Made by a program: the position numbers and the translations under genes | From: Hymenobacter cellulosivorans | Lineage (GTDB): Bacteria > Bacteroidota > Bacteroidia > Cytophagales > Hymenobacteraceae | Reading direction: 5' to 3' | Assembly: GCF_022919135.1 (NCBI RefSeq) | Contig: NZ_CP095049.1 | Location: 1-64,000, forward strand | Length of the DNA stretch: 64,000 bases | Notes under the pieces: generated by a model | What the model was told of the DNA's origin: nothing | What the model saw: only the letters and a program-made list of their open reading frames with translations | Database searches by the model: none | Shown here: piece by piece, positions 1 through 64,000 of the stretch | How the letters are laid out: every line of letters begins with the position of its first letter | How positions within the stretch are numbered: position 1 is the stretch's first letter

Positions 1-858
1 GTGAAAGAAGTGTAGGGCATTATCGGCTAGGTAGTACAGCTCGTCGTTACGGAAGCCGATGGTGCTCAGGCCCGGAATAAGCAGCTTTTTGCGGTAGTTG
101 CCCAGGTTATCGAACACGTAGATGCCGCTGCTACGGTCCACCAGATACAGATTGTTCTGGTACTGGCGCATAAACCGGAAATCGGGCCGGGAGCGGCCGA
201 TGAGCAGGTCCATTTGGGTGGATACCACCATGCGCTGTCCGGCCGGGTCGTATTGGCGCAGGGCCAGGTTGCTTTCATCCAGCAGCCAAAGCCGGTCATC
301 GGGAGCTAGCGTGGCGGTGCGCACCAGCCCATCGAGCATATCTGGAAGGCGGAATTGGGTGAGCGGGGCCATAAACCGGTCGAGCAACAGAATCTGCTGC
401 CGGTCGTCGTAGAAAACGAGCACCTTGGCCGTGTTCCAGGCTTCAATCTGAGCAGTATTGCCAGGCTGGGGCGGCGAGTACGTATTCAGGGCCTGCCCAT
501 CGGGGCCGTACTGGTGCACGTTGTTCTGATTATCGGCCACGTACAGGTTGCCGCGCCGGTCCACGGAAGCCGGGCCGGGCTGCGGCAGGGCAATGGTGCG
601 CGTCAGCGTCCAGCCATTGGCATCAGCCACCGGAGCCGTTTGAGCCGCGGCATTCACCACGGGAGCCGGAGCCGTGGGCGCAGGCTTGCCGGCCGGCACC
701 ACCGAAGCAGCCGGGGGAACCGTGCTTTGAGCAACTATTGGAGCCGAAAGCTTGGAGCTAAGTGTCAAGACCACAACAAGTAGCCGTAGTGATTTGCCCA
801 GCGTTACGCGCTGAATGCTGAGTACTGAGCTTTTACCGCTGAATTCTAAGTTCGCCAT
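1..858 (-). CDS. Secreted beta-propeller (NHL-like) protein, 3' end off the window
   Basis: The minus-strand frame is open from an ATG at 858 to the window edge (286 codons seen). A hydrophobic stretch at residues 24-36 ending in Ala-Gln looks like a signal peptide, followed by a Pro/Ala-rich linker. The rest shows repeated blades with patterns such as DRRGNLYVADNQNNV, DDRLWLLDESN and NNLYLVDRSSGIYVFDNLGN, typical of six-bladed NHL/SMP-type propellers. The start lies inside the last 26 bases of the upstream lipid A hydrolase gene, so the two are probably co-transcribed. Function is not recognisable; extracytoplasmic location and propeller fold are inferred from the sequence. Partial at the C-terminus. 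Confidence 0.7.
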   Translation of the reverse strand, partial: MANLEFSGKSSVLSIQRVTLGKSLRLLVVVLTLSSKLSAPIVAQSTVPPAASVVPAGKPAPTAPAPVVNAAAQTAPVADANGWTLTRTIALPQPGPASVDRRGNLYVADNQNNVHQYGPDGQALNTYSPPQPGNTAQIEAWNTAKVLVFYDDRQQILLLDRFMAPLTQFRLPDMLDGLVRTATLAPDDRLWLLDESNLALRQYDPAGQRMVVSTQMDLLIGRSRPDFRFMRQYQNNLYLVDRSSGIYVFDNLGNYRKKLLIPGLSTIGFRNDELYYLADNALHFFH

Positions 859-1639
859 TCTGCTCGAAGTGCCGCAAGGCCAGTTCATGCCCATCATATA
901 CGGCGTAGGAGCAATAATTGACCCACTCGCCCAGATTCACGTACCGGCTCTGGGTCGTCACAGGCACATCCAGGGGCAGGTGGCGGTGACCAAAGACGTA
1001 GTAGTCATGGTGCTGCTGCTGCTCCAACTCCCGGCAGTATACCAATAGCCACTCGTCGTCGCCGAAGTATTTCTCGTCGGCCGCGCCGTTTTGGATGCGG
1101 CTGTGCTGACTCCATTTGTTGGCCAGGCCAATTCCGAAGTTGGGGTGCAAGCGCGCAAACAGCCACTGGGCCACTGGCGAGGCAAAAATTCTCTTCAGCA
1201 CCTTGTACGTATGGTCCTTGGGCCCGAGGCCATCGCCGTGCCCGATGTGGAACTCTTGGTTGCCAATGCGCTGACTCACCGGATTGCGTAGAATCGGGAT
1301 GTTGAGCTCCTTGGTGAAGTAGTCAAACATCCACATGTCGTGGTTGCCGGTAAAGAACGTCACCGGAATCCCCGCGTCGGTTAGCTCGGCCAGCTTGCCC
1401 TGCAGGCGGATAAAGCCGCGGGGAATGGCGTGGCGATACTCAAACCAGAAGTCGAAAATGTCGCCGACGAGGTAAATGGCCGCGGCGTCAGCCGAAATCT
1501 GGTCGAGCCAGCGCACAATTTTTCGCTCCCGCTCGGCCGAGCGGGCCGCATCGGGGGCGCCAAGGTGAAAATCGGAGGCAAAATATACTTTGCGGCCGGG
1601 AGGCAGAACAAGATCAGGCAGTTGCTTCGGGCGCGTCAT
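833..1639 (-). CDS. lpxH: UDP-2,3-diacylglucosamine diphosphatase (LpxH-type)
   Basis: A calcineurin-like metallophosphoesterase of about 268 residues. Metal-ligand motifs are visible in order: SDFHLG, GDIFDFWFEY, GNHDMW, HIGHGDG and GHRHLP. The DFWFEY and GNHDMW forms are characteristic of LpxH-like enzymes, which cleave UDP-2,3-diacylglucosamine to lipid X in lipid A synthesis at the inner face of the cytoplasmic membrane. I place the start at the ATG at 1639 (MTRPKQLPDL), because an upstream alternative adds a Cys/Arg-rich segment unlike the family. This start overlaps the end of the LUD gene by 26 bases, suggesting translational coupling. Confidence 0.85.
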   Translation of the reverse strand: MTRPKQLPDLVLPPGRKVYFASDFHLGAPDAARSAERERKIVRWLDQISADAAAIYLVGDIFDFWFEYRHAIPRGFIRLQGKLAELTDAGIPVTFFTGNHDMWMFDYFTKELNIPILRNPVSQRIGNQEFHIGHGDGLGPKDHTYKVLKRIFASPVAQWLFARLHPNFGIGLANKWSQHSRIQNGAADEKYFGDDEWLLVYCRELEQQQHHDYYVFGHRHLPLDVPVTTQSRYVNLGEWVNYCSYAVYDGHELALRHFEQNGELRIQR

Positions 1640-2264
1640 CCAGTAAAAACAACACGATGCTGCGCGGGCCATGCGCACCGAGCACCAACGTTTTTTCAAT
1701 ATCAGCCGTGCGACTGGGGCCCGTCGTGAGCGAAATCATGGAGGGCAACTTTTCATGGCCTTCCTGCACCCGCTTAAGCGCGTCGCCGATGTTGGGCGAA
1801 ATCTGAGAGGCGCGAGCCAGCACCAGGTGTTGGTCGGGGTAGATACTCAGGCGCCGGCCGCTGGCGGTAGCGCCGCTCACCAGCACGCTGCCGGTCCGGG
1901 CCACCAAGGCCTCGCAGGTTGTCAGGCCGGCATCAGCTTTCTGCAGCCAGTCAGCCTCATCCCCGATAAAACCGATTCCGCCCGTGTGCAGCATCTTTTT
2001 CAGTTCCGGCTCCCACACGTAGAGGTTGTCGAGCGACTTGTCTTTTTTGTAGGTAAAAAGCTGGTCGTAGAAATGCTCCTCCGACACGCAGTAGTAAAAC
2101 ACGCCCCCAGCGCGCACGAAGCTTTCGGCAAACGTGACGGCCAAATCGTCGGACGGCGCGGGGTGCAAGGGCCGGCTAAAGTCGGGCGCGGCGGGCTGGG
2201 GAGCCGGCTGCTGCAACGATTCGCGGATACGGCGCAGGATGATGTCGCGGGAGGTTTCGGACAT
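1614..2264 (-). CDS. LUD domain protein (LutC/YkgG family)
   Basis: About 216 residues with the LUD fold signature: GIGFIGDEADWLQKADAGLTTCEALVARTGSVLVS followed by LTTGPSRTADIEKTLVLGAHGP, where TGPSRTADIE...GAHGP is the conserved C-terminal motif. LutC proteins act in L-lactate utilisation with LutA and LutB. Neither partner is present here, so this looks like the stand-alone LUD version common in Bacteroidota, whose role is not established. The start is the ATG at 2264 (MSETSRDIIL). It sits downstream of FtsH beyond a terminator, and is overlapped by the lipid A hydrolase gene. Confidence 0.8.
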   Translation of the reverse strand: MSETSRDIILRRIRESLQQPAPQPAAPDFSRPLHPAPSDDLAVTFAESFVRAGGVFYYCVSEEHFYDQLFTYKKDKSLDNLYVWEPELKKMLHTGGIGFIGDEADWLQKADAGLTTCEALVARTGSVLVSGATASGRRLSIYPDQHLVLARASQISPNIGDALKRVQEGHEKLPSMISLTTGPSRTADIEKTLVLGAHGPRSIVLFLLDDAPEATA

Positions 2265-2359
2265 AGGAATCACCACGTAAGACAGGTGAGGAAGTAGTCA
2301 AAGATAGAAAGTAGCGCCGACAGGCAACAGGTGTAGTCGTACCGAACCTGGCTAACAGC

Positions 2360-2391
2360 AAAAAAGCCAGCCCGAAACAGGCTGGCTTTTT
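2360..2391 (-). terminator. Rho-independent terminator after ftsH
   Basis: A 12-bp perfect inverted repeat (AAAAAGCCAGCC / GGCTGGCTTTTT) with a 7-base loop. On the minus strand it lies about 20 bases after the ftsH stop and ends in a T run, so it should separate ftsH from the LUD gene. Confidence 0.85.
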
Positions 2392-2410
2392 CTTAAGCAT
2401 TAAGTCTTTT

Positions 2411-4519
2411 TTAAACGTCCAGCGAAACTGTGCTGCCCGAAGGAATGTCGTTGCCGGCTTCACGCGGCCGGGTATCAATGCCTGGCAGATCGTTTTCGGG
2501 CAAGTCGTTGCTCAGCGGAATCGGGTGCTCCTGCTTCCGCTCACTCAGCGTCTCACTTCGGTCGGTGCCGGCCATGTGGGCTTGGTAAGAGGTCTGGTTG
2601 TCGTAAGGGCGCTTGCCCACCAAGCGTTCCAGATCTTCCTGCAGCAACACCTCTTTTTCCAGCAGCTCCTTGGCAATTACCTCCAGCTCGTGGCGGCGCT
2701 CGGTGAGGAGCTCCTTGGTGCGCGTGTAGGCATTGTCGATGATAGTGCGTACTTCCTCGTCAATCAGCTGGGAAGTGGCCTCCGAATAGGGCTTTGAGAA
2801 ACCGTACTCATTCTGACCTTTCGAGTCGTAGTACGAGATGTTGCCCAGCTTGGCGTTCATCCCATACATGGTCACGATGCTGTAGGCCATCTTCGTAATC
2901 CGCTCCAAGTCCGACAAAGCGCCAGTCGAAATTTTACCGAACACCAGCTCTTCGGCAGCACGACCACCCAGGGCCATGCACATCTCGTCGGTCAGCTGCT
3001 CGGTGTTGTAAAGGAACTGCTCCCGGGGCAGATACTGGGCGTAACCCAAGGCTGCCACTCCACGGGGCACGATGCTTACTTTCACCAACGGGTCGGCGTG
3101 TTCTAGGAACCAGCCGGCAATGGCGTGACCCGCCTCGTGGTAGGCCACAATCCGCTTTTCGTTGGGCGAAATGATTTTATTCTTTTTCTCCAAGCCCCCA
3201 ATAACGCGGTCAACAGCGTCGGTGAAGTCCTGCATCGTCACCATCTTTTTGTCGCGGCGGGCGGCAATCAGGGCGGCTTCGTTGCAGACGTTGGCAATTT
3301 CGGCACCAGCGAAACCGGGCGTCTGAGCAGCCAGCTTACGGGCATCCACGTCGGGGCCCAGGGTCAGTGGCTTCAGGTGCACGTCGAAAATCTGGGTGCG
3401 GCCGTTAATGTCCGGCTTGTCGATGCTAATCTGCCGGTCGAAGCGGCCGGGGCGTAGCAAAGCCGAGTCCAACGTGTCGGGGCGGTTGGTAGCGGCCAGG
3501 ATGATAACCCCGGAGTCGGTACCGAAACCGTCCATTTCTACCAGCAAAGAGTTGAGCGTATTTTCGCGCTCATCGTTACCACCGGGCACGTTGCCACGGC
3601 TGCGGCTCCGGCCAATGGCGTCAATTTCGTCGATAAAGATGATGCAGGGCGCCTTGGCTTTAGCTTGTTTAAACAAGTCCCGTACCCGGGCCGCACCCAC
3701 ACCCACAAACATTTCCACGAAGTCGGAGCCCGAGAGGGAGAAGAACGGCACGTCGGCTTCGCCAGCTACAGCTTTAGCCATCAACGTCTTACCCGTACCA
3801 GGAGGTCCTACCAGCAGAGCACCTTTGGGAATCTTACCGCCCAGAACCGTGAACTTCGAGGGGTTCTTCAGAAACTCCACGATTTCTTCCACTTCCTCTT
3901 TGGCTTCTTCCAGGCCGGCTACGTCCTTGAACGTTACCTTCACCTTGTCGCCACCTTCAAAGAGGGCCGCGCGGCTTTTGCCAATGTTGAAAATCTGGCC
4001 GCCGGGTCCACCGGCCCCGCTCATGCGGCGCATCAGAAACCAGAAGCCTACCAGCAACAGCAGAATCATCCCCCAACTGGTGACGTATTCGCCATAGCCG
4101 GTTTTGGTTTCAATATTCAGGTCGACCTGCTGGTTTTCCGGCAGCGTAGCCTGCATCTTGTCTAGGTCTTCTTTGAAGCTCTTGCCGTCGATGACGCGGA
4201 AGCTGTACTGCGGGCCATTGTCCGACAAGGGGCCCCGTTGCCGCAGTTCCTGGGTGTATTTGGCATTATTGGCGGCTTCGGGCTTTAGGGTCACTTCCAC
4301 CGCCCGGTCATTAACCAGCGTGACGTCTTTCACGTCGCCGGCCAGCAGCATCTGCTTGAAGCGCTGCTGCTTGATTTCGAGAGTGGAACTGCTACGGGTG
4401 AAGAAGAGCATCCCGAAGATGAACACCACCAGCCCGGCTAGCACCCACATCTGCATACTCGGCCGGGGAGCCGGCGAGGGCAGCATTGGTTTTTTCTTTT
4501 TGGGGGTTGTATCTGGCAT
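2411..4519 (-). CDS. ftsH: ATP-dependent zinc metalloprotease FtsH
   Basis: A membrane-anchored AAA+ protease of about 702 residues that degrades unneeded or damaged membrane and cytoplasmic proteins. Two N-terminal membrane segments flank a periplasmic domain. The AAA module has Walker A GPPGTGKT, Walker [13 protein letters not shown] and the SRH region [19 protein letters not shown]; the peptidase has zinc-binding HEAGH and the later [13 protein letters not shown] chose the ATG at 4519 ([11 protein letters not shown]) because the family starts with a short basic stretch before the first membrane helix. The tail after the peptidase is hydrophilic and acidic. Downstream of rsfS, same strand. 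Confidence 0.97.
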
Positions 4520-4599
4520 GAAAAGGAATTCTAAACGAAAAACAAAGGCGGAACCGCCGCCCACGCTAATTGTTAAGACGTGCTGAAGCCGGTTTTACT

Positions 4600-4986
4600 T
4601 TAAACGGCTTCGGCTTCTTCCGTGATATATTTTATTTCGGCATCGCCCCAGAGTTCTTCCAGCGCGTAGAACTGCCGACGGTCGCGCAGGAAGATGTGTA
4701 CCACCACGTCGACATAGTCGAGCAGTACCCATTCACGGTTCATGCGGCCTTCAGTTTGCCAGGGATTCTGGCCGGTAAGCTTTTCAACTTCTTCTTCCAC
4801 GGAACGCGCAATGGCGTCCAGTTGGGTATCGGAGGAAGCAGAGCAAATGATGAAATAATCCGCTACTGCGTTTTTAAGGTCCTTCAGATTGAGCACCACG
4901 ATATCGGCCGCTTTTTTCTCCTGCATGCCGCGTACTACTACGTCTGCCAATCTGTCTGAATCCTGCCGAACCAGGGTACTTTTCAT
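4600..4986 (-). CDS. rsfS: Ribosome silencing factor RsfS
   Basis: A 128-residue Iojap/RsfS protein. Conserved parts are KKAADIVVLNLKDL, ADYFIICSASSDTQLDAIA, and WVLLDYVDVVVHIF near the end. RsfS binds ribosomal protein uL14 and blocks subunit joining when nutrients are short. It lies upstream of ftsH on the same strand, an arrangement seen in many Bacteroidota, and is divergent from birA with only about 40 bases between the two starts. Confidence 0.95.
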   Translation of the reverse strand: MKSTLVRQDSDRLADVVVRGMQEKKAADIVVLNLKDLKNAVADYFIICSASSDTQLDAIARSVEEEVEKLTGQNPWQTEGRMNREWVLLDYVDVVVHIFLRDRRQFYALEELWGDAEIKYITEEAEAV

Positions 4987-4996
4987 AGGGTATTAT

Positions 4997-5004
4997 TAGG
5001 TTTG
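4997..5004 (+). promoter_or_regulatory. Candidate -7 element for birA
   Basis: TAGGTTTG fits the Bacteroidota -7 consensus TAnnTTTG and sits 23 bases before the birA start. No TTG is seen at the expected upstream distance, so support is partial. Confidence 0.4.
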
Positions 5005-5027
5005 AACGCACAAAGTAAGAAAATCAG

Positions 5028-5792
5028 GTGGAGGCACTATCCCCCCAAACCCTCTTCACGGGCCAACAAATTGTTTGGTTGCCCGAATGCGCCTCGACAA
5101 ACACCGAGGCACAGGCTCTTATTGTCAAAAACAGCGCCACCGATGGATGTACGGTCATAACCGACAAACAGACCGCTGGCCGGGGCCAACGCGGCAACCG
5201 CTGGGAAGCCAGCCCAGGCGAAAACCTGACATTATCGGTCATCTGGCAGCCTACTTTTTTGGCTCCCACCGACCAGTTTCAGCTTAGCCAAGCCGTAACG
5301 CTGGGGGTGCTCGACTGGGCCAAAGGCTTGCTGGGCCCCGATGGCGGCCTGCGTCTGAAATGGCCGAACGATATTTATTACGGCTCCCAGAAGCTGGGTG
5401 GCATCCTGATTGAAAACACCATAAGCGGCGCCAAGATTCAATATAGTGTCGTCGGAATAGGTATAAATGTGAATCAACGGGAATTCGGCATGCCCACGGC
5501 TACATCAGTGGCCTGGCTGACGGGCCGGGCCTACCCGCTCAAAACGCTTATTAGCCGCCTGCTCGAATGCCTGGAGCGACGCTACCTGATGCTGCGTGCT
5601 GGCCGCGTGGCGGCCTTACGCTTCGACTACCTGCAGGCCCTGTACCGCTACCAGGAAAAGCACGATTACGAAATAGACGGCCAAACCGTGCGGGGCCAGA
5701 TTGTGGGGGTAGATGAAACCGGCCGGCTGGTAGTAGAAATCAACCAGGAGCTCAGAAGTTTTGCCCTGCAGGAAATTAAATATATCCATTAA
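5028..5792 (+). CDS. birA: Biotin--[acetyl-CoA-carboxylase] ligase
   Basis: A 254-residue biotin protein ligase that activates biotin with ATP and attaches it to the biotin carboxyl carrier protein. Motifs: ASTNTEAQ (substrate entry), TDKQTAGRGQRGNRWEASPGENL (the glycine-rich biotinyl-AMP loop), LKWPNDIYYGSQKLGGILIE, and a small SH3-like C-terminal domain. There is no N-terminal DNA-binding domain, so it is the monofunctional type. An in-frame stop at 5016-5018 leaves the GTG at 5028 as the only good start. Divergent from rsfS. Confidence 0.93.
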   Translation: MEALSPQTLFTGQQIVWLPECASTNTEAQALIVKNSATDGCTVITDKQTAGRGQRGNRWEASPGENLTLSVIWQPTFLAPTDQFQLSQAVTLGVLDWAKGLLGPDGGLRLKWPNDIYYGSQKLGGILIENTISGAKIQYSVVGIGINVNQREFGMPTATSVAWLTGRAYPLKTLISRLLECLERRYLMLRAGRVAALRFDYLQALYRYQEKHDYEIDGQTVRGQIVGVDETGRLVVEINQELRSFALQEIKYIH

Positions 5793-5800
5793 CAGTTGAT

Positions 5801-5846
5801 TGGCGCAACCGGTCCGGCAGCTTATTAAACCTTCTGGGAGGTTGCG
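5801..5846. repeat. Inverted repeat after birA
   Basis: GGCGCAACC near 5802 is repeated in inverse as GGTTGCGCC near 5838, giving a 9-bp stem with a loop of about 28 bases. There is no T run, so it is not a standard terminator. It may be an mRNA 3'-end structure for birA or part of the leader of the next gene. Confidence 0.4.
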
Positions 5847-5998
5847 CCTCTAAGCAAGGTAGTTAGACTGCCGCTGCTCCGACACGCTGGCAGCCCCGGC
5901 AAAAAAGGCACGGTGCTTGTCTTCGGCTACCCATAGCGTTGGTTTCACCGCCAGGCTGGTCAAACAAACGACTCCTTTCCTTACTTCTATTCCTGTAT

Positions 5999-6403
5999 AT
6001 GAAAACTTCTACGCGTCTGGTTTTACTTTTAACTCTGGTCTTGGCCCAGGCCTCGACCATGGCCGCTGGCGTCAGCCTGGCGGTTGGTCATAAGCATCAA
6101 TCTTCTCGTATCGACAATGCCCCAGTGCGGCTAACCGAGCAGGCTGCTCCGGTGCTAAGCATATATCCTAACCCCAGCCGGGGTTTGGTAACGGTGGCCG
6201 TAACGCCCAAAACTGCTGACAACTACAAACTGCGCCTGAGCAACATCATCGGCCGGGAGGTGCGCCTGATTGCCCTGCGTCCCGATCTGGAAGCCGATGG
6301 TCTGCAGATAAACCTGTCGGATTTGCCCGCGGGCGTGTACTTCTACAGCCTACTGGTAAACGACAAAGTAGTCAGCACCAAACGCTTGGTCTTGCAGAAC
6401 TGA
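5999..6403 (+). CDS. Short secreted protein with T9SS type A sorting domain
   Basis: A 134-residue protein with a signal peptide (MKTSTRLVLLLTLVLAQAS, cleaved after Ala), about 25 linker residues, then a full type IX sorting domain from about residue 47: LSIYPNPSRGLVTV, YKLRLSNIIGREV, LPAGVYFYSLLVNDKVVSTKRLVLQ. This C-terminal signal sends proteins across the outer membrane through the type IX system. Almost nothing is left as cargo, so its role is unclear; it could be a decoy, a degenerate remnant or a small surface protein. The ATG at 5999 is chosen because it directly precedes the signal peptide. Confidence 0.82.
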   Translation: MKTSTRLVLLLTLVLAQASTMAAGVSLAVGHKHQSSRIDNAPVRLTEQAAPVLSIYPNPSRGLVTVAVTPKTADNYKLRLSNIIGREVRLIALRPDLEADGLQINLSDLPAGVYFYSLLVNDKVVSTKRLVLQN

Positions 6404-6429
6404 ACTTTCTGCCGCCCGACCCTTTTTGT

Positions 6430-6460
6430 AAAAGCAGCCAGTAATCTGGCTGCTTTTTTT
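6430..6460 (+). terminator. Rho-independent terminator
   Basis: An inverted repeat GCAGCCAG / CTGGCTGC with a 4-base loop, flanked by A and T runs, 27 bases after the T9SS-sorted gene. Confidence 0.85.
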
Positions 6461-6530
6461 ATGCCTGATACCGAATATAGCCGCGGACAGGTGTCTTCTG
6501 GCGGCGTGCGGCATGGCCAGATTTATTGCC

Positions 6531-6538
6531 TACTTTTG
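6531..6538 (+). promoter_or_regulatory. Candidate -7 element for the DUF2723 gene
   Basis: TACTTTTG matches TAnnTTTG exactly and lies 22 bases before the ATG at 6561. No clear TTG box is seen upstream. Confidence 0.45.
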
Positions 6539-6560
6539 GCCCTTCTCTGATTAAACCAGT

Positions 6561-9548
6561 ATGCGGAGTTACAAAAGCCTGAATAATCTAGTTGGCTGGC
6601 TCGTGTTTGCCATTGCCACGCTTACCTACGTACTCACCCTAGAACCCACGGCCAGCTTCTGGGACTGCGGCGAATTCATTGCCTGCTCCTACAAGCTGCT
6701 GGTGCCCCACCCTCCGGGTGCCCCTACCTTCCTGCTGCTGGGCCGCCTGTTCTCGCTCTTTTCCTTTGGCGACGTCACCAAGGTATCGGTGCTGATTAAC
6801 TTTTTGTCGGCTCTGAGCAGCTCGTTTACCGTGCTGTTTTTGTTCTGGACTATCACGATGCTGGCCAAAAAGATCGTGGTACACCAGCCCGGCATGCACG
6901 ACACCCGCCACGTAGAACCCACTGGCGGCCAAACCATGCTGATTCAAGGGGCCGGCGTGGTGGGGGCCCTGGCCTTCGCCTTCTCCGACTCGTTCTGGTT
7001 TAACGCCGTGGAGGCCGAGGTGTACGCCATGTCGGCTTTGTGCACGGCTGCCGTCGTCTGGATTATGCTCAAGTGGGAAAACCGCGCCGATGAGGCCGAT
7101 TCCGACAAGTGGCTGATTTTGATTGCCTACGTTATTGGCCTCAGCATCGGGGTCCACTTGCTCAACCTGCTGGCTATTCCGGCCCTGGGCTTCATCTACT
7201 ACTACCGCCGCCACCAGAATCCAACCATGTGGGGCGGCATCCTGACACTGGTTATCAGCAGCGTGATTGTGGGCCTGATTCTGGCCGGTATCATCCCCGG
7301 TCTGCCCACACTGGCCGGCGCGTTTGAGGTGTTCTTTGTGAACAGCATTGGCCTGCCCTTCAGCTCGGGCCTGATTTTCTTCCTGCTGGCGTTTGTGGCC
7401 CTGATCTGGTTTGGCTTCCGCTATTCGTTCAAGACGCATAACCGCCTGATCAACACGGCTATGTTGAGCTTCGTGTTTATCCTTATTGGCTACTCGTCCT
7501 ACCTGATTGTTCCAATTCGCTCCAGCTACGAGCCGACCATCAACGAAAACGCGCCGAAGGACGTGCTGTCTTTTGTGAGCTACCTGAAGCGCGAGCAGTA
7601 CGGCGACCGGCCCTTGCTCTACGGTCCGCAGTTCAACGCGGAGCCCGTCGACCAGAAAGAAGGCTCGCCCCGTTACGTGCGCAAGGGCGACAAATACGTC
7701 ATTGCTGAACGCCGCCTCGAAACCATCTACCGCGACGAGGACAAGATGCTGATTCCGCGCATCTACAGCCCCGCTCCCGAGCACATCTACAACTACAAAA
7801 AGTGGGTTGACATTCAGGAAGGCGTGAAGCCGAGCATGGGCCAGAACCTTTCCTTCCTGTTTCGCTACCAGATGGGCCACATGTATTGGCGCTACTTCCT
7901 GTGGAACTACGTAGGCCGCGACAGTGACATCCAGCAGGCCGGCGTAGTATGGCCCACCAGTGCCGGCAAAGCCGGGCTGCCCGAGCGGATTGCTACCAGC
8001 CCGGCCCGCAACAATTTCTTCGCCATTCCGCTGATTATGGGCCTGATCGGCCTGTTCTTCCATGTGCGCCGCGACGGACGCAATGCGCTGGTCATCGGCT
8101 TGCTGTTCGTATTTACGGGCCTGGCCATCGTGTTTTACCTCAACCAGCCGCCGATTGAGCCCCGGGAACGGGACTATACCTTCACGGGTGCTACCTACGC
8201 CTTTGCCATCTGGATTGGTCTGGGTGTGCTGGGCCTGGCCGACTTGCTGAAAGCCGTGCTCAAAGCGGATGGGGCCCGGGCCGTGGCTGCTACGCTGGTG
8301 GGCCTGCTGGCTCCTGCGCTGATGGTGGCCCAGGGCTGGGACGACCACGACCGTTCGGACCGCTACAACTCGGTGGACTCGGCTAAAAACCTGCTGAACT
8401 CCTGCGCCCCGAATGCCATTCTGTTCACCAACGGCGACAACGACACCTTCCCACTCTGGTACGCCCAGGAAGTGGAAGGCGTACGCACCGACGTGCGCGT
8501 GGCCGTGCTGAGCTACCTCAACACCGACTGGTACATCGAGCAGATGAAGCGCCGCGCATATTTGTCGCAGCCGCTGCCCATCTCGATGAAGAGCGACAAC
8601 TACGCCCAGGGTACCAACGACTACCTGCCCTACGTGGAAAACCCGGCGGTGCAGGAAGTGAACCTGCGGGAATTCATTGGCCTCGTGGATCAGAACAGCC
8701 CGCTGCTGCAGGTGCAAACCCAGAGCGGCCGGCCCCTGCTTTCCTTCCCGACCCGTAAGTTTTACCTGCCCGTGGACACCGCGGCCGTAGAGGCCCTGGG
8801 TATTATTCCCAAGGACCGCCGCAAGCAGCTCGTGAGCCGCATGGAGTGGGACATGGGCAAAGGCGCCATCGAGAAGAAAAACCTGGTGATTCTGGATATG
8901 CTGGCGACCAACAACTGGAAGCGGCCAGTGTACTTCTCCAGCACGGTAAACTCGGCCGACTTCATGAACCTGCAACCCTACTTCCAACTCGAGGGTATGG
9001 CGTACCGGGTGCTGCCCGCCAAGGACCCTAACTACGACCCGCGCGGCAACGAGGGCTACGTGGCCAAGGACCTCATGTTTGAGAACATGATGAAGAAGTT
9101 TGCCTACCGCAACCTGGACCGGGCCGACATTTTCTACGACGAAAACAACCTACGCTTCCCGGCCAACTACCGCGACAAGTTCTCCCGTCTGGCTGAAGCC
9201 TACCTGGCAGCCGGCGACAAAGCCACTGCCAAACAGGTGCTCGACAAATGCTTCCAGGTGATGCCCGACAAGAGCATCCGCTACGACTACTATGTCCCGC
9301 AGTTTGTGGTGCCGCTTATTCAGGTGGGTGAAAAAGCCCGTGCCAATGAAATCATGGATACCATGACGAGCCGTGCCGAGCAGTCGTTGGCCTACTACAG
9401 TACCCGCAACAGCTCCCTGTTCGACATGGAAGTACAAACCAACCTGCTGGCCCTGCAAAGCGTGTATCGCGCCGCCGAGGAAGTAGGCGACCAGGCCCGG
9501 GCTAAAAAAGCCGTGGAGCTGCTCAACCAGTACTATCCGCGCCAATAA
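6561..9548 (+). CDS. DUF2723 membrane protein (GT-C glycosyltransferase-like)
   Basis: A 995-residue polytopic protein. The N-terminal third carries the DUF2723 signature LEPTASFWDCGEFIACSYKLLVPHPPGAPTFLLLGRL, with about ten membrane segments up to roughly residue 600, then a soluble region (SCAPNAILFTNGDNDTFPLWYAQEVEGVRTDV) and a TPR-like tail. The family is related to eukaryotic TMEM260, an O-mannosyltransferase, and the DCGEF acidic pair resembles the catalytic acidic residues of GT-C enzymes. Protein or glycan mannosylation at the membrane is therefore a fair inference, not shown. Single-gene unit, bounded by terminators. Confidence 0.88.
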   Translation: MRSYKSLNNLVGWLVFAIATLTYVLTLEPTASFWDCGEFIACSYKLLVPHPPGAPTFLLLGRLFSLFSFGDVTKVSVLINFLSALSSSFTVLFLFWTITMLAKKIVVHQPGMHDTRHVEPTGGQTMLIQGAGVVGALAFAFSDSFWFNAVEAEVYAMSALCTAAVVWIMLKWENRADEADSDKWLILIAYVIGLSIGVHLLNLLAIPALGFIYYYRRHQNPTMWGGILTLVISSVIVGLILAGIIPGLPTLAGAFEVFFVNSIGLPFSSGLIFFLLAFVALIWFGFRYSFKTHNRLINTAMLSFVFILIGYSSYLIVPIRSSYEPTINENAPKDVLSFVSYLKREQYGDRPLLYGPQFNAEPVDQKEGSPRYVRKGDKYVIAERRLETIYRDEDKMLIPRIYSPAPEHIYNYKKWVDIQEGVKPSMGQNLSFLFRYQMGHMYWRYFLWNYVGRDSDIQQAGVVWPTSAGKAGLPERIATSPARNNFFAIPLIMGLIGLFFHVRRDGRNALVIGLLFVFTGLAIVFYLNQPPIEPRERDYTFTGATYAFAIWIGLGVLGLADLLKAVLKADGARAVAATLVGLLAPALMVAQGWDDHDRSDRYNSVDSAKNLLNSCAPNAILFTNGDNDTFPLWYAQEVEGVRTDVRVAVLSYLNTDWYIEQMKRRAYLSQPLPISMKSDNYAQGTNDYLPYVENPAVQEVNLREFIGLVDQNSPLLQVQTQSGRPLLSFPTRKFYLPVDTAAVEALGIIPKDRRKQLVSRMEWDMGKGAIEKKNLVILDMLATNNWKRPVYFSSTVNSADFMNLQPYFQLEGMAYRVLPAKDPNYDPRGNEGYVAKDLMFENMMKKFAYRNLDRADIFYDENNLRFPANYRDKFSRLAEAYLAAGDKATAKQVLDKCFQVMPDKSIRYDYYVPQFVVPLIQVGEKARANEIMDTMTSRAEQSLAYYSTRNSSLFDMEVQTNLLALQSVYRAAEEVGDQARAKKAVELLNQYYPRQ

Positions 9549-9571
9549 GGTTTTGTCAACTTGAGCGTTAT

Positions 9572-9605
9572 AAAACAGCCGCCCTAAAGCAGGGTGGCTG
9601 TTTTT
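9572..9605 (+). terminator. Rho-independent terminator
   Basis: The repeat AAACAGCCGCCCT / AGGGTGGCTGTTT (one mismatch) with a 5-base loop and a T run, 24 bases after the DUF2723 gene. Confidence 0.82.
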
Positions 9606-9710
9606 GTTTTAGCAATTAGCCGAGCGCCACCGTATTGGTTAGCAATGGCCGCCTGCACGGCTCAGGCCCGGTTTTTGGCTGATATTGCGTTTGGTCCAAG
9701 TCTGTTTCGT

Positions 9711-10934
9711 ATGCCTACTTTCCTTCGCTGCCTGCCCCTTGGGTTGTTACTACTGCTCAGCTGGGCTGCTCACCCGCTCGTGGCCCAGCGGCGCGACTTC
9801 ACCGGGCAGTATCAGCCTCTACGCCGCATTCAGGTCGATACGCGCCGGGAAGGCGACAGTCTGCGGGTGTATCTGTACTTTCCCGACGGCAGCGTACTAC
9901 AGCGCGGCGAACCGCTGCGGGTGGCAGTTTGGGAAAACTATCAGGCCAAACGCCCGCTCTGGCGCACTACCGTAGGACAGCTTGCTAGGCGCATCCACAA
10001 GGCCGAGTCGGCTGCCTGGGTAGAGTTTTGCGTGGCAGCTGCTGCAGTGCAGCCCGGACAGGTGCTGAGTGCAAGTTGTGCCCCGGAAAATGAAGCCGAT
10101 ACCGGAGACGCCGCCTGGCTCAGCATCAGCCGGGAGCGGCTGGCCCGCCCGTTTCTACTCACCGACTCGCTCGGCGACCCACTGCTGCGCCGCTATGTAC
10201 GCCGTGGGGAACGGTTTCTGATTGATTGTTACGGCCCGGATAAACCCACGACGGCCAAGCACTACGATGCCAGCTTCGTGGCCGCCCTGCCGCCCATGTC
10301 GACAGCTGGCGCCCCGCCCCAACAGCGCAAGCTGCCCGCCCGCGACTCTCTTTTCTTCCGTGCCGGGCAGCTGCTTACCCTGAGCCAGCCGGGCTTGTAC
10401 GCCCTGCGCGTGTCGGGTACGGCCGCGCCAGTGGGCTTGCTAGTGACGGATGAGGACTTCCCGGAGCTGAACACGGCCGACGAGCTGATTCAGCCCCTGA
10501 TTTATCTGACGACTTCCGCCGAACGCAATGCCTTGCGGGAAGCAGCGCAGCCGAAGCGGGCCGTCGACCAGTTTTGGCTGAAAGTGGCCGGTGGCAATCA
10601 AACCCAGGCCCGGCAGTTAATTCGAACGTATTACGGCCGGGTAGCGGCGGCCAACCAGCTCTTTACCGCCCACAAAGCCGGCTGGATGACGGACCGCGGC
10701 ATGCTCTACACCGTACTAGGCGCTCCCGAAACTGTATATCGGACTGCTACCGAGGAAAACTGGGTGTACCGGGGCACCAGGGAAGGCAGCACGACGTATA
10801 CGTTCCGGCACAAACCCAGTACCTTTGCCCCCGAACACTATGAATTGGTGCGCCGGCCGGAGTATGAAATGCTGTGGTATGCCGCCGTTGAGCAATGGAG
10901 AAAAGGAATGACGACCGCCCGGAGCGGCCGCTGA
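9711..10934 (+). CDS. GWxTD domain protein, secreted
   Basis: A 407-residue protein with a signal peptide (MPTFLRCLPLGLLLLLSWAA, ending near VAQ) and a C-terminal GWxTD domain: AGWMTDRGMLYTVLGAPETVY, then ENWVYRGTREGSTTYTFRH. The domain is widespread in Bacteroidota and Acidobacteria secreted proteins and is without assigned function. The middle region has beta-rich segments. I chose the ATG at 9711 because it begins the signal peptide. The end overlaps rlmB by 40 bases, so the two are likely translated from one message. Confidence 0.85.
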   Translation: MPTFLRCLPLGLLLLLSWAAHPLVAQRRDFTGQYQPLRRIQVDTRREGDSLRVYLYFPDGSVLQRGEPLRVAVWENYQAKRPLWRTTVGQLARRIHKAESAAWVEFCVAAAAVQPGQVLSASCAPENEADTGDAAWLSISRERLARPFLLTDSLGDPLLRRYVRRGERFLIDCYGPDKPTTAKHYDASFVAALPPMSTAGAPPQQRKLPARDSLFFRAGQLLTLSQPGLYALRVSGTAAPVGLLVTDEDFPELNTADELIQPLIYLTTSAERNALREAAQPKRAVDQFWLKVAGGNQTQARQLIRTYYGRVAAANQLFTAHKAGWMTDRGMLYTVLGAPETVYRTATEENWVYRGTREGSTTYTFRHKPSTFAPEHYELVRRPEYEMLWYAAVEQWRKGMTTARSGR

Positions 10935-11836
10935 ATGAGCGGCGCACGTACTATAACAGCGAAAACCGCCCGGTGAGCCGCGAAGAGCGGAGCGACAGCC
11001 GTCCGCCCCGCAGCAGCGACGACCGCCGCGACTCGCGGGGTGGCGGCGACTACAAACCCCGCTACCCCCACAAGCCCGCCGCCGACCGCAGCATCGACAT
11101 GCTGTTCGGGTTGCGCCCAATTCTGGAGGCGCTGACGGCTGGCCGCACCCTGGAAAAAATTTTCCTGCTGCGCGGCACCAAAAACAGCGTTACCCAAGAA
11201 ATTACGGAGCTGGCCAAAGCTGCCAACGTACCGATGTCGCTGGTGCCTATTGAGAAGCTCAACGACCTGACTCGCAAAAACCACCAGGGCGCCGTAGCCT
11301 TCGTGTCGCCCATCGATTACCAGCCCCTCGATAGCATCTTGGCGGGCTTGTACGAGGAAGGCAAAACTCCCCTGCTCCTGCTGCTCGACCGGATTACGGA
11401 CGTGCGCAACTTCGGCTCTATTGCCCGCAACGCCGAATGTATGGGCGTGCACGCCATCGTGGTGCCTAGCCGCGGCGCCGCCCAAATCAACGGGGACGCG
11501 CTGAAAACCTCGGCCGGGGCCCTAAACTTGATTCCGGTGTGCCGGGAGCCTAACCTGAAAGAAACCATTACGTTTTTGAAGGAGTCGGGCGTCACCGTTA
11601 TTGCCTGCACCGAGAAGTCGGACGCCAGCCTGGAAGCCGGAACCGTGGACATGACCGGCCCGGTGGCCGTGCTTATGGGCAGTGAGGAAGACGGCATCTC
11701 GCCCGAGTATCTTAAGCTGGCCGACCACAAGCTGCGCATCCCGATGGCCGGCCAGATTGGCTCCCTCAACGTGTCGGTAGCCAGTGGCATCATGCTGTTT
11801 GAAGTGCTGCGCCAGCGCCTGAAAAGCGGCCAGTAA
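10895..11836 (+). CDS. rlmB: 23S rRNA (guanosine-2'-O-)-methyltransferase RlmB
   Basis: A SpoU-family TrmH/RlmB methyltransferase of 313 residues, expected to methylate G2251 of 23S rRNA with SAM. A charged Arg/Ser/Asp-rich extension of about 60 residues precedes the substrate-binding domain (MLFGLRPILEAL). SPOUT motifs: LDRITDVRNFGSIARNAECMG, VAVLMGSEEDGISPEYLKLADHKLRIPMAGQIGSLNVSVASGIMLFE. The N-terminal extension is low-complexity and probably disordered, perhaps an RNA-contact tail. Followed by a strong terminator. Confidence 0.93.
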   Translation: MEKRNDDRPERPLNERRTYYNSENRPVSREERSDSRPPRSSDDRRDSRGGGDYKPRYPHKPAADRSIDMLFGLRPILEALTAGRTLEKIFLLRGTKNSVTQEITELAKAANVPMSLVPIEKLNDLTRKNHQGAVAFVSPIDYQPLDSILAGLYEEGKTPLLLLLDRITDVRNFGSIARNAECMGVHAIVVPSRGAAQINGDALKTSAGALNLIPVCREPNLKETITFLKESGVTVIACTEKSDASLEAGTVDMTGPVAVLMGSEEDGISPEYLKLADHKLRIPMAGQIGSLNVSVASGIMLFEVLRQRLKSGQ

Positions 11837-11854
11837 CACATTTCCACCCCTATT

Positions 11855-11889
11855 AAAGCCTACGCAACAGCATGTTGCGTAGGCTTTTT
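11855..11889 (+). terminator. Rho-independent terminator after rlmB
   Basis: A 14-bp perfect stem (AAAGCCTACGCAAC / GTTGCGTAGGCTTT), a 5-base loop and a T run, about 20 bases after the stop. Confidence 0.9.
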
Positions 11890-12024
11890 GGTTTTTATTC
11901 ACAGCTACTTAGCTACGTAGAGCTTCTTTCTAGTAGCGCCTTGCAACCTTGCAGTATAGAGTTGGCTCTTGCTTTCAGCTATGGCGACTGACGCCTTTTC
12001 CTGCCAACGGTTATTCCTACTTCC

Positions 12025-12699
12025 ATGCTGAGAATTACACTTACTACGGCTCTGCTAATGGGCCTTGCCCTGACAGCCCACGCCCAGGATACTCCCCACC
12101 GCTTCGAAGTAGGTCTTGAGATGGTCAATTACTCTCCCTTCGCGAAGCAGACCTACAACTACGCCAACAGCCAGCTCAACGACAAGGCGCAGTGGGCCTC
12201 CGGGGCTGTATTCCGCTATAATCTGGGGCGCTTCGGCCTGCGCTCCGGCATCAGCTACAACACCAGCACTGACAAGACCTCCGATTATCCGCTCAGTTCC
12301 TGCGCGGATTGTGTGCAAGGCACCACGACCGGCAAAGACCTGCGGGTGCGGCTCGGTGCGCAGTACACTCCCATTGCCAAGGCCCCGTGGCTCTACGCGT
12401 TCAGCGACTTTTACTACCGCCGCTACACGTCTGAGGGCAACTTTACCGGCGGCTTCTGCGGTTGCCTCGATACGGATGTAAACGTAACTTCCGACGGGGT
12501 AGGCAACAGCACGGGCCTAGGCGTCAAAATCCGCACTTGGAAACACTTCTACCTGAATCCTGAAGTGTACTACGATGTGCTGCGGGTCCCCAACTCCGTC
12601 AGCAGTTCTGACCGGAACTCGGGCAGCTACTTCCAATACGACACCCGCACTAAGCTGCAAGCCCCAGCTATACGCGTCAATGCCATTATTGCCTTCTAG
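12025..12699 (+). CDS. Outer membrane beta-barrel-like secreted protein
   Basis: 224 residues with a signal peptide (MLRITLTTALLMGLALTAHAQ). The mature part alternates polar and aromatic/hydrophobic residues (FEVGLEMVNYSPF, GAVFRYNLGRFGLRSGISYN, LRVRLGAQYTPI, WLYAFSDFYYRRY, STGLGVKIRTWKHFYLNPEVYYDV, APAIRVNAIIAF) and ends in Phe, as outer membrane barrels do. A paired CADCVQ and CGCLD could form a loop disulfide. No specific family is recognised. It stands alone, with a shared terminator after it. Confidence 0.7.
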   Translation: MLRITLTTALLMGLALTAHAQDTPHRFEVGLEMVNYSPFAKQTYNYANSQLNDKAQWASGAVFRYNLGRFGLRSGISYNTSTDKTSDYPLSSCADCVQGTTTGKDLRVRLGAQYTPIAKAPWLYAFSDFYYRRYTSEGNFTGGFCGCLDTDVNVTSDGVGNSTGLGVKIRTWKHFYLNPEVYYDVLRVPNSVSSSDRNSGSYFQYDTRTKLQAPAIRVNAIIAF

Positions 12700-12728
12700 T
12701 CTATTCTATCAGCGTTATTTCTACGAAC

Positions 12729-12764
12729 AAAAAGGCCCGTTGCATTACGCAACGGGCCTTTTTG
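12729..12764. terminator. Bidirectional terminator between convergent genes
   Basis: A perfect 15-bp stem (AAAAAGGCCCGTTGC / GCAACGGGCCTTTTT) with a 5-base loop and A/T runs on both sides, between the barrel gene and the mannose guanylyltransferase gene. Confidence 0.9.
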
Positions 12765-12788
12765 TTCATTGTATAAGCAGTCGGTCGG

Positions 12789-13880
12789 CTAGTTATAGCC
12801 CGTACCTTTTTTCGACTTCACGTCGGCTACGAATTCCTTTACGCGCTGCTCCTCGGTACGCTTGCAGATCAGCAGCACGTTGTCGTACTCGGCGATGATG
12901 TAGCCGTCGAGGCCTTGTACTACCACTAGGCGCTCAGAAGGCGTTTTGATAACGCACTCCCGGGTGTCGTAGAGCAGTGCGTCGCCGTCTACCACGTTGT
13001 TATCGGCGTCGTGGTGGCCCATGCGGTGCAGCGAGTCCCAGGTGCCCAGGTCGCTCCAGCCAAAGTCGGCGGGCAGCACGTACACGTTGTCGGCCTTCTC
13101 CATCACCCCGTAGTCGATGCTGATGTTGCGGCAGCGGGTGTAGGCCTGGGCAATAAAGTCGGCCTCCTGCGCGGTGCCCAGTTCACTGATGCCTTCATCG
13201 AATACCTCAGCAATATCGCCCAGATACTGGTGGAACGCATGAATAATCACGTCGGCGCGCCACACGAACAGGCCGGAATTCCACAAAAAGTCGCCGCTTT
13301 CCACAAACATGCGGGCTAGCTCCAGATTTGGCTTTTCGGTGAAGGTTTTAACTTTCTTCACGCCCCGGGGTAAGCCGCTTTTGCTATCCTCGTCGATATA
13401 CTGAATGTAGCCGTAGCCCGTATCGGGCCGGGACGGCTGAATACCCAGCGTAAGCAGCACGTCGTGGTTTTCGGCTACGTCTATGGCCTGCCGGATGATG
13501 GTCCGGAACTCCTCCTCGTGCAGCACGGCGTGGTCGGCGGGCGTCACGATAATGGTAGCTTTGGGGTTGCGCTTGGCAATGCAGTAGCTGGCGTAGGCAA
13601 TACAGGGAGCCGTATTGCGGCCAATAGGCTCGCCTAGAATCTGGCTGGCAGGCAACTCGGGCAGGTGCTGCTGGACCAGTTCCATATAGTCGCGGTTGGT
13701 CACCACGAAGACGTTTTCGGCGGGGCAGATTTCCTTGAACCGGTCTACGGTAAGCTGGAGCATGGAGCGGCCCACTCCCATTACATCGTGAAACTGCTTG
13801 GGCAGGTGCGTGCGGCTAAAAGGCCAAAATCGGCTGCCAATGCCACCGGCCATCACGACGAGGAACGTATTCTGATTCAT
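12789..13880 (-). CDS. manC: Mannose-1-phosphate guanylyltransferase
   Basis: A 363-residue nucleotidyltransferase that makes GDP-mannose from GTP and mannose-1-phosphate, for cell-surface glycans. The N-terminus has VVMAGGIGSRFWPFSRTHLPKQF, the family's nucleotide-binding loop; further marks are GEPIGRNTAPCIAYAS, TPADHAVL, FTEKPNLELARMFVESGDFLWNSGLFVWR and PADFGWSDLGTWDSL. There is no C-terminal cupin isomerase domain, so it is the monofunctional form. The ATG at 13880 starts just before the glycine-rich loop. Same strand as the arabinose-5-phosphate isomerase upstream. Confidence 0.93.
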   Translation of the reverse strand: MNQNTFLVVMAGGIGSRFWPFSRTHLPKQFHDVMGVGRSMLQLTVDRFKEICPAENVFVVTNRDYMELVQQHLPELPASQILGEPIGRNTAPCIAYASYCIAKRNPKATIIVTPADHAVLHEEEFRTIIRQAIDVAENHDVLLTLGIQPSRPDTGYGYIQYIDEDSKSGLPRGVKKVKTFTEKPNLELARMFVESGDFLWNSGLFVWRADVIIHAFHQYLGDIAEVFDEGISELGTAQEADFIAQAYTRCRNISIDYGVMEKADNVYVLPADFGWSDLGTWDSLHRMGHHDADNNVVDGDALLYDTRECVIKTPSERLVVVQGLDGYIIAEYDNVLLICKRTEEQRVKEFVADVKSKKGTGYN

Positions 13881-13962
13881 CAGAAAAAGCTGATTAGAGT
13901 GTAATACCAGGTTTGAGAAAAGCAAACATAGTATTTAATCGTAAATAAATGTAACAATTTTA

Positions 13963-14940
13963 CTACACCAAGCCTTCGCGCAGCAAATCGTGTAAATGAA
14001 TGAACCCACTAAATTGTCCATTTTCCGTGACAATTAATTGGGTGATGTTCCGGCTTTGCATCCGCACCAACGCCTCGGCCGCAAAATCATCCACATCGAT
14101 ACTCATTGGATTAGGTGTCATAATGTCGCGGGCCCGGACCTGCTCTAGCTTGGTGAAGTTGGTGAGCATGCGCCGCAGGTCGCCGTCGGTAATGATGCCC
14201 AGCAGGTGGCCATCGGCCAAGGCCAGCACGGCCGTAGCCCCGAGGCGCTTGCCCGATATTTCGAGGATGATGTCCTTGAGCGGGGCATTTTCCAGCACCT
14301 GGGGCGTCTGGTTCTGCCGGCTCAGGTCGCCTACCTTCAAGTAGAGTTTCTTGCCTAGCGTACCACCGGGATGCAAGCGGGCAAAGTCGGCGGAGGTGAA
14401 CTCCCGCGACTCAAGCAGGCATACGGCCAGCGCATCGCCCAGGGCTAGGGCGGCGGTGGTGCTGGTGGTGGGCGCCAGGTTGTGCGGGCAGGCCTCGCGG
14501 GTCACGGGCGCGTGCAGCACGTAGTCGGCCTGCACGCCCAAGTAGGAGTCGGCATTGCTGACCAGGGCGGCCAGCGGCACGCCCTTGCGCTTGAGCAGCG
14601 GCACCAGCACTTTTATTTCGGGCGTGTCGCCGCTCTTGCTGATGGCAATGACGAAATCCTCGGGCTGAATCATGCCCAGGTCGCCGTGAATGGCGTCGGC
14701 GGCGTGCATAAACAGCGCGGGCGTGCCCGTGGAGTTCAGCGTAGCTACCATCTTGCCCGCAATGTGGGCACTCTTACCGATGCCGGTAACCACGACCCGA
14801 CCCCGTAAAGAGAGTATGGCGGCTACGCATTGTGCAAAATCCGGCGTTTGGGCTATGGCCTCGGCCACGCCCCGAATTGCGTCAGCTTCTTCGAGAAGCA
14901 CTTTTTTTGCAATTGTGTTGGTGTCGTTCTGCTGTTTCAA
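13963..14940 (-). CDS. kdsD: Arabinose-5-phosphate isomerase (KpsF/GutQ family)
   Basis: A 325-residue SIS-domain isomerase with two C-terminal CBS repeats. It converts ribulose-5-phosphate to arabinose-5-phosphate, the first step toward Kdo for lipopolysaccharide. SIS region: GRVVVTGIGKSAHIAGKMVATLNSTGTPALFMHAADAIHGDLGMI, then SKSGDTPEI; CBS parts near VLALADGHLLGIITDGDLRR and SRNITQLIVTENGQFSGFIHLHDLL. No ATG fits; the start appears to be a TTG at 14940 (KQQNDTNTIA follows). The recQ promoter overlaps the 5' end on the other strand. Confidence 0.92.
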   Translation of the reverse strand: MKQQNDTNTIAKKVLLEEADAIRGVAEAIAQTPDFAQCVAAILSLRGRVVVTGIGKSAHIAGKMVATLNSTGTPALFMHAADAIHGDLGMIQPEDFVIAISKSGDTPEIKVLVPLLKRKGVPLAALVSNADSYLGVQADYVLHAPVTREACPHNLAPTTSTTAALALGDALAVCLLESREFTSADFARLHPGGTLGKKLYLKVGDLSRQNQTPQVLENAPLKDIILEISGKRLGATAVLALADGHLLGIITDGDLRRMLTNFTKLEQVRARDIMTPNPMSIDVDDFAAEALVRMQSRNITQLIVTENGQFSGFIHLHDLLREGLV

Positions 14941-14950
14941 TCTAAATTTG
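14918..14950 (+). promoter_or_regulatory. Candidate recQ promoter
   Basis: TTG (14918-14920), 22 bases, then TAAATTTG (14943-14950): a full match to the Bacteroidota -33/-7 signature. It would give a leader of about 60 bases to recQ and overlaps the start of the divergent kdsD. Confidence 0.6.
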
Positions 14951-15017
14951 TCTAGATTGAGTAACCAACACTAGCTGTGCTGGTGCTCAAGTCTGCAACT
15001 CAAAAGAGCAAGTGGAA

Positions 15018-17219
15018 ATGTCGATGCCAGCGGTAAAACAAGCAGTCAAGCGTGAGGCTGATCTGAAAGGCAAGTTAAAGGAAGTTTTTGGGTACGGTCA
15101 GTTTCGCGGCACCCAGGAAGCCATCATTCAGAACGTCATCGAGGGCAACAACACCTTCGTGATTATGCCGACTGGCGCTGGTAAGTCGCTGTGCTACCAG
15201 CTGCCCGCGTTGATTCTGCCCGGCACGGCTATCGTTATTTCTCCCCTGATTGCCCTGATGAAAAATCAGGTGGATCAGCTCAACGCTTTCGGGGTAAATG
15301 CCCAGTTTCTGAACTCGACCTTGTCGAAGTCGGAGACGAACCGGGTGAAAAAGGACGTCATTAGTGGGGAAGTAAAGCTGCTGTATGTGGCGCCCGAAAG
15401 CCTGACCAAGGAAGAAACCATCGACTTCCTGCAGAAGGCCACCATCAGCTTCGTGGCTATCGACGAGGCTCACTGCATCTCGGAGTGGGGCCACGACTTC
15501 CGCCCCGAGTACCGCCGCATCCGAGGCATCATCGACAATATCGGCCAAGTACCGATTATTGCCCTCACGGCCACGGCTACGCCCAAGGTGCAGCTCGACA
15601 TCCAGAAAAACCTGCAGATGGATGAGGCTTCGGTGTTCAAGACCTCGTTTAACCGCACCAACCTCTATTACGAGGTGCGGCCCAAGCACAACACCAAAAA
15701 GCAGCTGATTCAGTACGTGAAACAGCACAAGGGCAAAGCCGGCATCGTGTACTGCCTCTCGCGCAAGAAGGTGGAGGAAATTGCCGAGCTGCTACGCGTC
15801 AACGACGTGAAGGCCCTGCCCTACCACGCCGGCCTCGACCCCCACGTGCGCATGGCCAACCAGGACGCCTTCCTGAATGAAGAAGCCGACGTGATTGTGG
15901 CTACCATTGCCTTCGGCATGGGCATCGACAAGCCCGACGTGCGCTTCGTGATTCACTACGATACGCCTAAGTCCATCGAAGGCTACTACCAAGAAACCGG
16001 CCGCGGCGGCCGCGACGGCCTGGAAGGCAACTGCCTGATGTTCTACAGCTACGACGACATCGTCAAGCTGGAGAAGTTCAACAAGGACAAGCCAGTGACC
16101 GAGCGCGACAACTCCAAGCTGCTGCTCCAGGAAATGGCTAACTACGCCGACTCGGCGGTGTGCCGGCGCAAGCAGCTGCTGCACTACTTCGGCGAGCATT
16201 TCGAGAAGGATTGCGGCTTCTGCGACAACTGCAAGCACCCCAAGGAGCGTTTCGAAGCCAAGGACGAAGTACTGATGGCCCTCAAGGCCGTGGTGCAAAC
16301 CGAGGAGCGCTTCGGCATTGAGCACATTGGCACGGTACTCATGGGCATGAACAACGCCCACGTAGAAAGCTACGGCCACAATGCCCTACCCATTTATGGG
16401 GTGGGCAAGGACCACGACGCGGCCTTCTGGCACTCGCTCTTGCGACAGGCCTTGCTCAATGGCTTCCTGGAAAAGGATATTGAGAACTTCGGCGTGGTGA
16501 AAATCTGTCCGAAAGGCTTAGATTTCATTGAGAATCCGCATTCTATCAAACTCACCAAGGACCATAACTACGAGGAAGAGGTGAAAGAAGAGCAAGAAAA
16601 AGAGGAAGTCCAGGAAGCCGCCGGCCACGACGCCGCCCTTTTTGAGATGCTGAAATCCTTGCGCAAGAAGATAGCCAAGGAAAAGAACCTGCCCCCCTAT
16701 GTGCTGTTTCAGGACCCGAGCCTGAAGGAAATGGCCACGACCTTCCCCACCAAGATGGACGACCTCGCCCACGTGGGCGGCGTGGGCCTGGGCAAGGCGC
16801 AGAAATTTGGCCAGCCCTTCCTGGCGCTGATTCAGAAATACGTCGACGAAAACGACATCGTGACGGCTGCCGACGTGGTGGTCAAGTCCGCCGTCAATAA
16901 GTCGAAGATCAAGATCTACATCATTCAGCAGATTGATAAGAAGATGGACCTGGAGGAAATTGCTGCCTCCAAGGGCATCGACATGCGCGAGCTGATGGAG
17001 GAAATCGAGCACATCTGCTACTCCGGTACCAAGCTCAACCTCGACTATTATATCGACGGGGTATTGGACCAGGACCGGCAGGAGGAAATCACCGACTACT
17101 TCCTGCAGGCCAGCACCGACAATATTGCCGTGGCCCTCAAGGAACTCGGTCCCGACGACTACACCGAGGAAGACCTGCGCCTGATGCGCATCAAGTTCTT
17201 GAGCGAATACGCTAACTAG
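15018..17219 (+). CDS. recQ: ATP-dependent DNA helicase RecQ
   Basis: A 733-residue RecQ helicase for recombination and replication-fork repair. Helicase motifs: FRGTQEAIIQNVI (motif 0), MPTGAGKSLCYQLPA (Walker A), AIDEAHCISEWGHDFRPEY (DEAH box), LTATAT and the QETGRGGRDG arginine-finger region. The zinc-binding domain has CRRKQLLHYFGEHFEKDCGFCDNC. RQC follows near 410-530, then a charged linker and an HRDC-like segment from about 545. The frame opens with GTG at 15012; the ATG at 15018 is the likelier start. Single-gene unit with its own promoter. Confidence 0.96.
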   Translation: MSMPAVKQAVKREADLKGKLKEVFGYGQFRGTQEAIIQNVIEGNNTFVIMPTGAGKSLCYQLPALILPGTAIVISPLIALMKNQVDQLNAFGVNAQFLNSTLSKSETNRVKKDVISGEVKLLYVAPESLTKEETIDFLQKATISFVAIDEAHCISEWGHDFRPEYRRIRGIIDNIGQVPIIALTATATPKVQLDIQKNLQMDEASVFKTSFNRTNLYYEVRPKHNTKKQLIQYVKQHKGKAGIVYCLSRKKVEEIAELLRVNDVKALPYHAGLDPHVRMANQDAFLNEEADVIVATIAFGMGIDKPDVRFVIHYDTPKSIEGYYQETGRGGRDGLEGNCLMFYSYDDIVKLEKFNKDKPVTERDNSKLLLQEMANYADSAVCRRKQLLHYFGEHFEKDCGFCDNCKHPKERFEAKDEVLMALKAVVQTEERFGIEHIGTVLMGMNNAHVESYGHNALPIYGVGKDHDAAFWHSLLRQALLNGFLEKDIENFGVVKICPKGLDFIENPHSIKLTKDHNYEEEVKEEQEKEEVQEAAGHDAALFEMLKSLRKKIAKEKNLPPYVLFQDPSLKEMATTFPTKMDDLAHVGGVGLGKAQKFGQPFLALIQKYVDENDIVTAADVVVKSAVNKSKIKIYIIQQIDKKMDLEEIAASKGIDMRELMEEIEHICYSGTKLNLDYYIDGVLDQDRQEEITDYFLQASTDNIAVALKELGPDDYTEEDLRLMRIKFLSEYAN

Positions 17220-17228
17220 GTTGTAACC

Positions 17229-17336
17229 CAGCCCGTCATTCCGAACAAAGTGAGGAATCTCGCGTGCTGCTGTTGGCAGAGTAACCTGCTCAGCCTTGCA
17301 CGCGAGATACCTCCCGCGGGTCGACACGACGGGCTG
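17229..17336. repeat. REP/MITE-like imperfect palindrome, 108 bp
   Basis: Nested inverted repeats: outer arms CAGCCCGTC (17229-17237) and GACGGGCTG (17328-17336), inner arms GAGGAATCTCGCGTGC (17252-17267) and GCACGCGAGATACCTC (17298-17313; 15 of 16 bases pair). The composition and layout fit an intergenic REP/MITE-type element. It begins 9 bases after the recQ stop and could also fold in the recQ 3' UTR. Only one copy is seen in this window. Confidence 0.65.
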
Positions 17337-17354
17337 TTTTGTTATTCACTATCG

Positions 17355-17383
17355 AAAAGCCACCTCTTCGGGGTGGCTTTTTC
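17355..17383 (+). terminator. Rho-independent terminator downstream of recQ
   Basis: AAGCCACC / GGTGGCTT stem with a 7-base loop, preceded by A and followed by a T run. It lies past the palindromic element and is the first standard terminator after recQ. Confidence 0.75.
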
Positions 17384-17466
17384 GTTGCCTTGGAATAGGA
17401 TTCTTTCGGGGCAAGCCAGGGGCTTTAACCAATCCCGCCGGGAGTTTGCCCAAAACCTGCCTATGT

Positions 17467-17543
17467 CCGGGGCAAAACGTCGGCAGGTTTCACCCAAAAC
17501 ATAGTTATGTTTTGGGTGAAACCTGCCGACGTTTTGCGGTGAC
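17467..17543. repeat. Long near-perfect palindrome with 32-bp arms
   Basis: Arms 17472-17503 and 17506-17537 are exact reverse complements, separated by only two bases (GT). After a small internal mismatch loop the pairing continues outward with ATGTC / GACAT. There is no T run, so it is not a simple terminator. Such a structure is prone to cruciform extrusion; it resembles a mobile hairpin element. The gap 17384-17689 otherwise holds no gene that I can support. Confidence 0.85.
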
Positions 17544-17689
17544 ATCCGAAAAGACCGTTTCCAGGACCTGGGGGCACTTTTGCGGGAGAGCCGGATTGAT
17601 GCCGCGCAGCCCGACGGGCAAAATCGTGTAATTAGATTATTCCGGTGCCTTCTTATCTTCGGCTTTGCATCTCCCCTAACGCCACTTCT

Positions 17690-19777
17690 ATGTTTACTTT
17701 CTCCTCTCCGAGTGCCCGGCAGCTGGGCTTCACGGTGCTGGCCAGCCTGGCCGCGCTGGGTAGCGCGGCGGCCGACAAGCCAGCCCCGCCCACCAATCCG
17801 CTCACGCCAGGGTTTAACCAGGTCATCGACTTCCGCCGCGCCACCAAGGCTGACGTGAAGCAGGCCACCGACGCGGTTATCAGCGACACCAAGGCGTCGT
17901 TGCAGGCTATCTATAAGGTGCCGGCTACCAAGCGCACCTTCGCCAACACCATGCTGGCCCTCGACAACCTGGGGGACCATATCGGCAATGTGGCCGGGCC
18001 CATCAGCATTCTGTTCAACGCCAGCCCCGACTCGGCCATCCGCAACCAGGCCCAGCGCAGCATTGCCCAGATCAGCAAGTACGGCAACGAGCTGGAGCTC
18101 GACGAGCAGCTCTACAAGGCCGTGAAGGACTACTCCAAGACCAAGGAGGCCCAGGGCCTGACCGGGTTCCGGAAGAAGTACCTGACCGAAACGGTGGAAG
18201 ACTATGAGCGCAACGGCTTTGCCCTCACGCCCGAGAAACGCAAGGAATTGCAGGCTATCAACGACAAAATCGGGGATTTGAGTTTGGCCTTCGGAGCCAA
18301 TATTGCCAAAGACCAGGGCTTTTTGCTGGTGAATGCGGCCGACATGAAAGGCCTGCCCGAAGACTACATCAAGAGTCGCCCCAAGGCCGGCGACGCCTAC
18401 CGCATCGGCCTCGACGGCCCGGCCTATGGTACGTTCATGAAGTACGCCGAGTCGGATGCCCTGCGCAAGCAACTCTACATCTTATATAACAACCGCGCCT
18501 CGGAGAAAAACCTGGACGTGCTGAAGCAGTTGCTGATCGAGCGCCAGAAGAAGGCGCAGCTGCTGGGCTACAAGACTTACGCTGCCTACCAAACCAGCTC
18601 GCGCATGGCCAAAACGCCCGAAACGGTGTGGGCCTTCGAAACCAAGCTGGTGGACCGCGTCAAGCAGAAAAGCCAGCAGGATTTGGAGGAGCTGCTCGTG
18701 GTGAAGCGCGCTTACACCAAGGACCCTAGCGCCAAGGTTATCAACGCCTGGGAAAGCGCCTTCTACAACAACCTGCTGATGAAGGACAAGTACCAGCTCG
18801 ACGCCGAGAAAGTGAAGGAGTACTTCGAAGTGAGCAAGGTGGTAGACGGCCTGTTCCAGACTACGCAGAGCCTGTTTGCCCTGAAGTTTAATGAGGTGAA
18901 AGACCCCTCGGTGTGGCACAAGGATGCCCGCATGTTTGAGGTGCAGCGCGACGGCAAGCTCATCGGCCGCTTCTACATCGACCTGTTTCCGCGCGACAAC
19001 AAGTACACCCACGCCGCCTGTTTCGGGGTGAGCAGCGGCAAGGCCACGCCCAAGGGCTATCAGCTGCCCCAGGCCGTGCTGCTCTGCAACTTCAACCCGC
19101 CCGCTGCCGGCAAGCCGGCCCTGATGAGCCACTCGCAGGTGGTGACCTTCTTCCACGAGTTCGGCCACGTGATGCACAACCTACTGACCACAGCCGAGCT
19201 CAGCAGCCAGTCGGGCACCAGCGTGAAGCGCGACTTCGTGGAGGCTCCCTCCCAGATTCTGGAGAACTGGGCCTGGAACTACGACGCGCTAAAGACTTTC
19301 GCCAAACACTACCAGACCGGGGAGGTGCTACCCAAGTCCCTCTACGATAAGATGTGGGCCGCCCGCAACGTGGGCTCGGGCATCGGTGCTTCCCAGCAAA
19401 TCCTGTACGGCACGCTCGACATGACCCTGCACGACAAGTTTGACCCCAACGGGACCGAAACCACCACCGACGTGGTGAAGCGCCTGCAAAACCAGATTAC
19501 GCCCTTCGCCTATCTGGATGGCACCAACATGCAGGCCGCCTTCGGCCACCTCACCGGCTACGGCGCCGGCTACTACGGCTACATGTGGTCCAAGGTCTAT
19601 GCCGAGGACATGTTCTCCGTCTTCGAGAAGAACGGCATCATGGACCAGAAAACTGGCTTGCGCTACCGGGACATGATCCTGGCCCGCGGCGGCACCGACG
19701 AGGAATACAACCTGGTGAAAGCCTTCCTCGGCCGGGAACCCAACCAGGACGCCTTCTTCAAGTCATTGGGCCTCTGA
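17690..19777 (+). CDS. M3 family zinc metallopeptidase (oligopeptidase), exported
   Basis: A 695-residue thimet oligopeptidase-like enzyme that cleaves short peptides. The active-site region is SQVVTFFHEFGHVMHNLL, with HEFGH as the zinc-binding HExxH, followed about 28 residues later by the third-ligand segment FVEAPSQILENWAW. The N-terminus (MFTFSSPSARQLGFTVLASLAALGSAAA) looks like a signal peptide, so it likely acts in the periplasm. Start at the ATG at 17690; a TATCTTCG (7 of 8 to the -7 consensus) lies about 30 bases upstream. Ends just before a strong shared terminator. Confidence 0.92.
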   Translation: MFTFSSPSARQLGFTVLASLAALGSAAADKPAPPTNPLTPGFNQVIDFRRATKADVKQATDAVISDTKASLQAIYKVPATKRTFANTMLALDNLGDHIGNVAGPISILFNASPDSAIRNQAQRSIAQISKYGNELELDEQLYKAVKDYSKTKEAQGLTGFRKKYLTETVEDYERNGFALTPEKRKELQAINDKIGDLSLAFGANIAKDQGFLLVNAADMKGLPEDYIKSRPKAGDAYRIGLDGPAYGTFMKYAESDALRKQLYILYNNRASEKNLDVLKQLLIERQKKAQLLGYKTYAAYQTSSRMAKTPETVWAFETKLVDRVKQKSQQDLEELLVVKRAYTKDPSAKVINAWESAFYNNLLMKDKYQLDAEKVKEYFEVSKVVDGLFQTTQSLFALKFNEVKDPSVWHKDARMFEVQRDGKLIGRFYIDLFPRDNKYTHAACFGVSSGKATPKGYQLPQAVLLCNFNPPAAGKPALMSHSQVVTFFHEFGHVMHNLLTTAELSSQSGTSVKRDFVEAPSQILENWAWNYDALKTFAKHYQTGEVLPKSLYDKMWAARNVGSGIGASQQILYGTLDMTLHDKFDPNGTETTTDVVKRLQNQITPFAYLDGTNMQAAFGHLTGYGAGYYGYMWSKVYAEDMFSVFEKNGIMDQKTGLRYRDMILARGGTDEEYNLVKAFLGREPNQDAFFKSLGL

Positions 19778-19813
19778 TTTAGTTGTTAGTTGCCAATTGT
19801 CAGGTTGTTCTGG

Positions 19814-19869
19814 CAGCTACCAACAAAAAGGCCCGGAGCTGATGCTCCGGGCCTTTTTGTTGGTAGCTG
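19814..19869. terminator. Bidirectional terminator with 26-bp stem
   Basis: Arms starting CAGCTACCAACAAAAAGG and ending with its exact complement pair over 26 bases around a TGAT loop. The GC-rich core with A/T flanks serves the convergent peptidase and bacilliredoxin genes. The stem is unusually long for a terminator. Confidence 0.88.
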
Positions 19870-19920
19870 TACCTATCAGTGCGCTAAAGAAACTAACAAC
19901 TGACAACCAGCAACTGAAAC

Positions 19921-20343
19921 CTAGCAGTACTCTTCGAAAGCGCCTTGCAGGTTGTCGACGATGCGCATCAGGTCGTTGCCTTCAATGTGGTGCCGCTCGA
20001 TGACGTGCACCAGCTCGCCGTCCTTGAACAGGGCAATGCTGGGCGAGGAAGGAGGGTAGGGCAGCATGTGCTCCCGGGCCTTGGCTACGGCTTCGGTTTC
20101 CATGCCGGCGAATACCGTTACGAGCTTGGCAGGCTTCTTTTCGGAGCTCGATACGGCCATTTTCAGGGCCGGGCGGGCTTTGGCAGCGGCGCAGCCGCAC
20201 ACCGAGTTAACGGCCAGCAGCACTGTGCCGCTCTGGGTGTTCAGAACCGAATCAACTTCTTCGGGGGTCATCAGTTGCTCGAAGCCAGCCGACGTGAGGT
20301 CTTGGCGGATAGGAGCTACCATGTATTCAGGATACGTTGCCAT
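19921..20343 (-). CDS. BrxA/BrxB family bacilliredoxin
   Basis: A 140-residue protein of the YphP/YqiW family. The CGC active-site motif is in VNSVCGCAAAKARPAL, followed by VFAGMETEAVAKAREHM and PPSSPSIALFKDGELVHVIERHHIEG. In Firmicutes these proteins remove bacillithiol from oxidised proteins; in Bacteroidota they may work with bacillithiol or another thiol, which is inference. Start at the ATG at 20343 (MATYPEYM), the family's usual N-terminus. Convergent with the M3 peptidase. Confidence 0.9.
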   Translation of the reverse strand: MATYPEYMVAPIRQDLTSAGFEQLMTPEEVDSVLNTQSGTVLLAVNSVCGCAAAKARPALKMAVSSSEKKPAKLVTVFAGMETEAVAKAREHMLPYPPSSPSIALFKDGELVHVIERHHIEGNDLMRIVDNLQGAFEEYC

Positions 20344-20509
20344 TGGTAAAGAATGGGCTGAAAGTGAGAATGAAAAATCAGAAGGAAGGCCCGGAGGCTC
20401 GGCAAAAATACGCAAACTCCGGCCGCCGCGCTTGCATAAACCGGCGGCGGCCCGAATGGTTAGCTCCCCAACAACGCAACGTGTATTTCCTGTTCAATAT
20501 ATTCGCCCC

Positions 20510-20809
20510 ATGACCTACGAATTCTTCGTTGCCAGCCTGTCGCAGTCCCAGCCCCCGACGGGCATATCGGCCGTACTGCGCGGCCTCTGGCACGCCGGGC
20601 GCCAGGAGTGGAACCTAGCCCACCAGATTGCTCAGGCCAACGACCAGGACGCTTGGCACAATTGGCTGCACGCCTACCTGCACCGCCAGGAAGGCGACCT
20701 GGGCAACGCGGCCTACTGGTACCGCCGCGCCGGCCGCCCGGTATATAGTGGCCCCCTGGTTCAGGAGTGGGAAGATATGGTGCGGGCCCAGTCAGGCATT
20801 GCGTCGTGA
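20510..20809 (+). CDS. Conserved hypothetical protein with WYRRAGR motif
   Basis: 99 residues, cytoplasmic, helical and rich in Trp. The block WHNWLHAYLHRQEGDLGNAAYWYRRAGR resembles a conserved motif of short uncharacterised proteins found in several bacterial phyla, somewhat like a single TPR. No function is known to me. A TATATTCG (7 of 8 to the -7 consensus) ends a few bases before the ATG, which would leave almost no leader. Divergent from the bacilliredoxin gene. Confidence 0.7.
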   Translation: MTYEFFVASLSQSQPPTGISAVLRGLWHAGRQEWNLAHQIAQANDQDAWHNWLHAYLHRQEGDLGNAAYWYRRAGRPVYSGPLVQEWEDMVRAQSGIAS

Positions 20810-20933
20810 CGGGTACTGATGAGTTAAGACAGGTCCCGCCAAAGTGCTATTCATGAGAAAGAATAGTCGTAGTTAGGGCGTTAAGCCAAATATAAAGTAC
20901 ATTTAGCGAGTCAGCTTCCTCCATTTACAGGTT

Positions 20934-21998
20934 ATGCAGAAGATCATACTCCTTACCCTGGGTTTGTGCTTGTCGGGAGTGGCCGCTCAGGCTCAGGTAG
21001 ATACCGTGCGGGCATCGACCCTGCCCCCGGCCCAGCAGGCGGAAAAGCTCTACAACAGTGGCGTAGCCAAATACAACGGTAAGAACTACCGGGCCGCCAT
21101 TCAAGACTTTGACCGCGCCCTTACGCTCCGCCCCGATTTTGCCAAGGCCTACTACAACCGGGCCACCACCCGCTACGAGCTGAAGGAATATCAGCAGGCC
21201 GTGCAGGACTACGACCAGGCCATTAAGCTCGAAGCCACCGGCTTCAGCAACTATTTTGGTCGGGCCCAGGCCCAGGAGGCGCTGGGTAAGCCCACCGAAG
21301 CCGAGCAGGACTACGGCAAAGCCACCGAAATCAAGCCCGACTACGCGCCCTCATGGTACTACCGCGGGGCGTTGCGCTTCGAGAAAGGCGACTTCAAGGC
21401 TGCTAAAGAAGATTTCGACCAGGCCATCAAGGCCGATCCGAATTACGCTTATGCCTACCACGACCGGGCCAGCACCCAGCGCAAACTCAACAACTTCGAC
21501 GCGGCCATCCAGGACTACACCAAAGTGCTGAGTTTGCAGCCCGACTTCCTGCCGGCTTTGCTCAACCGGGCTGGCACCAAGCGCCGCGCCAACGACCTGA
21601 AAGGTGCCCTAGCCGACTACAACGCCTACCTGAGCAAAAAGCAGGACAACGCCACGGCCTTCACTAACCGCGGCAGCACCCGCTACGACGCCGGCGACTA
21701 CAAAGGAGCCGCCGAAGACTTCAGCAAGGCCATTGAACTGGATGCCAGTTACGCCTTTGCCTGGAACAACCGCGCAGCGGCCCGCCTCAAGCTGGAAGAC
21801 TACAAAAGTGCCGCCGCTGATGCCGCCAAGGCCATTGCTCTGAACGCTCAGTATGCCGAGGCCTATATGAACCGAGGCCATGCCCGCGAAATGCTGCGCG
21901 ACGCCTCGGGTGCCTGCCAGGACTGGCAGAAAGCCGCCGAGCTGGGCCTGGAAACCGGAACCAGCTACGCCGCCAACTCGGGCTGCGGGGCCGAATAG
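20934..21998 (+). CDS. Secreted TPR repeat protein
   Basis: 354 residues: signal peptide (MQKIILLTLGLCLSGVAAQAQ), then about eight to nine tandem TPR units, each with patterns like AIQDFDRALTLRPDFAKAYYNRAT and AAEDFSKAIELDASYAFAWNNRAA. The last unit ends with GACQDWQKAAELG...SGCG, a common TPR cap. TPR arrays act as protein-binding scaffolds; being exported, it likely works in the periplasm or at the inner face of the outer membrane. It lies 52 bases before the PorE-like gene on the same strand, which suggests a joint unit. Confidence 0.85.
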   Translation: MQKIILLTLGLCLSGVAAQAQVDTVRASTLPPAQQAEKLYNSGVAKYNGKNYRAAIQDFDRALTLRPDFAKAYYNRATTRYELKEYQQAVQDYDQAIKLEATGFSNYFGRAQAQEALGKPTEAEQDYGKATEIKPDYAPSWYYRGALRFEKGDFKAAKEDFDQAIKADPNYAYAYHDRASTQRKLNNFDAAIQDYTKVLSLQPDFLPALLNRAGTKRRANDLKGALADYNAYLSKKQDNATAFTNRGSTRYDAGDYKGAAEDFSKAIELDASYAFAWNNRAAARLKLEDYKSAAADAAKAIALNAQYAEAYMNRGHAREMLRDASGACQDWQKAAELGLETGTSYAANSGCGAE

Positions 21999-22050
21999 CA
22001 CCCGTCTTCTCTTATTTCTTCCGCTCGTATTTCAGTGCAAAGTTGCCCTT

Positions 22051-24087
22051 ATGTCTAAAATTCTGTTGATAGCGCTGGTGCTGCTGGCGCAGGTAGCCGC
22101 CGCCCAAAACGTTGAGTTTGACAAAGACAATTTCAAATCCAACAAGGACGGCCTCAAGGAAGCCCAGAAGGAAATCAAAACCGGCGACGAGTGGTACGAC
22201 ATGGACCCGCCCCGCTATGAGCTGGCCCTGCCCCACTACCTCGAAGCCCAGAAGTTTAATCCCAACAACGCCCGCCTCAACCTGCGCATCGGCGACTGTT
22301 ACCTGCACTCGGGCTACAAGCCCCGGGCCCTGCCCTACATTCAAAAAGCCTTCGAGCTCAACAAGGATATTGACCCCAGCATTCATTATATGCTGGGCCG
22401 CAGCCTCCACCTGAACGCGAAGTGGACCGAAGCCATTGCCGAGTATAAAGCGGCCCAGCCCGCCGCTACCGGTAAGAATTCGGCCGCTATTCTGGCCACC
22501 ATTAGCAAGAAGATTCAGGAGTGCGAGAATGGCCGCAAGCTGGAGCAGAAGCCTTCCCGCGTCTTTATCGACAATGCCGGCCCCTCCGTCAACTCGCCCT
22601 ACGCCGACTATGGCCCCGTGATTTCGGCCGATGAGTCGGTTATCCTCTTCACCTCCCGCCGCGACAACTCGACGGGCAAGGAGCGCGACCCGGAAACCGG
22701 CGGCTTCTTCGAGGACATTTACCAAAGTACCCGTACGGGCTCAGGCTGGTCACCAGCCCGCAACCTGGGCAAGCCCGTCAACAACGAAGGCCACGACGCC
22801 ACCGTGGGCCTATCTCCCGATGGGCAACGCATGCTGGTATATCTGGAAGACAACGGCGGCGACCTGCACGAGTCGGAGCTGAAAGGCGCAGCTTGGCGCA
22901 AGCCTGAGAAAATGGGTGCCCGCATCAACAGCCGCGCCCACGAGTCGTCGGCGGCCTACACGCCCGACGGCCGCAACCTCTATTTTGTGAGTGATAAACC
23001 CGGCGGCCTGGGCAACCGGGACATCTACAAAATCGAAATCGAGGGCCGCGGCCAAGCCGTTAACCTGGGCTCGACCATCAACACACCCTACGGGGAGGAA
23101 GGCGTATTCCTGCACCCCGATGGCAAAACCATGTACTTCAGCTCGGAAGGTCACAACTCGATGGGCGGCTACGACATCTTCAAGTCGGTGTTCGAGAATG
23201 GCAAGTGGAGTCAGCCCGAAAACCTGGGCTGGCCCATCAACACGCCCGATGATGACGTATTCTTCGTGATTTCGGCCTCGGGCCGCCATGGTTACTACTC
23301 ATCTTTCCGCGACGACGGCCTGGGCAGCAAAGACATCTACCAGATTACCTTCTTAGGTGCCGAAAAGCCGCCGGTGTTGTCGCAGGAAGACCAGCTGCTG
23401 GCCTCCCGGGCTCAGCCAGTGAAGGAAGCTTCCCTGGCGCCGCCCGTACCCATTGCCACGGCCCAGGTAACCATCCTCAAAGGCGTCGTAACGGATGAAG
23501 CCACCAAGCAGCCTCTGGAAGCCACCATCGACGTGGTCGACAACTCCCGCAACGAGCTGATTGCTTCATTCCGGGCCAACGCGCAGTCGGGCCGCTACCT
23601 GGTTTCGCTGCCCTCAGGTGTCAACTACGGCATTGTGGTGCGCCAGGAAGGGTACCTGTTTCACTCCGAGAACTTTGACCTTCCTGCCGGAGCCGCCTAC
23701 TCAGAAGTAGTAAAGGACATTGCCCTCAAGAAGCTGGATGTGGGCGTGAAAGTGGTGCTCAACAACATCTTCTTCGACTTCGACAAGGCCACGTTGCGTA
23801 AGGAAAGCACCGCCGAATTGGAGCGTTTGCAGAAGCTGCTGACCGAAACTCCGGCCCTGCGCCTGGAAATTTCGGGTCATACCGACAACGTGGGCAAGGC
23901 CGAATACAACAAAGACCTTTCCCAGCGCCGCGCCAAATCCGTAGTAGACTACCTGGTAGGCAAAGGCGTGGACAAGGGCCGCCTCACCTTTGCCGGCTAC
24001 GGCGACACTCAGCCCGTAGCGCCCAACACCACCAAAGGTGGGCGTCAGCTCAACCGCCGCACCGAGTTTAAGGTAACTGGTAAGTAA
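22051..24087 (+). CDS. PorE-like envelope protein: TPR, PD40 propeller, CRD, OmpA
   Basis: 678 residues. Domains in order: signal peptide (1-19), TPR-like helices (about 30-160), a WD40/PD40 propeller with five blades (SADESVILFTSRRDN, LSPDGQRMLVY, YTPDGRNLYFVSDKPGG, LHPDGKTMYFSSEGHNSMGGYDIF, RHGYYSSFRDDGLGSKDIY), a carboxypeptidase-regulatory-like domain (LKGVVTDEATKQPLEATI) and a C-terminal OmpA peptidoglycan-binding domain (FFDFDKATL, ISGHTDNVG, SQRRAKSVVDYL). This order matches PorE of the type IX secretion system, and also some family relatives of unknown role. No lipobox Cys is seen. The ATG at 22051 begins the signal peptide. Confidence 0.85.
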   Translation: MSKILLIALVLLAQVAAAQNVEFDKDNFKSNKDGLKEAQKEIKTGDEWYDMDPPRYELALPHYLEAQKFNPNNARLNLRIGDCYLHSGYKPRALPYIQKAFELNKDIDPSIHYMLGRSLHLNAKWTEAIAEYKAAQPAATGKNSAAILATISKKIQECENGRKLEQKPSRVFIDNAGPSVNSPYADYGPVISADESVILFTSRRDNSTGKERDPETGGFFEDIYQSTRTGSGWSPARNLGKPVNNEGHDATVGLSPDGQRMLVYLEDNGGDLHESELKGAAWRKPEKMGARINSRAHESSAAYTPDGRNLYFVSDKPGGLGNRDIYKIEIEGRGQAVNLGSTINTPYGEEGVFLHPDGKTMYFSSEGHNSMGGYDIFKSVFENGKWSQPENLGWPINTPDDDVFFVISASGRHGYYSSFRDDGLGSKDIYQITFLGAEKPPVLSQEDQLLASRAQPVKEASLAPPVPIATAQVTILKGVVTDEATKQPLEATIDVVDNSRNELIASFRANAQSGRYLVSLPSGVNYGIVVRQEGYLFHSENFDLPAGAAYSEVVKDIALKKLDVGVKVVLNNIFFDFDKATLRKESTAELERLQKLLTETPALRLEISGHTDNVGKAEYNKDLSQRRAKSVVDYLVGKGVDKGRLTFAGYGDTQPVAPNTTKGGRQLNRRTEFKVTGK

Positions 24088-24123
24088 TTTGCGGTCCTCC
24101 GCTCCGCCCGCTAGCCGACCCGT

Positions 24124-24927
24124 ATGCCTGCCTCTCCCATTCTGCTGCCCTTCGACCCTGGTCTGCGCGTGCTCGTCGCCGACGATAATGAGCTCAACCA
24201 GCTCGTAGTATGTCGGGCCCTGGAAGAATGGAACGTTGTAGCTACGATGGTCGAGAACGGGCGGCAGGCCGTGGAAGCTGCTAGTTCCCAGCCCTTCGAC
24301 GCGGTGCTTATGGACATTCAAATGCCGGAAATGGATGGTTACGAAGCCACACGGCGGCTACGGCGGCTGCGGCATTTGCAGGAGCTTCCTATCATTGGCC
24401 TCACCGCATCTGCTTCCCCCGCCGATCAGGCTCGGGCCCTGGCCGCGGGCATGAACGAAACCCTCGCCAAGCCCTTCGAGCCTACGCTGCTGCATGCCAG
24501 TTTACTACGGCACACGGGTCGGGCCCGCCCCCTGGCCCGGCTCCAGCCCGCCACACCTGACCCCACCGATATTGGCACGATTCGACCCGGGTGGCATTTG
24601 CTGGAAGAGCTGGCCGCTGGCAACGAATCCTTTATTGCTCAGATTATAACCACCTTTCTGCAACAAACTCCCCCGCTCTACCAGCAGTTGGCCAGCACCG
24701 CCGCTCAGCCCGACCAGCAGCATCTGGCCCGGCTGGCCCACAAGCTGAAGGGTCAAATCGTGTATTTCGGCGTTCCGGCCATTGAACAGCATTTGGAGAA
24801 GCTCGAACGGCCACTTACGCCCGCCGACGCCGCTGAAGCCCCACACCTGATTGCCATGGTCGGCCACCAACTGACTGCCCTGTATCCGCACCTTGAGCTT
24901 CGGCTGCGGAATCACTCTGGCCGGTAA
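24124..24927 (+). CDS. Response regulator receiver fused to HPt domain
   Basis: 267 residues. The receiver (about 15-130) has the acidic pair VADDN, phospho-acceptor Asp in VLMDIQMPEMDGYEA, Thr in GLTASA and Lys in LAKPFEP. An HPt domain follows (about 155-260), with phospho-His in ARLAHKLKGQIVYFG. Such REC-HPt units are usually the tail of a hybrid kinase phosphorelay; here they are a separate protein with no kinase nearby. It lies 36 bases after the PorE-like gene and just before a LytTR regulator, so a shared pathway is possible. Confidence 0.87.
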   Translation: MPASPILLPFDPGLRVLVADDNELNQLVVCRALEEWNVVATMVENGRQAVEAASSQPFDAVLMDIQMPEMDGYEATRRLRRLRHLQELPIIGLTASASPADQARALAAGMNETLAKPFEPTLLHASLLRHTGRARPLARLQPATPDPTDIGTIRPGWHLLEELAAGNESFIAQIITTFLQQTPPLYQQLASTAAQPDQQHLARLAHKLKGQIVYFGVPAIEQHLEKLERPLTPADAAEAPHLIAMVGHQLTALYPHLELRLRNHSGR

Positions 24928-24964
24928 GCCGGCAAACAGCCCTTTCCTTTCTCACGTCTTCTTA

Positions 24965-24972
24965 TACCTTTG
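24965..24972 (+). promoter_or_regulatory. Candidate -7 element for the LytTR regulator
   Basis: TACCTTTG matches TAnnTTTG exactly and sits five bases before the ATG at 24978. Such a short gap would give a nearly leaderless message; no TTG box is clear. Confidence 0.4.
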
Positions 24973-24977
24973 GCGTT

Positions 24978-25709
24978 ATGCCAACACCCTCCTCCCCCCT
25001 ACGTTGCCTTGTTGTAGATGACGATCCGCTATCCGTTCAAATCGTTATTAACTGTATCAACAACACGCCCTTTCTAACGGCCATCGGGACCTACGACAGC
25101 GCCATGGCGGCCGCGGAGGTGCTGCGCACTGAGCCCGTCGACCTGCTTTTCCTGGATGTAGAAATGCCGCTGATGTCGGGCATCGACCTGCTCAACACGC
25201 TTCAGAACCCGCCCCTGGTCATTCTCATTACCAGCAGCAAGCACTACGCCGTAGAAGCCTTCGAGCACGATGTAGTCGACTATCTGGTGAAACCTATCAG
25301 CTACGGACGATTCCTGAAAGCAGCTCAAAAGGCTCTGGAACTCTCCGAAGCCAGCCTTACGGCCACGCCAAGCGGCACTCTGGCTCCCAGCACCGACCCG
25401 GACTTCACCTTTGTCAAAGTTGATACGAAGCTGGTCAAGGTGCTTTTCGACGACGTGAGCTACGTCGAGGCTCTGGGCGACTACGTCCATATCGTCATGC
25501 CGCACAGCAAGCTAATCGTGTACAGCACGATGAAAGCCGTAGAAGAAAAATTTCCTTCTTCTATTTTCGTTCGGGCCCACCGTTCCTTCATTGTCAACCT
25601 AAAGCGCGTTCAGGCTATTGAGGACAACACAATTACCATCGAGAATAAGCAAATTCCCATTGGGCAAACCTACTTGCGTGAAGTGCTCCAACGGCTCAAT
25701 AAGTTTTAG
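24978..25709 (+). CDS. LytTR family response regulator
   Basis: 243 residues. Receiver domain (about 8-120): VVDDDP, phospho-acceptor in LLFLDVEMPLMSGIDLL, ITSSK and LVKPI. LytTR DNA-binding domain (about 145-243): FVKVDTKLVKVLFDDVSYVEALGDYVHIV, FVRAHRSFIVNLKRVQAIEDNTI, IPIGQTYLREVLQRL. LytTR regulators bind direct repeats upstream of target genes; in Bacteroidota some control envelope or type IX secretion functions. The cognate kinase (usually a LytS/YpdA-type) is not in this window. Confidence 0.92.
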   Translation: MPTPSSPLRCLVVDDDPLSVQIVINCINNTPFLTAIGTYDSAMAAAEVLRTEPVDLLFLDVEMPLMSGIDLLNTLQNPPLVILITSSKHYAVEAFEHDVVDYLVKPISYGRFLKAAQKALELSEASLTATPSGTLAPSTDPDFTFVKVDTKLVKVLFDDVSYVEALGDYVHIVMPHSKLIVYSTMKAVEEKFPSSIFVRAHRSFIVNLKRVQAIEDNTITIENKQIPIGQTYLREVLQRLNKF

Positions 25710-25778
25710 CACCCTACTCAGTTGCCGAGGATTTTGATGATCTAACAGCTTTACTCTTCTCTTCCCGAACCCGCTTTT

Positions 25779-25826
25779 ACAGCCCACAAAGACAGACCTA
25801 ATCGTCTCGTCGTTGTGGGCTGTTTC
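25779..25826 (+). terminator. Probable terminator after the LytTR gene
   Basis: An 11-bp stem ACAGCCCACAA / TTGTGGGCTGT with a 23-base loop, followed by a weak T-rich tail. The rest of the gap to 26012 is AT-rich with no gene seen. Confidence 0.6.
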
Positions 25827-26012
25827 TATTCAAGCCTAGTAGGCCTCACCCAGAGAAGAAAGCTGAGGCTCCAATTGCCCGTTAAGCTTGAGCTACACTA
25901 TTGATTCTTGCCATTCTACCATATATTTTTTCAACTACTGTATTATATCAATATCGTTTTGTTTATTTGTGGCACCACCTCTATACCACACCTATTCCGA
26001 CAACTCTTCCCT

Positions 26013-26570
26013 ATGAAGAAATTCTGCTTCTCTGCTGTGCTTGTTGCTCTCCTTACTATTGGTACAACCCAAGCTCAGCAGGCATCTGACCTACGGGCGC
26101 AGGCAATGACTAACACTCGCGCCCTAGCGCAACATATTGCCCTCGATGATGCCCGTACGCAGCAGGTAAAGCGCTTCACCTATGAGCGGCTGGTACAAGA
26201 GGCCGAAATCAAACAGATGTACAGCATCGACCCGGCTATGCTGCAAAGCAAAATGGCCGTGGTGGAGAAAGAGTACGCTGAGAAGCTGAAGGGTGTGCTG
26301 TCTGACGCTCAATACCAGCGCTACGAGAACTACGTGGCCACTATCAACGCTCCGGTGGCAGCTCCCACTACTGCCGCCGCTCCGGTAGCCCCTCCTGTTT
26401 CGGCAGTCGCAGTTACGGCGCCAGTGGCGAAGCCCGCACCTGCTCCCAAAGTTGCAGTCGCTAAGACGCAGCCTACCAAAACCGTGACGCTACCCAAAGC
26501 CAAGGCGGCCCCAACCCTGCCCGCGAAGAAAGCAGCCGCTCACGCCGGCACCGTAGCCAGCCGTCCTTAA
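26013..26570 (+). CDS. Secreted protein with Ala/Pro/Lys-rich tail
   Basis: 185 residues: a signal peptide (MKKFCFSAVLVALLTIGTTQAQ), a helical domain of about 95 residues (LAQHIALDDARTQQVKRFTYERLVQEAEIKQMY ... EYAEKLKGVLSDAQYQRYENYV) and a low-complexity tail of Ala, Pro, Val and Lys. The helical part resembles periplasmic Spy/CpxP-like or DUF4168-like helices (a common LSDAQYQRYENY pattern in Bacteroidota), but I do not assign a family. The tail is basic and probably disordered. It ends with a 4-base overlap against the convergent TPR gene. Confidence 0.7.
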   Translation: MKKFCFSAVLVALLTIGTTQAQQASDLRAQAMTNTRALAQHIALDDARTQQVKRFTYERLVQEAEIKQMYSIDPAMLQSKMAVVEKEYAEKLKGVLSDAQYQRYENYVATINAPVAAPTTAAAPVAPPVSAVAVTAPVAKPAPAPKVAVAKTQPTKTVTLPKAKAAPTLPAKKAAAHAGTVASRP

Positions 26571-28108
26571 GCTACGCGGGCCCGTCGCGTCTGTTCGGCC
26601 GCTTTATTTTCCGTCAGGTTGGCTCTGAGGATGTCCAGCGTGATTCCCCATAGTGCCTCGTAGGGGATAATTTCAATTTCGGCGTACGCCTCTCCCGGCT
26701 GTGGGGCCTCGTGCAGCCGGTGGAGCAGCGGCCGCCCTTTCTTCTCGCAGGCCTCAGGGTCAAAATTTTCCTTTACCGTCAGCACCAGCAGTCGAAAGAA
26801 GAGTTGGCTTCGTAGGGTCGCCGATTCTCGCAGGTGCCGCTGCTCGTACTTACGCAGGCTTTCCAGGCGAGCCAGCAGGTTTTCCACATCTTGGCGGCGC
26901 AGAAAGTTTAGGTACTGCAAAATGAGGATAGCCACGTTGTACCCTTGTTTATCCCGGCTATAATCCGGTACGGTTTGCACAAACTGGTTGAAGTGCCGCA
27001 AGGTGAGCGGCGAGTTTTCCGGCTGCAAAAAGTAGATATACGCCTTATATAAGTCCCAGCGCTGCCGGGCAGCGGCCCGTTGCTTCCGGAAATAAGGGTT
27101 TTTATGGGCCATTTCCAGCAGTTGCTGGGCTTGGCTGTATTGCCCGGCGTGCAGGGCCAGCAGCACGTAGTTCTCCATAAAGAAAAACCAGTTGCCCGAC
27201 GACGGGTGAAAGTCCTTCAGGTAATCTTCGGAAAGCTTCAGACCAATAGCCGCCTGCTTATTGTGCAAATAGGCATAGGCGGTCATATAGTTATTAAAAC
27301 GGCTGTCAAAGCGCCGGCGGTTAATCTTGCCTTTAGCCCAGAGCTTTTCCGTAGCCGTAGTAATTTTAATAATCTCTTCGTAGTTGCCCGTAAATTCCAG
27401 CAAGGTCAACTGAATCAGGTACAGGTAGTTGAAAGTGGTGTAGCTGCGCGCTTTTTCGTGCAGCTGCTGCAGTTGAGCCAAGTACCCGGGCAAATCGTTC
27501 AGCAAGGCCCGCCGGGCCCGGACCGTGTGCGCCTGGGCCATTTTGCTGCTCCAATAGATTTGCCCAGCCTCGTCTTCGAGTGCCATTAGTTGCTGCAGCT
27601 GCTGCAACTGCTTACTTGCCGCCCGATACCGGGCCGGCTGCCGCAAATCAACGTAGAGCTTCCCTAAAAGCCGGGTAGCTAGTACTGCGTATTCCGTAAA
27701 CTCCCCTTCCAAAGCCTGGCGCAGGCATTTACGCAGCAATTGCTCTGCTAACAGATACTCGCCTTCCCCGTACAGAATCGTTACTTGGTGGTATAACCCT
27801 ATGCATTGCAGCTCGTATCTTCTTGATACCAAATGGCGTGGATCTGACTGCTCCAGGAAGTAGAGGTGATTCAACAGCTTCTGTTGCACCCGTGATTTCA
27901 GCTTGCGGAAAGAGGTATTGCTCGTTGCGGACGCCTTTCCGTAGAGAGCTTTTGTAAGCTGCAGCTGCGTACTATCGGGCGCTTCTTCGAGCAGCCGAAT
28001 GAGCTTTAGGTCTTTGTGCGTCGATTTTTTGGCTGAAAAGTCGAATAACGGGGACTCCTTTACTCGACGGTCTGTCACAATACGCGCTAGATTGCTAAGT
28101 TTTTCCAT
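26567..28108 (-). CDS. TPR-like cytoplasmic protein, possible peptide-responsive regulator
   Basis: 513 residues without signal peptide or membrane segments. The first 85 residues include DLKLIRLLEEAPDSTQLQLTKALYGK then SFRKLKSRVQQKLLNHLYFLE, which looks like a small helical, basic segment with a possible helix-turn-helix or winged-helix character. The rest is a long helical array (YLLAEQLLRKCLRQALEGEFTEYAVLATRLLGKLY; GQYSQAQQLLEMAHKN) typical of TPR-like solenoids. No family name is recognised. It diverges from a short peptide gene followed by a peptide-type ABC importer, which recalls the RRNPP logic of Firmicutes, but that link is inference. Confidence 0.65.
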   Translation of the reverse strand: MEKLSNLARIVTDRRVKESPLFDFSAKKSTHKDLKLIRLLEEAPDSTQLQLTKALYGKASATSNTSFRKLKSRVQQKLLNHLYFLEQSDPRHLVSRRYELQCIGLYHQVTILYGEGEYLLAEQLLRKCLRQALEGEFTEYAVLATRLLGKLYVDLRQPARYRAASKQLQQLQQLMALEDEAGQIYWSSKMAQAHTVRARRALLNDLPGYLAQLQQLHEKARSYTTFNYLYLIQLTLLEFTGNYEEIIKITTATEKLWAKGKINRRRFDSRFNNYMTAYAYLHNKQAAIGLKLSEDYLKDFHPSSGNWFFFMENYVLLALHAGQYSQAQQLLEMAHKNPYFRKQRAAARQRWDLYKAYIYFLQPENSPLTLRHFNQFVQTVPDYSRDKQGYNVAILILQYLNFLRRQDVENLLARLESLRKYEQRHLRESATLRSQLFFRLLVLTVKENFDPEACEKKGRPLLHRLHEAPQPGEAYAEIEIIPYEALWGITLDILRANLTENKAAEQTRRARVA

Positions 28109-28480
28109 GGGTTAAGTAGGGCTACAGCGGCGGTATACGGCTTTGCAAGATGGAAAAAAGCTCATAAGCCTTGTCACAACTATCCAAATTACTTCCTTTA
28201 TTGTTAGGAATAACCTTCTGCACCTTTGTAATTGGCTAGTTTTGCCCATACGAAAATCAAGAAGTCACAATTACCAAACCCCAAGGGCCATAATTGGCTT
28301 CATTAGCCACTTAATTTCCTAAGTGGATGCTATATAACGCCAATAAATCAACTTAAACCCAATTTTTTAATTTTAACCTTCAAGTCACTTTTACACAATA
28401 TCTTTCCTTTCCGTCAGCCCGGTTGTGCAGCAAATTTGTGTCAGTCAAACTCCTGAACGACTCAACCTCATAAAAGCGCC
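28109..28480. other. Divergent AT-rich regulatory region with repeated GTCACAA motif
   Basis: 372 bases between the TPR gene and the peptide gene, clearly more AT-rich than the flanks. GTCACAA occurs at 28173-28179 (within TTGTCACAA, a palindrome around a central C) and 28264-28270, and just inside the TPR gene at 28074-28080. TATCTTTC at 28399-28406 is 7 of 8 to the -7 consensus and could start the peptide message. No gene is seen on either strand. Confidence 0.5.
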
Positions 28481-28645
28481 ATGTTAGAACTTATCGCCAT
28501 CGCCCTGCTTCAACTCGCCAGCTTTACTACTTCTTCGGAGGTTAAGACGGATTCAAACGTCCAGAGCGCGACTTCTACTACTGTTACTCCGACTCCTGCC
28601 GAGGCTGGCCAAGGTGGCGGCGGCTGGGGTGGCGGAGTTAACTAA
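28481..28645 (+). CDS. 54-residue peptide with Gly/Trp-rich C-terminus
   Basis: A short gene (ATG at 28481, TAA at 28643-28645). The N-terminus is hydrophobic (LELIAIALLQLASF) but has no basic residues before it, so it is a weak match to a signal peptide. A Ser/Thr/Val-rich middle leads to the C-terminal GQGGGGWGGGVN. It has its own AT-rich upstream region and is followed within 82 bases, with no terminator, by a peptide-type ABC importer, so they may share a message. It could be a secreted peptide or pheromone precursor, a modified peptide precursor, or a leader peptide. I do not recognise a family. Whether it is translated is not shown. Confidence 0.6.
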   Translation: MLELIAIALLQLASFTTSSEVKTDSNVQSATSTTVTPTPAEAGQGGGGWGGGVN

Positions 28646-28727
28646 CCCTGTTTGCCCATCTGGCGCTCTGCTTCCTGTCGAATGTTAGCTAACTTGCCCG
28701 GACCTACGTCCGAGCACTGACCTCTTC

Positions 28728-30467
28728 ATGAAGCATCTTTTGTTTGGTTTTCTGGTCGTGGTGAGCGGCGCTTTTAGCGCCTGCTCTACCCACCAGGAAG
28801 ATTCCACTCCTGCGGTACGAATCCGTTGGGAGCGGGACCCGGAAAACCTCGACCCACTTGTTCTTCCCAATGAGAATTCCCTGGAGGCAGCAAACATGCT
28901 GTATTCCAGTCTACTGGTAGTAGACCCAAGCCGCCAGCAATTCACTCCTTGTCTGGCTGAGGCGCTCCCCAAGGTTGAGCACCAAGACTCCCTAACGCTA
29001 CTTACTTACCGCATTCGTCCCGAGGCGGTATGGGATAATGGACAGCCCGTTTTAGCCCGGGATGTAGCGTTTACGCTCAAAGTAATGAACTGCCCGGGTT
29101 TGCCGATTGAATCCAATCAGGCGCAATGGGGGTTCATCCGCGACATTCGAATCGACCCTGCTGATCCCCGTCGGTTTACCCTTATTTGTGCGGGCCATTC
29201 GCCCGAGTACCAGTGGTCTTCCGGCGACTACATCATTCTGCCGGAATATCCTCTGGACCCTCAGGGCCAGCTTCGCCCCGTTTCATTGGCTGCCCTGCGC
29301 GCCGATACGGCGGCCGATCAGCACAATCCCGTTGTAGGAGCCTTTGTACGCCGTTATAAGCAAGCCCAGCTAGACCACCATCCGGAACGGCTGCCAGGCA
29401 GCGGAGCCTACACCCTGGCGCAGTGGGAACCTGGCCGCTTTCTAACGTTTAAGCGCAAAACCCGGTGGTGGGCTGATACCCTTCACTCCGATTTATTGCC
29501 TTTACAGGCACATCCAACCCAGCTCGACTACCAGATTATCCCTGATGAAGCAACGGCTTTGCTGGCCTTGCGCCGCGGGGATATAGACGTGTTTCCGATG
29601 ATGCCAGCCAAGGAGTTTCAGCGGCTACAGCAGGCTCCCGATAATAAGGCCAACCTACAGTTTCTGACGGCCGACTCGTATAAGATGATAACCGCCTGCT
29701 TCAATACGCGGCAGCCATTGCTACAAGACCGGTTTACCCGTCAGGCCCTGACTCATTTATTCGATATTCCAGCTCTAATTAAAGCTACTCAATTGGGAAT
29801 GGCTTATCCCAGCGTTGGGCTGATAAATCCCCAGATGAAAGGAATTTATAATGACAGCCTATCCCTGCCTACCTTTTCACCCCAGACTGCTGCTCTGCTG
29901 CTACGTAAAGCGGGCTGGCAACGCCAGCCAACGGGTGACTGGACGCGGCCAGGACCAAATGGCACACCCCAACGGCTGGCTCTCACGCTGAGCTACCGCA
30001 CTGGCGACCCTGCTTTCGAAACCATAGCGTTGCAGCTCCGGGCCGCCGCGGCCAAGGTGGGAATTCCGATTCAGTCGCAACCTCTGGAAGCGTCTTTGTT
30101 TTGGGACAAGCTCCGGTCTGGCTCCGTGGACTTATACCTGTTTACTATCACCGGCAACCCTTTCGTATACAACTTTGCCCCGATCCTGCATTCAAAGAGT
30201 ATAGGAGCCGGCAACTACACGGGCTTTGGCACCGCCGCCAGCGACCAGCTTATTGAAGACATTGCGGGCGAAGCAGATGAAGCTCGTCAGGCGTTGCTCC
30301 TGCGGCGTTTTCAACGTCTGCTCCATGAAGAGAAGCCGCTCACCGTGCTATTCTTTCTTCGCTCCCGGCTAGCGGCTTCCCAGCGGCTTACCAATTTGCA
30401 GGTAACGGGGCTGCGGCCAGGCTACACGGCTACCGCCATCAAGGTGGCACCTGGGGGCGCCAAGTAA
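28728..30467 (+). CDS. ABC transporter substrate-binding lipoprotein (SBP family 5)
   Basis: 579 residues. A lipoprotein signal (MKHLLFGFLVVVSGAFSAC, lipobox FSAC) is followed by an extracytoplasmic solute-binding domain of the peptide/nickel family: RIRWERDPENLDPLVLPNENSLEAANMLYSSLL, YRIRPEAVWDNGQPVLARDVAFTLKVM, GSGAYTLAQWEPGRFLTFKRK, LLALRRGDIDVFPM, and FTRQALTHLFDIPALIKATQLGMAYPSVG. The family binds oligopeptides, nickel or other small solutes. Two permeases follow directly, spaced by 3 bases and then overlapping, so this is one operon. Confidence 0.9.
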   Translation: MKHLLFGFLVVVSGAFSACSTHQEDSTPAVRIRWERDPENLDPLVLPNENSLEAANMLYSSLLVVDPSRQQFTPCLAEALPKVEHQDSLTLLTYRIRPEAVWDNGQPVLARDVAFTLKVMNCPGLPIESNQAQWGFIRDIRIDPADPRRFTLICAGHSPEYQWSSGDYIILPEYPLDPQGQLRPVSLAALRADTAADQHNPVVGAFVRRYKQAQLDHHPERLPGSGAYTLAQWEPGRFLTFKRKTRWWADTLHSDLLPLQAHPTQLDYQIIPDEATALLALRRGDIDVFPMMPAKEFQRLQQAPDNKANLQFLTADSYKMITACFNTRQPLLQDRFTRQALTHLFDIPALIKATQLGMAYPSVGLINPQMKGIYNDSLSLPTFSPQTAALLLRKAGWQRQPTGDWTRPGPNGTPQRLALTLSYRTGDPAFETIALQLRAAAAKVGIPIQSQPLEASLFWDKLRSGSVDLYLFTITGNPFVYNFAPILHSKSIGAGNYTGFGTAASDQLIEDIAGEADEARQALLLRRFQRLLHEEKPLTVLFFLRSRLAASQRLTNLQVTGLRPGYTATAIKVAPGGAK

Positions 30468-30470
30468 ACG

Positions 30471-31532
30471 ATGGGGCGTTTTTTGTTTTTCCGCCTCGTC
30501 CGCACCCTGCCCGCCGCCTGGGGAATTCTTTCCGTTATCTTTTTACTAAGCCGGCTGTTGGCCAGCAACCAGTTACGCCTACCTGAACTACAAACCAGCC
30601 TGAGTGGGCACACCGCTACGGCGGCTCAGCTTAGGGCAGCAGAGTTTCGTTTGCAGCAACGCTTGGGACTGGATTTACCCCTATTTTACCTTACTCCTAC
30701 TCCGGAATCAGACCAGCTACTGACAGCTCGCTGGCAGTGGAACGGCTTGCACAACCAGTACCATGTTTGGCTGTGCAGGCTGCTACAAGGAGACCTTGGG
30801 CAGTCTTTTCGGGACGCCCAGCCCGTAGCTAGCCTGTTGGGCCGGGCGCTGGTTTCTACACTGGGCCTGACGATTGGCGCATTTTTACTCACGATTGGTA
30901 CCGCCTATGGCTTGACCGTAGGCTTGAGCCGAGCTCACCAGTGGCGCTCGGCTGTGTTGGCAGGCTTGCATCTGCTACAGGGCCTGCCGCTGTTTGTGGT
31001 AGCAGTGCTGCTATTGCTGCTGTTTGCTAACCCCGATACGCTGGACTGGTTTCCTGCCTACGGACTGGCCCGGCTGCAAGACACCGAGAGCTGGGCAACT
31101 CAACTAGTAATGCATACCTATTATCTGGCGCTGCCTTGGCTGAGCTTAGTTTTAGTCAGTTTGCCGGCGTTGGTAGTGCACCTCGATACTTCCCTGCAGC
31201 ACGAGCTACGGCAGTACTACATCATGACGGCCCGGGCCAAGGGACTGGCGAATGGACACGTTTTTCGCCGGCATGCGCTACGCAATGCATTGCTGCCAGC
31301 CATCACGCAGCTGACGGACCTTTTGCCAGCATTGGTAGCCGGGGCGGTAGTCGTGGAGCTAATCTTTGCCCTGCCCGGCATGGGTCGCACCCTGGCCGAA
31401 GCTGCCGCCGCCCGCGACTTTCCCGTCCTGCTAGGTGGCATCCTACTGGTAGCGCTAGTCCGTCTGCTTAGTCAGATTTTGGCGGATTGGTTGTATTACC
31501 TAGCTGATCCACGAATTCGGCTGGAGGCGTGA
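30471..31532 (+). CDS. ABC transporter permease, DppB/OppB type
   Basis: 353 residues with about six membrane segments starting with FLFFRLVRTLPAAWGILSVIFLLSRLL, the usual DppB-type N-terminal helix. A periplasmic stretch of about 100 residues precedes the transport domain (FLLTIGTAYGLTVGLSRA). The ATPase-contact EAA loop is visible: YYIMTARAKGLANGHVFRRHALRNALLPAI. Its presence implies that an ATPase is needed; none is encoded nearby. Three bases separate it from the binding protein gene. Confidence 0.9.
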   Translation: MGRFLFFRLVRTLPAAWGILSVIFLLSRLLASNQLRLPELQTSLSGHTATAAQLRAAEFRLQQRLGLDLPLFYLTPTPESDQLLTARWQWNGLHNQYHVWLCRLLQGDLGQSFRDAQPVASLLGRALVSTLGLTIGAFLLTIGTAYGLTVGLSRAHQWRSAVLAGLHLLQGLPLFVVAVLLLLLFANPDTLDWFPAYGLARLQDTESWATQLVMHTYYLALPWLSLVLVSLPALVVHLDTSLQHELRQYYIMTARAKGLANGHVFRRHALRNALLPAITQLTDLLPALVAGAVVVELIFALPGMGRTLAEAAAARDFPVLLGGILLVALVRLLSQILADWLYYLADPRIRLEA

Positions 31533-32530
31533 GGCAGCAGGCACCGTGGAATTCCGGGAGTTGGTGGCTGGCTGGCGGATGGCTGTTACTGGTGTTGACG
31601 GCCGCCGGCAGCACCTGGGTATTGCCCAGTTCATTTGCCCCCGATATTCCCGATCTGCAGGCTATAGCCCAAGCTCCTGGACAGGCCCCCCACTGGCTTG
31701 GCACCGATCCCCAAGGCCGGGATGTACTAGCCGGACTTATTTATGGGGCCCGAACCGCGTGCTTGGTCAGCATACCAGCCGCCCTGGCCGCCACCTTCCT
31801 AGGCACTCTACTAGGCAGCTTGGCGGGCTACTGGGGCAATCAGCGGCTGATCATATCTGCGGCTCACGCAATACTCGTGGCCGGTGCTGGTCTGTTCCTA
31901 CTATTTTTTCGAACGTCGGCGGCTGGTCTCGTACTCGTGCTAGGAGGCTGTGCGGGGGCTGTTTTCGTCACCGGAAGGTTCCTGACATCTTCAGTCAGGT
32001 CATTTCCGCGCTTGCAGCTTCCTCTGGACGCAGTCGTTTTACTGCTGATTGCGCTGCTCACTTCGGTGCCGCGACTGGTTCTGGTACTGGCCATTGCTGC
32101 CGTACGGTCGTCTTCCGTATGGTCGCTGCTGGCTATTCTGTCGCTCACGTACTGGCCAGTTTCGGCCCAACTCGTGCGGGCCGAGATGCTGCGCGTTCGG
32201 CAATTGTCCTTTATTGAAGCGGCCCGGGCGCTGGGAATACCGCACTGGCAGGTTATCGGCCGGCACGCCTTACCCGTACTCGGCAAAACCATTGCTGCGC
32301 TCCTGCCACTTAGCGTAGCCACTCTCATCGGCGTTGAAACCACTTTGTCCTTTCTAGGGGTAGGCCTGCCCCCGGAAATAGCTAGTTGGGGCCGGTTGCT
32401 CGCCACGGCCCGGCAGGATTTCACTGCTTGGTGGCTTATCGTATTTCCCGCCTCTACTATTTTACTGACCATCCTAGCCCTACGCAGGCTTATTTTTCTT
32501 CGGTCCAAAAGCCGATTCAACGCTAATTAA
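31529..32530 (+). CDS. ABC transporter permease, DppC/OppC type
   Basis: 333 residues, second permease of the importer. The GTG start at 31529 overlaps the stop of the first permease (GTGA), a sign of translational coupling. Visible features: an N-terminal helix (WWLAGGWLLLVLTAAGSTWVL), HWLGTDPQGRDVLAGLIYGARTACLVSI (the DppC hallmark), the EAA loop SFIEAARALGIPHWQVIGRHALPVL, and VETTLSFLGVGLPPEIASWG near the end. Last gene of the operon; no OppD/OppF follows. Confidence 0.9.
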   Translation: MRQQAPWNSGSWWLAGGWLLLVLTAAGSTWVLPSSFAPDIPDLQAIAQAPGQAPHWLGTDPQGRDVLAGLIYGARTACLVSIPAALAATFLGTLLGSLAGYWGNQRLIISAAHAILVAGAGLFLLFFRTSAAGLVLVLGGCAGAVFVTGRFLTSSVRSFPRLQLPLDAVVLLLIALLTSVPRLVLVLAIAAVRSSSVWSLLAILSLTYWPVSAQLVRAEMLRVRQLSFIEAARALGIPHWQVIGRHALPVLGKTIAALLPLSVATLIGVETTLSFLGVGLPPEIASWGRLLATARQDFTAWWLIVFPASTILLTILALRRLIFLRSKSRFNAN

Positions 32531-32922
32531 TCTGTCACAAATACCCTGCTATTTTTCACAGCAACCGCAACTATTCTGCTGGGCAAAAGCTTTGAATTAC
32601 TGTAGTGTAGACCACCTGAAAGAGCATTGCTCTAGTTGATACTGACTTTATTGGTGCCTATTTGATCTGTATTGATTCCAAAATGCGCCATTTTTCACGT
32701 GTCACAATTAGAAATAAATCATCCTTTACACCGGGGCTTTCTTGCCCTAATATTGTCATAAGAAACAGCCAGCCAAGTGAGCCAGCCGGTTTCTTCAGAC
32801 TGCTAGCAGCTCTGAATACGGAAAAGACATTGCGCCGGTGAACGGTGAAAAATAAAAGAATACGGGCTACCCGCTGCTCTGCTCGCAGCGGCAAAACCCA
32901 AAGGTTGTTGCAATAGGTGTGT
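32531..32922. other. Gap after the importer, repeated GTCACAA motif
   Basis: No gene that I can support. GTCACAA occurs at 32534-32540 and 32701-32707 in the same orientation as the copies upstream of the peptide gene. The region is AT-rich with no obvious terminator for the importer operon. Confidence 0.4.
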
Positions 32923-32955
32923 AAAAAAACCGCTGGCTTTGCCAACGGTTTTTTT
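32923..32955 (-). terminator. Rho-independent terminator for the RmlD-like gene
   Basis: A and T runs flank the stem ACCG-TGGC-TTT-GCCA-CGGT (small internal bulges), about 40 bases after the stop of the minus-strand gene. The run of seven T on both strands would allow use in either direction. Confidence 0.8.
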
Positions 32956-32991
32956 GCGTTTACGGCTGTTCCACCTTGCCGACCGACTAGC

Positions 32992-33903
32992 TTAATCGGC
33001 GGTTTGCCGGGCCAGCAGCGCAATACCTTCCTGGAAGGTATGGGGCACGTAGCCCAGGTCACGCTGAGCTTTGGTGATGATAAAACCCGTGCGGAGAGGG
33101 CGCTTGGCCGGCTGGGAAAATGTACTGGCGTCGACCCTGGTAATCAGGCTTTTATCAAGATGGAAATAATCGGCGACCTGTAGGGCCATTTGGTAAGGCG
33201 TGAGCAGCTCGCTACTGCTGATGTTATACACGCCTGCGGCATCGTGCTGGGCCACGAGCCAGCAGCCCTGGGCCAGGTCCTCGGCCAGTGTGGGGGTACG
33301 AAGCTGGTCATCGACTACCTTAATTGGCTTGCCGGCCCGCAGGGAGTTGCGCACCCAGAGTACGATGTTGGTTCGCCCATACTCGTGGGCAGTGCCATAC
33401 ACCAGCACCGTACGCACAATGGCCCACCGGGCCGAACTGGCCTGTACGGCCTGTTCAGCAGCCAGCTTGCTTTCCCCGTAAAAATTGACCGGACCGGGCG
33501 CAGCTTCTTCCGTAAGCGGGCCCTGCTCGCCGCTAAAGATAAAATCGGTGCTGACGTAGGTGAGGTGAATGTCGAACTGCTGGCAGGCTTCGATGAGGTA
33601 CTCTACGGCCGTCACATTTTGTAGCCAGCACGACTCCCGATTTAGCTCACACTCGTCCACGTTGGTCATAGCGGCGGTATGAATCAGGTGGGTGGGCCGT
33701 TCGGCCTGCAGCACCTGCTGTACCTGGGCGCGGTCCGTCACATCAAGTACGACGAAGCGCAGGTCGGGATAGAGGTCGGCCAGCTTATTCGTGCCGCGCG
33801 AGGAGGCAATAAGCTCTACCCCAGGCTGCTGCTGACGCAGGAGCTCCACCAGCTTCTGTCCCAGCAGGCCATTCGAGCCGGTTACCAAAATGCGTTTGGT
33901 CAT
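32992..33903 (-). CDS. RmlD-like sugar nucleotide reductase (SDR family)
   Basis: 303 residues. NAD(P)-binding loop ILVTGSNGLLGQKLVELL, HTAAMTNVDECELN, the catalytic triad region YVSTDFIFSG with YGESK, and SARWAIVRTVLVYG. It matches the dTDP-4-dehydrorhamnose reductase branch of the extended SDR family, used in surface polysaccharide synthesis. No rmlA, rmlB or rmlC is nearby, so the true substrate is not certain. It lies 11 bases after the cyclophilin gene on the same strand. Confidence 0.85.
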   Translation of the reverse strand: MTKRILVTGSNGLLGQKLVELLRQQQPGVELIASSRGTNKLADLYPDLRFVVLDVTDRAQVQQVLQAERPTHLIHTAAMTNVDECELNRESCWLQNVTAVEYLIEACQQFDIHLTYVSTDFIFSGEQGPLTEEAAPGPVNFYGESKLAAEQAVQASSARWAIVRTVLVYGTAHEYGRTNIVLWVRNSLRAGKPIKVVDDQLRTPTLAEDLAQGCWLVAQHDAAGVYNISSSELLTPYQMALQVADYFHLDKSLITRVDASTFSQPAKRPLRTGFIITKAQRDLGYVPHTFQEGIALLARQTAD

Positions 33904-33914
33904 GGTGAGCAGGT

Positions 33915-34559
33915 CTATTCGTATTTGTAGCCGTAGAGCTCGGTGATCTTCTTCTTTTTCAGCTTTTCCACTTTCACCGTCATTTTAATGTCGGTTGTGG
34001 GCCGGTCGCGCATATCCTTGGGCTGGGCCGCAATTTTGTCCACCACGTCGAGGCCGCTGATAACCTGCCCGAACACGGTGTAGCCGCCATTGAGGTGGGG
34101 CGTGCCGTTATGATTCTGCACGATGTAAAACTGGGAGCTGCTGCTGGCTTTGGTCGGATTCACCATGTCGCCCTGCCGGGCGGCGGCTACGGCCCCGAAC
34201 TTGTGCGAAAACTCGGGGCGGATTTCGGCCGGGATGGTCACATCATTGTTGGGGCCCATCCCGTCGTTGTTGGGGTCGGCGTCCTTGGAGTTACCGTCGC
34301 CGCCCTGCACCATGAAATTCTGGATGATGCGGTGGAAGGTGGTACCATTGTAAAAGCCGCCTTGGGCCAGCTTCAGGAAGTTTTGCTTGTGCAGGGGCGT
34401 CTCATCAAACAAAATCAGCCGGATATCACCCTGGGGCGTGCTGATGGTCACGACCTGATCCTTTTTACTTTTTTTGGGAGCTTTGGCAGCGTATAGAGCG
34501 GGAGCCAGCAAGCAAATTAGCAGCCAGCAGAGCGCCGTAGCGCGGGAAAGGGACTTCAT
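33915..34559 (-). CDS. Cyclophilin-type peptidyl-prolyl isomerase, exported
   Basis: 214 residues with a signal peptide (MKSLSRATALCWLLICLLAPALYA) and a cyclophilin domain: IRLILFDETPLHKQNFLKLAQGGFYNGTTFHRIIQNFMVQGGD, AAARQGDMVNPTKASSSSQFYIVQN, YTVFGQVISGLDVVDKIA. It catalyses proline isomerisation during folding, here probably in the periplasm. First gene of a two-gene run with the RmlD-like reductase. Confidence 0.93.
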   Translation of the reverse strand: MKSLSRATALCWLLICLLAPALYAAKAPKKSKKDQVVTISTPQGDIRLILFDETPLHKQNFLKLAQGGFYNGTTFHRIIQNFMVQGGDGNSKDADPNNDGMGPNNDVTIPAEIRPEFSHKFGAVAAARQGDMVNPTKASSSSQFYIVQNHNGTPHLNGGYTVFGQVISGLDVVDKIAAQPKDMRDRPTTDIKMTVKVEKLKKKKITELYGYKYE

Positions 34560-34746
34560 AGCGGGGAAGTAAGTGGAAGGATAGAAAGCAAAACTACGCG
34601 GTTTCGGGTGGCGGCGCTACAAAATCCGTGGGCCGCGGATTTGCAAAGGCCGCGGCCTACTCCCAGCCGGCTTTTTCCCTGCAACGTCGGCGAATCTGCG
34701 AAATATCCGTATTGTGCGCCAAGCTCGTCTTTATTTTCTTATTGCT

Positions 34747-35406
34747 ATGTCTGCTCCTCGTTCGGCCACACCGCCTCCACACTGGTTTCCCAAGTTGCTG
34801 CTCTTGGCTTATCTAATCCTGTTTGTGGTGCTGGCCATCAATCCGGCCGAGCGCGGCACCTGGGTAGCCGAAAACCTGCCCATCGTAGCCATTACTGCGG
34901 CCCTGGCAGTGCTGTACGTGCGCGGCATCCGGTTCTCCAACTTGGCATACCTTCTTATGAGCGTGCTGCTGTTTATGCACACCATCGGGGGCCACTATAC
35001 GTTCGAGAAAGTGCCCTTCGATTGGTTCAACAACTTGTTTGGCTTCAAGCGCAACATGTACGACCGGGTAGCCCACGTCAGCGTCGGCTTTTACGCCTTT
35101 GCCATTCTGGAGCTCATCGACCGGTACCAGGTTATCCGCAACCGGGCCGTGGCCTACCTGTTCCCGCTCTGCGTGATTGGTACCGTGGCCATGACCTACG
35201 AACTCATTGAGTGGGTGTACGCCGAAACGGCTGGGGGCGACGCCGGCGCGGCTTTCCTGGGCAGCCAGGGCGACATCTGGGACGCGCAGAAAGATATGCT
35301 GGCCGATACCAGCGGGGCTATTTTTGCTTTGGTCTTGTACTGGTTGCGCGACAGATTTGCCGGCCACCCAGGCCCGGCGCCACTCGCCTCGGCAGAAGCA
35401 GCATAA
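34747..35406 (+). CDS. DUF2238 membrane protein (YjdF family)
   Basis: 219 residues with about six membrane segments (LLLLAYLILFVVLAI, IVAITAALAVLYV, LAYLLMSVLLFMHTIGGHYTFEKVPF, DRVAHVSVGFYAFAILELI, AVAYLFPLCVIGTVAMTYELIEW, SGAIFALVLYWL). The HTIGGHYTF, DRVAHVSVGF, YELIEW and GDIWDAQKDMLAD motifs are conserved in DUF2238. Function unknown. Start at ATG 34747. Convergent with hemC across a shared terminator. Confidence 0.88.
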   Translation: MSAPRSATPPPHWFPKLLLLAYLILFVVLAINPAERGTWVAENLPIVAITAALAVLYVRGIRFSNLAYLLMSVLLFMHTIGGHYTFEKVPFDWFNNLFGFKRNMYDRVAHVSVGFYAFAILELIDRYQVIRNRAVAYLFPLCVIGTVAMTYELIEWVYAETAGGDAGAAFLGSQGDIWDAQKDMLADTSGAIFALVLYWLRDRFAGHPGPAPLASAEAA

Positions 35407-35435
35407 AAAAGGCCGGAAGTTGTTCCGGCCTTTTT
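35405..35435. terminator. Bidirectional terminator
   Basis: Perfect 13-bp stem AAAAAGGCCGGAA / TTCCGGCCTTTTT with a GTTG loop, between the DUF2238 gene and hemC. Confidence 0.9.
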
Positions 35436-35450
35436 ATTGATTTTTCGAGC

Positions 35451-36398
35451 TTAGCTCTCGGCCCGCTGGCTGCGGATATCGTCCAGAATCTGGCGGCCAC
35501 CGCGGCCCAATACCCGCTCAGCTAGCTCAATGCCCAGCGCCTCAACCTGACTGAGGTCGGCAGTAGTCAATGTTTCTTCCAGGTACTGTTGCCCATCGAG
35601 GCTGATGAGGCCACCGTGAAGCTGCACGGCCCCGGTTTCGGTGAACGTAGCCAGAGCGAAGGACGGGATGCTGCAGCCGCCCTCCATGGTGCGCAGAAAC
35701 GCCCGCTCGGCCAGCAGGCAAGTGTGGGTGGCTTCGTGGTCGAGGGCGCGCTGCAACTCGGCTTTGAGACTCGGCTCCAGGCTCCGGGCACACTCCACGG
35801 CCACGCTGCCCTGCCCAGTGGCGGGCACAAACTGCGTTTCGGGCAATACGTAGCGAATCAGTGCGTCGTATTCCATACGGTGCACCCCGGCATAGGCTAG
35901 CACCAGAGCGTGGTATTGGCCTTCTTCGAGCTTGCGCAGGCGGGTTTGCAGGTTGCCGCGGGCCTCGGCTGTTGTGGCGTGCGGATAGTGGCGGCGCAGC
36001 ATGGCCTTGCGGCGCGTGCTGCTGGTGCCTAGCACCAGGTCGGGCCGGCTCAGGTCTAGGTCGGGGTCGTAGCTAACAATGACGTCGTTGACCTTTTCAC
36101 GCTCCATAAATGCCAGCAGCTCCAGATCCTCGGGAATGGTGCTTTGTACATCCTTGGCACTGTGCACGGCAATGTCGATGGCGCCCGAGCGCAGGCTCTC
36201 TTCCAGCTCCTCGGTAAATACGCCCTTGGCCCCGATTTTATCGAGGGAGCGGTCCAGCACGACGTCGCCTTTGGTGGTAATGATGACAATTTCGGTGGTC
36301 AGCTGGGCCAGCTCCAGGCAGGCCGCTACGTGGTGGGCCTGCCACAAAGCCAGGCGGCTGCCGCGGGTACCGATACGAATAGGACGATTCAAAACCAT
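35451..36398 (-). CDS. hemC: Hydroxymethylbilane synthase (porphobilinogen deaminase)
   Basis: 315 residues. It joins four porphobilinogen units into hydroxymethylbilane in haem and cobamide synthesis. Motifs: IRIGTRGSRLALWQA, KGVFTEELEESLRSGAIDIAVHSAKDV, GTSSTRRKAMLRRHYP, ARGNLQTRLRKL, VPATGQGSVAVECA and AERAFLRTMEGGCSIPSFALA, where the Cys of GGCS carries the dipyrromethane cofactor. Start at the ATG at 36398 (MVLNRPIRIGTRG). Confidence 0.95.
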   Translation of the reverse strand: MVLNRPIRIGTRGSRLALWQAHHVAACLELAQLTTEIVIITTKGDVVLDRSLDKIGAKGVFTEELEESLRSGAIDIAVHSAKDVQSTIPEDLELLAFMEREKVNDVIVSYDPDLDLSRPDLVLGTSSTRRKAMLRRHYPHATTAEARGNLQTRLRKLEEGQYHALVLAYAGVHRMEYDALIRYVLPETQFVPATGQGSVAVECARSLEPSLKAELQRALDHEATHTCLLAERAFLRTMEGGCSIPSFALATFTETGAVQLHGGLISLDGQQYLEETLTTADLSQVEALGIELAERVLGRGGRQILDDIRSQRAES

Positions 36399-36581
36399 GG
36401 GAAGAAAAGTGGTAATCTGAGGCGACACGCAAACGAGGCAAAAAGTTTTCTTTTGCTTTCTGCAGGCGCCGCGCTTACTTGGCTTTACAAAGGTAACCGG
36501 CAGGCTTGCAGCATCTGGCTATAGGCCTTTTAGCGCAACCTATAGTAGATTAGCAAACTATATTTTCTGCATTTCCAGCCT

Positions 36582-37718
36582 CTAGGCGGGCATTTTCAGC
36601 AGCTCGGCGATGCGCAAAGACATATCCACGAAGACCATCCGCGGGTTGGCGTTGCGCTCAATATGGTAGTGGGCATCGTTGAGTTCCTGCGTCAGAGCAT
36701 CGGCGTTGGCGCGATGCACGAAGCGGCTAAAGCCTGCTACAAACTGCTGCTCATTGGCCGGTAGGTGGGGCACAAACTGCGCATCGATGCCATAAAGCAG
36801 CACCTTGCGCAGAATGCCCAGCCCGAACTGCAAGAACTCCTTCTGATTTTCGCGGCCCATCTTCTGGAACTCGTCGGTCTTGGCCAGAATCAAATCAACT
36901 TTGTAGCCGTAGCACTGCCGCATCCACTCCACGAAAAAGGTGAAATAGTCATCGTCGGTGGCAGCTTCGCGGCTGGCCAGGGCAGCGCCCAGGTTGCCTT
37001 CTACCAGTTGGGCAATCTGCCGGGCCTTGCCCTCGGGAACTTGGTGCTGCTCGCGCAGAAAGCTGGTGACTTCGGCCTCCGAATAAGGCCGAACAACGAC
37101 CGGCTGTACCCGGCTGATGATAGTCGGCAGCAACTGCTCGGGCGAGAAACTCACCAGCAGAAAAATGGTAGCCGGTGGCGGCTCTTCCAGCAGCTTAAGC
37201 ACGGCGTTGGCCGCGGCCGGGTGCATGAGCTCGGGCAGCCAGATAATCACGATTTTGAACTGCCCCTCAAATGCTTTGAGCGAAACCAGCTTGAGCAGCT
37301 GCAAACTTTCTTCCTTGGATATGCTGCCCTGCTTGTTGTCGGCCCCGATATGCTGCATCCAGTCGTTGAGGCCCTGATAGGGGTTTTCGAGCACGAAGCT
37401 GCGCCAATCCGCCGCAAACTTGCTGCTAACCGCGTCCTTGGCCACGGCTTTGGTAGTCGTGACGGGCAGGATGAAGTTCAGGTCGGGATGAATCAGCTTG
37501 TCGTTTTTCTGACAGGCCGGGCACTGCCCGCAGGAATCCTGGGCAGCGGGGCCCCGCTGCTCACAGTTCAGAAACGTGGCGTAAGCCAAGGCCAAGGCCA
37601 GGGTGGCCGAGCCTTCGGCCCCGCGAAACAGCTGGGCGTGGGCCACGTGCTGCCGGTGCACGGTTTGCACCAGCACGCGCTTGACGTCCGTTTGCCCGGG
37701 AATTTCAGAAAAGCGCAT
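36582..37718 (-). CDS. holB: DNA polymerase III subunit delta prime
   Basis: 378 residues, the clamp-loader delta' subunit. The AAA+ core begins MRFSEIPGQTDVKRVLVQTV and AHAQLFRGAEGSATLALALAYATFLNC; the Walker A loop is degenerate (GAEGSATL), as expected for delta', which does not hydrolyse ATP. A zinc module is seen in CEQRGPAAQDSCGQCPACQK. LLKLLEEPPPATIFLLVSFSPEQLLPTIISR matches the family's sensor region. Start at ATG 37718. Minus-strand run with hemC downstream and the GlmU homologue upstream. Confidence 0.9.
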   Translation of the reverse strand: MRFSEIPGQTDVKRVLVQTVHRQHVAHAQLFRGAEGSATLALALAYATFLNCEQRGPAAQDSCGQCPACQKNDKLIHPDLNFILPVTTTKAVAKDAVSSKFAADWRSFVLENPYQGLNDWMQHIGADNKQGSISKEESLQLLKLVSLKAFEGQFKIVIIWLPELMHPAAANAVLKLLEEPPPATIFLLVSFSPEQLLPTIISRVQPVVVRPYSEAEVTSFLREQHQVPEGKARQIAQLVEGNLGAALASREAATDDDYFTFFVEWMRQCYGYKVDLILAKTDEFQKMGRENQKEFLQFGLGILRKVLLYGIDAQFVPHLPANEQQFVAGFSRFVHRANADALTQELNDAHYHIERNANPRMVFVDMSLRIAELLKMPA

Positions 37719-37830
37719 CGGTTGGTAAGTTACTCGGCAATAAGGCACTTGCCACAAGCTTCCGGGCTTGCAGCGCGGGACGGGAAAGTCTCACCCTTGG
37801 CCACGCCTAACGTAAGACTTCCCCAGAATT

Positions 37831-39066
37831 TTACTCAGCCGCGGCAGCCGGGGCTTCTTTCCCGACGGCCTTTTCCCAAATCCGGTCCTTGGCCGTCTGG
37901 TCGAAGACGTGCTGCATGATGGCCTGCTCGGTGGCGTCGTAGGCCAGTTTGCGCCGGGCCATAACCCGCTCGGCTACTTCGGCTACTTTGGGCATCTTGA
38001 AGGTTTCGAAGCCCGCAGACCCGCCCCAGCTAAACGAGGGAATGAACGTGCGCGGAAAGCCGGCCCCAAAGATATTGGCCCCCACGCCCACCACCGTGCC
38101 GGTATTGAACATCGTGTTGATGCCGCACTTGCTATGGTCGCCCATCATCAGGCCGCAGAACTGCTGCCCGGTGTTCACGAAGCGGCCCGCGCTGTGGCTC
38201 CAGATTTTGACTGGGGCGTAGTTGTTCTTCAGGTTCGAGGTATTGGTATCGGCGCCCAGGTTGCACCACTCCCCAATAACAGAGTTGCCCAGGTAGCCGT
38301 CGTGACCTTTATTGGAATAGCCCATCAGAATGGAGTTGCCGACTTCGCCGCCCACTTTGCTGTAGGGCCCCACGGTATTGTCGCCGCGCATTTTGGCCCC
38401 GACGTTGATATGTGACCCTTCGCACAAGGCCAGCGGACCTTTGATAATGGCGCCTTCGTGAACTTGGGAGTTTTTGCCCAAATAGATCGGGCCGTCCTCG
38501 GCGTTGAGAATAGCCGCTCGAATCTTGACGCCTTCCTCAATAAAGATATTCTCGGGGGCGTACACAATGGTGTGGGCATCCCCTACGGGCTGGGACTGGC
38601 GGCCGTGGGTAAGCAGGGCAAAGTCACGGCGGATTTCGGCCCCGTTGTGCAAAAACAGGTGCCACACTTCCCGCAGCGCCAGCACCGGCTCGGCCACTTC
38701 GCGGGTATTAGTAAAGCCATCCTGAATCAGTTCGGCAATGTTGGTGGCATTCTCCAAGTGGGCTGCTACCAGCAAGTCGCCATCCATGAGGGCTTCGCCG
38801 GGCTGCAAGGCCTGTACCTGCTTGGTCAGCAGCTCGTCGGGGCACACGGCGCCATTGATGACTAATGCGGGCCCACCGACGAGGCCCGCGGGGTATTTGG
38901 CCTGCAGATATTGCTCGGTAAGGTAATGCACGGGCTGCCCGAGGCGGTGCTCCCACTTTTCGGCTACTGTCAGGATGCCGCAGCGCAGGGCTGCTACCGG
39001 GCGGGTGAAAGTAAAGGGCAACAGGTGGGGCCGGATGGCCGGGTCGTCGAAGAGCAGAACAGTCAT
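37831..39066 (-). CDS. GlmU-family sugar nucleotidyltransferase (Bacteroidota type)
   Basis: 411 residues. The N-terminal part (MTVLLFDDPAIRPHLLPFTFTRPVAALRCGILTVAEKWE) matches the alternative GlmU family of Bacteroidota, thought to supply UDP-GlcNAc. The C-terminal half has left-handed beta-helix repeats (IYLGKNSQVHEGAIIKGPLALCEGSHINVGAKMRG), as in acyltransferases, with NLGADTNTSNLKNNYAPV near the active-site face. Activity as uridylyltransferase plus N-acetyltransferase is inferred from the family. Start at ATG 39066. Confidence 0.88.
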   Translation of the reverse strand: MTVLLFDDPAIRPHLLPFTFTRPVAALRCGILTVAEKWEHRLGQPVHYLTEQYLQAKYPAGLVGGPALVINGAVCPDELLTKQVQALQPGEALMDGDLLVAAHLENATNIAELIQDGFTNTREVAEPVLALREVWHLFLHNGAEIRRDFALLTHGRQSQPVGDAHTIVYAPENIFIEEGVKIRAAILNAEDGPIYLGKNSQVHEGAIIKGPLALCEGSHINVGAKMRGDNTVGPYSKVGGEVGNSILMGYSNKGHDGYLGNSVIGEWCNLGADTNTSNLKNNYAPVKIWSHSAGRFVNTGQQFCGLMMGDHSKCGINTMFNTGTVVGVGANIFGAGFPRTFIPSFSWGGSAGFETFKMPKVAEVAERVMARRKLAYDATEQAIMQHVFDQTAKDRIWEKAVGKEAPAAAAE

Positions 39067-39187
39067 GCGGGGCAAGAAAAGATAAGCGGGAAACAGAGCC
39101 GCAAGTTAGCGCCTCAAGCCTACAACCGCTTGCCCGGGCGCCAACTTTGCGGGTGACCCGGGCCGAAAATTCAGGGGTTGAGGCAAC

Positions 39188-39222
39188 AAAAAACTCCTTC
39201 CAGCCAGGCCGAAAGGAGTTTT
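39188..39222 (-). terminator. Terminator for rpmE2
   Basis: AAAACTCCTT / AAGGAGTTTT stem with a loop of about 12 bases; on the minus strand it is followed by a T run, about 50 bases after the L31 stop. Confidence 0.75.
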
Positions 39223-39270
39223 GTATAATCTAGTAAGCTGCAGGCATCCGCTTGCGGCCACTGACCAGAA

Positions 39271-39516
39271 TTACTTCTTCTGGTAGCGGTTGCGGAATTT
39301 CTCAACGCGGCCAGCGGTGTCGATAAACACGTTTTTGCCGGTGTAGAAAGGGTGCGAGGCGCTGCTAACTTCCACCTTGATGACGGGATACGTTTTGCCG
39401 TCCTCCATCGTGATGGTCTCGTTGGAGTTCATCGTCGAGCGGGTGATGAATTTAAAGTCGCTGGACGTGTCCTGGAACACAACTTCGCGATACTCGGGGT
39501 GGATGTCTTTTTTCAT
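39271..39516 (-). CDS. rpmE2: 50S ribosomal protein L31 type B
   Basis: 81 residues: [51 protein letters not shown]. No CxxC zinc motif is present, so it is the zinc-independent (C-minus) type B form, which in other bacteria allows zinc saving. A single ATG start fits at 39516. Confidence 0.96.
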
Positions 39517-39632
39517 GGTCGTGATGCCGTTTTAAACCTTCTGGCCCTGCCGATTTTGCGGAAGGGACTGCAAAAGTACACGTTAGCTCCGGATTTTAAA
39601 AACGTCCTGCGTCTTTTCTACTTTTAACAGGA

Positions 39633-39668
39633 TTGTGAGCCTCCTAAACAGGAAAATGCATATTTTTG
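39633..39668 (+). promoter_or_regulatory. Candidate promoter for the 132-residue secreted protein
   Basis: TTG at 39633-39635 and TATTTTTG at 39661-39668, an exact -7 match with a 25-base spacer (slightly long). It lies about 40 bases before the ATG at 39709. Confidence 0.5.
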
Positions 39669-39708
39669 GTCGCGCCTTACTATTTCCTAATCCTACTGTT
39701 GCCTTTTT

Positions 39709-40107
39709 ATGCGTCGTAGTGCTACTCTATTTTTTACATTTTGCCTGCTGCTAGGTACGTTGGCTTACGGAGCCACGATTACCCTATTTCAGGCCAGCTT
39801 CGATGGCTCTAACGTGCGCGTGGAGTGGGAAGTAACCAACGAAACCGGCGTACAGAGCTATGATTTGTGGCGTAAGGCCAACAACGAGCCCGCCTTTGCC
39901 CACCTGGGCACTCAGACGCCCAATAGCCAGCGGCGCTACCAGTTTCTGGACACCAACATGTACCGCGGCACGGCTGGCGGCGGGCCCTTCACCTACCGCC
40001 TGACGGTGCACACCACCACCGGCGACCAAAACTACACCACTGTGCTCAGCTCAACGCCCAGCGCCGTACAGCGCTCCTGGGGCAGCATCAAGTCGATGTT
40101 TCGCTAG
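39709..40107 (+). CDS. Secreted fibronectin-III-like small protein
   Basis: 132 residues with a signal peptide (MRRSATLFFTFCLLLGTLAYG). The mature part reads as one FN3-like beta sandwich: FQASFDGSNVRVEWEVTNETGVQSYDLWRKAN, YQFLDTNMYRG, FTYRLTVHTTTGDQNYTTVLSSTP. This pattern is common in Bacteroidota extracellular proteins next to sorting domains, but no sorting domain is present here. Function unknown. Own promoter and terminator. Confidence 0.75.
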   Translation: MRRSATLFFTFCLLLGTLAYGATITLFQASFDGSNVRVEWEVTNETGVQSYDLWRKANNEPAFAHLGTQTPNSQRRYQFLDTNMYRGTAGGGPFTYRLTVHTTTGDQNYTTVLSSTPSAVQRSWGSIKSMFR

Positions 40108-40143
40108 GCAGTGAGAGGTGAACTAATGAGTTGCAGAATAATC

Positions 40144-40168
40144 AAGCCGGCGCGGAGCCGGTTTTTTT
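40144..40168 (+). terminator. Rho-independent terminator
   Basis: CCGGC / GCCGG stem (extended by AA/TT and a G-T pair) with a 5-base loop and seven T, about 40 bases after the FN3-like gene. Confidence 0.78.
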
Positions 40169-40175
40169 GTGCGCG

Positions 40176-40183
40176 TATCTTTG
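40176..40183 (+). promoter_or_regulatory. Candidate -7 element for the RdgB/HAM1 gene
   Basis: TATCTTTG is an exact match to TAnnTTTG and follows the preceding terminator directly. A TTG at the normal distance is not seen; the leader would be about 100 bases. Confidence 0.45.
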
Positions 40184-40286
40184 GCCCGCAGCTTCCCGGC
40201 GTGGCCTAACCGAGGACCTGAGCTCAACATCGGGGCTTAGTCCCAAACTTGCTACCTCACCAGTTCACCATCTCATCCCTTCATCC

Positions 40287-40877
40287 ATGCGGATTTGTTT
40301 TGCTACCAACAATGAGCACAAGCTCACCGAAGTCCGGGCTATGCTGCCGGCCAGCATCGAGCTGGTGAGCTTGCGCGATATTGGCTGCCACGAAGAGCTG
40401 CCCGAAACCCAGGACACGCTGGAAGGCAATGCCCGCCAGAAAGCCGAGTATGTGTGGAATAATTACCAAACCTCCTGCTTTGCCGACGATACGGGCCTGG
40501 AAGTAGCGGCCCTGAACGGGGAACCGGGGGTGTATTCGGCGCGCTACGCCGGGCCTCAGCGCTCCGCCGCCGACAACGTGGCCAAGCTCTTGCACGAGCT
40601 GCAGGGCCAAACCAACCGGGCGGCGCAGTTCCGGACCGTGGTAGCGCTGGTGTTGCCCGATGGCGCGGTGCACGAGTTTGCCGGGGCCGTGGATGGCATT
40701 ATCACTGAGCAGCTACGGGGGGTAGACGGCTTTGGCTACGACCCGGTTTTTCAACCCCAAGGCCACGCCGTGACCTTCGCCGAAATGAGCCTGGCCGAGA
40801 AAAACGCGCTGAGTCACCGGGCCCGGGCCGTGGAGCAACTGGTCAACTTTTTACAAGCCCAGGCGGCCCAAATGTAG
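40287..40877 (+). CDS. rdgB: Non-canonical purine NTP pyrophosphatase (RdgB/HAM1)
   Basis: 196 residues. It hydrolyses dITP, ITP and XTP to keep damaged purines out of DNA and RNA. Motifs: ICFATNNEHKLTEVRAML (N-terminal substrate loop), EGNARQKAEYV, CFADDTGLEVAALNGEPGVYSARYAG, and GFGYDPVFQPQGHAVTFAEMSLAEKNALSHRARA. The ATG at 40287 starts at the conserved substrate loop. Confidence 0.95.
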   Translation: MRICFATNNEHKLTEVRAMLPASIELVSLRDIGCHEELPETQDTLEGNARQKAEYVWNNYQTSCFADDTGLEVAALNGEPGVYSARYAGPQRSAADNVAKLLHELQGQTNRAAQFRTVVALVLPDGAVHEFAGAVDGIITEQLRGVDGFGYDPVFQPQGHAVTFAEMSLAEKNALSHRARAVEQLVNFLQAQAAQM

Positions 40878-40938
40878 ATTCAACAGAAATATTCGCTCTG
40901 GGGACGGCCCGAAAACACGGCGGCACAAGTCATTTTGC

Positions 40939-40946
40939 TACTTTTG
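40939..40946 (+). promoter_or_regulatory. Candidate -7 element for udk
   Basis: TACTTTTG, exact match to TAnnTTTG, 38 bases before the ATG at 40985. Confidence 0.45.
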
Positions 40947-40984
40947 CAGGGTTGGCCCTGTCGGTACGGGCCCATTCCCACCCC

Positions 40985-41614
40985 ATGCAACATCCTTTCA
41001 TCGTCGGTATTACGGGCGGCAGCGCCTCGGGCAAAACCACCTTTCTGCGCCGCCTGCTGGCCTCGTTTCCGGAAGAAGACATCTGCCTGATTTCGCAGGA
41101 CAACTATTACCACCCGCGCGAAAATCAGTCGATGGATGTCAACGGCGTCACCAACTTCGACCTGCCGTCTTCCATCGACTCGGCCGCCTACGCCGCCGAC
41201 GTGCTGCAAATCAGCCAGGGCAAGGAAGTGCGCCGCCAGGAGTATACCTTCAATAACCCCAACGTGAAACCCGCCGAGCTGGTATTTCGGCCCGCCCCTA
41301 TTGTGGTGGTGGAAGGCATCTTCGTGTTTTACTTCGAGGAAGTAGCCAAGCTGCTCGACCTGAAAGTCTACATCGATGCCCGGGAACACGTGAAGCTGCA
41401 GCGCCGCATCGTGCGCGACCGGGACGAGCGGGGCTACGACCTGGAAGATGTGCTTTACCGCTACACCAACCACGTAGCACCGACCTACGAGAAGTACATC
41501 AAGCCCTTCAAGCAGGATGCCGACATCGTGATTCCCAACAACCGCCACTTTGACCGGGGCCTGGAGGTTCTCGTGTCGTTTTTGCGCCATAAAGTGGCAG
41601 AAGGCAAGCACTAG
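40985..41614 (+). CDS. udk: Uridine kinase
   Basis: 209 residues. It phosphorylates uridine and cytidine in pyrimidine salvage. P-loop GITGGSASGKTTF, then LISQDNYYHPRE, NFDLPSSIDSAAYAADV, VVVEGIFVFYFEEVAKLLDLKVYIDAREHVKLQRRIVRDRDERGY. Start at the ATG at 40985 (MQHPFIVGITGG). Own promoter and strong terminator. Confidence 0.95.
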   Translation: MQHPFIVGITGGSASGKTTFLRRLLASFPEEDICLISQDNYYHPRENQSMDVNGVTNFDLPSSIDSAAYAADVLQISQGKEVRRQEYTFNNPNVKPAELVFRPAPIVVVEGIFVFYFEEVAKLLDLKVYIDAREHVKLQRRIVRDRDERGYDLEDVLYRYTNHVAPTYEKYIKPFKQDADIVIPNNRHFDRGLEVLVSFLRHKVAEGKH

Positions 41615-41633
41615 TCCGCCATTCAACAGTATC

Positions 41634-41682
41634 AAAAAAAGCCTCGGCTGGCTCCTGCCTCAGGAACCGGCCGAGGCTTTTT
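41634..41682 (+). terminator. Rho-independent terminator after udk
   Basis: AAAAAGCCTCGGC / GCCGAGGCTTTTT stem of 13 bp; the inner segment can pair further (CCTG / CAGG). T run follows. Confidence 0.88.
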
Positions 41683-41804
41683 CATGCCCAAGATGAAGCT
41701 GAAATTTGGTTGGGGCAGCCTTGGGTTGCAGACTTCTGGAAGCCCCGGCTACGAATTTTAAGAACGATTGTTAGTTTTTTCCGACCCCACCTGCCGCTTT
41801 TCCC

Positions 41805-41835
41805 TTGCCCGCGCTACCGGGTTTGGTTATATTTG
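41805..41835 (+). promoter_or_regulatory. Promoter with both consensus boxes
   Basis: TTG (41805-41807), 20 bases, TATATTTG (41828-41835): a complete Bacteroidota promoter signature. The ATG at 41853 lies 18 bases downstream, which supports that start over upstream alternatives. Confidence 0.65.
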
Positions 41836-41852
41836 TAGCCATTGCCTTGAGA

Positions 41853-42218
41853 ATGCCAGAGTTTATCAGCCACTTTTTGCCTCGCCTGCGCTTCACGCTG
41901 CTCACAGCTACCCTGCTGTTTGTGCTGTCGTTGAACCACCAGGCCGTTGCCACCTACCGGCTCCCGGTGGGCAAGGAAACGCGCGTGGGTGCGGGGCCCA
42001 AAGCGGCACTGGTCAAGAAGAAAGTACTGCTGGAAGCTACGGCTCCGCTGGGCTTGTGGCTGGCTCCGGCCGCCGACGCCTGGGCGCCCGACTCCGAACC
42101 GCTGGTATGGCCCCGTCTGCAACCGCAGGCGGCCGTATTGCAGCCCCGGCCGAGTGCCGTACCCGATTTGTTCCGCTCCCGGCTGCTGGTAGCAGCCTTG
42201 TCGCCGCACGCTCCCTAA
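41853..42218 (+). CDS. Hypothetical membrane-anchored or exported protein
   Basis: 121 residues, unrecognised. A hydrophobic segment at residues 13-28 (FTLLTATLLFVLSLNH) after basic residues could be a signal peptide or membrane anchor. The rest is Pro/Ala/Leu-rich (LGLWLAPAADAWAPDSEPLVWPRLQPQAAVLQPRPSAVPD). It is preceded by a good promoter and lies 132 bases before secDF on the same strand. The composition could be partly fortuitous, so reality as a protein rests mainly on the promoter and signal-like N-terminus. Confidence 0.6.
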   Translation: MPEFISHFLPRLRFTLLTATLLFVLSLNHQAVATYRLPVGKETRVGAGPKAALVKKKVLLEATAPLGLWLAPAADAWAPDSEPLVWPRLQPQAAVLQPRPSAVPDLFRSRLLVAALSPHAP

Positions 42219-42350
42219 CCGAGCCGGCCTGTTGCGCGGCTCTACTCAGGAGGAGCCGACTTGCTGCTGCAAGTGCAGTCGACGCGCGGCGGACCTAGCT
42301 CCGCCGCCCGATCCGGATTACTTTCCCCGAATACATTTTAGTTTCTCTCA

Positions 42351-45300
42351 ATGCGTAATAAAGGACTTATTATCGCGCTGACGGCCGTCGTGACGGCTCT
42401 ATGCGCGTACTTTCTCTTCTTCACCTACATTTCCCGTGGGGTGCAGAAGGATGCCGTAGCCTACGCCTCCAAGGGCGGTAAGCTCGACGAGCGGCAGCGG
42501 CAGCACTACCTCGACTCGGTGTGGCGCGCCCCCGTATTTGGCCCCTACACTTACCGCGACGTACGCGCCTCGGAGCTGGGCCTCGGCCTCGACTTGAAAG
42601 GCGGTATGCACGTAACGCTGGAAGTTTCGCCGGTGGAAATTGTGCGGGCTATGTCGGGCAACTCCAAGGATGTGAACTTTAATAAGGCTTTGGCTCAAGC
42701 CCAGGAGCTGCAGAAGACCAACCCGTCGACGCCTTTCACGGCGCTGTTTGCCCAGGCTTACCGCACCATCGCGCCCAACGACAAGTTGGCCCGCATCTTC
42801 GCTAACACGACCAACAAGAGCCGTGGCATCGACATCAACTCGCCCAACGAGAAGGTAATTGCCGCCATCGACAAGGAAGAGGAAGAAGCTATTGACCGTT
42901 CCTTCAACATCCTGCGTACCCGCGTCGACAAGTTCGGCGTAAACCAGCCCAACATTCAGCGCGTGAAAGGCACGGGCCGCATCCAGATTGAGCTGCCCGG
43001 CGTGGATAACCCGGACCGCGTACGGAAGCTGCTCCAGGGCCAGGCGAAGCTGGAGTTCTGGGAAGTGTGGCGCACCGACGAGTTTGGCCCCTACTTCAAC
43101 CAACTCAGCGAAGTGCTGACGGCCAAAGAAGCCGCTGAGAAACTCAACGGCACTGCTGCTGCCACGCCGGCCGCCGCTACCACCGACACCACCGCTACGG
43201 CTGCCACCGCTGCCGCCGGCGACTCTTCTTCGCTGGCCAGCCAGCTGGCTAAAAAGAAGCCCAACACGGCTACTGCCGCTGATTCGGCTAACCCCCAGCA
43301 GGGCAATGCCCTTGCTAAACTCTTCACGATGCCCGGCGCTTTGGGCTCGAACGTGCGCGACACCGCCCGCGTGAATGCCCTGATGAAGAGCCCCGAGGTA
43401 CGGGCCGTGTTGCCCGCTAACCTGACCTTCCTGTGGGGTGTGAAGCCCGACGTAATCGAAGGCCAGGAATACTTGCAGTTCTACGCTATCCGCAAGTCGC
43501 GGGAGGCTACGGCTCCGCTCGGTGGCGAAGTAGTATCGGATGCCCGCCAGGATTACGACCAGGGTGGCCGCCCAGAGGTTTCGATGCAGATGAACCCTTC
43601 GGGCGCCAAGAAGTGGCAGCGTCTGACGGCCGCCAACATTGGCCGCCAGGTTGCTATTGTTCTTGACGACTACGTGTACTCGGCTCCCGTGGTGCAGGCT
43701 GAAATTGCCGGTGGCAACTCCAGCATCTCGGGCAACTTCTCAATTGAAGAAGCCCAGGACTTGGCCAACGTACTGAAGGCCGGTAAACTCCCCGCCCCTA
43801 CCCGCATCGTGGAAGAGGCCGTAGTGGGTCCCTCGCTCGGTCAGGAAGCCATCAACCAGGGTCTGTACTCGTCCTTGGCTGGTCTGGTACTGATTATGAT
43901 CTTCATGGCCGTGTACTACGGCAAGGCGGGCTTGGTGGCTGATGCTGCCCTGCTCTTCAACGGCTTCCTGATTCTGGGTGTATTGGCTCAGTTCGGCACC
44001 GCCCTCACCCTGCCCGGTATTGCCGGTCTGGTGCTCACCTTCGGCATGGCCGTAGACGCCAACGTACTGATCTTCGAGCGTATCCGCGAGGAACTCGACC
44101 ACGGCCTGACCGTGAAAGATGCCATCAACAAAGGCTACGCCCGCGCTTTCTCGGCCATCTTCGACTCGAACGTGACGACGATGCTGATTGCCATCATTCT
44201 GGGCTTCTTCGGTACGGGCCCGGTGCAGAACTTCGCCATTACGCTGGGTATCGGCGTACTGACCTCGTTCCTGTCGGCTGTATTCGTGTCGCGCCTTATC
44301 ATTGAGTGGCTCACCAAGAATAAGGAAACGACCAGCATCACCTTCAGCACGCCTATTTCGCGTCACCTGTTCAAGGGCTTGAATTTCGACATCGTGGGCA
44401 AGCGCAAGATTGCCTACGCCGTTTCGACCATCTTCATCATCATCGGCTTCGTGCTGATGGCCGTGCAGGGTGGCCCCAACCTGGGCGTTGACTTCCGCGG
44501 TGGCCGTAGCTACGTAGTTGACTTCAGCAAGGCCGAAGTTGCTTCCGACGTGAAAGAATCGTTGGCCGATGACTTTAAAGGTGCCGGTACCGAGGTGAAA
44601 ACCTTCGGCGCCCCGAACCGTCTGCGCATCACGACCGGCTACCTGGCCGAGGACGAAAGCGTAGCCGCCGACGAGAAAGTGCAGAACGCCCTGCTGACCG
44701 GCCTGAAGCAGTATGGCGCCGACAACCCGCAGATCAAGAGCACCTCGAAAGTAGGCGCTACCATTGCCGACGATATCAAGAAGACATCGGTCTTGAGCCT
44801 GGGCCTGACCCTGCTGGGTATCTTCGTCTACGTACTGTTCCGCTTCGAAAAGTGGCAGTACTCGATGGCCGCCGTAGTGGCTCTGTTCCACGATGCCCTA
44901 CTGGTTATTGCTGCCTACCCCATTGCCCGTCTGTTCGGTTTGAACTACGAAATGGACCAGATCTTCGTGGCCGCCGTGCTGACCATCATCGGCTTCTCGA
45001 TGAACGACACCGTGGTTATCTACGACCGGATCCGGGAATACCTGCGTGAAAACCCGCACCTGACGTTTGCTCAGGTAGTAAACCCAGCCCTGAATAGCAC
45101 CTTCTCGCGGACCATGATTACGTTTACCACGGTATTCCTGGTGGTAATCGTACTCTACATCTTCGGTGGTGAAACGCTGCGCTCGTTCTCCTTCGCCATG
45201 ATTGTGGGTATTATTTTCGGTACGTATTCGTCGCTGTTCATCGCCACGCCGATCATTCTCGACACCTACGGCCGCAAGGAAGCCCGCGAGCGGGGCACGA

Positions 45301-45359
45301 CTACCTCGACGGTTATCACCGATGCCGACGCGCCCAAGCTGTCGACCACGGTACAGTAA
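42351..45359 (+). CDS. secDF: Protein translocase subunit SecDF (fused)
   Basis: 1002 residues joining SecD and SecF, as is usual in Bacteroidota. SecDF uses the proton gradient to help export through SecYEG. SecD part: LGLGLDLKGGMHVTLEV, a large periplasmic domain with an Ala/Thr-rich insert (about residues 265-315), VVGPSLGQEAINQGLYSSLAGL, and LTFGMAVDANVLIFERIREEL. SecF part from about 670: FDIVGKRKIAYAVSTIFIIIGF, GVDFRGGRSYVVDF, FRFEKWQYSMAAVVALFHDALLVI, IGFSMNDTVVIYDRIREYLREN. Followed by a terminator. Confidence 0.97.
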   Translation: MRNKGLIIALTAVVTALCAYFLFFTYISRGVQKDAVAYASKGGKLDERQRQHYLDSVWRAPVFGPYTYRDVRASELGLGLDLKGGMHVTLEVSPVEIVRAMSGNSKDVNFNKALAQAQELQKTNPSTPFTALFAQAYRTIAPNDKLARIFANTTNKSRGIDINSPNEKVIAAIDKEEEEAIDRSFNILRTRVDKFGVNQPNIQRVKGTGRIQIELPGVDNPDRVRKLLQGQAKLEFWEVWRTDEFGPYFNQLSEVLTAKEAAEKLNGTAAATPAAATTDTTATAATAAAGDSSSLASQLAKKKPNTATAADSANPQQGNALAKLFTMPGALGSNVRDTARVNALMKSPEVRAVLPANLTFLWGVKPDVIEGQEYLQFYAIRKSREATAPLGGEVVSDARQDYDQGGRPEVSMQMNPSGAKKWQRLTAANIGRQVAIVLDDYVYSAPVVQAEIAGGNSSISGNFSIEEAQDLANVLKAGKLPAPTRIVEEAVVGPSLGQEAINQGLYSSLAGLVLIMIFMAVYYGKAGLVADAALLFNGFLILGVLAQFGTALTLPGIAGLVLTFGMAVDANVLIFERIREELDHGLTVKDAINKGYARAFSAIFDSNVTTMLIAIILGFFGTGPVQNFAITLGIGVLTSFLSAVFVSRLIIEWLTKNKETTSITFSTPISRHLFKGLNFDIVGKRKIAYAVSTIFIIIGFVLMAVQGGPNLGVDFRGGRSYVVDFSKAEVASDVKESLADDFKGAGTEVKTFGAPNRLRITTGYLAEDESVAADEKVQNALLTGLKQYGADNPQIKSTSKVGATIADDIKKTSVLSLGLTLLGIFVYVLFRFEKWQYSMAAVVALFHDALLVIAAYPIARLFGLNYEMDQIFVAAVLTIIGFSMNDTVVIYDRIREYLRENPHLTFAQVVNPALNSTFSRTMITFTTVFLVVIVLYIFGGETLRSFSFAMIVGIIFGTYSSLFIATPIILDTYGRKEARERGTTTSTVITDADAPKLSTTVQ

Positions 45360-45360
45360 A

Positions 45361-45400
45361 AACCACGGATTCGACGGATTTTTTTGAATTCATCGGATCT
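45361..45400. repeat. CGGATT-rich degenerate repeat
   Basis: CACGGATTCGACGGATTTTTTTG then CATCGGAT: three CGGAT units in 40 bases directly after secDF. Short repeats of this kind occur after genes in various genomes; the role is unknown. Confidence 0.35.
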
Positions 45401-45413
45401 TGTGAATGATTAG

Positions 45414-45447
45414 AAAAAGCCTGGCCCTAGTGGTCAGGCTTTTTTTA
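45414..45447 (+). terminator. Rho-independent terminator after secDF
   Basis: AAAAAGCCTGGCC / GGTCAGGCTTTTT (one G-T pair), 5-base loop, seven T. Confidence 0.85.
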
Positions 45448-45550
45448 TTGTGGCTTTTACAGCTGCCTAACCGTCTTTTTTATAAATTTTATAAACTGAG
45501 GCAACCATTCTTCGCCGCCCTCCGAGTCGCAGGATATAACCCCCGCCGCC

Positions 45551-46147
45551 GTGCCGCTACCTGACCACGACCCCGAGATGCTCATCGCCCTGCTGGCTGG
45601 CTGCCGGCGGGCGGAGCGCGACGCACAGCGGCGGCTGTATGGGCTTTACTACAGCTTCGCGCTGAGCGTGTGTTTGCGCTACACCCGCACCCGCGACGAA
45701 GCCATGGAGGCCGCCAACGACGGGTTTATGAAAGTATTCCGCGACATAAGTCGCTTCGACGTGGCCCGCCACGAAGTCAGCGGTTCGTTTCGGGGCTGGC
45801 TCAAGCGTATCATGATTCACACGGCCATCGACCATTATCGCAGCCAGGAAAAGCACCAACACCAGCAGGAACTCGATGAGGTGGCTTTTGCCGAGGCCGA
45901 CCCCGGCCACTCGGCCCTTGACACACTTTCCTACGAAGAGCTGCTGCACCTGATTCAGCAGCTTTCCCCGGCCTACCGCACGGTGTTCAACCTCTACGTC
46001 ATCGACGGTTTTACCCACGAAGAAGTAAGCACCCAGCTAGGCATCTCGGTGGGAGCTTCCAAATCCAACCTGTCCAAGGCGCGCGCCCACCTCAAGCACC
46101 TACTCAAACAAACCAACCACCATGCGTACGCCGGATATGTCGGATGA
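45551..46147 (+). CDS. ECF-type RNA polymerase sigma factor
   Basis: 198 residues. Sigma region 2: QRRLYGLYYSFALSVCLRYTRTRDEAMEAANDGFMKVFRDISRFD, then FRGWLKRIMIHTAIDHYR. Region 4: YEELLHLIQQLSPAYRTVFNLYVIDGFTHEEVSTQLGISVGASKSNLSKARAHLKHLL. The frame opens with GTG at 45551; an ATG at 45578 is another possible start. The next gene starts inside its last 26 bases and looks like the anti-sigma partner, so this is probably an envelope-stress or surface-signal regulator. Confidence 0.9.
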   Translation: MPLPDHDPEMLIALLAGCRRAERDAQRRLYGLYYSFALSVCLRYTRTRDEAMEAANDGFMKVFRDISRFDVARHEVSGSFRGWLKRIMIHTAIDHYRSQEKHQHQQELDEVAFAEADPGHSALDTLSYEELLHLIQQLSPAYRTVFNLYVIDGFTHEEVSTQLGISVGASKSNLSKARAHLKHLLKQTNHHAYAGYVG

Positions 46148-46403
46148 GGAACTCGACGCGCTGTTTCAGCGGAGCGCCGAGAACTATCCCGACGAACATA
46201 ACCTCAGCGCCTGGCTGCAGATGGAGCGGAAGCTGGACGAAGCTGCCGCCGGGCAGCTTGTGCGTCAGCGGGTGCTGCGCATCTTCGCTCTGGAAGCCGT
46301 GGTGGTACTCATGGCCCTGCTGGGCTGGTGGGGTATAGCCGCTACAATCGGCTGGAAAAAGCGGCTGGGCCAACGGGCGCGGCGCGGTCTGTGGCTATTT
46401 TGA
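46122..46403 (+). CDS. Anti-sigma-like N-terminal half, ends at a frameshift
   Basis: 93 codons. A short acidic cytoplasmic part (MSDEELDALFQRSAENYPDEHNLSAWLQMERKLDEAA) and one membrane segment (VLRIFALEAVVVLMALLGWW), the layout of small anti-sigma factors in Bacteroidota sigma operons. After the GGGG at 46330-46333 the frame runs into unrelated basic residues and stops at 46403. Adding one G there continues without a stop into the next frame (GWWGYSRYNRLEKAAG), joining it to the barrel half. The start overlaps the sigma gene by 26 bases. Confidence 0.7.
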   Translation: MRTPDMSDEELDALFQRSAENYPDEHNLSAWLQMERKLDEAAAGQLVRQRVLRIFALEAVVVLMALLGWWGIAATIGWKKRLGQRARRGLWLF

Positions 46404-47695
46404 CGGAAACTACCCGGCCGCAGCTTCAGCAAGCTGTTCAGCGGCCCACCGCCGGACCGCTGGCCCTGCCTCAGCCGCAACCGGCCCGCTCACTGGTCCC
46501 AGCAGTAATTTCGAGCATTCCGAATTCTTCCTCTACGGTAGCGGAATCTGCCTTGCCAACCCAGCCGACAACCCCGGGTACGGCTCGCCCCAGCCGTTTT
46601 ACAAACTCCACGCGCCGCCCGATTGGTTTGGCAACAGTTGTGGTACCGACCGGTTGGCTTAAACCGACGATTCAACCTACTGCCGAAAACAGGACGGCAC
46701 CTTCAGCCAAAAATTCTAGTCCAGCAGTCATCATTCCAGCGGCTCATCCAACTGCTACCGAGCCTGCTCCTCAATCCCAGACCGGATTGTTGGTCCCAGC
46801 CGCAACCCTAGCCGCCAACAATCCGGACCGGCAGCCAGCTTCCGTTGTGCCGGCCCCGACTTCCAAAGCCGACCAACCCGCGGCGGCCGCACCGGTGACT
46901 CCTGGAACAGCTGTTGCAGCGGCTACGCAGCCGGGTGGTGAGCCCCTGCCCGACCGCCCTTCAGGAGCCACCTTCGCGGCCGGGGATTCAGCAACTACTC
47001 TGCTTCCCGTGGTTGCAGCGGCAGGGGCCGAATCCCCGGCCCCGCCGACCGATTCAGTTCAGCAGGAAAAAGACCTGCCCCACCGCGTGAAGCCAGCGTA
47101 TCGCCTGAGCATCGGCGGGCTGTATGCCCCGGAGCTGAGCACGGTGGGCTGGACCAAAACCACTTCGCCGGGCAGCAACCTGGGCGTACTGGTAGAATAC
47201 CGTTTCACCGACCGGCTCCGGCTTAACGTGGCCGCTATTCGCTCGGTGAAGCGCTACGTGGCCCGCGGCAGCGACTACACCGTGCCGGCCGGCACCTGGG
47301 ACGGCAACTACACTATTGACCACGTGGGGGCCGTGTGCCGCATCATTGATTTGCCCATTAACCTGCGCTACGACGTGGTGTACCGAGAAAATTCCTCCGT
47401 GTTTGTATCGGCGGGCCTGACCTCCTTGCTCATGCGCGACGAGCAGTACGCCTACGACTATGAGTACTACGGCAAGTACTATACCCGCAACTGGAACGTG
47501 GCCAACGGCTCCAACCACTGGCTAAGCGTGGTAAACCTGTCGGCGGGCTACGAGCGGGACTTCGGCCAGCGCTGGTCAGGACAGGCCGAGCCGTTTGTAA
47601 AAGTGCCCTTGGGCGGCGTGGGCTTCGGGAAGGTGAAGCTCAGCAGCGCCGGCGTGTTTTTCAGCCTTAAATACCACTTGCTCCCGACGCGCTAA
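46328..47695 (+). CDS. Proline-rich linker and outer-membrane beta-barrel half
   Basis: Open for 455 codons, but the given start is nominal because the real N-terminus is probably the anti-sigma half in the other frame. First about 240 residues: Pro/Thr/Ala-rich, probably a periplasm-spanning linker. Last about 210: a beta-barrel like PorT-type outer membrane proteins (YRLSIGGLYAPELSTVGW, LGVLVEYRFTDRLRLNVAAIRSVKRY, PINLRYDVVYRENSSVFVSAGLTSLLMRDEQYAYDYEYYGKYY, LSAGYERDFGQRWSGQAEPFVKVPL, GVFFSLKYHL). If joined, one chain would run from cytoplasm to outer membrane. Confidence 0.75.
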   Translation: MGYSRYNRLEKAAGPTGAARSVAILTETTRPQLQQAVQRPTAGPLALPQPQPARSLVPAVISSIPNSSSTVAESALPTQPTTPGTARPSRFTNSTRRPIGLATVVVPTGWLKPTIQPTAENRTAPSAKNSSPAVIIPAAHPTATEPAPQSQTGLLVPAATLAANNPDRQPASVVPAPTSKADQPAAAAPVTPGTAVAAATQPGGEPLPDRPSGATFAAGDSATTLLPVVAAAGAESPAPPTDSVQQEKDLPHRVKPAYRLSIGGLYAPELSTVGWTKTTSPGSNLGVLVEYRFTDRLRLNVAAIRSVKRYVARGSDYTVPAGTWDGNYTIDHVGAVCRIIDLPINLRYDVVYRENSSVFVSAGLTSLLMRDEQYAYDYEYYGKYYTRNWNVANGSNHWLSVVNLSAGYERDFGQRWSGQAEPFVKVPLGGVGFGKVKLSSAGVFFSLKYHLLPTR

Positions 47696-47760
47696 GTCGC
47701 TAACACGAGCCGTCGGCTATAGCCTCCTCGGCTTTCTGCTGCCATCATTTCCTGTTTTAT

Positions 47761-48132
47761 ATGCTACGCCCAGTACTTTTTCTGGTTGGCGGACTAGCTA
47801 TGCTCAGCAGTTGCGCCTACGACAATGCCGAAGAGCTTTTTGCCAAGCAGCCCACGGCAGAGTGCGACGTGACGAGCACCACCTACGCCGCCACGATTTC
47901 GCCTATCCTGGACCAGAATTGCCGCAACTGCCACAGTGCCCGGCTTCCGAGCGGCAACGTGAACCTGGAAGGCTACACCCAGGCCAAACGCTACGCCGAC
48001 AACGGTAGGCTGGTGGGCGTCACGAGTCACGCCCCCGGCTTCTCGCCCATGCCCAAGGGAATGCCCAAACTCTCGGACTGCGACGTGGCCCGCATCCAGA
48101 AATGGGTGGCAGACCAAGCCCCCAACAACTAA
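47761..48132 (+). CDS. Cytochrome c-like lipoprotein
   Basis: 123 residues. Lipoprotein signal MLRPVLFLVGGLAMLSSCAYD (lipobox LSSC). One haem c site, CRNCH, in SPILDQNCRNCHSARLPSGNVNLEGY, and a Met-rich SPMPKGMPKLSDCDVARIQKWV that may supply the distal ligand. It probably carries electrons in the periplasm. It heads a three-gene run with YceI and DUF5777, 12 bases before yceI. Confidence 0.85.
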   Translation: MLRPVLFLVGGLAMLSSCAYDNAEELFAKQPTAECDVTSTTYAATISPILDQNCRNCHSARLPSGNVNLEGYTQAKRYADNGRLVGVTSHAPGFSPMPKGMPKLSDCDVARIQKWVADQAPNN

Positions 48133-48144
48133 GCCCTTCTTGCT

Positions 48145-48804
48145 ATGAAACATCTGTTACTGCTCGGCCTCGGCCTGCTGCTCCTGCTGCCGACTGCCCA
48201 GGCCCAGGGCAAATACTCGACCCGCACCGGCTCGATTCGCTTTTTCTCCGGCACGCCTCTCGAAGACATCGAGGGCCGCAGCACCCAGGCTGCCGGCGTG
48301 CTCGATATGAATACTGGTAAAGTAGCCTTCAGCGTGCCCATGAAGTCCTTCGTGTTCAAGCGTACCCTGATGCAGGAGCACTTCAACGAAAACTATGTGG
48401 AGTCGGAGAAGTACCCCACGGCCACGTTTTCGGGCGCCGTGGTGGGCTTTCAGCCGGGGCAGTTGCCGGGCACCGGCCTCCAGCGCGTGCAGGTGGAAGG
48501 CGACCTGACCATTCACGGGGTGAAGCGGCGGGTGAGAGTGCCCGGCACGCTGGAGCTCAAGGACAGCCACCTGCTGGTAAGCTCGAAATTCAACGTGGCC
48601 CCGGCCGACTACAACATTGAAATCCCGGCCCTGGTCCGCGACAATATTGCCAAGACCATGGAAGTAACCCTGGCCTTTAGCTGCGACCCTACCCCTCGTC
48701 TCAAACCGCCACTGCCCGATGAGTTTTCTTCGCTCTTTTCCCCAGTTGGTCCTGCTTGCCGGCCTGCTACTCGGTACCGTGCCGGCCCTGGCCCAGGACG
48801 ATGA
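48145..48804 (+). CDS. YceI family protein, C-terminus probably frameshifted
   Basis: Signal peptide (MKHLLLLGLGLLLLLPTAQAQ) and YceI lipocalin-like fold: RTGSIRFFSGTPLEDIEGRS, VLDMNTGKVAFSVPMKSFVFKRTLMQEHFNENYVESEKYPTATFSG, VEGDLTIHGVKRRVRVPGTLEL. YceI proteins bind polyisoprenoid chains. After AFSCD the frame runs 86 bases into the next gene with a Pro/Arg-rich tail unlike the family. One extra C in the CCC at 48687-48689 would give a stop at 48720-48722, overlapping the next start as ATGA, so the native end is probably 48722. Confidence 0.85.
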   Translation: MKHLLLLGLGLLLLLPTAQAQGKYSTRTGSIRFFSGTPLEDIEGRSTQAAGVLDMNTGKVAFSVPMKSFVFKRTLMQEHFNENYVESEKYPTATFSGAVVGFQPGQLPGTGLQRVQVEGDLTIHGVKRRVRVPGTLELKDSHLLVSSKFNVAPADYNIEIPALVRDNIAKTMEVTLAFSCDPTPRLKPPLPDEFSSLFSPVGPACRPATRYRAGPGPGR

Positions 48805-49627
48805 CCTGCTGCGGGAGCTCCAAGCCAAAGCCGCCGACAGCACCCACTCCCGCGTGCCCGACTTCACCCAGGCTACTTTCAAAGGCACCCACATTATCAA
48901 CTCCCAATCGGTGGAGACGCCGGGCCAGGGCACGCTGCTGTTCTTGATTCAGCACCGGTTTGGCACGCTCAACAGCGGGGCCTATAACTTCTTTGGCCTT
49001 GACCAAGCCGTGCTGCGCCTGAGCTTTGAGTACGGCCTCACTGATAGGCTAGCTCTGGGTGTGGGTCGTAGCTCTCAGGACAAAACTTTCGACGGATTCG
49101 TCAAATACAAGGCCCTGCGGCAAAGCACCGGGACCCACGCCATGCCGGTTTCCGTGACGCTGCTAGCCTCGTCGGCCCTTACGTCGCTGAAATTCGTGGA
49201 GCCCGAGCGCACCACCCGCACCCGCCTGGCCTATACCTACCAAGCCCTGATTGCGCGCAAGTTTAGCCCCTCCTTATCGGTGCAGCTTATGCCCACGCTG
49301 GTGCACCGCAACTTCGTGGACAGCAAGCGGGCCGAAAACGACGTGTACGCCCTGGGCGCGGCCGTGCGCCAGAAGCTCACCAAGCGCCTGGCCCTCACGG
49401 CCGACTACTTCTACCTCTTGCCCGGGGCTACCGCCACCGATATGCGCAACGCCCTGGGCCTGGGCGTCGACATCGAAACTGGTGGGCACGTCTTCCAGCT
49501 GCATTTCACCAATGCCCAGGGCATGATGGAAAGCCTGTTTGTGCCTCAAACCACCGGCAACTTCTTCGACGGCGACATTTATTTCGGCTTCAACGTGAGC
49601 CGGGCCTTCACTGTGAAAAGCCGGTGA
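48719..49627 (+). CDS. DUF5777 family beta-barrel protein
   Basis: 302 residues with a signal peptide (FPQLVLLAGLLLGTVPALAQ). Mature part: ATFKGTHIINSQSVETPGQGTLLFLIQHRFGTLNSGAYNFFGLDQAVLRLSFEYGLTDRLALGVGRSS, matching DUF5777, and ends in an amphipathic strand (IYFGFNVSRAFTV). The family often follows a cytochrome c-like and a YceI gene in Bacteroidota. Likely outer membrane; function unknown. Last gene of the run. Confidence 0.85.
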   Translation: MSFLRSFPQLVLLAGLLLGTVPALAQDDDLLRELQAKAADSTHSRVPDFTQATFKGTHIINSQSVETPGQGTLLFLIQHRFGTLNSGAYNFFGLDQAVLRLSFEYGLTDRLALGVGRSSQDKTFDGFVKYKALRQSTGTHAMPVSVTLLASSALTSLKFVEPERTTRTRLAYTYQALIARKFSPSLSVQLMPTLVHRNFVDSKRAENDVYALGAAVRQKLTKRLALTADYFYLLPGATATDMRNALGLGVDIETGGHVFQLHFTNAQGMMESLFVPQTTGNFFDGDIYFGFNVSRAFTVKSR

Positions 49628-49643
49628 GCAGTAGGGCATAACT

Positions 49644-49734
49644 GGGTGTAAACAAATTTATTTTTATTTGATTACACCCAGCCAAGTACTCCTAGCTTGG
49701 GTGTAAACAAATTTATTTTTATTTGTTTACACCC
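49644..49734. repeat. Two tandem 36-bp palindromes
   Basis: Copies at 49644-49679 and 49699-49734. Each starts GGGTGTAAACAAAT and ends ATTTG(A/T)TTACACCC, so each is itself a near-perfect inverted repeat around an AT-rich centre. The copies differ at one base and are 19 bases apart. They are far more AT-rich than the surroundings and lie between convergent genes, just before a normal terminator. Confidence 0.88.
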
Positions 49735-49763
49735 TCCCGAAAGCCCAGACAGGTAAGCACAAA

Positions 49764-49794
49764 AAAAGCCCGGCTATTGCTAGCCGGGCTTTTC
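49764..49794. terminator. Bidirectional terminator
   Basis: AAAAGCCCGGCTA / TAGCCGGGCTTTT with a TTGC loop; between DUF5777 and nfu, T runs on both strands. Confidence 0.88.
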
Positions 49795-49814
49795 TATATA
49801 AATCTGGGAAGTAC

Positions 49815-50441
49815 TTATACCGTGATGCCTTCGGCCACGACTTCGGTTACTTCGGGTACCATGCGCTTGAGCAGGTTCTCGATGCCCGACTTGAGCGTGA
49901 CGGTAGCCGAGGGGCAGCCCGAGCACGAGCCCTGCAGGTTGACGGTTACCACACCTTTGTTGTAGGAGCGGAAGGTGATGTTGCCACCGTCCTGCTCCAC
50001 GGCGGGGCGCACGTAGTTTTCGAGCAGGTCGATAACCTTCTGGCTGATCTGCTGATCCTGCTCCGAGGCGTCGCCGGTAGCGACGGCCTGCTGGGCGGCC
50101 TTCTGCTCGGCCACGGGGTCGATGGTGAAGATAGGGCCGCCAGCTTCCACATACGACTTCAAGAAGGTGCGCAGCTCGGGAATCAGGTGGGTCCAGGTCA
50201 GGTCCGAGGCCTTGGTGATGGTCACGAAGTTGGCTGCAATAAACACCCGGCTCACGTAGTCGAAGTTGAACAGCTCCTGGGCCAGCGGCGAGTTGGCAGC
50301 GGCCTCCAGGTTCGGGTAATCCACGCTCACCCCGTCGCTAAGCAGCTGGGTATTGAGCACGAACTTCATGGATTCGGGGTTGGGGCTGGCTTCGGCGTAG
50401 ATGGAAACCGGGGCAGCGGGGGAAGTGAGGGTATCAGCCAT
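49815..50441 (-). CDS. NifU-like iron-sulfur scaffold/carrier protein (Nfu)
   Basis: 208 residues. N-terminal Nfu domain: SIYAEASPNPESMKFVLN, FNFDYVSRVFIAANFVTITK. C-terminal NifU domain: VIDLLENYVRPAVEQDGGNITFRSYNKGVVTVNLQGSCSGCPSATVTLKSGIENLLKRMVPEV, with the CSGC cluster-binding motif. It delivers Fe-S clusters to target enzymes. Start at the ATG at 50441, which fits the family N-terminus. Confidence 0.93.
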   Translation of the reverse strand: MADTLTSPAAPVSIYAEASPNPESMKFVLNTQLLSDGVSVDYPNLEAAANSPLAQELFNFDYVSRVFIAANFVTITKASDLTWTHLIPELRTFLKSYVEAGGPIFTIDPVAEQKAAQQAVATGDASEQDQQISQKVIDLLENYVRPAVEQDGGNITFRSYNKGVVTVNLQGSCSGCPSATVTLKSGIENLLKRMVPEVTEVVAEGITV

Positions 50442-50637
50442 GTTTGAAAGACTTGGAGACGATAGAGATGACGCAGGAAGCTGCGCTAAAGTAGTAAACA
50501 GCAGTGGCGGTAAAACCGTGCCACGCACTATATGTTGCGAAGGTACGCAAGTAGTGGCAGTTTGGTAACCAGGTCCCGCGCCAGAATGGCTGGCAGCCCG
50601 CTTGGCAATGGCAGAAGCTCAGTTACTTGCCGGCCCC

Positions 50638-51713
50638 TTACGCCTTGTTGGCCCGGGCCCGCAGCAACATATCAGCCACTACCAAATTGGTCATGGCATC
50701 CACGATGGGTACGGCCCGGGCAGCACGCAGGGGTCGTGGCGACCTTTACCAGCCAGAGTGATTTCCTCGCCCTGGTCGTTGATGGTGGCCTGGGGCTGCA
50801 GAATGGTAGCCACGGGCTTGAAGGCAACTCGGAAGTAAATATCCTGCCCGTTGCTGATGCCGCCCTGAATACCGCCCGAGTGGTTGGTGCGGGTGCGCAC
50901 CTGACCTTGCTCGTCGGTGTAAAAGGCGTCGTTGTGCTCGGAGCCAAACAGCAGGGTGCCCGCAAAGCCTGAGCCGTACTCAAAGCCTTTCACCGCGTTG
51001 ATGCTCAGCATGGCCTTGCCCAGCTCGGCGTGCAGCTTATCGAATACGGGCTCCCCCAGCCCAGCCGGCACACCCTGCACCACGCCCGTCACCAGCCCGC
51101 CGACAGTATCCTGCCGGTCCCGGGTCTGGCGAATCAGTTCGGTCATCTGCTCGGCGGTGGCGGGATGGGGGCAGCGCACCATGTTCGAGTCAATCAGGCT
51201 CAGATCCAACTGCTCGTAGCCCACGGGCACGGCCACCGCGCCCACCTGCGAGACGTAGCTCAGGGCTTTGATACCGTGCTGGGTCAGAAACTCACCAGCC
51301 ACGGCCCCAGCCGCCACCCGGGCCGCCGTTTCGCGGGCCGAGCTGCGGCCCCCGCCCCGGTAGTCGCGCTGCCCATACTTCATATCGTACGTGTAGTCGG
51401 CGTGCGAGGGACGGTAGGCGTGTTCAATGTGGGAGTAGTCGTGGCTGGCCTGGTCCTGGTTGCGGATGAGCAAACCAATGGGGGTGCCGGTCGTTTGCCC
51501 ATTGAAAATACCCGACAGCACCTCTACCTGGTCGGCCTCCTTGCGCGGGGTCGTCAGCTCCGACTGCCCGGGCCGGCGACGGTCCAGAGCCGCCTGAATG
51601 GTAGCCACCTCGATAGGCACACCGGCCGGACACCCGTCGATTACGACGCCAATGCCGGGTCCGTGCGATTCGCCGAAGGTGGTAATGCGGAATAAGGTAC
51701 CGAAGGTATTCAT
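50638..51713 (-). CDS. aroC: Chorismate synthase, one-base deletion near 3' end
   Basis: Converts EPSP to chorismate, the branch point to aromatic amino acids. Motifs: [62 protein letters not shown], and GRHDPCVLP. Right after that the frame reads GPYPSWMP and stops at 50691, 18 codons before the restored end. Adding one base to the GGG at 50718-50720 restores [20 protein letters not shown] to a stop at 50638, giving 358 residues. An essential enzyme with one missing base in a homopolymer suggests a sequence error. The ATG at 51713 is preferred. Confidence 0.9.
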
Positions 51714-51823
51714 GGGCAAAAAGTCAGTTCGGCCGCAAAGGAACCGCTAAAACTTGAGTTTGGGAGCCAGGCGCGGGCGGTAGATGAAAAATTACGCCGG
51801 TTCAGCTTACGAATGGCCCCAAC

Positions 51824-53311
51824 CTACGCCCGACGGCCACTGCGCCACCAGCCCACCACGGCCAGCAGCCCTAGTGCCAGCAGAATATAGTTGGCGTAGC
51901 GCCGCACCTCGGTGTAAGCGTCCCGGGGCTGCAGCACGTTGTCGGCCGACTCCAGCACGTCCTGGTAGAACGGGTCGTCGGGGCGGGCATTGAACACGGC
52001 CACGGTTTTCTCGGCCCCTTTCAGCTGGGGCCGCAGCCCGGCCCGCAGCGTGTCGTAGCGCGCGGTGCTGGGGTTGAACACAACTAGGTGAAAGAGGCTG
52101 TCGAGGGCCAGCACGCCCGGGCGGCGGCCTATCAGGCGGTAGACGAACCGTTTGCTGCCACCTACCCGGCCGCCCTGTCGGGTCACGCCCAGTTCGGTAT
52201 CGGGGCCGTACACTTCCACGCCGGTTGGCAAGGGCGGCAAGACCGGGGCAGCCAACGCCGCCAGGTTGCCCTCGCCTTCCACCGTAAACGAATAGGTAAA
52301 GGCCTTGCCGGTCCGGAAGGTGGTGCGGTCAATGGCTTCGCGTAAACGGTAGTCGCCCACGGGCACCTGGTCGCGCAGCGGGTGAGGCGGCAGGGGCTTC
52401 ACAGCAATGGTGCGCGGGGCCGTGCGGTAGATTTTGAAGCCCTCCATGCGGTTGTCGAGGCCGGCTTCGGGCTTTTTGGCCACCCGGTACTTCACCATTT
52501 GCAGCGGGATTTCCGGAAACGTCAGCGGCTGGGTGTTCAGCGGGTAGTATTCGGCTTCATAGAGTCGGTAGCGCAGGTAGGTCTTGCCGCCGGCCACCAC
52601 CGTCTCGGGCACAATTTCCTGCTCGTTGAAGGGCTCTTCCCAAGCCGTACGCTGCCGTAAGAGCCGCAGAATCTCGGGCAGCTGGCCTCCAAAGTTGTAG
52701 AAGCTCAGCAGCCCTTGGTCGGCGGGCGTGAGGTAAAAGTATAGCCCCACGTGTACGCCTTCGCCCACGAAAACGGTGGTTTTGTCGGGCACCAGGGCCA
52801 TGAAGGCGTTGTCGTGGGGCTCCACATACTCCTGGGGCTTGGGCTTGCCAAAAAGCTTATCGAGCAACCCCAGCCCCTGCACGGCCCCACCGGCCGTGGG
52901 CGGGGGCGGCGCGTCTTGCTGGGGCAATACCTGCAGCTTGCTCCCTGCCGACTGCACCGTTTGCCCATTAATGGTCATGGTAAAGGGCTTGAGCTCAAAC
53001 TCGCCCTCGTTATAAGCTGCGTAGCGCTGGGTGATGGTCAGCTCCGTGGAGGTCTGCCCGCCCACGATGCGTGTAGTCGTGGTGCTCGACTTGCTGCTTT
53101 TCTTGAAGCCTTCGATGTCGGGAAACGCCGAGTAGCGCTCTAATGGAGCCCCGCGCAACCGGAAGCTGATGGTGAAATAGTCGTTGACCGGAAAGCTGGC
53201 GCGGCCCAGCACAATGTCGGCCTGCCCCGGCTTCGACTGCGCACGTCCCGGCCCACCTACTCCGGCCAGGAACAGAAGTAGCAAAAAAAATACGCGCAGT
53301 TGGGCCGTCAT
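51824..53311 (-). CDS. batD: BatD family protein
   Basis: 495 residues: signal peptide (VFFLLLLFLAGVGGPGRAQ), several Ig-like beta domains (ADIVLGRASFPVNDYFTISFRLRG, LTITQRYAAYNEGEFELKPFTMTINGQTVQS, FVGEGVHVGLYFYLT), and a C-terminal membrane helix (YILLALGLLAVVGWW). BatD belongs to the Bat aerotolerance group seen in Bacteroides; BatA, BatB and partners are not in this window. Role in the envelope is not settled. Confidence 0.88.
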   Translation of the reverse strand: MTAQLRVFFLLLLFLAGVGGPGRAQSKPGQADIVLGRASFPVNDYFTISFRLRGAPLERYSAFPDIEGFKKSSKSSTTTTRIVGGQTSTELTITQRYAAYNEGEFELKPFTMTINGQTVQSAGSKLQVLPQQDAPPPPTAGGAVQGLGLLDKLFGKPKPQEYVEPHDNAFMALVPDKTTVFVGEGVHVGLYFYLTPADQGLLSFYNFGGQLPEILRLLRQRTAWEEPFNEQEIVPETVVAGGKTYLRYRLYEAEYYPLNTQPLTFPEIPLQMVKYRVAKKPEAGLDNRMEGFKIYRTAPRTIAVKPLPPHPLRDQVPVGDYRLREAIDRTTFRTGKAFTYSFTVEGEGNLAALAAPVLPPLPTGVEVYGPDTELGVTRQGGRVGGSKRFVYRLIGRRPGVLALDSLFHLVVFNPSTARYDTLRAGLRPQLKGAEKTVAVFNARPDDPFYQDVLESADNVLQPRDAYTEVRRYANYILLALGLLAVVGWWRSGRRA

Positions 53312-53574
53312 TCGAACGCTAAAAAGGAGGGCGCAAAGCTACATAAAAACGTCTCTACCAGGCTGAATCCACTTTCCCCGGCCTTTGCCCTGGCTCTATA
53401 TAGCCTTCTGGTTATACAGAAAAAGCTCAACAATAGCAATCCGTTTTTAAAGCCGTGCCGTAAATGGTTTCAAATCTCAACAGCATCTGGGTTTTGTCCT
53501 GCAAAAAACGACTCTAAAAGCCGTACTGGCAGCGCCTTGCCCATTCTTTCCTTTCACCCTTACAATTTCCTCCC

Positions 53575-54300
53575 ATGTCTAAGATCATCACTTCCGGTGG
53601 AGATGAGGCCGAGTTCGCCAAGCCCCTCTACGTTCCGATTAAAAGACGTTCCTTCTTCATGTACGCCGGTGCTACGGCTGGCGCTACCGCCCTGCTGCTC
53701 TCCGGCTGCGACGATGATGACGATGACACGGTATCTACGCCAGGTATGGTTAACCTGGGCTCAGGCGACGTAGGCGTGCTCAATTACGCCTATGCTCTGG
53801 AACAGCTCGAAGCTGCTTTCTATGCCCGTGTAAAGGCCAGCCCGGCCAGCGACTTCTCTAACACGGAGAAAGATTATTTCAACCAGGTAGCCGCCCACGA
53901 AGCCATTCACCGCGACTTCCTGAAGGCTGCAATTAACCGCGACGCCCCGGGAAAGATCATTGCCGACCTGAACCCCAACTTCGACTCTATCGACTTCACC
54001 AAGCGGACTGCGGTGCTGAACGCCGCCAGAACGTTCGAGGATCTGGGCGTGCAGGCCTACAATGGCGCGGGCAAGTACCTCAAAACGGCCGCTTACCTGG
54101 TAATTGCGGGCCAGATCGTATCGGTAGAAGCCCGTCATGCGGCTTACGTGCGGGACTTGATTTCCAATGGCAGCTTCGCCGACGACTCCATCGTGGATGC
54201 CGCCACCGGCCTGGACAAAGCTCTGGAGCCCGTCGATGTTATTGCTGCGGCCCAAGGCTTCATCAAGGAAAAGCTCGACGCAACCAACGTCGGCAAGTAA
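53575..54300 (+). CDS. Ferritin-like domain protein A1 (Ferritin_2 type)
   Basis: 241 residues. The N-terminus has IKRRSFFMYAGATAGATALLLSGC, a twin-arginine-like motif with a lipobox, so it is probably exported folded and lipidated. A DDDDDD run follows. Ferritin-like four-helix residues: LEQLEAAFYARV, HEAIHRDFL, RTFEDLGVQAYNGAG, VSVEARHAAYVR; the E/H set could bind two metals. The family includes plant desiccation-related proteins. It is followed by B1 after 28 bases, same strand. Confidence 0.88.
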   Translation: MSKIITSGGDEAEFAKPLYVPIKRRSFFMYAGATAGATALLLSGCDDDDDDTVSTPGMVNLGSGDVGVLNYAYALEQLEAAFYARVKASPASDFSNTEKDYFNQVAAHEAIHRDFLKAAINRDAPGKIIADLNPNFDSIDFTKRTAVLNAARTFEDLGVQAYNGAGKYLKTAAYLVIAGQIVSVEARHAAYVRDLISNGSFADDSIVDAATGLDKALEPVDVIAAAQGFIKEKLDATNVGK

Positions 54301-54328
54301 TTTCTTCTCCGTTTAACGACTCCCCATC

Positions 54329-55141
54329 ATGAACATATTTCGCATCATCGAGCAATTGTCGGAGGTAGACTCTGACGCACTTGGCCGCTTCGACTCCCGC
54401 CGCGCCGTTTTCAAAACCCTGGGCGAAACTGCCAAGAAAGGCGCCCTGGCCGCCGCCCCGGTTTTTGTAGCTTCCTTGTTCCAGAAAGCCTACGGCCAGA
54501 CTACCGCTCCCTCGGTGGTGGAGGTTCTCAACTACGCTCTCACTCTGGAGCTGCTGGAAGAAGACTTCTACGCCAAGATGATTGCCGCCGGTCAGGTGCC
54601 GGCCGGAGCTCCCGCTGCCGCCATTGCCCTGATCAAGAAGCACGAAACGGCCCACGTAACGCTGCTCACCAACACCATCAAGGCCCTGAACGGTACGCCC
54701 GTAGCCGGCAAGAAATTCGATCCTGCCAAGTTCCCCGCCGACTACACCACCCAGTTGGCCTTTGCTCAGGCCCTGGAAGATACCGGTGTGCGGGCCTACA
54801 AAGGCCAGGCTGGTAACCTGATGGGCAAAATGGCCGGTACCACCAGCCTGCTTCAGGTAGCCCTGCAAATTCACTCGGTAGAGGCACGCCACGCCGCCCA
54901 CATCCGCACCATGCGGGCTCAGACTCCCTGGATTCCCACTGCCGATTCGAGCCTGCCGGCTCCGCTGGGCCCGGTTTACACCGGCGCTATTCCGGAAAGC
55001 AACGTCACGCAGTCGGGCGTAAACCTGACTACGCAGTTGGGCACGACCTACACGGCCAACGACGCGGCCGCTTCGTTCGACGAAATTCTGACGATGGCCG
55101 AAGTGCTGGATTCGTCCCGCGCCGGTGGTCTGGTAGTATAA
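54329..55141 (+). CDS. Ferritin-like domain protein B1
   Basis: 270 residues. N-terminus FDSRRAVFKTLGETAKKGALAAAPVFVASLFQKAYGQ has RR and a hydrophobic stretch, a weaker Tat-like signal without a lipobox. Ferritin_2 residues: YALTLELLEEDFYAKM, KKHETAHVTLL, QALEDTGVRAYKGQAG, IHSVEARHAAHIRTM. Paired with A1; ends in a terminator. Together with A1 it may form a mixed complex, which is inference. Confidence 0.87.
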   Translation: MNIFRIIEQLSEVDSDALGRFDSRRAVFKTLGETAKKGALAAAPVFVASLFQKAYGQTTAPSVVEVLNYALTLELLEEDFYAKMIAAGQVPAGAPAAAIALIKKHETAHVTLLTNTIKALNGTPVAGKKFDPAKFPADYTTQLAFAQALEDTGVRAYKGQAGNLMGKMAGTTSLLQVALQIHSVEARHAAHIRTMRAQTPWIPTADSSLPAPLGPVYTGAIPESNVTQSGVNLTTQLGTTYTANDAAASFDEILTMAEVLDSSRAGGLVV

Positions 55142-55176
55142 TACCAGCCCGGCTTCTTGCCAAACCGCCAATACAC

Positions 55177-55217
55177 GAGCGGCTGACTTCCCTGCGGAGT
55201 CAGCCGCTCTTGTGTTT
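55177..55217 (+). terminator. Terminator after the first ferritin-like pair
   Basis: GAGCGGCTGACT / AGTCAGCCGCTC stem (one bulge inside) and a T-rich tail, about 35 bases after B1. Confidence 0.82.
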
Positions 55218-55277
55218 TTACTTAGGTGCGGTTGCCGGGGCATACGCAACCTTTGCCCCGGCTCGTTACTCCTGTCA

Positions 55278-55309
55278 TTGGTGCATCCCAGTTTATCGGA
55301 GTACCTTTG
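55278..55309 (+). promoter_or_regulatory. Promoter for the second ferritin-like pair
   Basis: TTG (55278-55280), 21 bases, TACCTTTG (55302-55309): full match to the Bacteroidota consensus, about 58 bases before the A2 start. It shows that the second pair is its own unit. Confidence 0.65.
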
Positions 55310-55366
55310 TAAGGGCTGCCTCCTGTATCTAGGCAGTCCCGTTTTTCTGCCGCGTACTTTTAGCTA

Positions 55367-56061
55367 ATGTCTGAGTCTGCTTCCACTTCCTTCCTGGCCC
55401 GCAGCATGCGGCGCCGCTCCTTTTTTCGGGTAGCCGGGGCTACTGTTGCTGCTTCCACGCTGGTCTTGTCGGGCTGCGTCGGCGACGAAGAAACCGTGGC
55501 GCCTACCACGCCGGATGTGCCAGTCGTGAACCTGGGAACCGGGGATGCGGGGGTGCTCAACTACCTGCTGCTGCTCGAACAACTGGAAGCGGCCTTTTAC
55601 CAGCGGGTGGTAACGACGCCCCGAGCGACCTGCCCGCCGCCGAGCTGACGGCCCTGACCGACGTGCGCGACCATGAAGTAATTCACCGTGAATTCTTCCG
55701 CCAGCTCATTGGCAGCACCGCTCTGCCAAACCTCGAATTCAACTTCACCTCCATCAACTTCACTACCCGGGCTGGGGTGCTGGCCGCAGCACGCACGTTC
55801 GAAGATCTGGGCGTGGCAGCTTACAACGGGGCCGCCAAGCTGTTTACTTCGAAGGCCAACCTGGTTTTGGTCGGCAAGATTGCCTCAGTGGAAGCCCGGC
55901 ACGCTGCCTTCATCCGGGACTTGGTGCAGCCTGCCAACCCTTTTGACGAAGTCGTCGGGGCCAGTGGCCTAGGCGCCGTCCTGACGCCGACGCAGGTGCT
56001 GGCCGCCGCCGCCGTCTTTTTGCCCTATACCATTCTTAGCTCCGGGTTGCCAACCGCCTAA
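55367..56061 (+). CDS. Ferritin-like domain protein A2, one-base deletion inside
   Basis: Paralogue of A1. The first frame (55367-55648) has MRRRSFFRVAGATVAASTLVLSGC (Tat-like and lipobox) and LLLEQLEAAFYQRVVTTP, then shifts; the second frame (to 56061) carries RDHEVIHREFFRQLIG, RTFEDLGVAAYNGAAK and ASVEARHAAFIRDL. One extra C in the CCCC at 55619-55622 gives PPSDLPAAELTALTDVRDHE and joins both into one protein of about 231 residues aligned with A1. So the gene is either a recent pseudogene or, more likely, hit by a homopolymer error. Confidence 0.82.
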
Positions 56062-56090
56062 GCAGGCAACGGCTCCGCTTATTCTTTGCC

Positions 56091-56972
56091 ATGAACATTC
56101 TCCAACTGCTCGCTGATCTTGCCGCCGTTGACTCCGAGTCCTACCAGCGCCTCAGTGGGCGCCGGGGGGCGCTAGCCAGTTTGGGCCAAACGGGCCGCCG
56201 GGCCGTGGCCGCAGCCGTGCCCCTGGCATTCGGCACTATGCTTACCAAAGCCTACGGCCGCCGCTCTAACACGGTGCTGGATGCCTTCACGCTGGCCCTG
56301 ACGCTGGAATACCTGGAAAGTGAGTTCTACAAGCAAGCGCTGGCCTCGGGTCTGGTATTTCCCGGCAACTCCAAAGCTGTATTCCAACAGATTTACCAGC
56401 ACGAGCAAGACCACGTGGCGTTTCTGCAGGAAACGTTGCGCATCTCGGGCGTCACGCCGCCGGCTAAGCCTCTGTTCGACTTTACCGGCAGCAAAAACGG
56501 GAAGCAGGCCGCCTTGTTTCCCACGGTTTTCCAGGACTTCGCTACGTTCCTCAAAGTAGCCCAGCTGCTGGAGGACACCGGTGTGCGGGCCTATAAGGGC
56601 CAGGCCGACACCCTCATTACCGATAATGACCTGCTCGAAGCCGCCATCCGCATTCATGCCGTAGAAGCCCGGCACGCAGCCCACATCCGCAACCTGCGGC
56701 GCGCCCAGGGAGCCAACGTGCGGGCCTGGGTGAGCAGCGCCGACGAGGTGATTACCACCGCTGGGGTTACCGACGCGGTGTATGCCGACGAACATCTGGA
56801 CCGGCAGCAGCTGCCCGTTGCCGATGGCAAGATTCCCTTCTTCCCCACCGACACCACCCAGATTGTAACCACCACCCCGGAGAAAGCAAAAATCAGCATC
56901 GGTGAGGCTTTCGATGAGCCTATCAGCTCTACCACGGCCAGCACCATTGCCGCGCTGTTCATTTACAGCTAG
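56091..56972 (+). CDS. Ferritin-like domain protein B2
   Basis: 293 residues, paralogue of B1. N-terminus SGRRGALASLGQTGRRAVAAAVPLAFGTMLTKAYGRR, then LALTLEYLESEFYKQA, YQHEQDHVAFLQ, QLLEDTGVRAYKGQAD and IHAVEARHAAHIRNL. It lies 29 bases after A2, copying the A1-B1 layout. The last 70 residues differ from B1 and are polar. Ends before a terminator. Confidence 0.87.
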   Translation: MNILQLLADLAAVDSESYQRLSGRRGALASLGQTGRRAVAAAVPLAFGTMLTKAYGRRSNTVLDAFTLALTLEYLESEFYKQALASGLVFPGNSKAVFQQIYQHEQDHVAFLQETLRISGVTPPAKPLFDFTGSKNGKQAALFPTVFQDFATFLKVAQLLEDTGVRAYKGQADTLITDNDLLEAAIRIHAVEARHAAHIRNLRRAQGANVRAWVSSADEVITTAGVTDAVYADEHLDRQQLPVADGKIPFFPTDTTQIVTTTPEKAKISIGEAFDEPISSTTASTIAALFIYS

Positions 56973-57003
56973 CCTAACACTCTACTATAGCTTGCACCAC
57001 TTG

Positions 57004-57031
57004 AAAGAACGGCTTCGGCCGTTCTTTTTTT
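57004..57031 (+). terminator. Rho-independent terminator
   Basis: AAAGAACGGC / GCCGTTCTTT with a TTCG tetraloop and T run, about 30 bases after B2. Confidence 0.9.
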
Positions 57032-57064
57032 GTATTAAGAAAGGGTTAAAAAGGACCGCTGGGC

Positions 57065-57096
57065 TTGCACTATCAAAACTAATTATTGTATCTTTC
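57065..57096 (+). promoter_or_regulatory. Candidate promoter for the 62-residue protein
   Basis: TTG (57065-57067), 21 bases, TATCTTTC (57089-57096; 7 of 8). The -7 box is part of the inverted repeat TATCTTT-CAAT-AAAGATA. The leader would be about 105 bases. Confidence 0.45.
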
Positions 57097-57208
57097 AATA
57101 AAGATAGTCCGTATGAGCCTCCCAGCCGCAGCTTTTTCTGTGGCTCTCGTATAACACCCCTGCCCCCCAACCTCCTCCTACCCAACCTACCCAAAACAAC
57201 CTTGACCG

Positions 57209-57397
57209 ATGCTGGAATACGTAAAAACCATCCTGCTAAAAGTCAGCTTCGACAAAATCCTATTTGAGAAAGAGCTGCGCAAAGGTTTCCGCATGCTCGT
57301 CCCGACGGAGTTAGCCGAGCTGAAAGCCTGGTGCTATCAGCAATTCGCTAAAATCTACCGAGGAGTTCTAAACCGCGTTTTTGCCTCGGCCGTCTAG
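57209..57397 (+). CDS. Small hypothetical protein, 62 residues
   Basis: Cytoplasmic, basic, helical: MLEYVKTILLKVSFDKILFE then KELRKGFRMLVPTELAELKAWCYQQF and YRGVLNRVF. The even spread of charged and aromatic residues looks like a real small protein rather than chance, and a promoter and leader precede it. Function unknown. Convergent with queG, 8 bases apart. Confidence 0.65.
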   Translation: MLEYVKTILLKVSFDKILFEKELRKGFRMLVPTELAELKAWCYQQFAKIYRGVLNRVFASAV

Positions 57398-57405
57398 CCC
57401 CCTTT

Positions 57406-58371
57406 TTATTCTTCTACCCGTATTTGCGCATCCGGTTCGTTTGTCACGAACCGGATGTTTCGTGTTAGGCCGGCATAGCCGGTACGTTTCACCGCCGACT
57501 GCCGGAATAATTCCGAGAATAGCTCGTGGGTAATTTCCTGCCAGTCGTTGGCCTTCAGGTGCGGCAGTTGGGCGTGGGGCCGGAATTGCGGCTCCTGATG
57601 GGGCTTGGCAAACCGGTTCCAAGGGCACACGTCCTGGCAGATGTCGCAGCCAAACACCCAGTTGCCGAACTTGCCCGCCACTTCCTGCGGAATCTGGTCT
57701 TTGAGCTCGATGGTGAAGTAGCTGATGCACTTGCTGCCATCCACTACGTAGGGGTTGGTAATGGCATCGGTGGGGCAGGCATCCACGCACTTGGTGCAGG
57801 TACCGCAATAGTCCTTGATGGGCCCGTCGTAGTCCAGCTCTACATCCACGATGAGCTCGGCAATAAAGTAAAAGCTGCCCACGCCCGGCGTAATCAGGTT
57901 GGAGTTCTTGCCAACCCAACCCAGCCCGCTCTTCTTGGCCCACACCTTGTCCATCACCGGCGCCGAATCGACGAACACCCGGCCGCCGACCTCCCCTATT
58001 TCCTGCTGCATATCATGGAGTAGCTCCTTGAGCTTGTCCTTGATGACAAAGTGGTAGTCGCGGCCGTAGGCGTATTTGCTGATCTTGAGCGTGTCTTCGT
58101 CGGCGGGCTGCTGGTCTTCCGGGGCCGGGTAGTAGTTCAGCAGCAAAGAAATGACCGACTTAGCCCCGTCCACGAGCAGGCGCGGGTCGAGGCGCTTGTC
58201 GAAATGGTTGGCCATGTAGGCCATCTTGCCATTCATCTGCTGGTTAAGCCAATTCTCCAGCCGGGGCGCTTCCTCTTCTAGAAACTCGGCCTTGGAAATA
58301 CCGCAGTACATAAAGCCCAGCTCCGCCGCGCGGCGCTTGATGAAAGCAGTGTACTGGGCAGTTGGGAGCAT
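57406..58371 (-). CDS. queG: Epoxyqueuosine reductase QueG
   Basis: 321 residues. It makes queuosine at tRNA position 34 from epoxyqueuosine, using cobalamin and two 4Fe-4S clusters. Motifs: [51 protein letters not shown], and two cluster sets [12 protein letters not shown] and [14 protein letters not shown]. The last codons contain a long hairpin (57429-57457). Start ATG 58371. Confidence 0.95.
57429..57457. repeat. 12-bp hairpin inside the queG 3' end
   Basis: CATCCGGTTCGT / ACGAACCGGATG, perfect arms around a TTGTC loop. It codes for part of queG on the minus strand (IRFVTNEPD) and lies about 30 bases after the convergent 62-residue gene, followed on the plus strand by TTTCGTGTT. It could act as its terminator. 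Confidence 0.5.
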
Positions 58372-58449
58372 GAGTTTGGGAATGGCTAACTACAAAAATA
58401 CGGCATTACTTCCTCTCCTGTGCCACATGTTGCCAAGTCGGGCGAGCAG

Positions 58450-59025
58450 CTACTCAAATTCGCTGATATCCGCTTCTAGCATGTAATCCGTAGTTTCGGT
58501 CGGGAGAAGCAAAGGAAGCCCCTCCTGCCGGGCGGCTAATAAGTTTTGCGCGGTGCCGGAAACGTAACAGCCATCCTGCCCATAAAGCCGTGGATTCATC
58601 ATCCACATTTCCCGTTTGCTCTGTGCTCTTACCGGTATAGAGTCCAGCGCGGCGTAAAATGAATCCGGCAAATAGTCACCTCCAAATTCGGACGTTACTT
58701 TAGCAACGAGCGTGTCATGGTAGAAAACCTGAACCAGGATTTGCTGCTGATCCGGAGTCAACGATTCGATGACGCGGAATTTTTGCTCCGGGAGCAGCTT
58801 AGTCAAGAACTCAGATAGAGTTAGGGCTAAGTCGCCGTCCTCATACAGGCATTCCGCATCAAAGTAATGAGTACGCAAGTCGTACTTTTTGCTCAACCGC
58901 CTTGTTCGGGCATCTAGTACCTCTCTTTTCCTAAACGCATCGGACATATCCTCTTTCGGTTGCTGGCTTTGGCATGAAGCCAATATGCCCAGGCAAACTG
59001 CTACGACGAACAGATGCCTGGGCAT
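58450..59025 (-). CDS. Hypothetical lipoprotein
   Basis: 191 residues. Lipoprotein signal MPRHLFVVAVCLGILASC (lipobox LASC). Mature part is acidic and helical/beta mixed (FRKREVLDARTRRLSKKYDLRTHYF, LTPDQQQILVQVFYHDTLVAKVTSEFGGDYLPDSFYAALDSIPV). No family recognised. Lies between ruvB and queG on the same strand. Confidence 0.7.
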   Translation of the reverse strand: MPRHLFVVAVCLGILASCQSQQPKEDMSDAFRKREVLDARTRRLSKKYDLRTHYFDAECLYEDGDLALTLSEFLTKLLPEQKFRVIESLTPDQQQILVQVFYHDTLVAKVTSEFGGDYLPDSFYAALDSIPVRAQSKREMWMMNPRLYGQDGCYVSGTAQNLLAARQEGLPLLLPTETTDYMLEADISEFE

Positions 59026-59062
59026 ACGGCGGAGGGTACTCCTAATCATGTATACTCTAACC

Positions 59063-60115
59063 CTACTCCTGAGCGCCGAACAAGTCCCCGGGCGAATTGC
59101 CGCGCAGGTGCTGGGGCATGAGCTTGCCTAGGTGCTTGTAAGCTGCTTCGGTGGCTTCGCGGCCCCGGGAGGTGCGCTTGATGTAGCCTTCTTGGATCAG
59201 GAAAGGCTCGTACACTTCCTCAATGGTTTCGGCTTCCTCACCGCAGGCCGTGGCAATGGTGCTGATACCCACCGGGCCCCCTTTAAACTTGTCGATGATG
59301 GTGTTCAGGATGCGCTTGTCCATGTCGTCGAGGCCGCGGGCGTCCACGTCGAGGGCGTTGAGGGCAAACTGGGCAATGTCGACGGTGATGGTGCCGGTAC
59401 CTTTGATCTGGGCAAAGTCGCGGGTGCGGCGCAGCAGGTTGTTGGCAATACGGGGCGTACCGCGGGAGCGGCGGGCAATTTCGAAGGCCGCATCCTCATA
59501 GATGGGCGTCGCCAGAATTTCGGCCGAACGCATCACAATGTCAGTCAGCAGTTTGGCGTCGTAGTATTCGAGGCGGGAGCTGATGCCGAAGCGGGCCCGC
59601 AGCGGCGAGGTGAGCATACCGCTGCGCGTCGTGGCGCCAATGAGGGTAAAGGGGCTCAGCGAAATCTGGACCGAGCGGGCATTCGGGCCCGAATCGAGCA
59701 GGATGTCGATGCGGTAGTCCTCCATGGCCGAGTATAGATACTCTTCCACCACGGGATTCAAGCGGTGAATCTCATCGATGAACAGCACGTCGTGCGGGTC
59801 CAGGTTGGTGAGCAGGCCGGCCAGGTCCGAAGGCTTGTCGAGCACCGGACCCGAGGTCATCTTGATGCCGGCCCCCAGTTCGTTGGCGATGATGTGGGAC
59901 AGCGTGGTTTTGCCCAGACCGGGAGGCCCGTGCAGGAGCACATGGTCGAGGGCTTCGCCGCGCTGCTTGGCCGCGCCCACGAAGATCTGCAGGTTGTCGA
60001 CTACTTTGGCCTGGCCCGTGAAGTCGGCGAAGCTCAGGGGCCGCAGGGCCTTGTCAATCTCTTTTTCGCCGGAGTCCATGTGGTCATTGCCACCGGTCAT
60101 GAATGGTTCGCGCAT
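59063..60115 (-). CDS. ruvB: Holliday junction branch migration helicase RuvB
   Basis: 350 residues. Drives branch migration with RuvA. Motifs: [45 protein letters not shown] (Walker A), [23 protein letters not shown] (Walker B), [20 protein letters not shown] and a winged-helix C-terminus with [24 protein letters not shown]. Start ATG 60115; a TACCTTTA (7 of 8) lies about 40 bases upstream. Confidence 0.96.
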
Positions 60116-60309
60116 AGCGGGGCTATATTCAGGTATTGCGTTGAATAAAGGTAACGCTTTCGACGCCCAAAATGCTCCCGGTTTTTAGTAAAATTTAGTA
60201 TTCACTACGCTTTTTCTACTAGTATAATTAGCAAAATAGGGGTTTCAAGCCTTTAGGTACCTGGAAATAAGCCTTTCTTCCCTTCTTTGCGGCCTCATTT
60301 GCCGTGCCC

Positions 60310-61317
60310 ATGAATTTTTCCCTCTCCGATACCTGGATTACCCACCTGCCTGCCGACTTCTACGAACAGCTGTCCCATTGCCTGTCGTTGCACGGCATGG
60401 TGTGCGCCGAACTGTTTAGCCGACCCGACTCGGCGCTGGTGCAGCAACTCATGCTGCTCACGCCCGTGACGGCCGCCACGGTGACCGCGCTGAACGGGGT
60501 GCAAAGTCAGGAACAGCTCATTGAGGCGCTGCGGCAGGAGCCCGGCCACGTCTACGATATGCTGCTGCTCGGGCGCCTGGGCCTGGATACCTCGCTGGCC
60601 GAGCCGGTGTTGCGGTTTGTGCGCCAGCAGATGTACGTGTCGGAGGAGCAGCTAGTAGCTATTAAGGTGTACTGCGTGGAGCTGAGCGAGGCGTTTCTGG
60701 CGTCGGTAGAGCAGCACCTGGCCGAAACCGACCGGGCCGTGGCCGGCCGCCTGGGTCAGCACCGCCTGCAGATCGAGGAAGCCTTTTTTACCCACAGCGA
60801 ATCGGTGCAGGAAGAAGCCGAGCCCCTGCCTTCGGTGGCCAATGTGCGCTTCAACGAGCCCCAGCTCCAGATGGTGCGGCTGGCCGTGCTGCTGGTGCAC
60901 AGCCTGCCCACCGACTCGGAGGTAGAGTTCGTGCGGGCCGTGACGCAGATTCCGGCCCTGCAGCCCCACAACCTGGAGGCCCTGACCGAGCGGTTGGGCG
61001 CCTTGCAGGCCGGTGACCAATTCACGCTGACCATGCCCGAGCTAGTGCAGCTTTACCAGGCCATGCAGGTGTGCGGGCTGGTATTCGTGTCGGATGTACT
61101 GGTGGCGCTGGGGCTGGAAGACTTTATGTCGGGGCCACCAGAGCTGGATGAGCCCGCGGCGGAAACCGAAGCCCCGGCCCGCGGCCCAATGAGCAGCCGG
61201 CAGGCGGTGGGCGAAATGGTCAGCGGCTTCACGGAGTGGGTACAGGCCAACTTTGCCGAAGACCCCGAGGTGGAGCTGGCCCGCCAGGAAATAGCCGCCC
61301 TGACCGACCTGATTTAA
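60310..61317 (+). CDS. Hypothetical cytoplasmic protein, 335 residues
   Basis: Not recognised. Helical and acidic, rich in Leu, Glu and Gln, with no signal peptide or membrane segment: LPADFYEQLSHCLSLHGMVCAELF, RLGLDTSLAEPVLRFVRQQMYVSEEQLVAIKVYC, VRLAVLLVHSLPTDSEVEFVRAVTQIP. The C-terminal 60 residues are Pro/Glu/Ala-rich then helical. The ATG at 60310 is preferred to the GTG two codons before. Divergent from ruvB. Confidence 0.7.
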   Translation: MNFSLSDTWITHLPADFYEQLSHCLSLHGMVCAELFSRPDSALVQQLMLLTPVTAATVTALNGVQSQEQLIEALRQEPGHVYDMLLLGRLGLDTSLAEPVLRFVRQQMYVSEEQLVAIKVYCVELSEAFLASVEQHLAETDRAVAGRLGQHRLQIEEAFFTHSESVQEEAEPLPSVANVRFNEPQLQMVRLAVLLVHSLPTDSEVEFVRAVTQIPALQPHNLEALTERLGALQAGDQFTLTMPELVQLYQAMQVCGLVFVSDVLVALGLEDFMSGPPELDEPAAETEAPARGPMSSRQAVGEMVSGFTEWVQANFAEDPEVELARQEIAALTDLI

Positions 61318-61328
61318 GCCCGCAGCAG

Positions 61329-61685
61329 CTACGCCAACGTGCCAGCCGGCAGTAGTACTTCGATTTCGAGGTGGAGCCAGTCTTCCTCCCAGGCTTTGTG
61401 CGCGAGGCGGGCACCCAGCGTGTAGCCGGCGTCGAGGAGGCGGGCTACGGTTTCGTTGCGCACTTCGGGCAGGTAGCCCAGCCACACGCCGCCCTCGGCC
61501 GCCGTGGTCAGTACTTTCACGGCCCAGTCGTCGTACTTGCTGTCGGACTCGCGCACCAGCTCCAGGGCCTGACCTACGTAGAGCTTAGGCTCGTGCTGTT
61601 TGAGTTTCTCCCGGTGGGTAGTGCCGGCCACCAGGCATTCAAGCAAAATCAGGGCGGGGGCAGAGGATGCGGATGCAGTAGTCAT
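61329..61685 (-). CDS. HIRAN domain protein
   Basis: 118 residues that cover a HIRAN domain: LECLVAGTTHREKLKQHEPKLYVGQALELVRESDSKYDDWAVKVLT, GGVWLGYLPEVRNETVARLLDAGYTLGARL. HIRAN domains bind DNA ends (as in eukaryotic HLTF) and in bacteria occur alone or with helicases. It is convergent with the 335-residue gene, 11 bases apart. Function unproven. Confidence 0.85.
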   Translation of the reverse strand: MTTASASSAPALILLECLVAGTTHREKLKQHEPKLYVGQALELVRESDSKYDDWAVKVLTTAAEGGVWLGYLPEVRNETVARLLDAGYTLGARLAHKAWEEDWLHLEIEVLLPAGTLA

Positions 61686-62081
61686 GGGGCCAATTTACGG
61701 ACTCGCGGCAGGTTTTATGCATAAGGCCGCAAGCTGACAGGGTTTTACTGACAATTAGGGCTGGTGCTGACCGGCAGCACCCGGTTTCCTGGACCTTACG
61801 CAGTGCTCTATATACGTTACGGGTTGCGTAGGATACATTGTGGGCACCTTTTGCCATCCCGAGGCCAGTAGTGGGGCTATACATTGGTTTGCCGTGGTCT
61901 TACGGTTTCCTTTGCCCAATGAATTCTTCGCCTGCTGCCGCTGAAAGTGCCCCTGCTGCCGGCCGTCGTTGGCCCCGGGCGGAGGCAAGTGAATCAGCCG
62001 GCAGCGGCAGCCGTAAAAGCCAGTTTGAACAGCATCCGCCACGAATACGGCGGCAACATGCGCCTCTCTCCTCTTTTCCTT
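61686..62081. other. Gap without a supported gene
   Basis: 396 bases. The open frames here lack conservation cues and overlap each other. A short stem GGTGCT / AGCACC lies at 61763-61781. Nothing else is seen. Confidence 0.5.
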
Positions 62082-62543
62082 ATGTATAGCAAAACTGAAG
62101 CCGCTCAGCTACGCCAGGCTTTCTGGACTACGTTTGGGCAGTATATGGCTCCCGTGCCTTCGGCGGAGGGTGTCCCGACCAACTGGATTAACTACAAAAC
62201 CGGGCTCAAGCACGTGTACTTCCGCCTGCGGGCCGATGTGCGCCACGCCACCATCAGTATTGATATTACCCATCCCGATGAAGGCCTGCGGGAGCTGTTT
62301 TTTCAGCAGTTCCTGGAGCTGCGGCGCATGCTGGAGGAAAGTCTGGGCGAGGCCTGGACCTGGGAACCGCAGTTTGTGGACGAAAACGGGCAGACGATGA
62401 GCCGCATCTACCAGGAGTTGCGCCCGGCCAATATGTTTGACCGGGAAGACTGGCCCAAGCTAATTTCCTTTTTCAAGCCCCGCCTGATGGCCCTGGACGA
62501 GTTCTGGAGCGGAGCCCAATATGCCTTCGATGATTTGCGGTAA
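62082..62543 (+). CDS. DUF4268 domain protein
   Basis: 153 residues: MYSKTEAAQLRQAFWTTFGQYM, NWINYKTGLKHVYFRLRADVRHATISIDITHPDEGLRELFFQQFLELRRMLEESLGEAWTWEP, matching DUF4268 proteins, some of which are nuclease-related in longer forms; this short form has no known activity. The ATG at 62082 is the family start; earlier in-frame codons are proline/alanine-rich and unlike the family. Confidence 0.85.
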   Translation: MYSKTEAAQLRQAFWTTFGQYMAPVPSAEGVPTNWINYKTGLKHVYFRLRADVRHATISIDITHPDEGLRELFFQQFLELRRMLEESLGEAWTWEPQFVDENGQTMSRIYQELRPANMFDREDWPKLISFFKPRLMALDEFWSGAQYAFDDLR

Positions 62544-62560
62544 GGCACTGCTTACCAACC

Positions 62561-62597
62561 AAAAAGGCTGCTCCCACGCTCGGGAACAGCCTTTTTT
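62561..62597. terminator. Terminator after the DUF4268 gene
   Basis: AAAAAGGCTG-CCC / GGG-CAGCCTTTTT (small internal mismatches) and T run; also faces the convergent gene. Confidence 0.82.
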
Positions 62598-62618
62598 GGC
62601 TCTCTACGCCCTATTTTT

Positions 62619-63053
62619 TTAAGACTGGTTACCGCTCTTGATGCCCTGGCTTTGGCTTTCACCACCTTCACTCTGAGGGCCTTTGCTGGTGTGGGAGGTC
62701 TGGGCGCTGGGCGTGCGCAACTGCGGCTCCCGGCTCTGGCCAGCCCCGGGCGTACCGCCCTGGTCGGCGTTGGGGCTGCTGTTGTTTACCTCATCGAGGG
62801 TATGATAGCGGACGCCGTTGTTGCCGCCGCTGCCGGCCATAATGCTGGCAATACCGTCGGAAGAGCCGGAGTCGGACTCACTGTCGGGGCTGAAGCTGCC
62901 GTCGCCGTCGCGGGTGCGGTCGTGGTGACGCAGGTTGGGGTCGGGGCCACCCTGGCGCATTTCGTCGCCTTCCTGGCGGTACTGCTCCTTGTCGTGCTCC
63001 CGGCGTTCCTGCCGCCGCGACTCGGCGTTTTCGTGCTCGTTGTCAGTATTCAT
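62619..63053 (-). CDS. Hydrophilic, disordered hypothetical protein
   Basis: 144 residues rich in Ser, Gly, Glu, Asp, Gln and Arg (RRQERREHDKEQYRQEGDEMRQ; SPDSESDSGSSDGIAS; SEGGESQSQGIKSGNQS). No hydrophobic core, so probably disordered. Such proteins are sometimes stress-related, but nothing here proves that. Start ATG 63053 (MNTDNEHEN); the extra N-terminal codons upstream look like non-coding sequence. Confidence 0.6.
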   Translation of the reverse strand: MNTDNEHENAESRRQERREHDKEQYRQEGDEMRQGGPDPNLRHHDRTRDGDGSFSPDSESDSGSSDGIASIMAGSGGNNGVRYHTLDEVNNSSPNADQGGTPGAGQSREPQLRTPSAQTSHTSKGPQSEGGESQSQGIKSGNQS

Positions 63054-63324
63054 AGCGCTGAGTTTACTATTGAAAATCAACTGTTTATACGCCAGCCAAT
63101 TTTCCTCCGGTGCCGAATGCCCAAATTTTACAAGTGCCCGGTTCAGCTCCGCCAACTGGCAAGGTCGGCCAATGTATAGGCTGGAATGGAGCCACTCTGC
63201 TTCCAGCTTGGCTCTAGCACTCTATATAGTTATTTAATAGTATTTGGCTTGATTTCTGCGCCCGGCAGGCCATAGAAAGACAGGTGTGGCACGGCTTATT
63301 CTTACCTCCTAACCCAAGTGTATC

Positions 63325-63756
63325 ATGCGTAACATTACTTGCTTACTGGGCCTACTGCTGGCCTCCGGCGCAGCTCTGGCCCAGCGCCAGCCCACTCCCT
63401 CGCGCTACCTGATGCTGGTGCGCGTCATCGATATATCGGTGCCGGGGTCGGAGCTCGGGCGCAGCTCTTCTCTAACGACTATTCAACCCGACGGTACCTT
63501 CAGCACCGAAGAAGTCCAGGTATTGCCCATTACCAGCATCAGCAAGAAAACAGCCAATGCCAGCATTGCCCGCTTTACCCCGGACTCGACCAGCAATAAC
63601 ATCCGCCGCCAGCGCTACGCCCAGAACACAGTGTACCAGGCCGAGGTGAAGAAACTAAATGAACTGAGTGCCCAGGGCTGGCAGCTGGTGAGTACCACCC
63701 AGGAAGCGGCTACGGTGCGTTATCTGTTTCGCAAAGACGCGGCCGTAACCCAGTAG
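63325..63756 (+). CDS. Secreted hypothetical protein
   Basis: 143 residues with a signal peptide (MRNITCLLGLLLASGAALAQ). Mature part: SRYLMLVRVIDISVPGSELG, TTIQPDGTFSTEEVQVLP, QAEVKKLNELSAQGWQLVSTTQEAATVRYLFRK. The LNELSAQGWQLVS part is like a motif seen in small DUF4177-like proteins. The next gene looks related, so these may be tandem paralogues. Confidence 0.7.
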   Translation: MRNITCLLGLLLASGAALAQRQPTPSRYLMLVRVIDISVPGSELGRSSSLTTIQPDGTFSTEEVQVLPITSISKKTANASIARFTPDSTSNNIRRQRYAQNTVYQAEVKKLNELSAQGWQLVSTTQEAATVRYLFRKDAAVTQ

Positions 63757-63811
63757 CGGCCGGGCTTACAAGCACGGTCCGGCAGTGGCGCTATCCTTTG
63801 ATTTTTGTCCG

Positions 63812-64000
63812 ATGAAGAAAACTTTCTGGGTTACGGCCCTGGTAACAGTGGCCTTCGGCAGCTGGGCGTTTTATCCCAAGCCCGCGGCCCCCGCCGAGTA
63901 CATGGAATTGTCGTTGCGCGAGGTGTACGGCACTCATACCCTGGTCATGATTCTGCCCACTGGTGAAATCAACGAGCAGAAGCTCGATGTCAGGGGCAAG
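63812..64000 (+). CDS. Secreted hypothetical protein, cut by the window edge
   Basis: 63 codons seen: signal peptide-like MKKTFWVTALVTVAFGSWAF, then AEYMELSLREVYGTHTLVMILPTGEINEQKLDV. The Y-M-x-L/V-x-x-R... and P-[DT]-G pattern resembles the upstream gene, 55 bases before. An ATCCTTTG (7 of 8 to the -7 consensus) lies about 18 bases before the ATG. C-terminus missing. Confidence 0.65.
   Translation, partial: MKKTFWVTALVTVAFGSWAFYPKPAAPAEYMELSLREVYGTHTLVMILPTGEINEQKLDVRGK

Follow-up and report, generated by a model that had tools for sequence, protein, structure and literature searches.

A conserved Gly/Trp peptide gene linked to an Opp-type importer and a TPR-like protein in Hymenobacter points to an import-type signalling circuit

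A very short open reading frame standing directly before peptide importer genes raises two questions: whether it is a gene at all and, if it is, what becomes of its product. Such a frame lies in the window, i.e., the stretch of 64,000 nucleotides at the start of contig NZ_CP095049.1 of Hymenobacter cellulosivorans that was analysed here. An earlier note on this DNA had described it as an unannotated peptide of 54 residues, and the frame was found as given there, on the forward strand with an ATG start and the C-terminus GQGGGGWGGGVN (Table 1). The word unannotated holds in part, since close relatives carry the gene as 'hypothetical protein': the protein database contains seven relatives of 50-54 aa each, and the named ones are Hymenobacter entries under that label. 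No family match was returned for the peptide by Pfam or NCBIfam. Ten close species gave a dN/dS of 0.11 over the N-terminal part and of 0.08 over the core, which is not the substitution pattern of non-coding DNA. A homologous short gene was present at the same place in 112/112 genomes of the genus that have both flanking partners described below, and the conserved Gly/Trp tail for which the earlier note had proposed to look was found in the relatives examined. The 54-residue ORF is a real, strongly selected gene, far beyond chance, and we consider it very likely that this gene is a peptide precursor with a short core as its product.

Downstream of the peptide, the family-5 solute-binding lipoprotein (SBP) and two permeases reported previously were borne out by one SBP_bac_5 and two BPD_transp_1 matches. 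The best PDB sequence match of the SBP was the oligopeptide-binding protein AppA (1xoc, E 3.4e-18), and it also weakly matched the nickel-binding NikA and the metallophore binder CntA. There was no ATPase gene in the cassette; genome-wide, the candidate was a single frame at 1.2 Mb that carries two oligo_HPY domains, a likely shared Opp/Dpp ATPase. The divergent neighbour, absent from the earlier note, encodes a TPR-like protein. The locus is thus a five-gene cassette: the divergent TPR-like protein stands on one side of ~370 bp of conserved regulatory sequence, and the peptide, the SBP and the two permeases stand on the other. That no terminator separates the peptide from the SBP gene agreed with a terminator scan, which was empty, but a conserved TAACTTGC box stands 30 nt before the SBP start; because this box is kept before the SBP gene among relatives, the importer may have a separate promoter. 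The box resembles the Bacteroidota -7 element, given in the available text of PMC6847099 as TANNTTTG.

Table 1. Features of the peptide locus, in coordinates of the window
Feature	Position	Strand	Basis
Divergent TPR-like protein of 513 aa; putative intracellular receptor/regulator for the peptide	26567..28108	-	
Distal composite element: GTCACA, 13 nt, (T)TTCCTTT-like, ~25 nt, TTTG	28173..28228	+	Alignment of 98 regions, fixed spacing, score 17/18
Further GTCACA box, conserved ATGTCACAATT	28264..28269	+	Alignment of 98 loci
Proximal composite element: GTCACT-N13-TTTCCTTT-N24-TTTG	28384..28438	+	Alignment, spacing, element searches
Peptide precursor	28481..28645	+	ATG start, 54 aa, one core copy in H. 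cellulosivorans
Hydrophobic N-terminus MLELIAIALLQLASFTT, probable export/membrane segment	28481..28531	+	Kept genus-wide
Core QGGGGWGGG, probably the mature peptide or its central part	28610..28636	+	Per-codon repeat constraint profile in relatives; core positions
TAACTTGC box before the SBP gene	28690..28697	+	Conserved in alignment of 103 spacers
Family-5 SBP lipoprotein, lipobox FSAC	28728..30467	+	SBP_bac_5, E 1.3e-44
Permease, OppB/DppB type	30471..31532	+	BPD_transp_1, E 2.1e-26; best NCBIfam Opp4B, below cut-off
Permease, OppC/DppC type	31529..32530	+	BPD_transp_1, E 2.4e-19; best NCBIfam Opp4C, below cut-off
Weak third composite element, after the operon	32701..32755	+	Read from sequence; below score cut-off

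The cassette is kept together. The TPR protein and the SBP were found together in 112/120 Hymenobacter genomes and neither was found in the other 8/120; the SBP query matched 116/120, of which 112 matches were strong and four were weak matches to a paralog (G003, G058, G087, G114). A profile of 68 TPR proteins matched 196/204 genomes of the family Hymenobacteraceae, and the eight family genomes without a match are exactly the genus genomes that lack a strong SBP match. The 112 peptide loci comprise 103 identified by script and nine read by eye (G062, G016, G045, G099, G055, G024, G097, G007 and G096, the last with the divergent core IGDDKWTGQ). Loci duplicated within one genome were left out, and a paralogous locus (L115), in which the match was the TPR frame itself, was dropped from the peptide set and remains in the counts of 104 rows and 81 arrays and in the positional frequencies taken from them. 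The SBP gene of G082 is broken, and five assemblies end within the repeat array, which places the precursor at the TPR-side contig end (L291, L292, L294, L295, L296). The peptide was sought in the eight cassette-free genomes with one multi-core query (best E 0.5), and its absence there is weak evidence because the query recovers the locus in only 6/8 cassette-bearing controls at E<=10 and in four at E<=1e-3. These eight genomes may represent one loss event.

The same layout extends beyond the genus. We opened one locus each from 20 of the 84 family genomes outside Hymenobacter, and all 20, from five genera, contained the TPR protein, a precursor, the SBP and two permeases, the precursors being short, hydrophobic at the N-terminus and equipped with a Gly/Trp tail (GGTGTWDDSN, for instance). 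In public records the named members of the cassette family are mostly Hymenobacter, and the host group is Bacteroidota, not Bacillota. Eight genes that flank the cassette in the window were followed in the same way: two were common to 86/100 genus loci, and none occurred in more than 8/20 loci of other genera. A LytTR response regulator lies nearby in 67/100 genus loci vs 4/20 of the others; in the window, positions 24124-25709 near the TPR gene hold a LytTR response regulator as well as a response-regulator/Hpt gene. Since none of the flanking genes is widely shared across genera, the unit kept by selection is the TPR protein, peptide, SBP and permeases. Variant arrangements were also seen. 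At one locus (L175, + orientation), ~377-1040 nt past the TPR start, three successive genes each encode a nearly identical single-core precursor. Another locus of Hymenobacteraceae (L205) has a tandem pair of TPR genes. Two further loci (L111, L113) likewise contain two TPR genes; there the SBP faces one of them, no permeases were found alongside, and the peptide lies close to the other.

Comparison of the precursors revealed a short Gly/Trp core, approximately G-x-[GST]-G-W, present once in 22/102 precursors and 2-20 times in 80/102; full-length precursors span 46-297 aa. The row of three genes at L175 is an alternative to tandem cores inside one gene. Relative to the Trp, the G at W-4 is nearly fixed (103/104 rows, one row being spurious) and the G at W-1 is present in 95/104, the rest varying among species. 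The 9-residue core is on average 96.6% identical within an array vs 53.1% between species. When neighbouring cores were compared in 80 arrays (388 pairs), the share of differing sites was 44.9% for synonymous and 1.3% for nonsynonymous positions (dN/dS 0.019), which indicates that the copies are old and that each is held to one species-specific amino-acid sequence. In the 211 pairs of constant period, pN was 0.017 for the core (W-4..W+2) vs 0.171 for the linker (W+4..W+8) at similar synonymous divergence, so that linkers are about ten times freer than cores at nonsynonymous sites. The constraint spans about W-5 to W+2, a stretch that likely marks the mature peptide. Such a pattern is expected of a precursor from which a single species-specific peptide is released in many copies, and the arrays are an unusually clean example of selection holding a peptide constant while its DNA diverges.

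This pattern bears on two readings in which no free peptide is the product. The position of the frame directly upstream of importer genes would suit a leader peptide that controls those genes by translational attenuation. A leader would hardly carry up to 20 cores in 297 aa, however, and the highly diverged synonymous sites of adjacent repeats indicate that the amino-acid sequence is selected, not the RNA; moreover, no consensus RNA fold emerged from 103 aligned spacers, and the spacer in the window folds no better than its shuffles (z -1.3). We find this reading hardly credible, and for practical purposes an ordinary leader peptide, an RNA element or a chance ORF can be excluded. Gly-rich repeat proteins are common on cell surfaces and TPR proteins are often chaperones, and both facts would fit a structural, cell-surface or chaperone-dependent repeat protein that the TPR protein helps to fold or export, with the importer recycling fragments only. 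Against this, the single-core precursors, of 46-60 aa, keep the place and the N-terminus of the long ones, and the linkers vary in length and sequence while the core is kept, which argues for selection on free units and not on a continuous fold. The repeats are thus not well explained by a structural role or an RNA function, and we judge a structural protein very unlikely.

The regulatory DNA is conserved in its own right. The distance from the TPR start to the peptide start was 340-385 nt in 112 of the 120 loci measured, in which some genomes are counted twice; the other eight reflect mis-picked starts or paralogous loci. After these eight and 14 refetched duplicates were left out, the remaining 98 of the 120 intergenic regions were aligned, and two copies of GTCACA-N13-TTTCCTTT-N24-TTTG were found ~211 bp apart. 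GTCACA occurs in 88/98 regions (1.7 per region vs 0.08 expected from shuffles) and TTTCCTTT in 63/98 (0.84 per region vs 0.02). The offset between the two is 19 nt in 47/47 exact pairs, and in 80 cases TTTG comes 32 or 33 nt later. The TTTG end can be likened to the -7 element TANNTTTG in what is available of PMC6847099, with the TA mostly missing. The proximal element is likely the promoter of the peptide gene together with a regulator box.

Searches beyond the intergenic region located few other copies. Allowing up to one mismatch, the composite element gave 47 matches in 44/120 genomes of the genus and none for the control: 43 between the TPR gene and the peptide, three after the operon and one elsewhere. 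With up to two mismatches, the genome of H. cellulosivorans has five places vs one for a reversed control, i.e., the locus itself, three that stand ~90-108 nt before other ORFs and one overlapping a gene start. The three elements before ORFs lie at C1:5989630-5989684 (-), C1:2997371-2997425 (+) and C1:2029459-2029513 (-). The three ORFs behind such elements, two of them for exported-looking proteins, are candidate regulon members, five places being too few to name a regulon. A third composite element after the operon was scored in 52/100 genus loci, and in many relatives it precedes a small ORF (~67-78 aa) whose C-terminal end is conserved and resembles TAVLVGGLLVG, found in 62/96 genus loci; the ORF has no Pfam or NCBIfam match, and none was seen in the window beside the weak element. 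In the genus loci (e.g. L047, L059, L100) this third element and the small ORF lie in the region 200-450 nt past the last permease. Also after the operon, a conserved GGTTGTTGCAATAGGTGTGT, behind which come a hairpin and a run of T, was observed at ~32905-32960 of the window and in L037, L039 and L045; it is perhaps a small RNA or a terminator, and no Rfam family reached the gathering threshold in the window, this stretch included.

If the core is released as a free peptide, the TPR-like protein is the obvious partner to consider. Structure prediction placed a TPR-like superhelical domain in this protein, and the predicted fold aligned best to Rap and NprR. Rap and NprR are receptors of imported pheromones. 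By sequence, a profile of the 68 TPR proteins had no match to PDB chains, RRNPP receptors included, at E up to 1, and the TPR protein matched none of the curated NCBIfam receptor families. Members of the TPR family occurred across the order in 74/291 genomes and 24/115 genera, with 29 of the 74 outside Hymenobacteraceae, and across the class in 14/295 genomes, 11 of them outside the order. A peptide screen of 19 opened distant TPR loci found none in most, which means either that this protein family reaches further than the circuit does or that peptides there are dissimilar.

Coevolution was compared in the 87 of 103 scripted loci that had been refetched with long flanks and in which all three proteins were found. 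Core distances correlated with those of the TPR protein (0.575), the SBP (0.526) and the permease (0.471). In partial Mantel tests the correlation between core and TPR protein persisted given the permease (0.375) or the SBP (0.28; p 0.001), whereas that of the core with the SBP or the permease was gone given the TPR protein (0.066, 0.043). The N-terminus of the peptide, taken as a control, behaved alike, though less (0.272, 0.248), which weakens the core-TPR signal: since the N-terminus shares part of it, TPR distance may merely track phylogeny best.

Two further readings accept a free peptide and assign it another use. Multi-copy, species-specific cores with a linked peptide importer would also fit an antimicrobial or competitive peptide, the importer and TPR protein then serving self-protection, clearance or regulation, and the microcin C importer YejB is among the best NCBIfam matches of the permease, below cut-off. 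Yet immunity, exporter and modifying genes are all absent from the cassette conserved across genera, and the partner is always a TPR protein. The identity of cores within a species and their presence in every cassette-bearing genome favour a signal, where an arms race would lead to variable presence; we regard an antimicrobial as unlikely. The weak SBP matches to NikA and CntA, together with an Asp or His near the Trp in many cores, suggest a metallophore-like carrier of metal or nutrient that the importer retrieves loaded, with the TPR protein as local regulator of uptake. Only Gly and Trp are nearly fixed, however, so that no metal-binding residue is constant (the core in the window, QGGGGWGGG, is an example), and a chelator is not expected to have species-specific spelling of its repeats. 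This reading is highly improbable.

We favour a signal that the linked importer brings back into the cell and the TPR protein reads, i.e., an import-type pheromone circuit of Hymenobacteraceae resembling the RRNPP systems, and give this a probability of about 0.68. What was computed directly is the gene itself, its linkage within the five-gene cassette, the selection acting on each core, the repeats, the predicted TPR superhelix and the conserved elements. Export, processing, import, binding and regulatory output are what we infer from them. The ORF would be the precursor of a secreted peptide, with one copy here and tandem copies in most relatives, and would be exported via its hydrophobic N-terminus, a segment that is strongly hydrophobic but has no K/R in residues 2-8 in 99/102 peptides. 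Cleavage would then yield peptides of ~8-9 residues with G-x-[GST]-G-W at their centre. The SBP lipoprotein may capture the peptide, which the permease pair would carry into the cell with energy from an ATPase whose gene lies elsewhere. The divergent TPR-like protein would sense the imported peptide and then alter gene expression, with an output that probably includes its own locus via the GTCACA/TTTCCTTT elements. The earlier note had suggested either a circuit similar to RRNPP systems or a modified peptide precursor. The first suggestion gains strong computational backing from the kept gene, the Gly/Trp tail, the selected tandem copies and the Rap/NprR-like predicted fold, and is held back by the missing PDB sequence match; the second found no support, as none of the eight flanking genes recurs in the majority of the 20 loci outside the genus and the conserved cassette therefore has no modifying enzyme.

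Cytoplasmic sensing of re-imported peptides is known from Bacillota, the group in which the surveys consulted had looked. A family-wide cassette of signal, importer and receptor in Bacteroidota would show that such communication exists in Gram-negatives, and would offer more than 100 natural signal/receptor pairs; because the signal is spelled out in the genome, specificity and coevolution are directly testable with cheap synthetic peptides, and the strains concerned are harmless environmental ones. A bolder form of the proposal, to which we give even odds, is a family-wide pheromone language, in which each species uses its own Gly/Trp octa- or nonapeptide, encoded up to twenty-fold, with a dedicated importer and a Rap/NprR-shaped receptor that is independent of, or an early split from, RRNPP. 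If so, no Gram-negative bacterium would have provided an example of this kind of circuit before, and its regulon would be marked by GTCACA-N13-TTTCCTTT promoters, including that of the second conserved small gene downstream of the importer.

The literature search, in which subscription journals and preprints were thinly covered, returned no description of such a system and none for Hymenobacter together with RRNPP. A survey of RRNPP systems covers complete Firmicutes genomes only, as its available text states (PMC10075063), and two further articles treat Firmicutes or Gram-positives, the terms tried finding no mention of Bacteroidetes or Gram-negatives in the portions available (PMC9765709; PMC12700828). 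As proposed, the peptide-signalling circuit of this Gram-negative group would be an undescribed one.

Among the closest known systems in design are the RRNPP/RRNPPA systems of Bacillota, such as Rap-Phr and NprR-NprX. In both, a small precursor with a hydrophobic N-terminus lies beside a TPR receptor or receptor-like gene, a short peptide is exported, cut and re-imported by an Opp/Dpp-type importer (presumably so in Hymenobacter), and the predicted Hymenobacter superhelix aligns best to Rap and NprR. In contrast, the Hymenobacter host is a Gram-negative member of Bacteroidota, there is no detectable sequence similarity, the importer genes belong to the same conserved cassette, and the Gly/Trp cores occur up to 20 times. 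RRNPP receptors have an HTH or a three-helix bundle at the N-terminus, and a look for either in the Hymenobacter protein gave no clear assignment. The alpha-factor precursor of yeast is a secreted precursor that contains many identical copies of one mating peptide, as proposed here, but its receptor sits at the cell surface, whereas the bacterial system would rely on re-import and a cytoplasmic receptor. Multi-core RiPPs such as the tricore microviridin precursors, in the available account of them, likewise have several cores per precursor (PMC5934393), and the Hymenobacter cassette differs in having no conserved modifying enzyme. A further parallel is offered by the tandem Phr propeptides, where, in the part of the source available, some Rap-Phr families have identical or near-identical repeats and so more than one pheromone copy in a protease-cut precursor (PMC11343458); what is there a feature of some families is in Hymenobacter a feature of 80/102 precursors, with 2-20 cores that strong purifying selection keeps identical.
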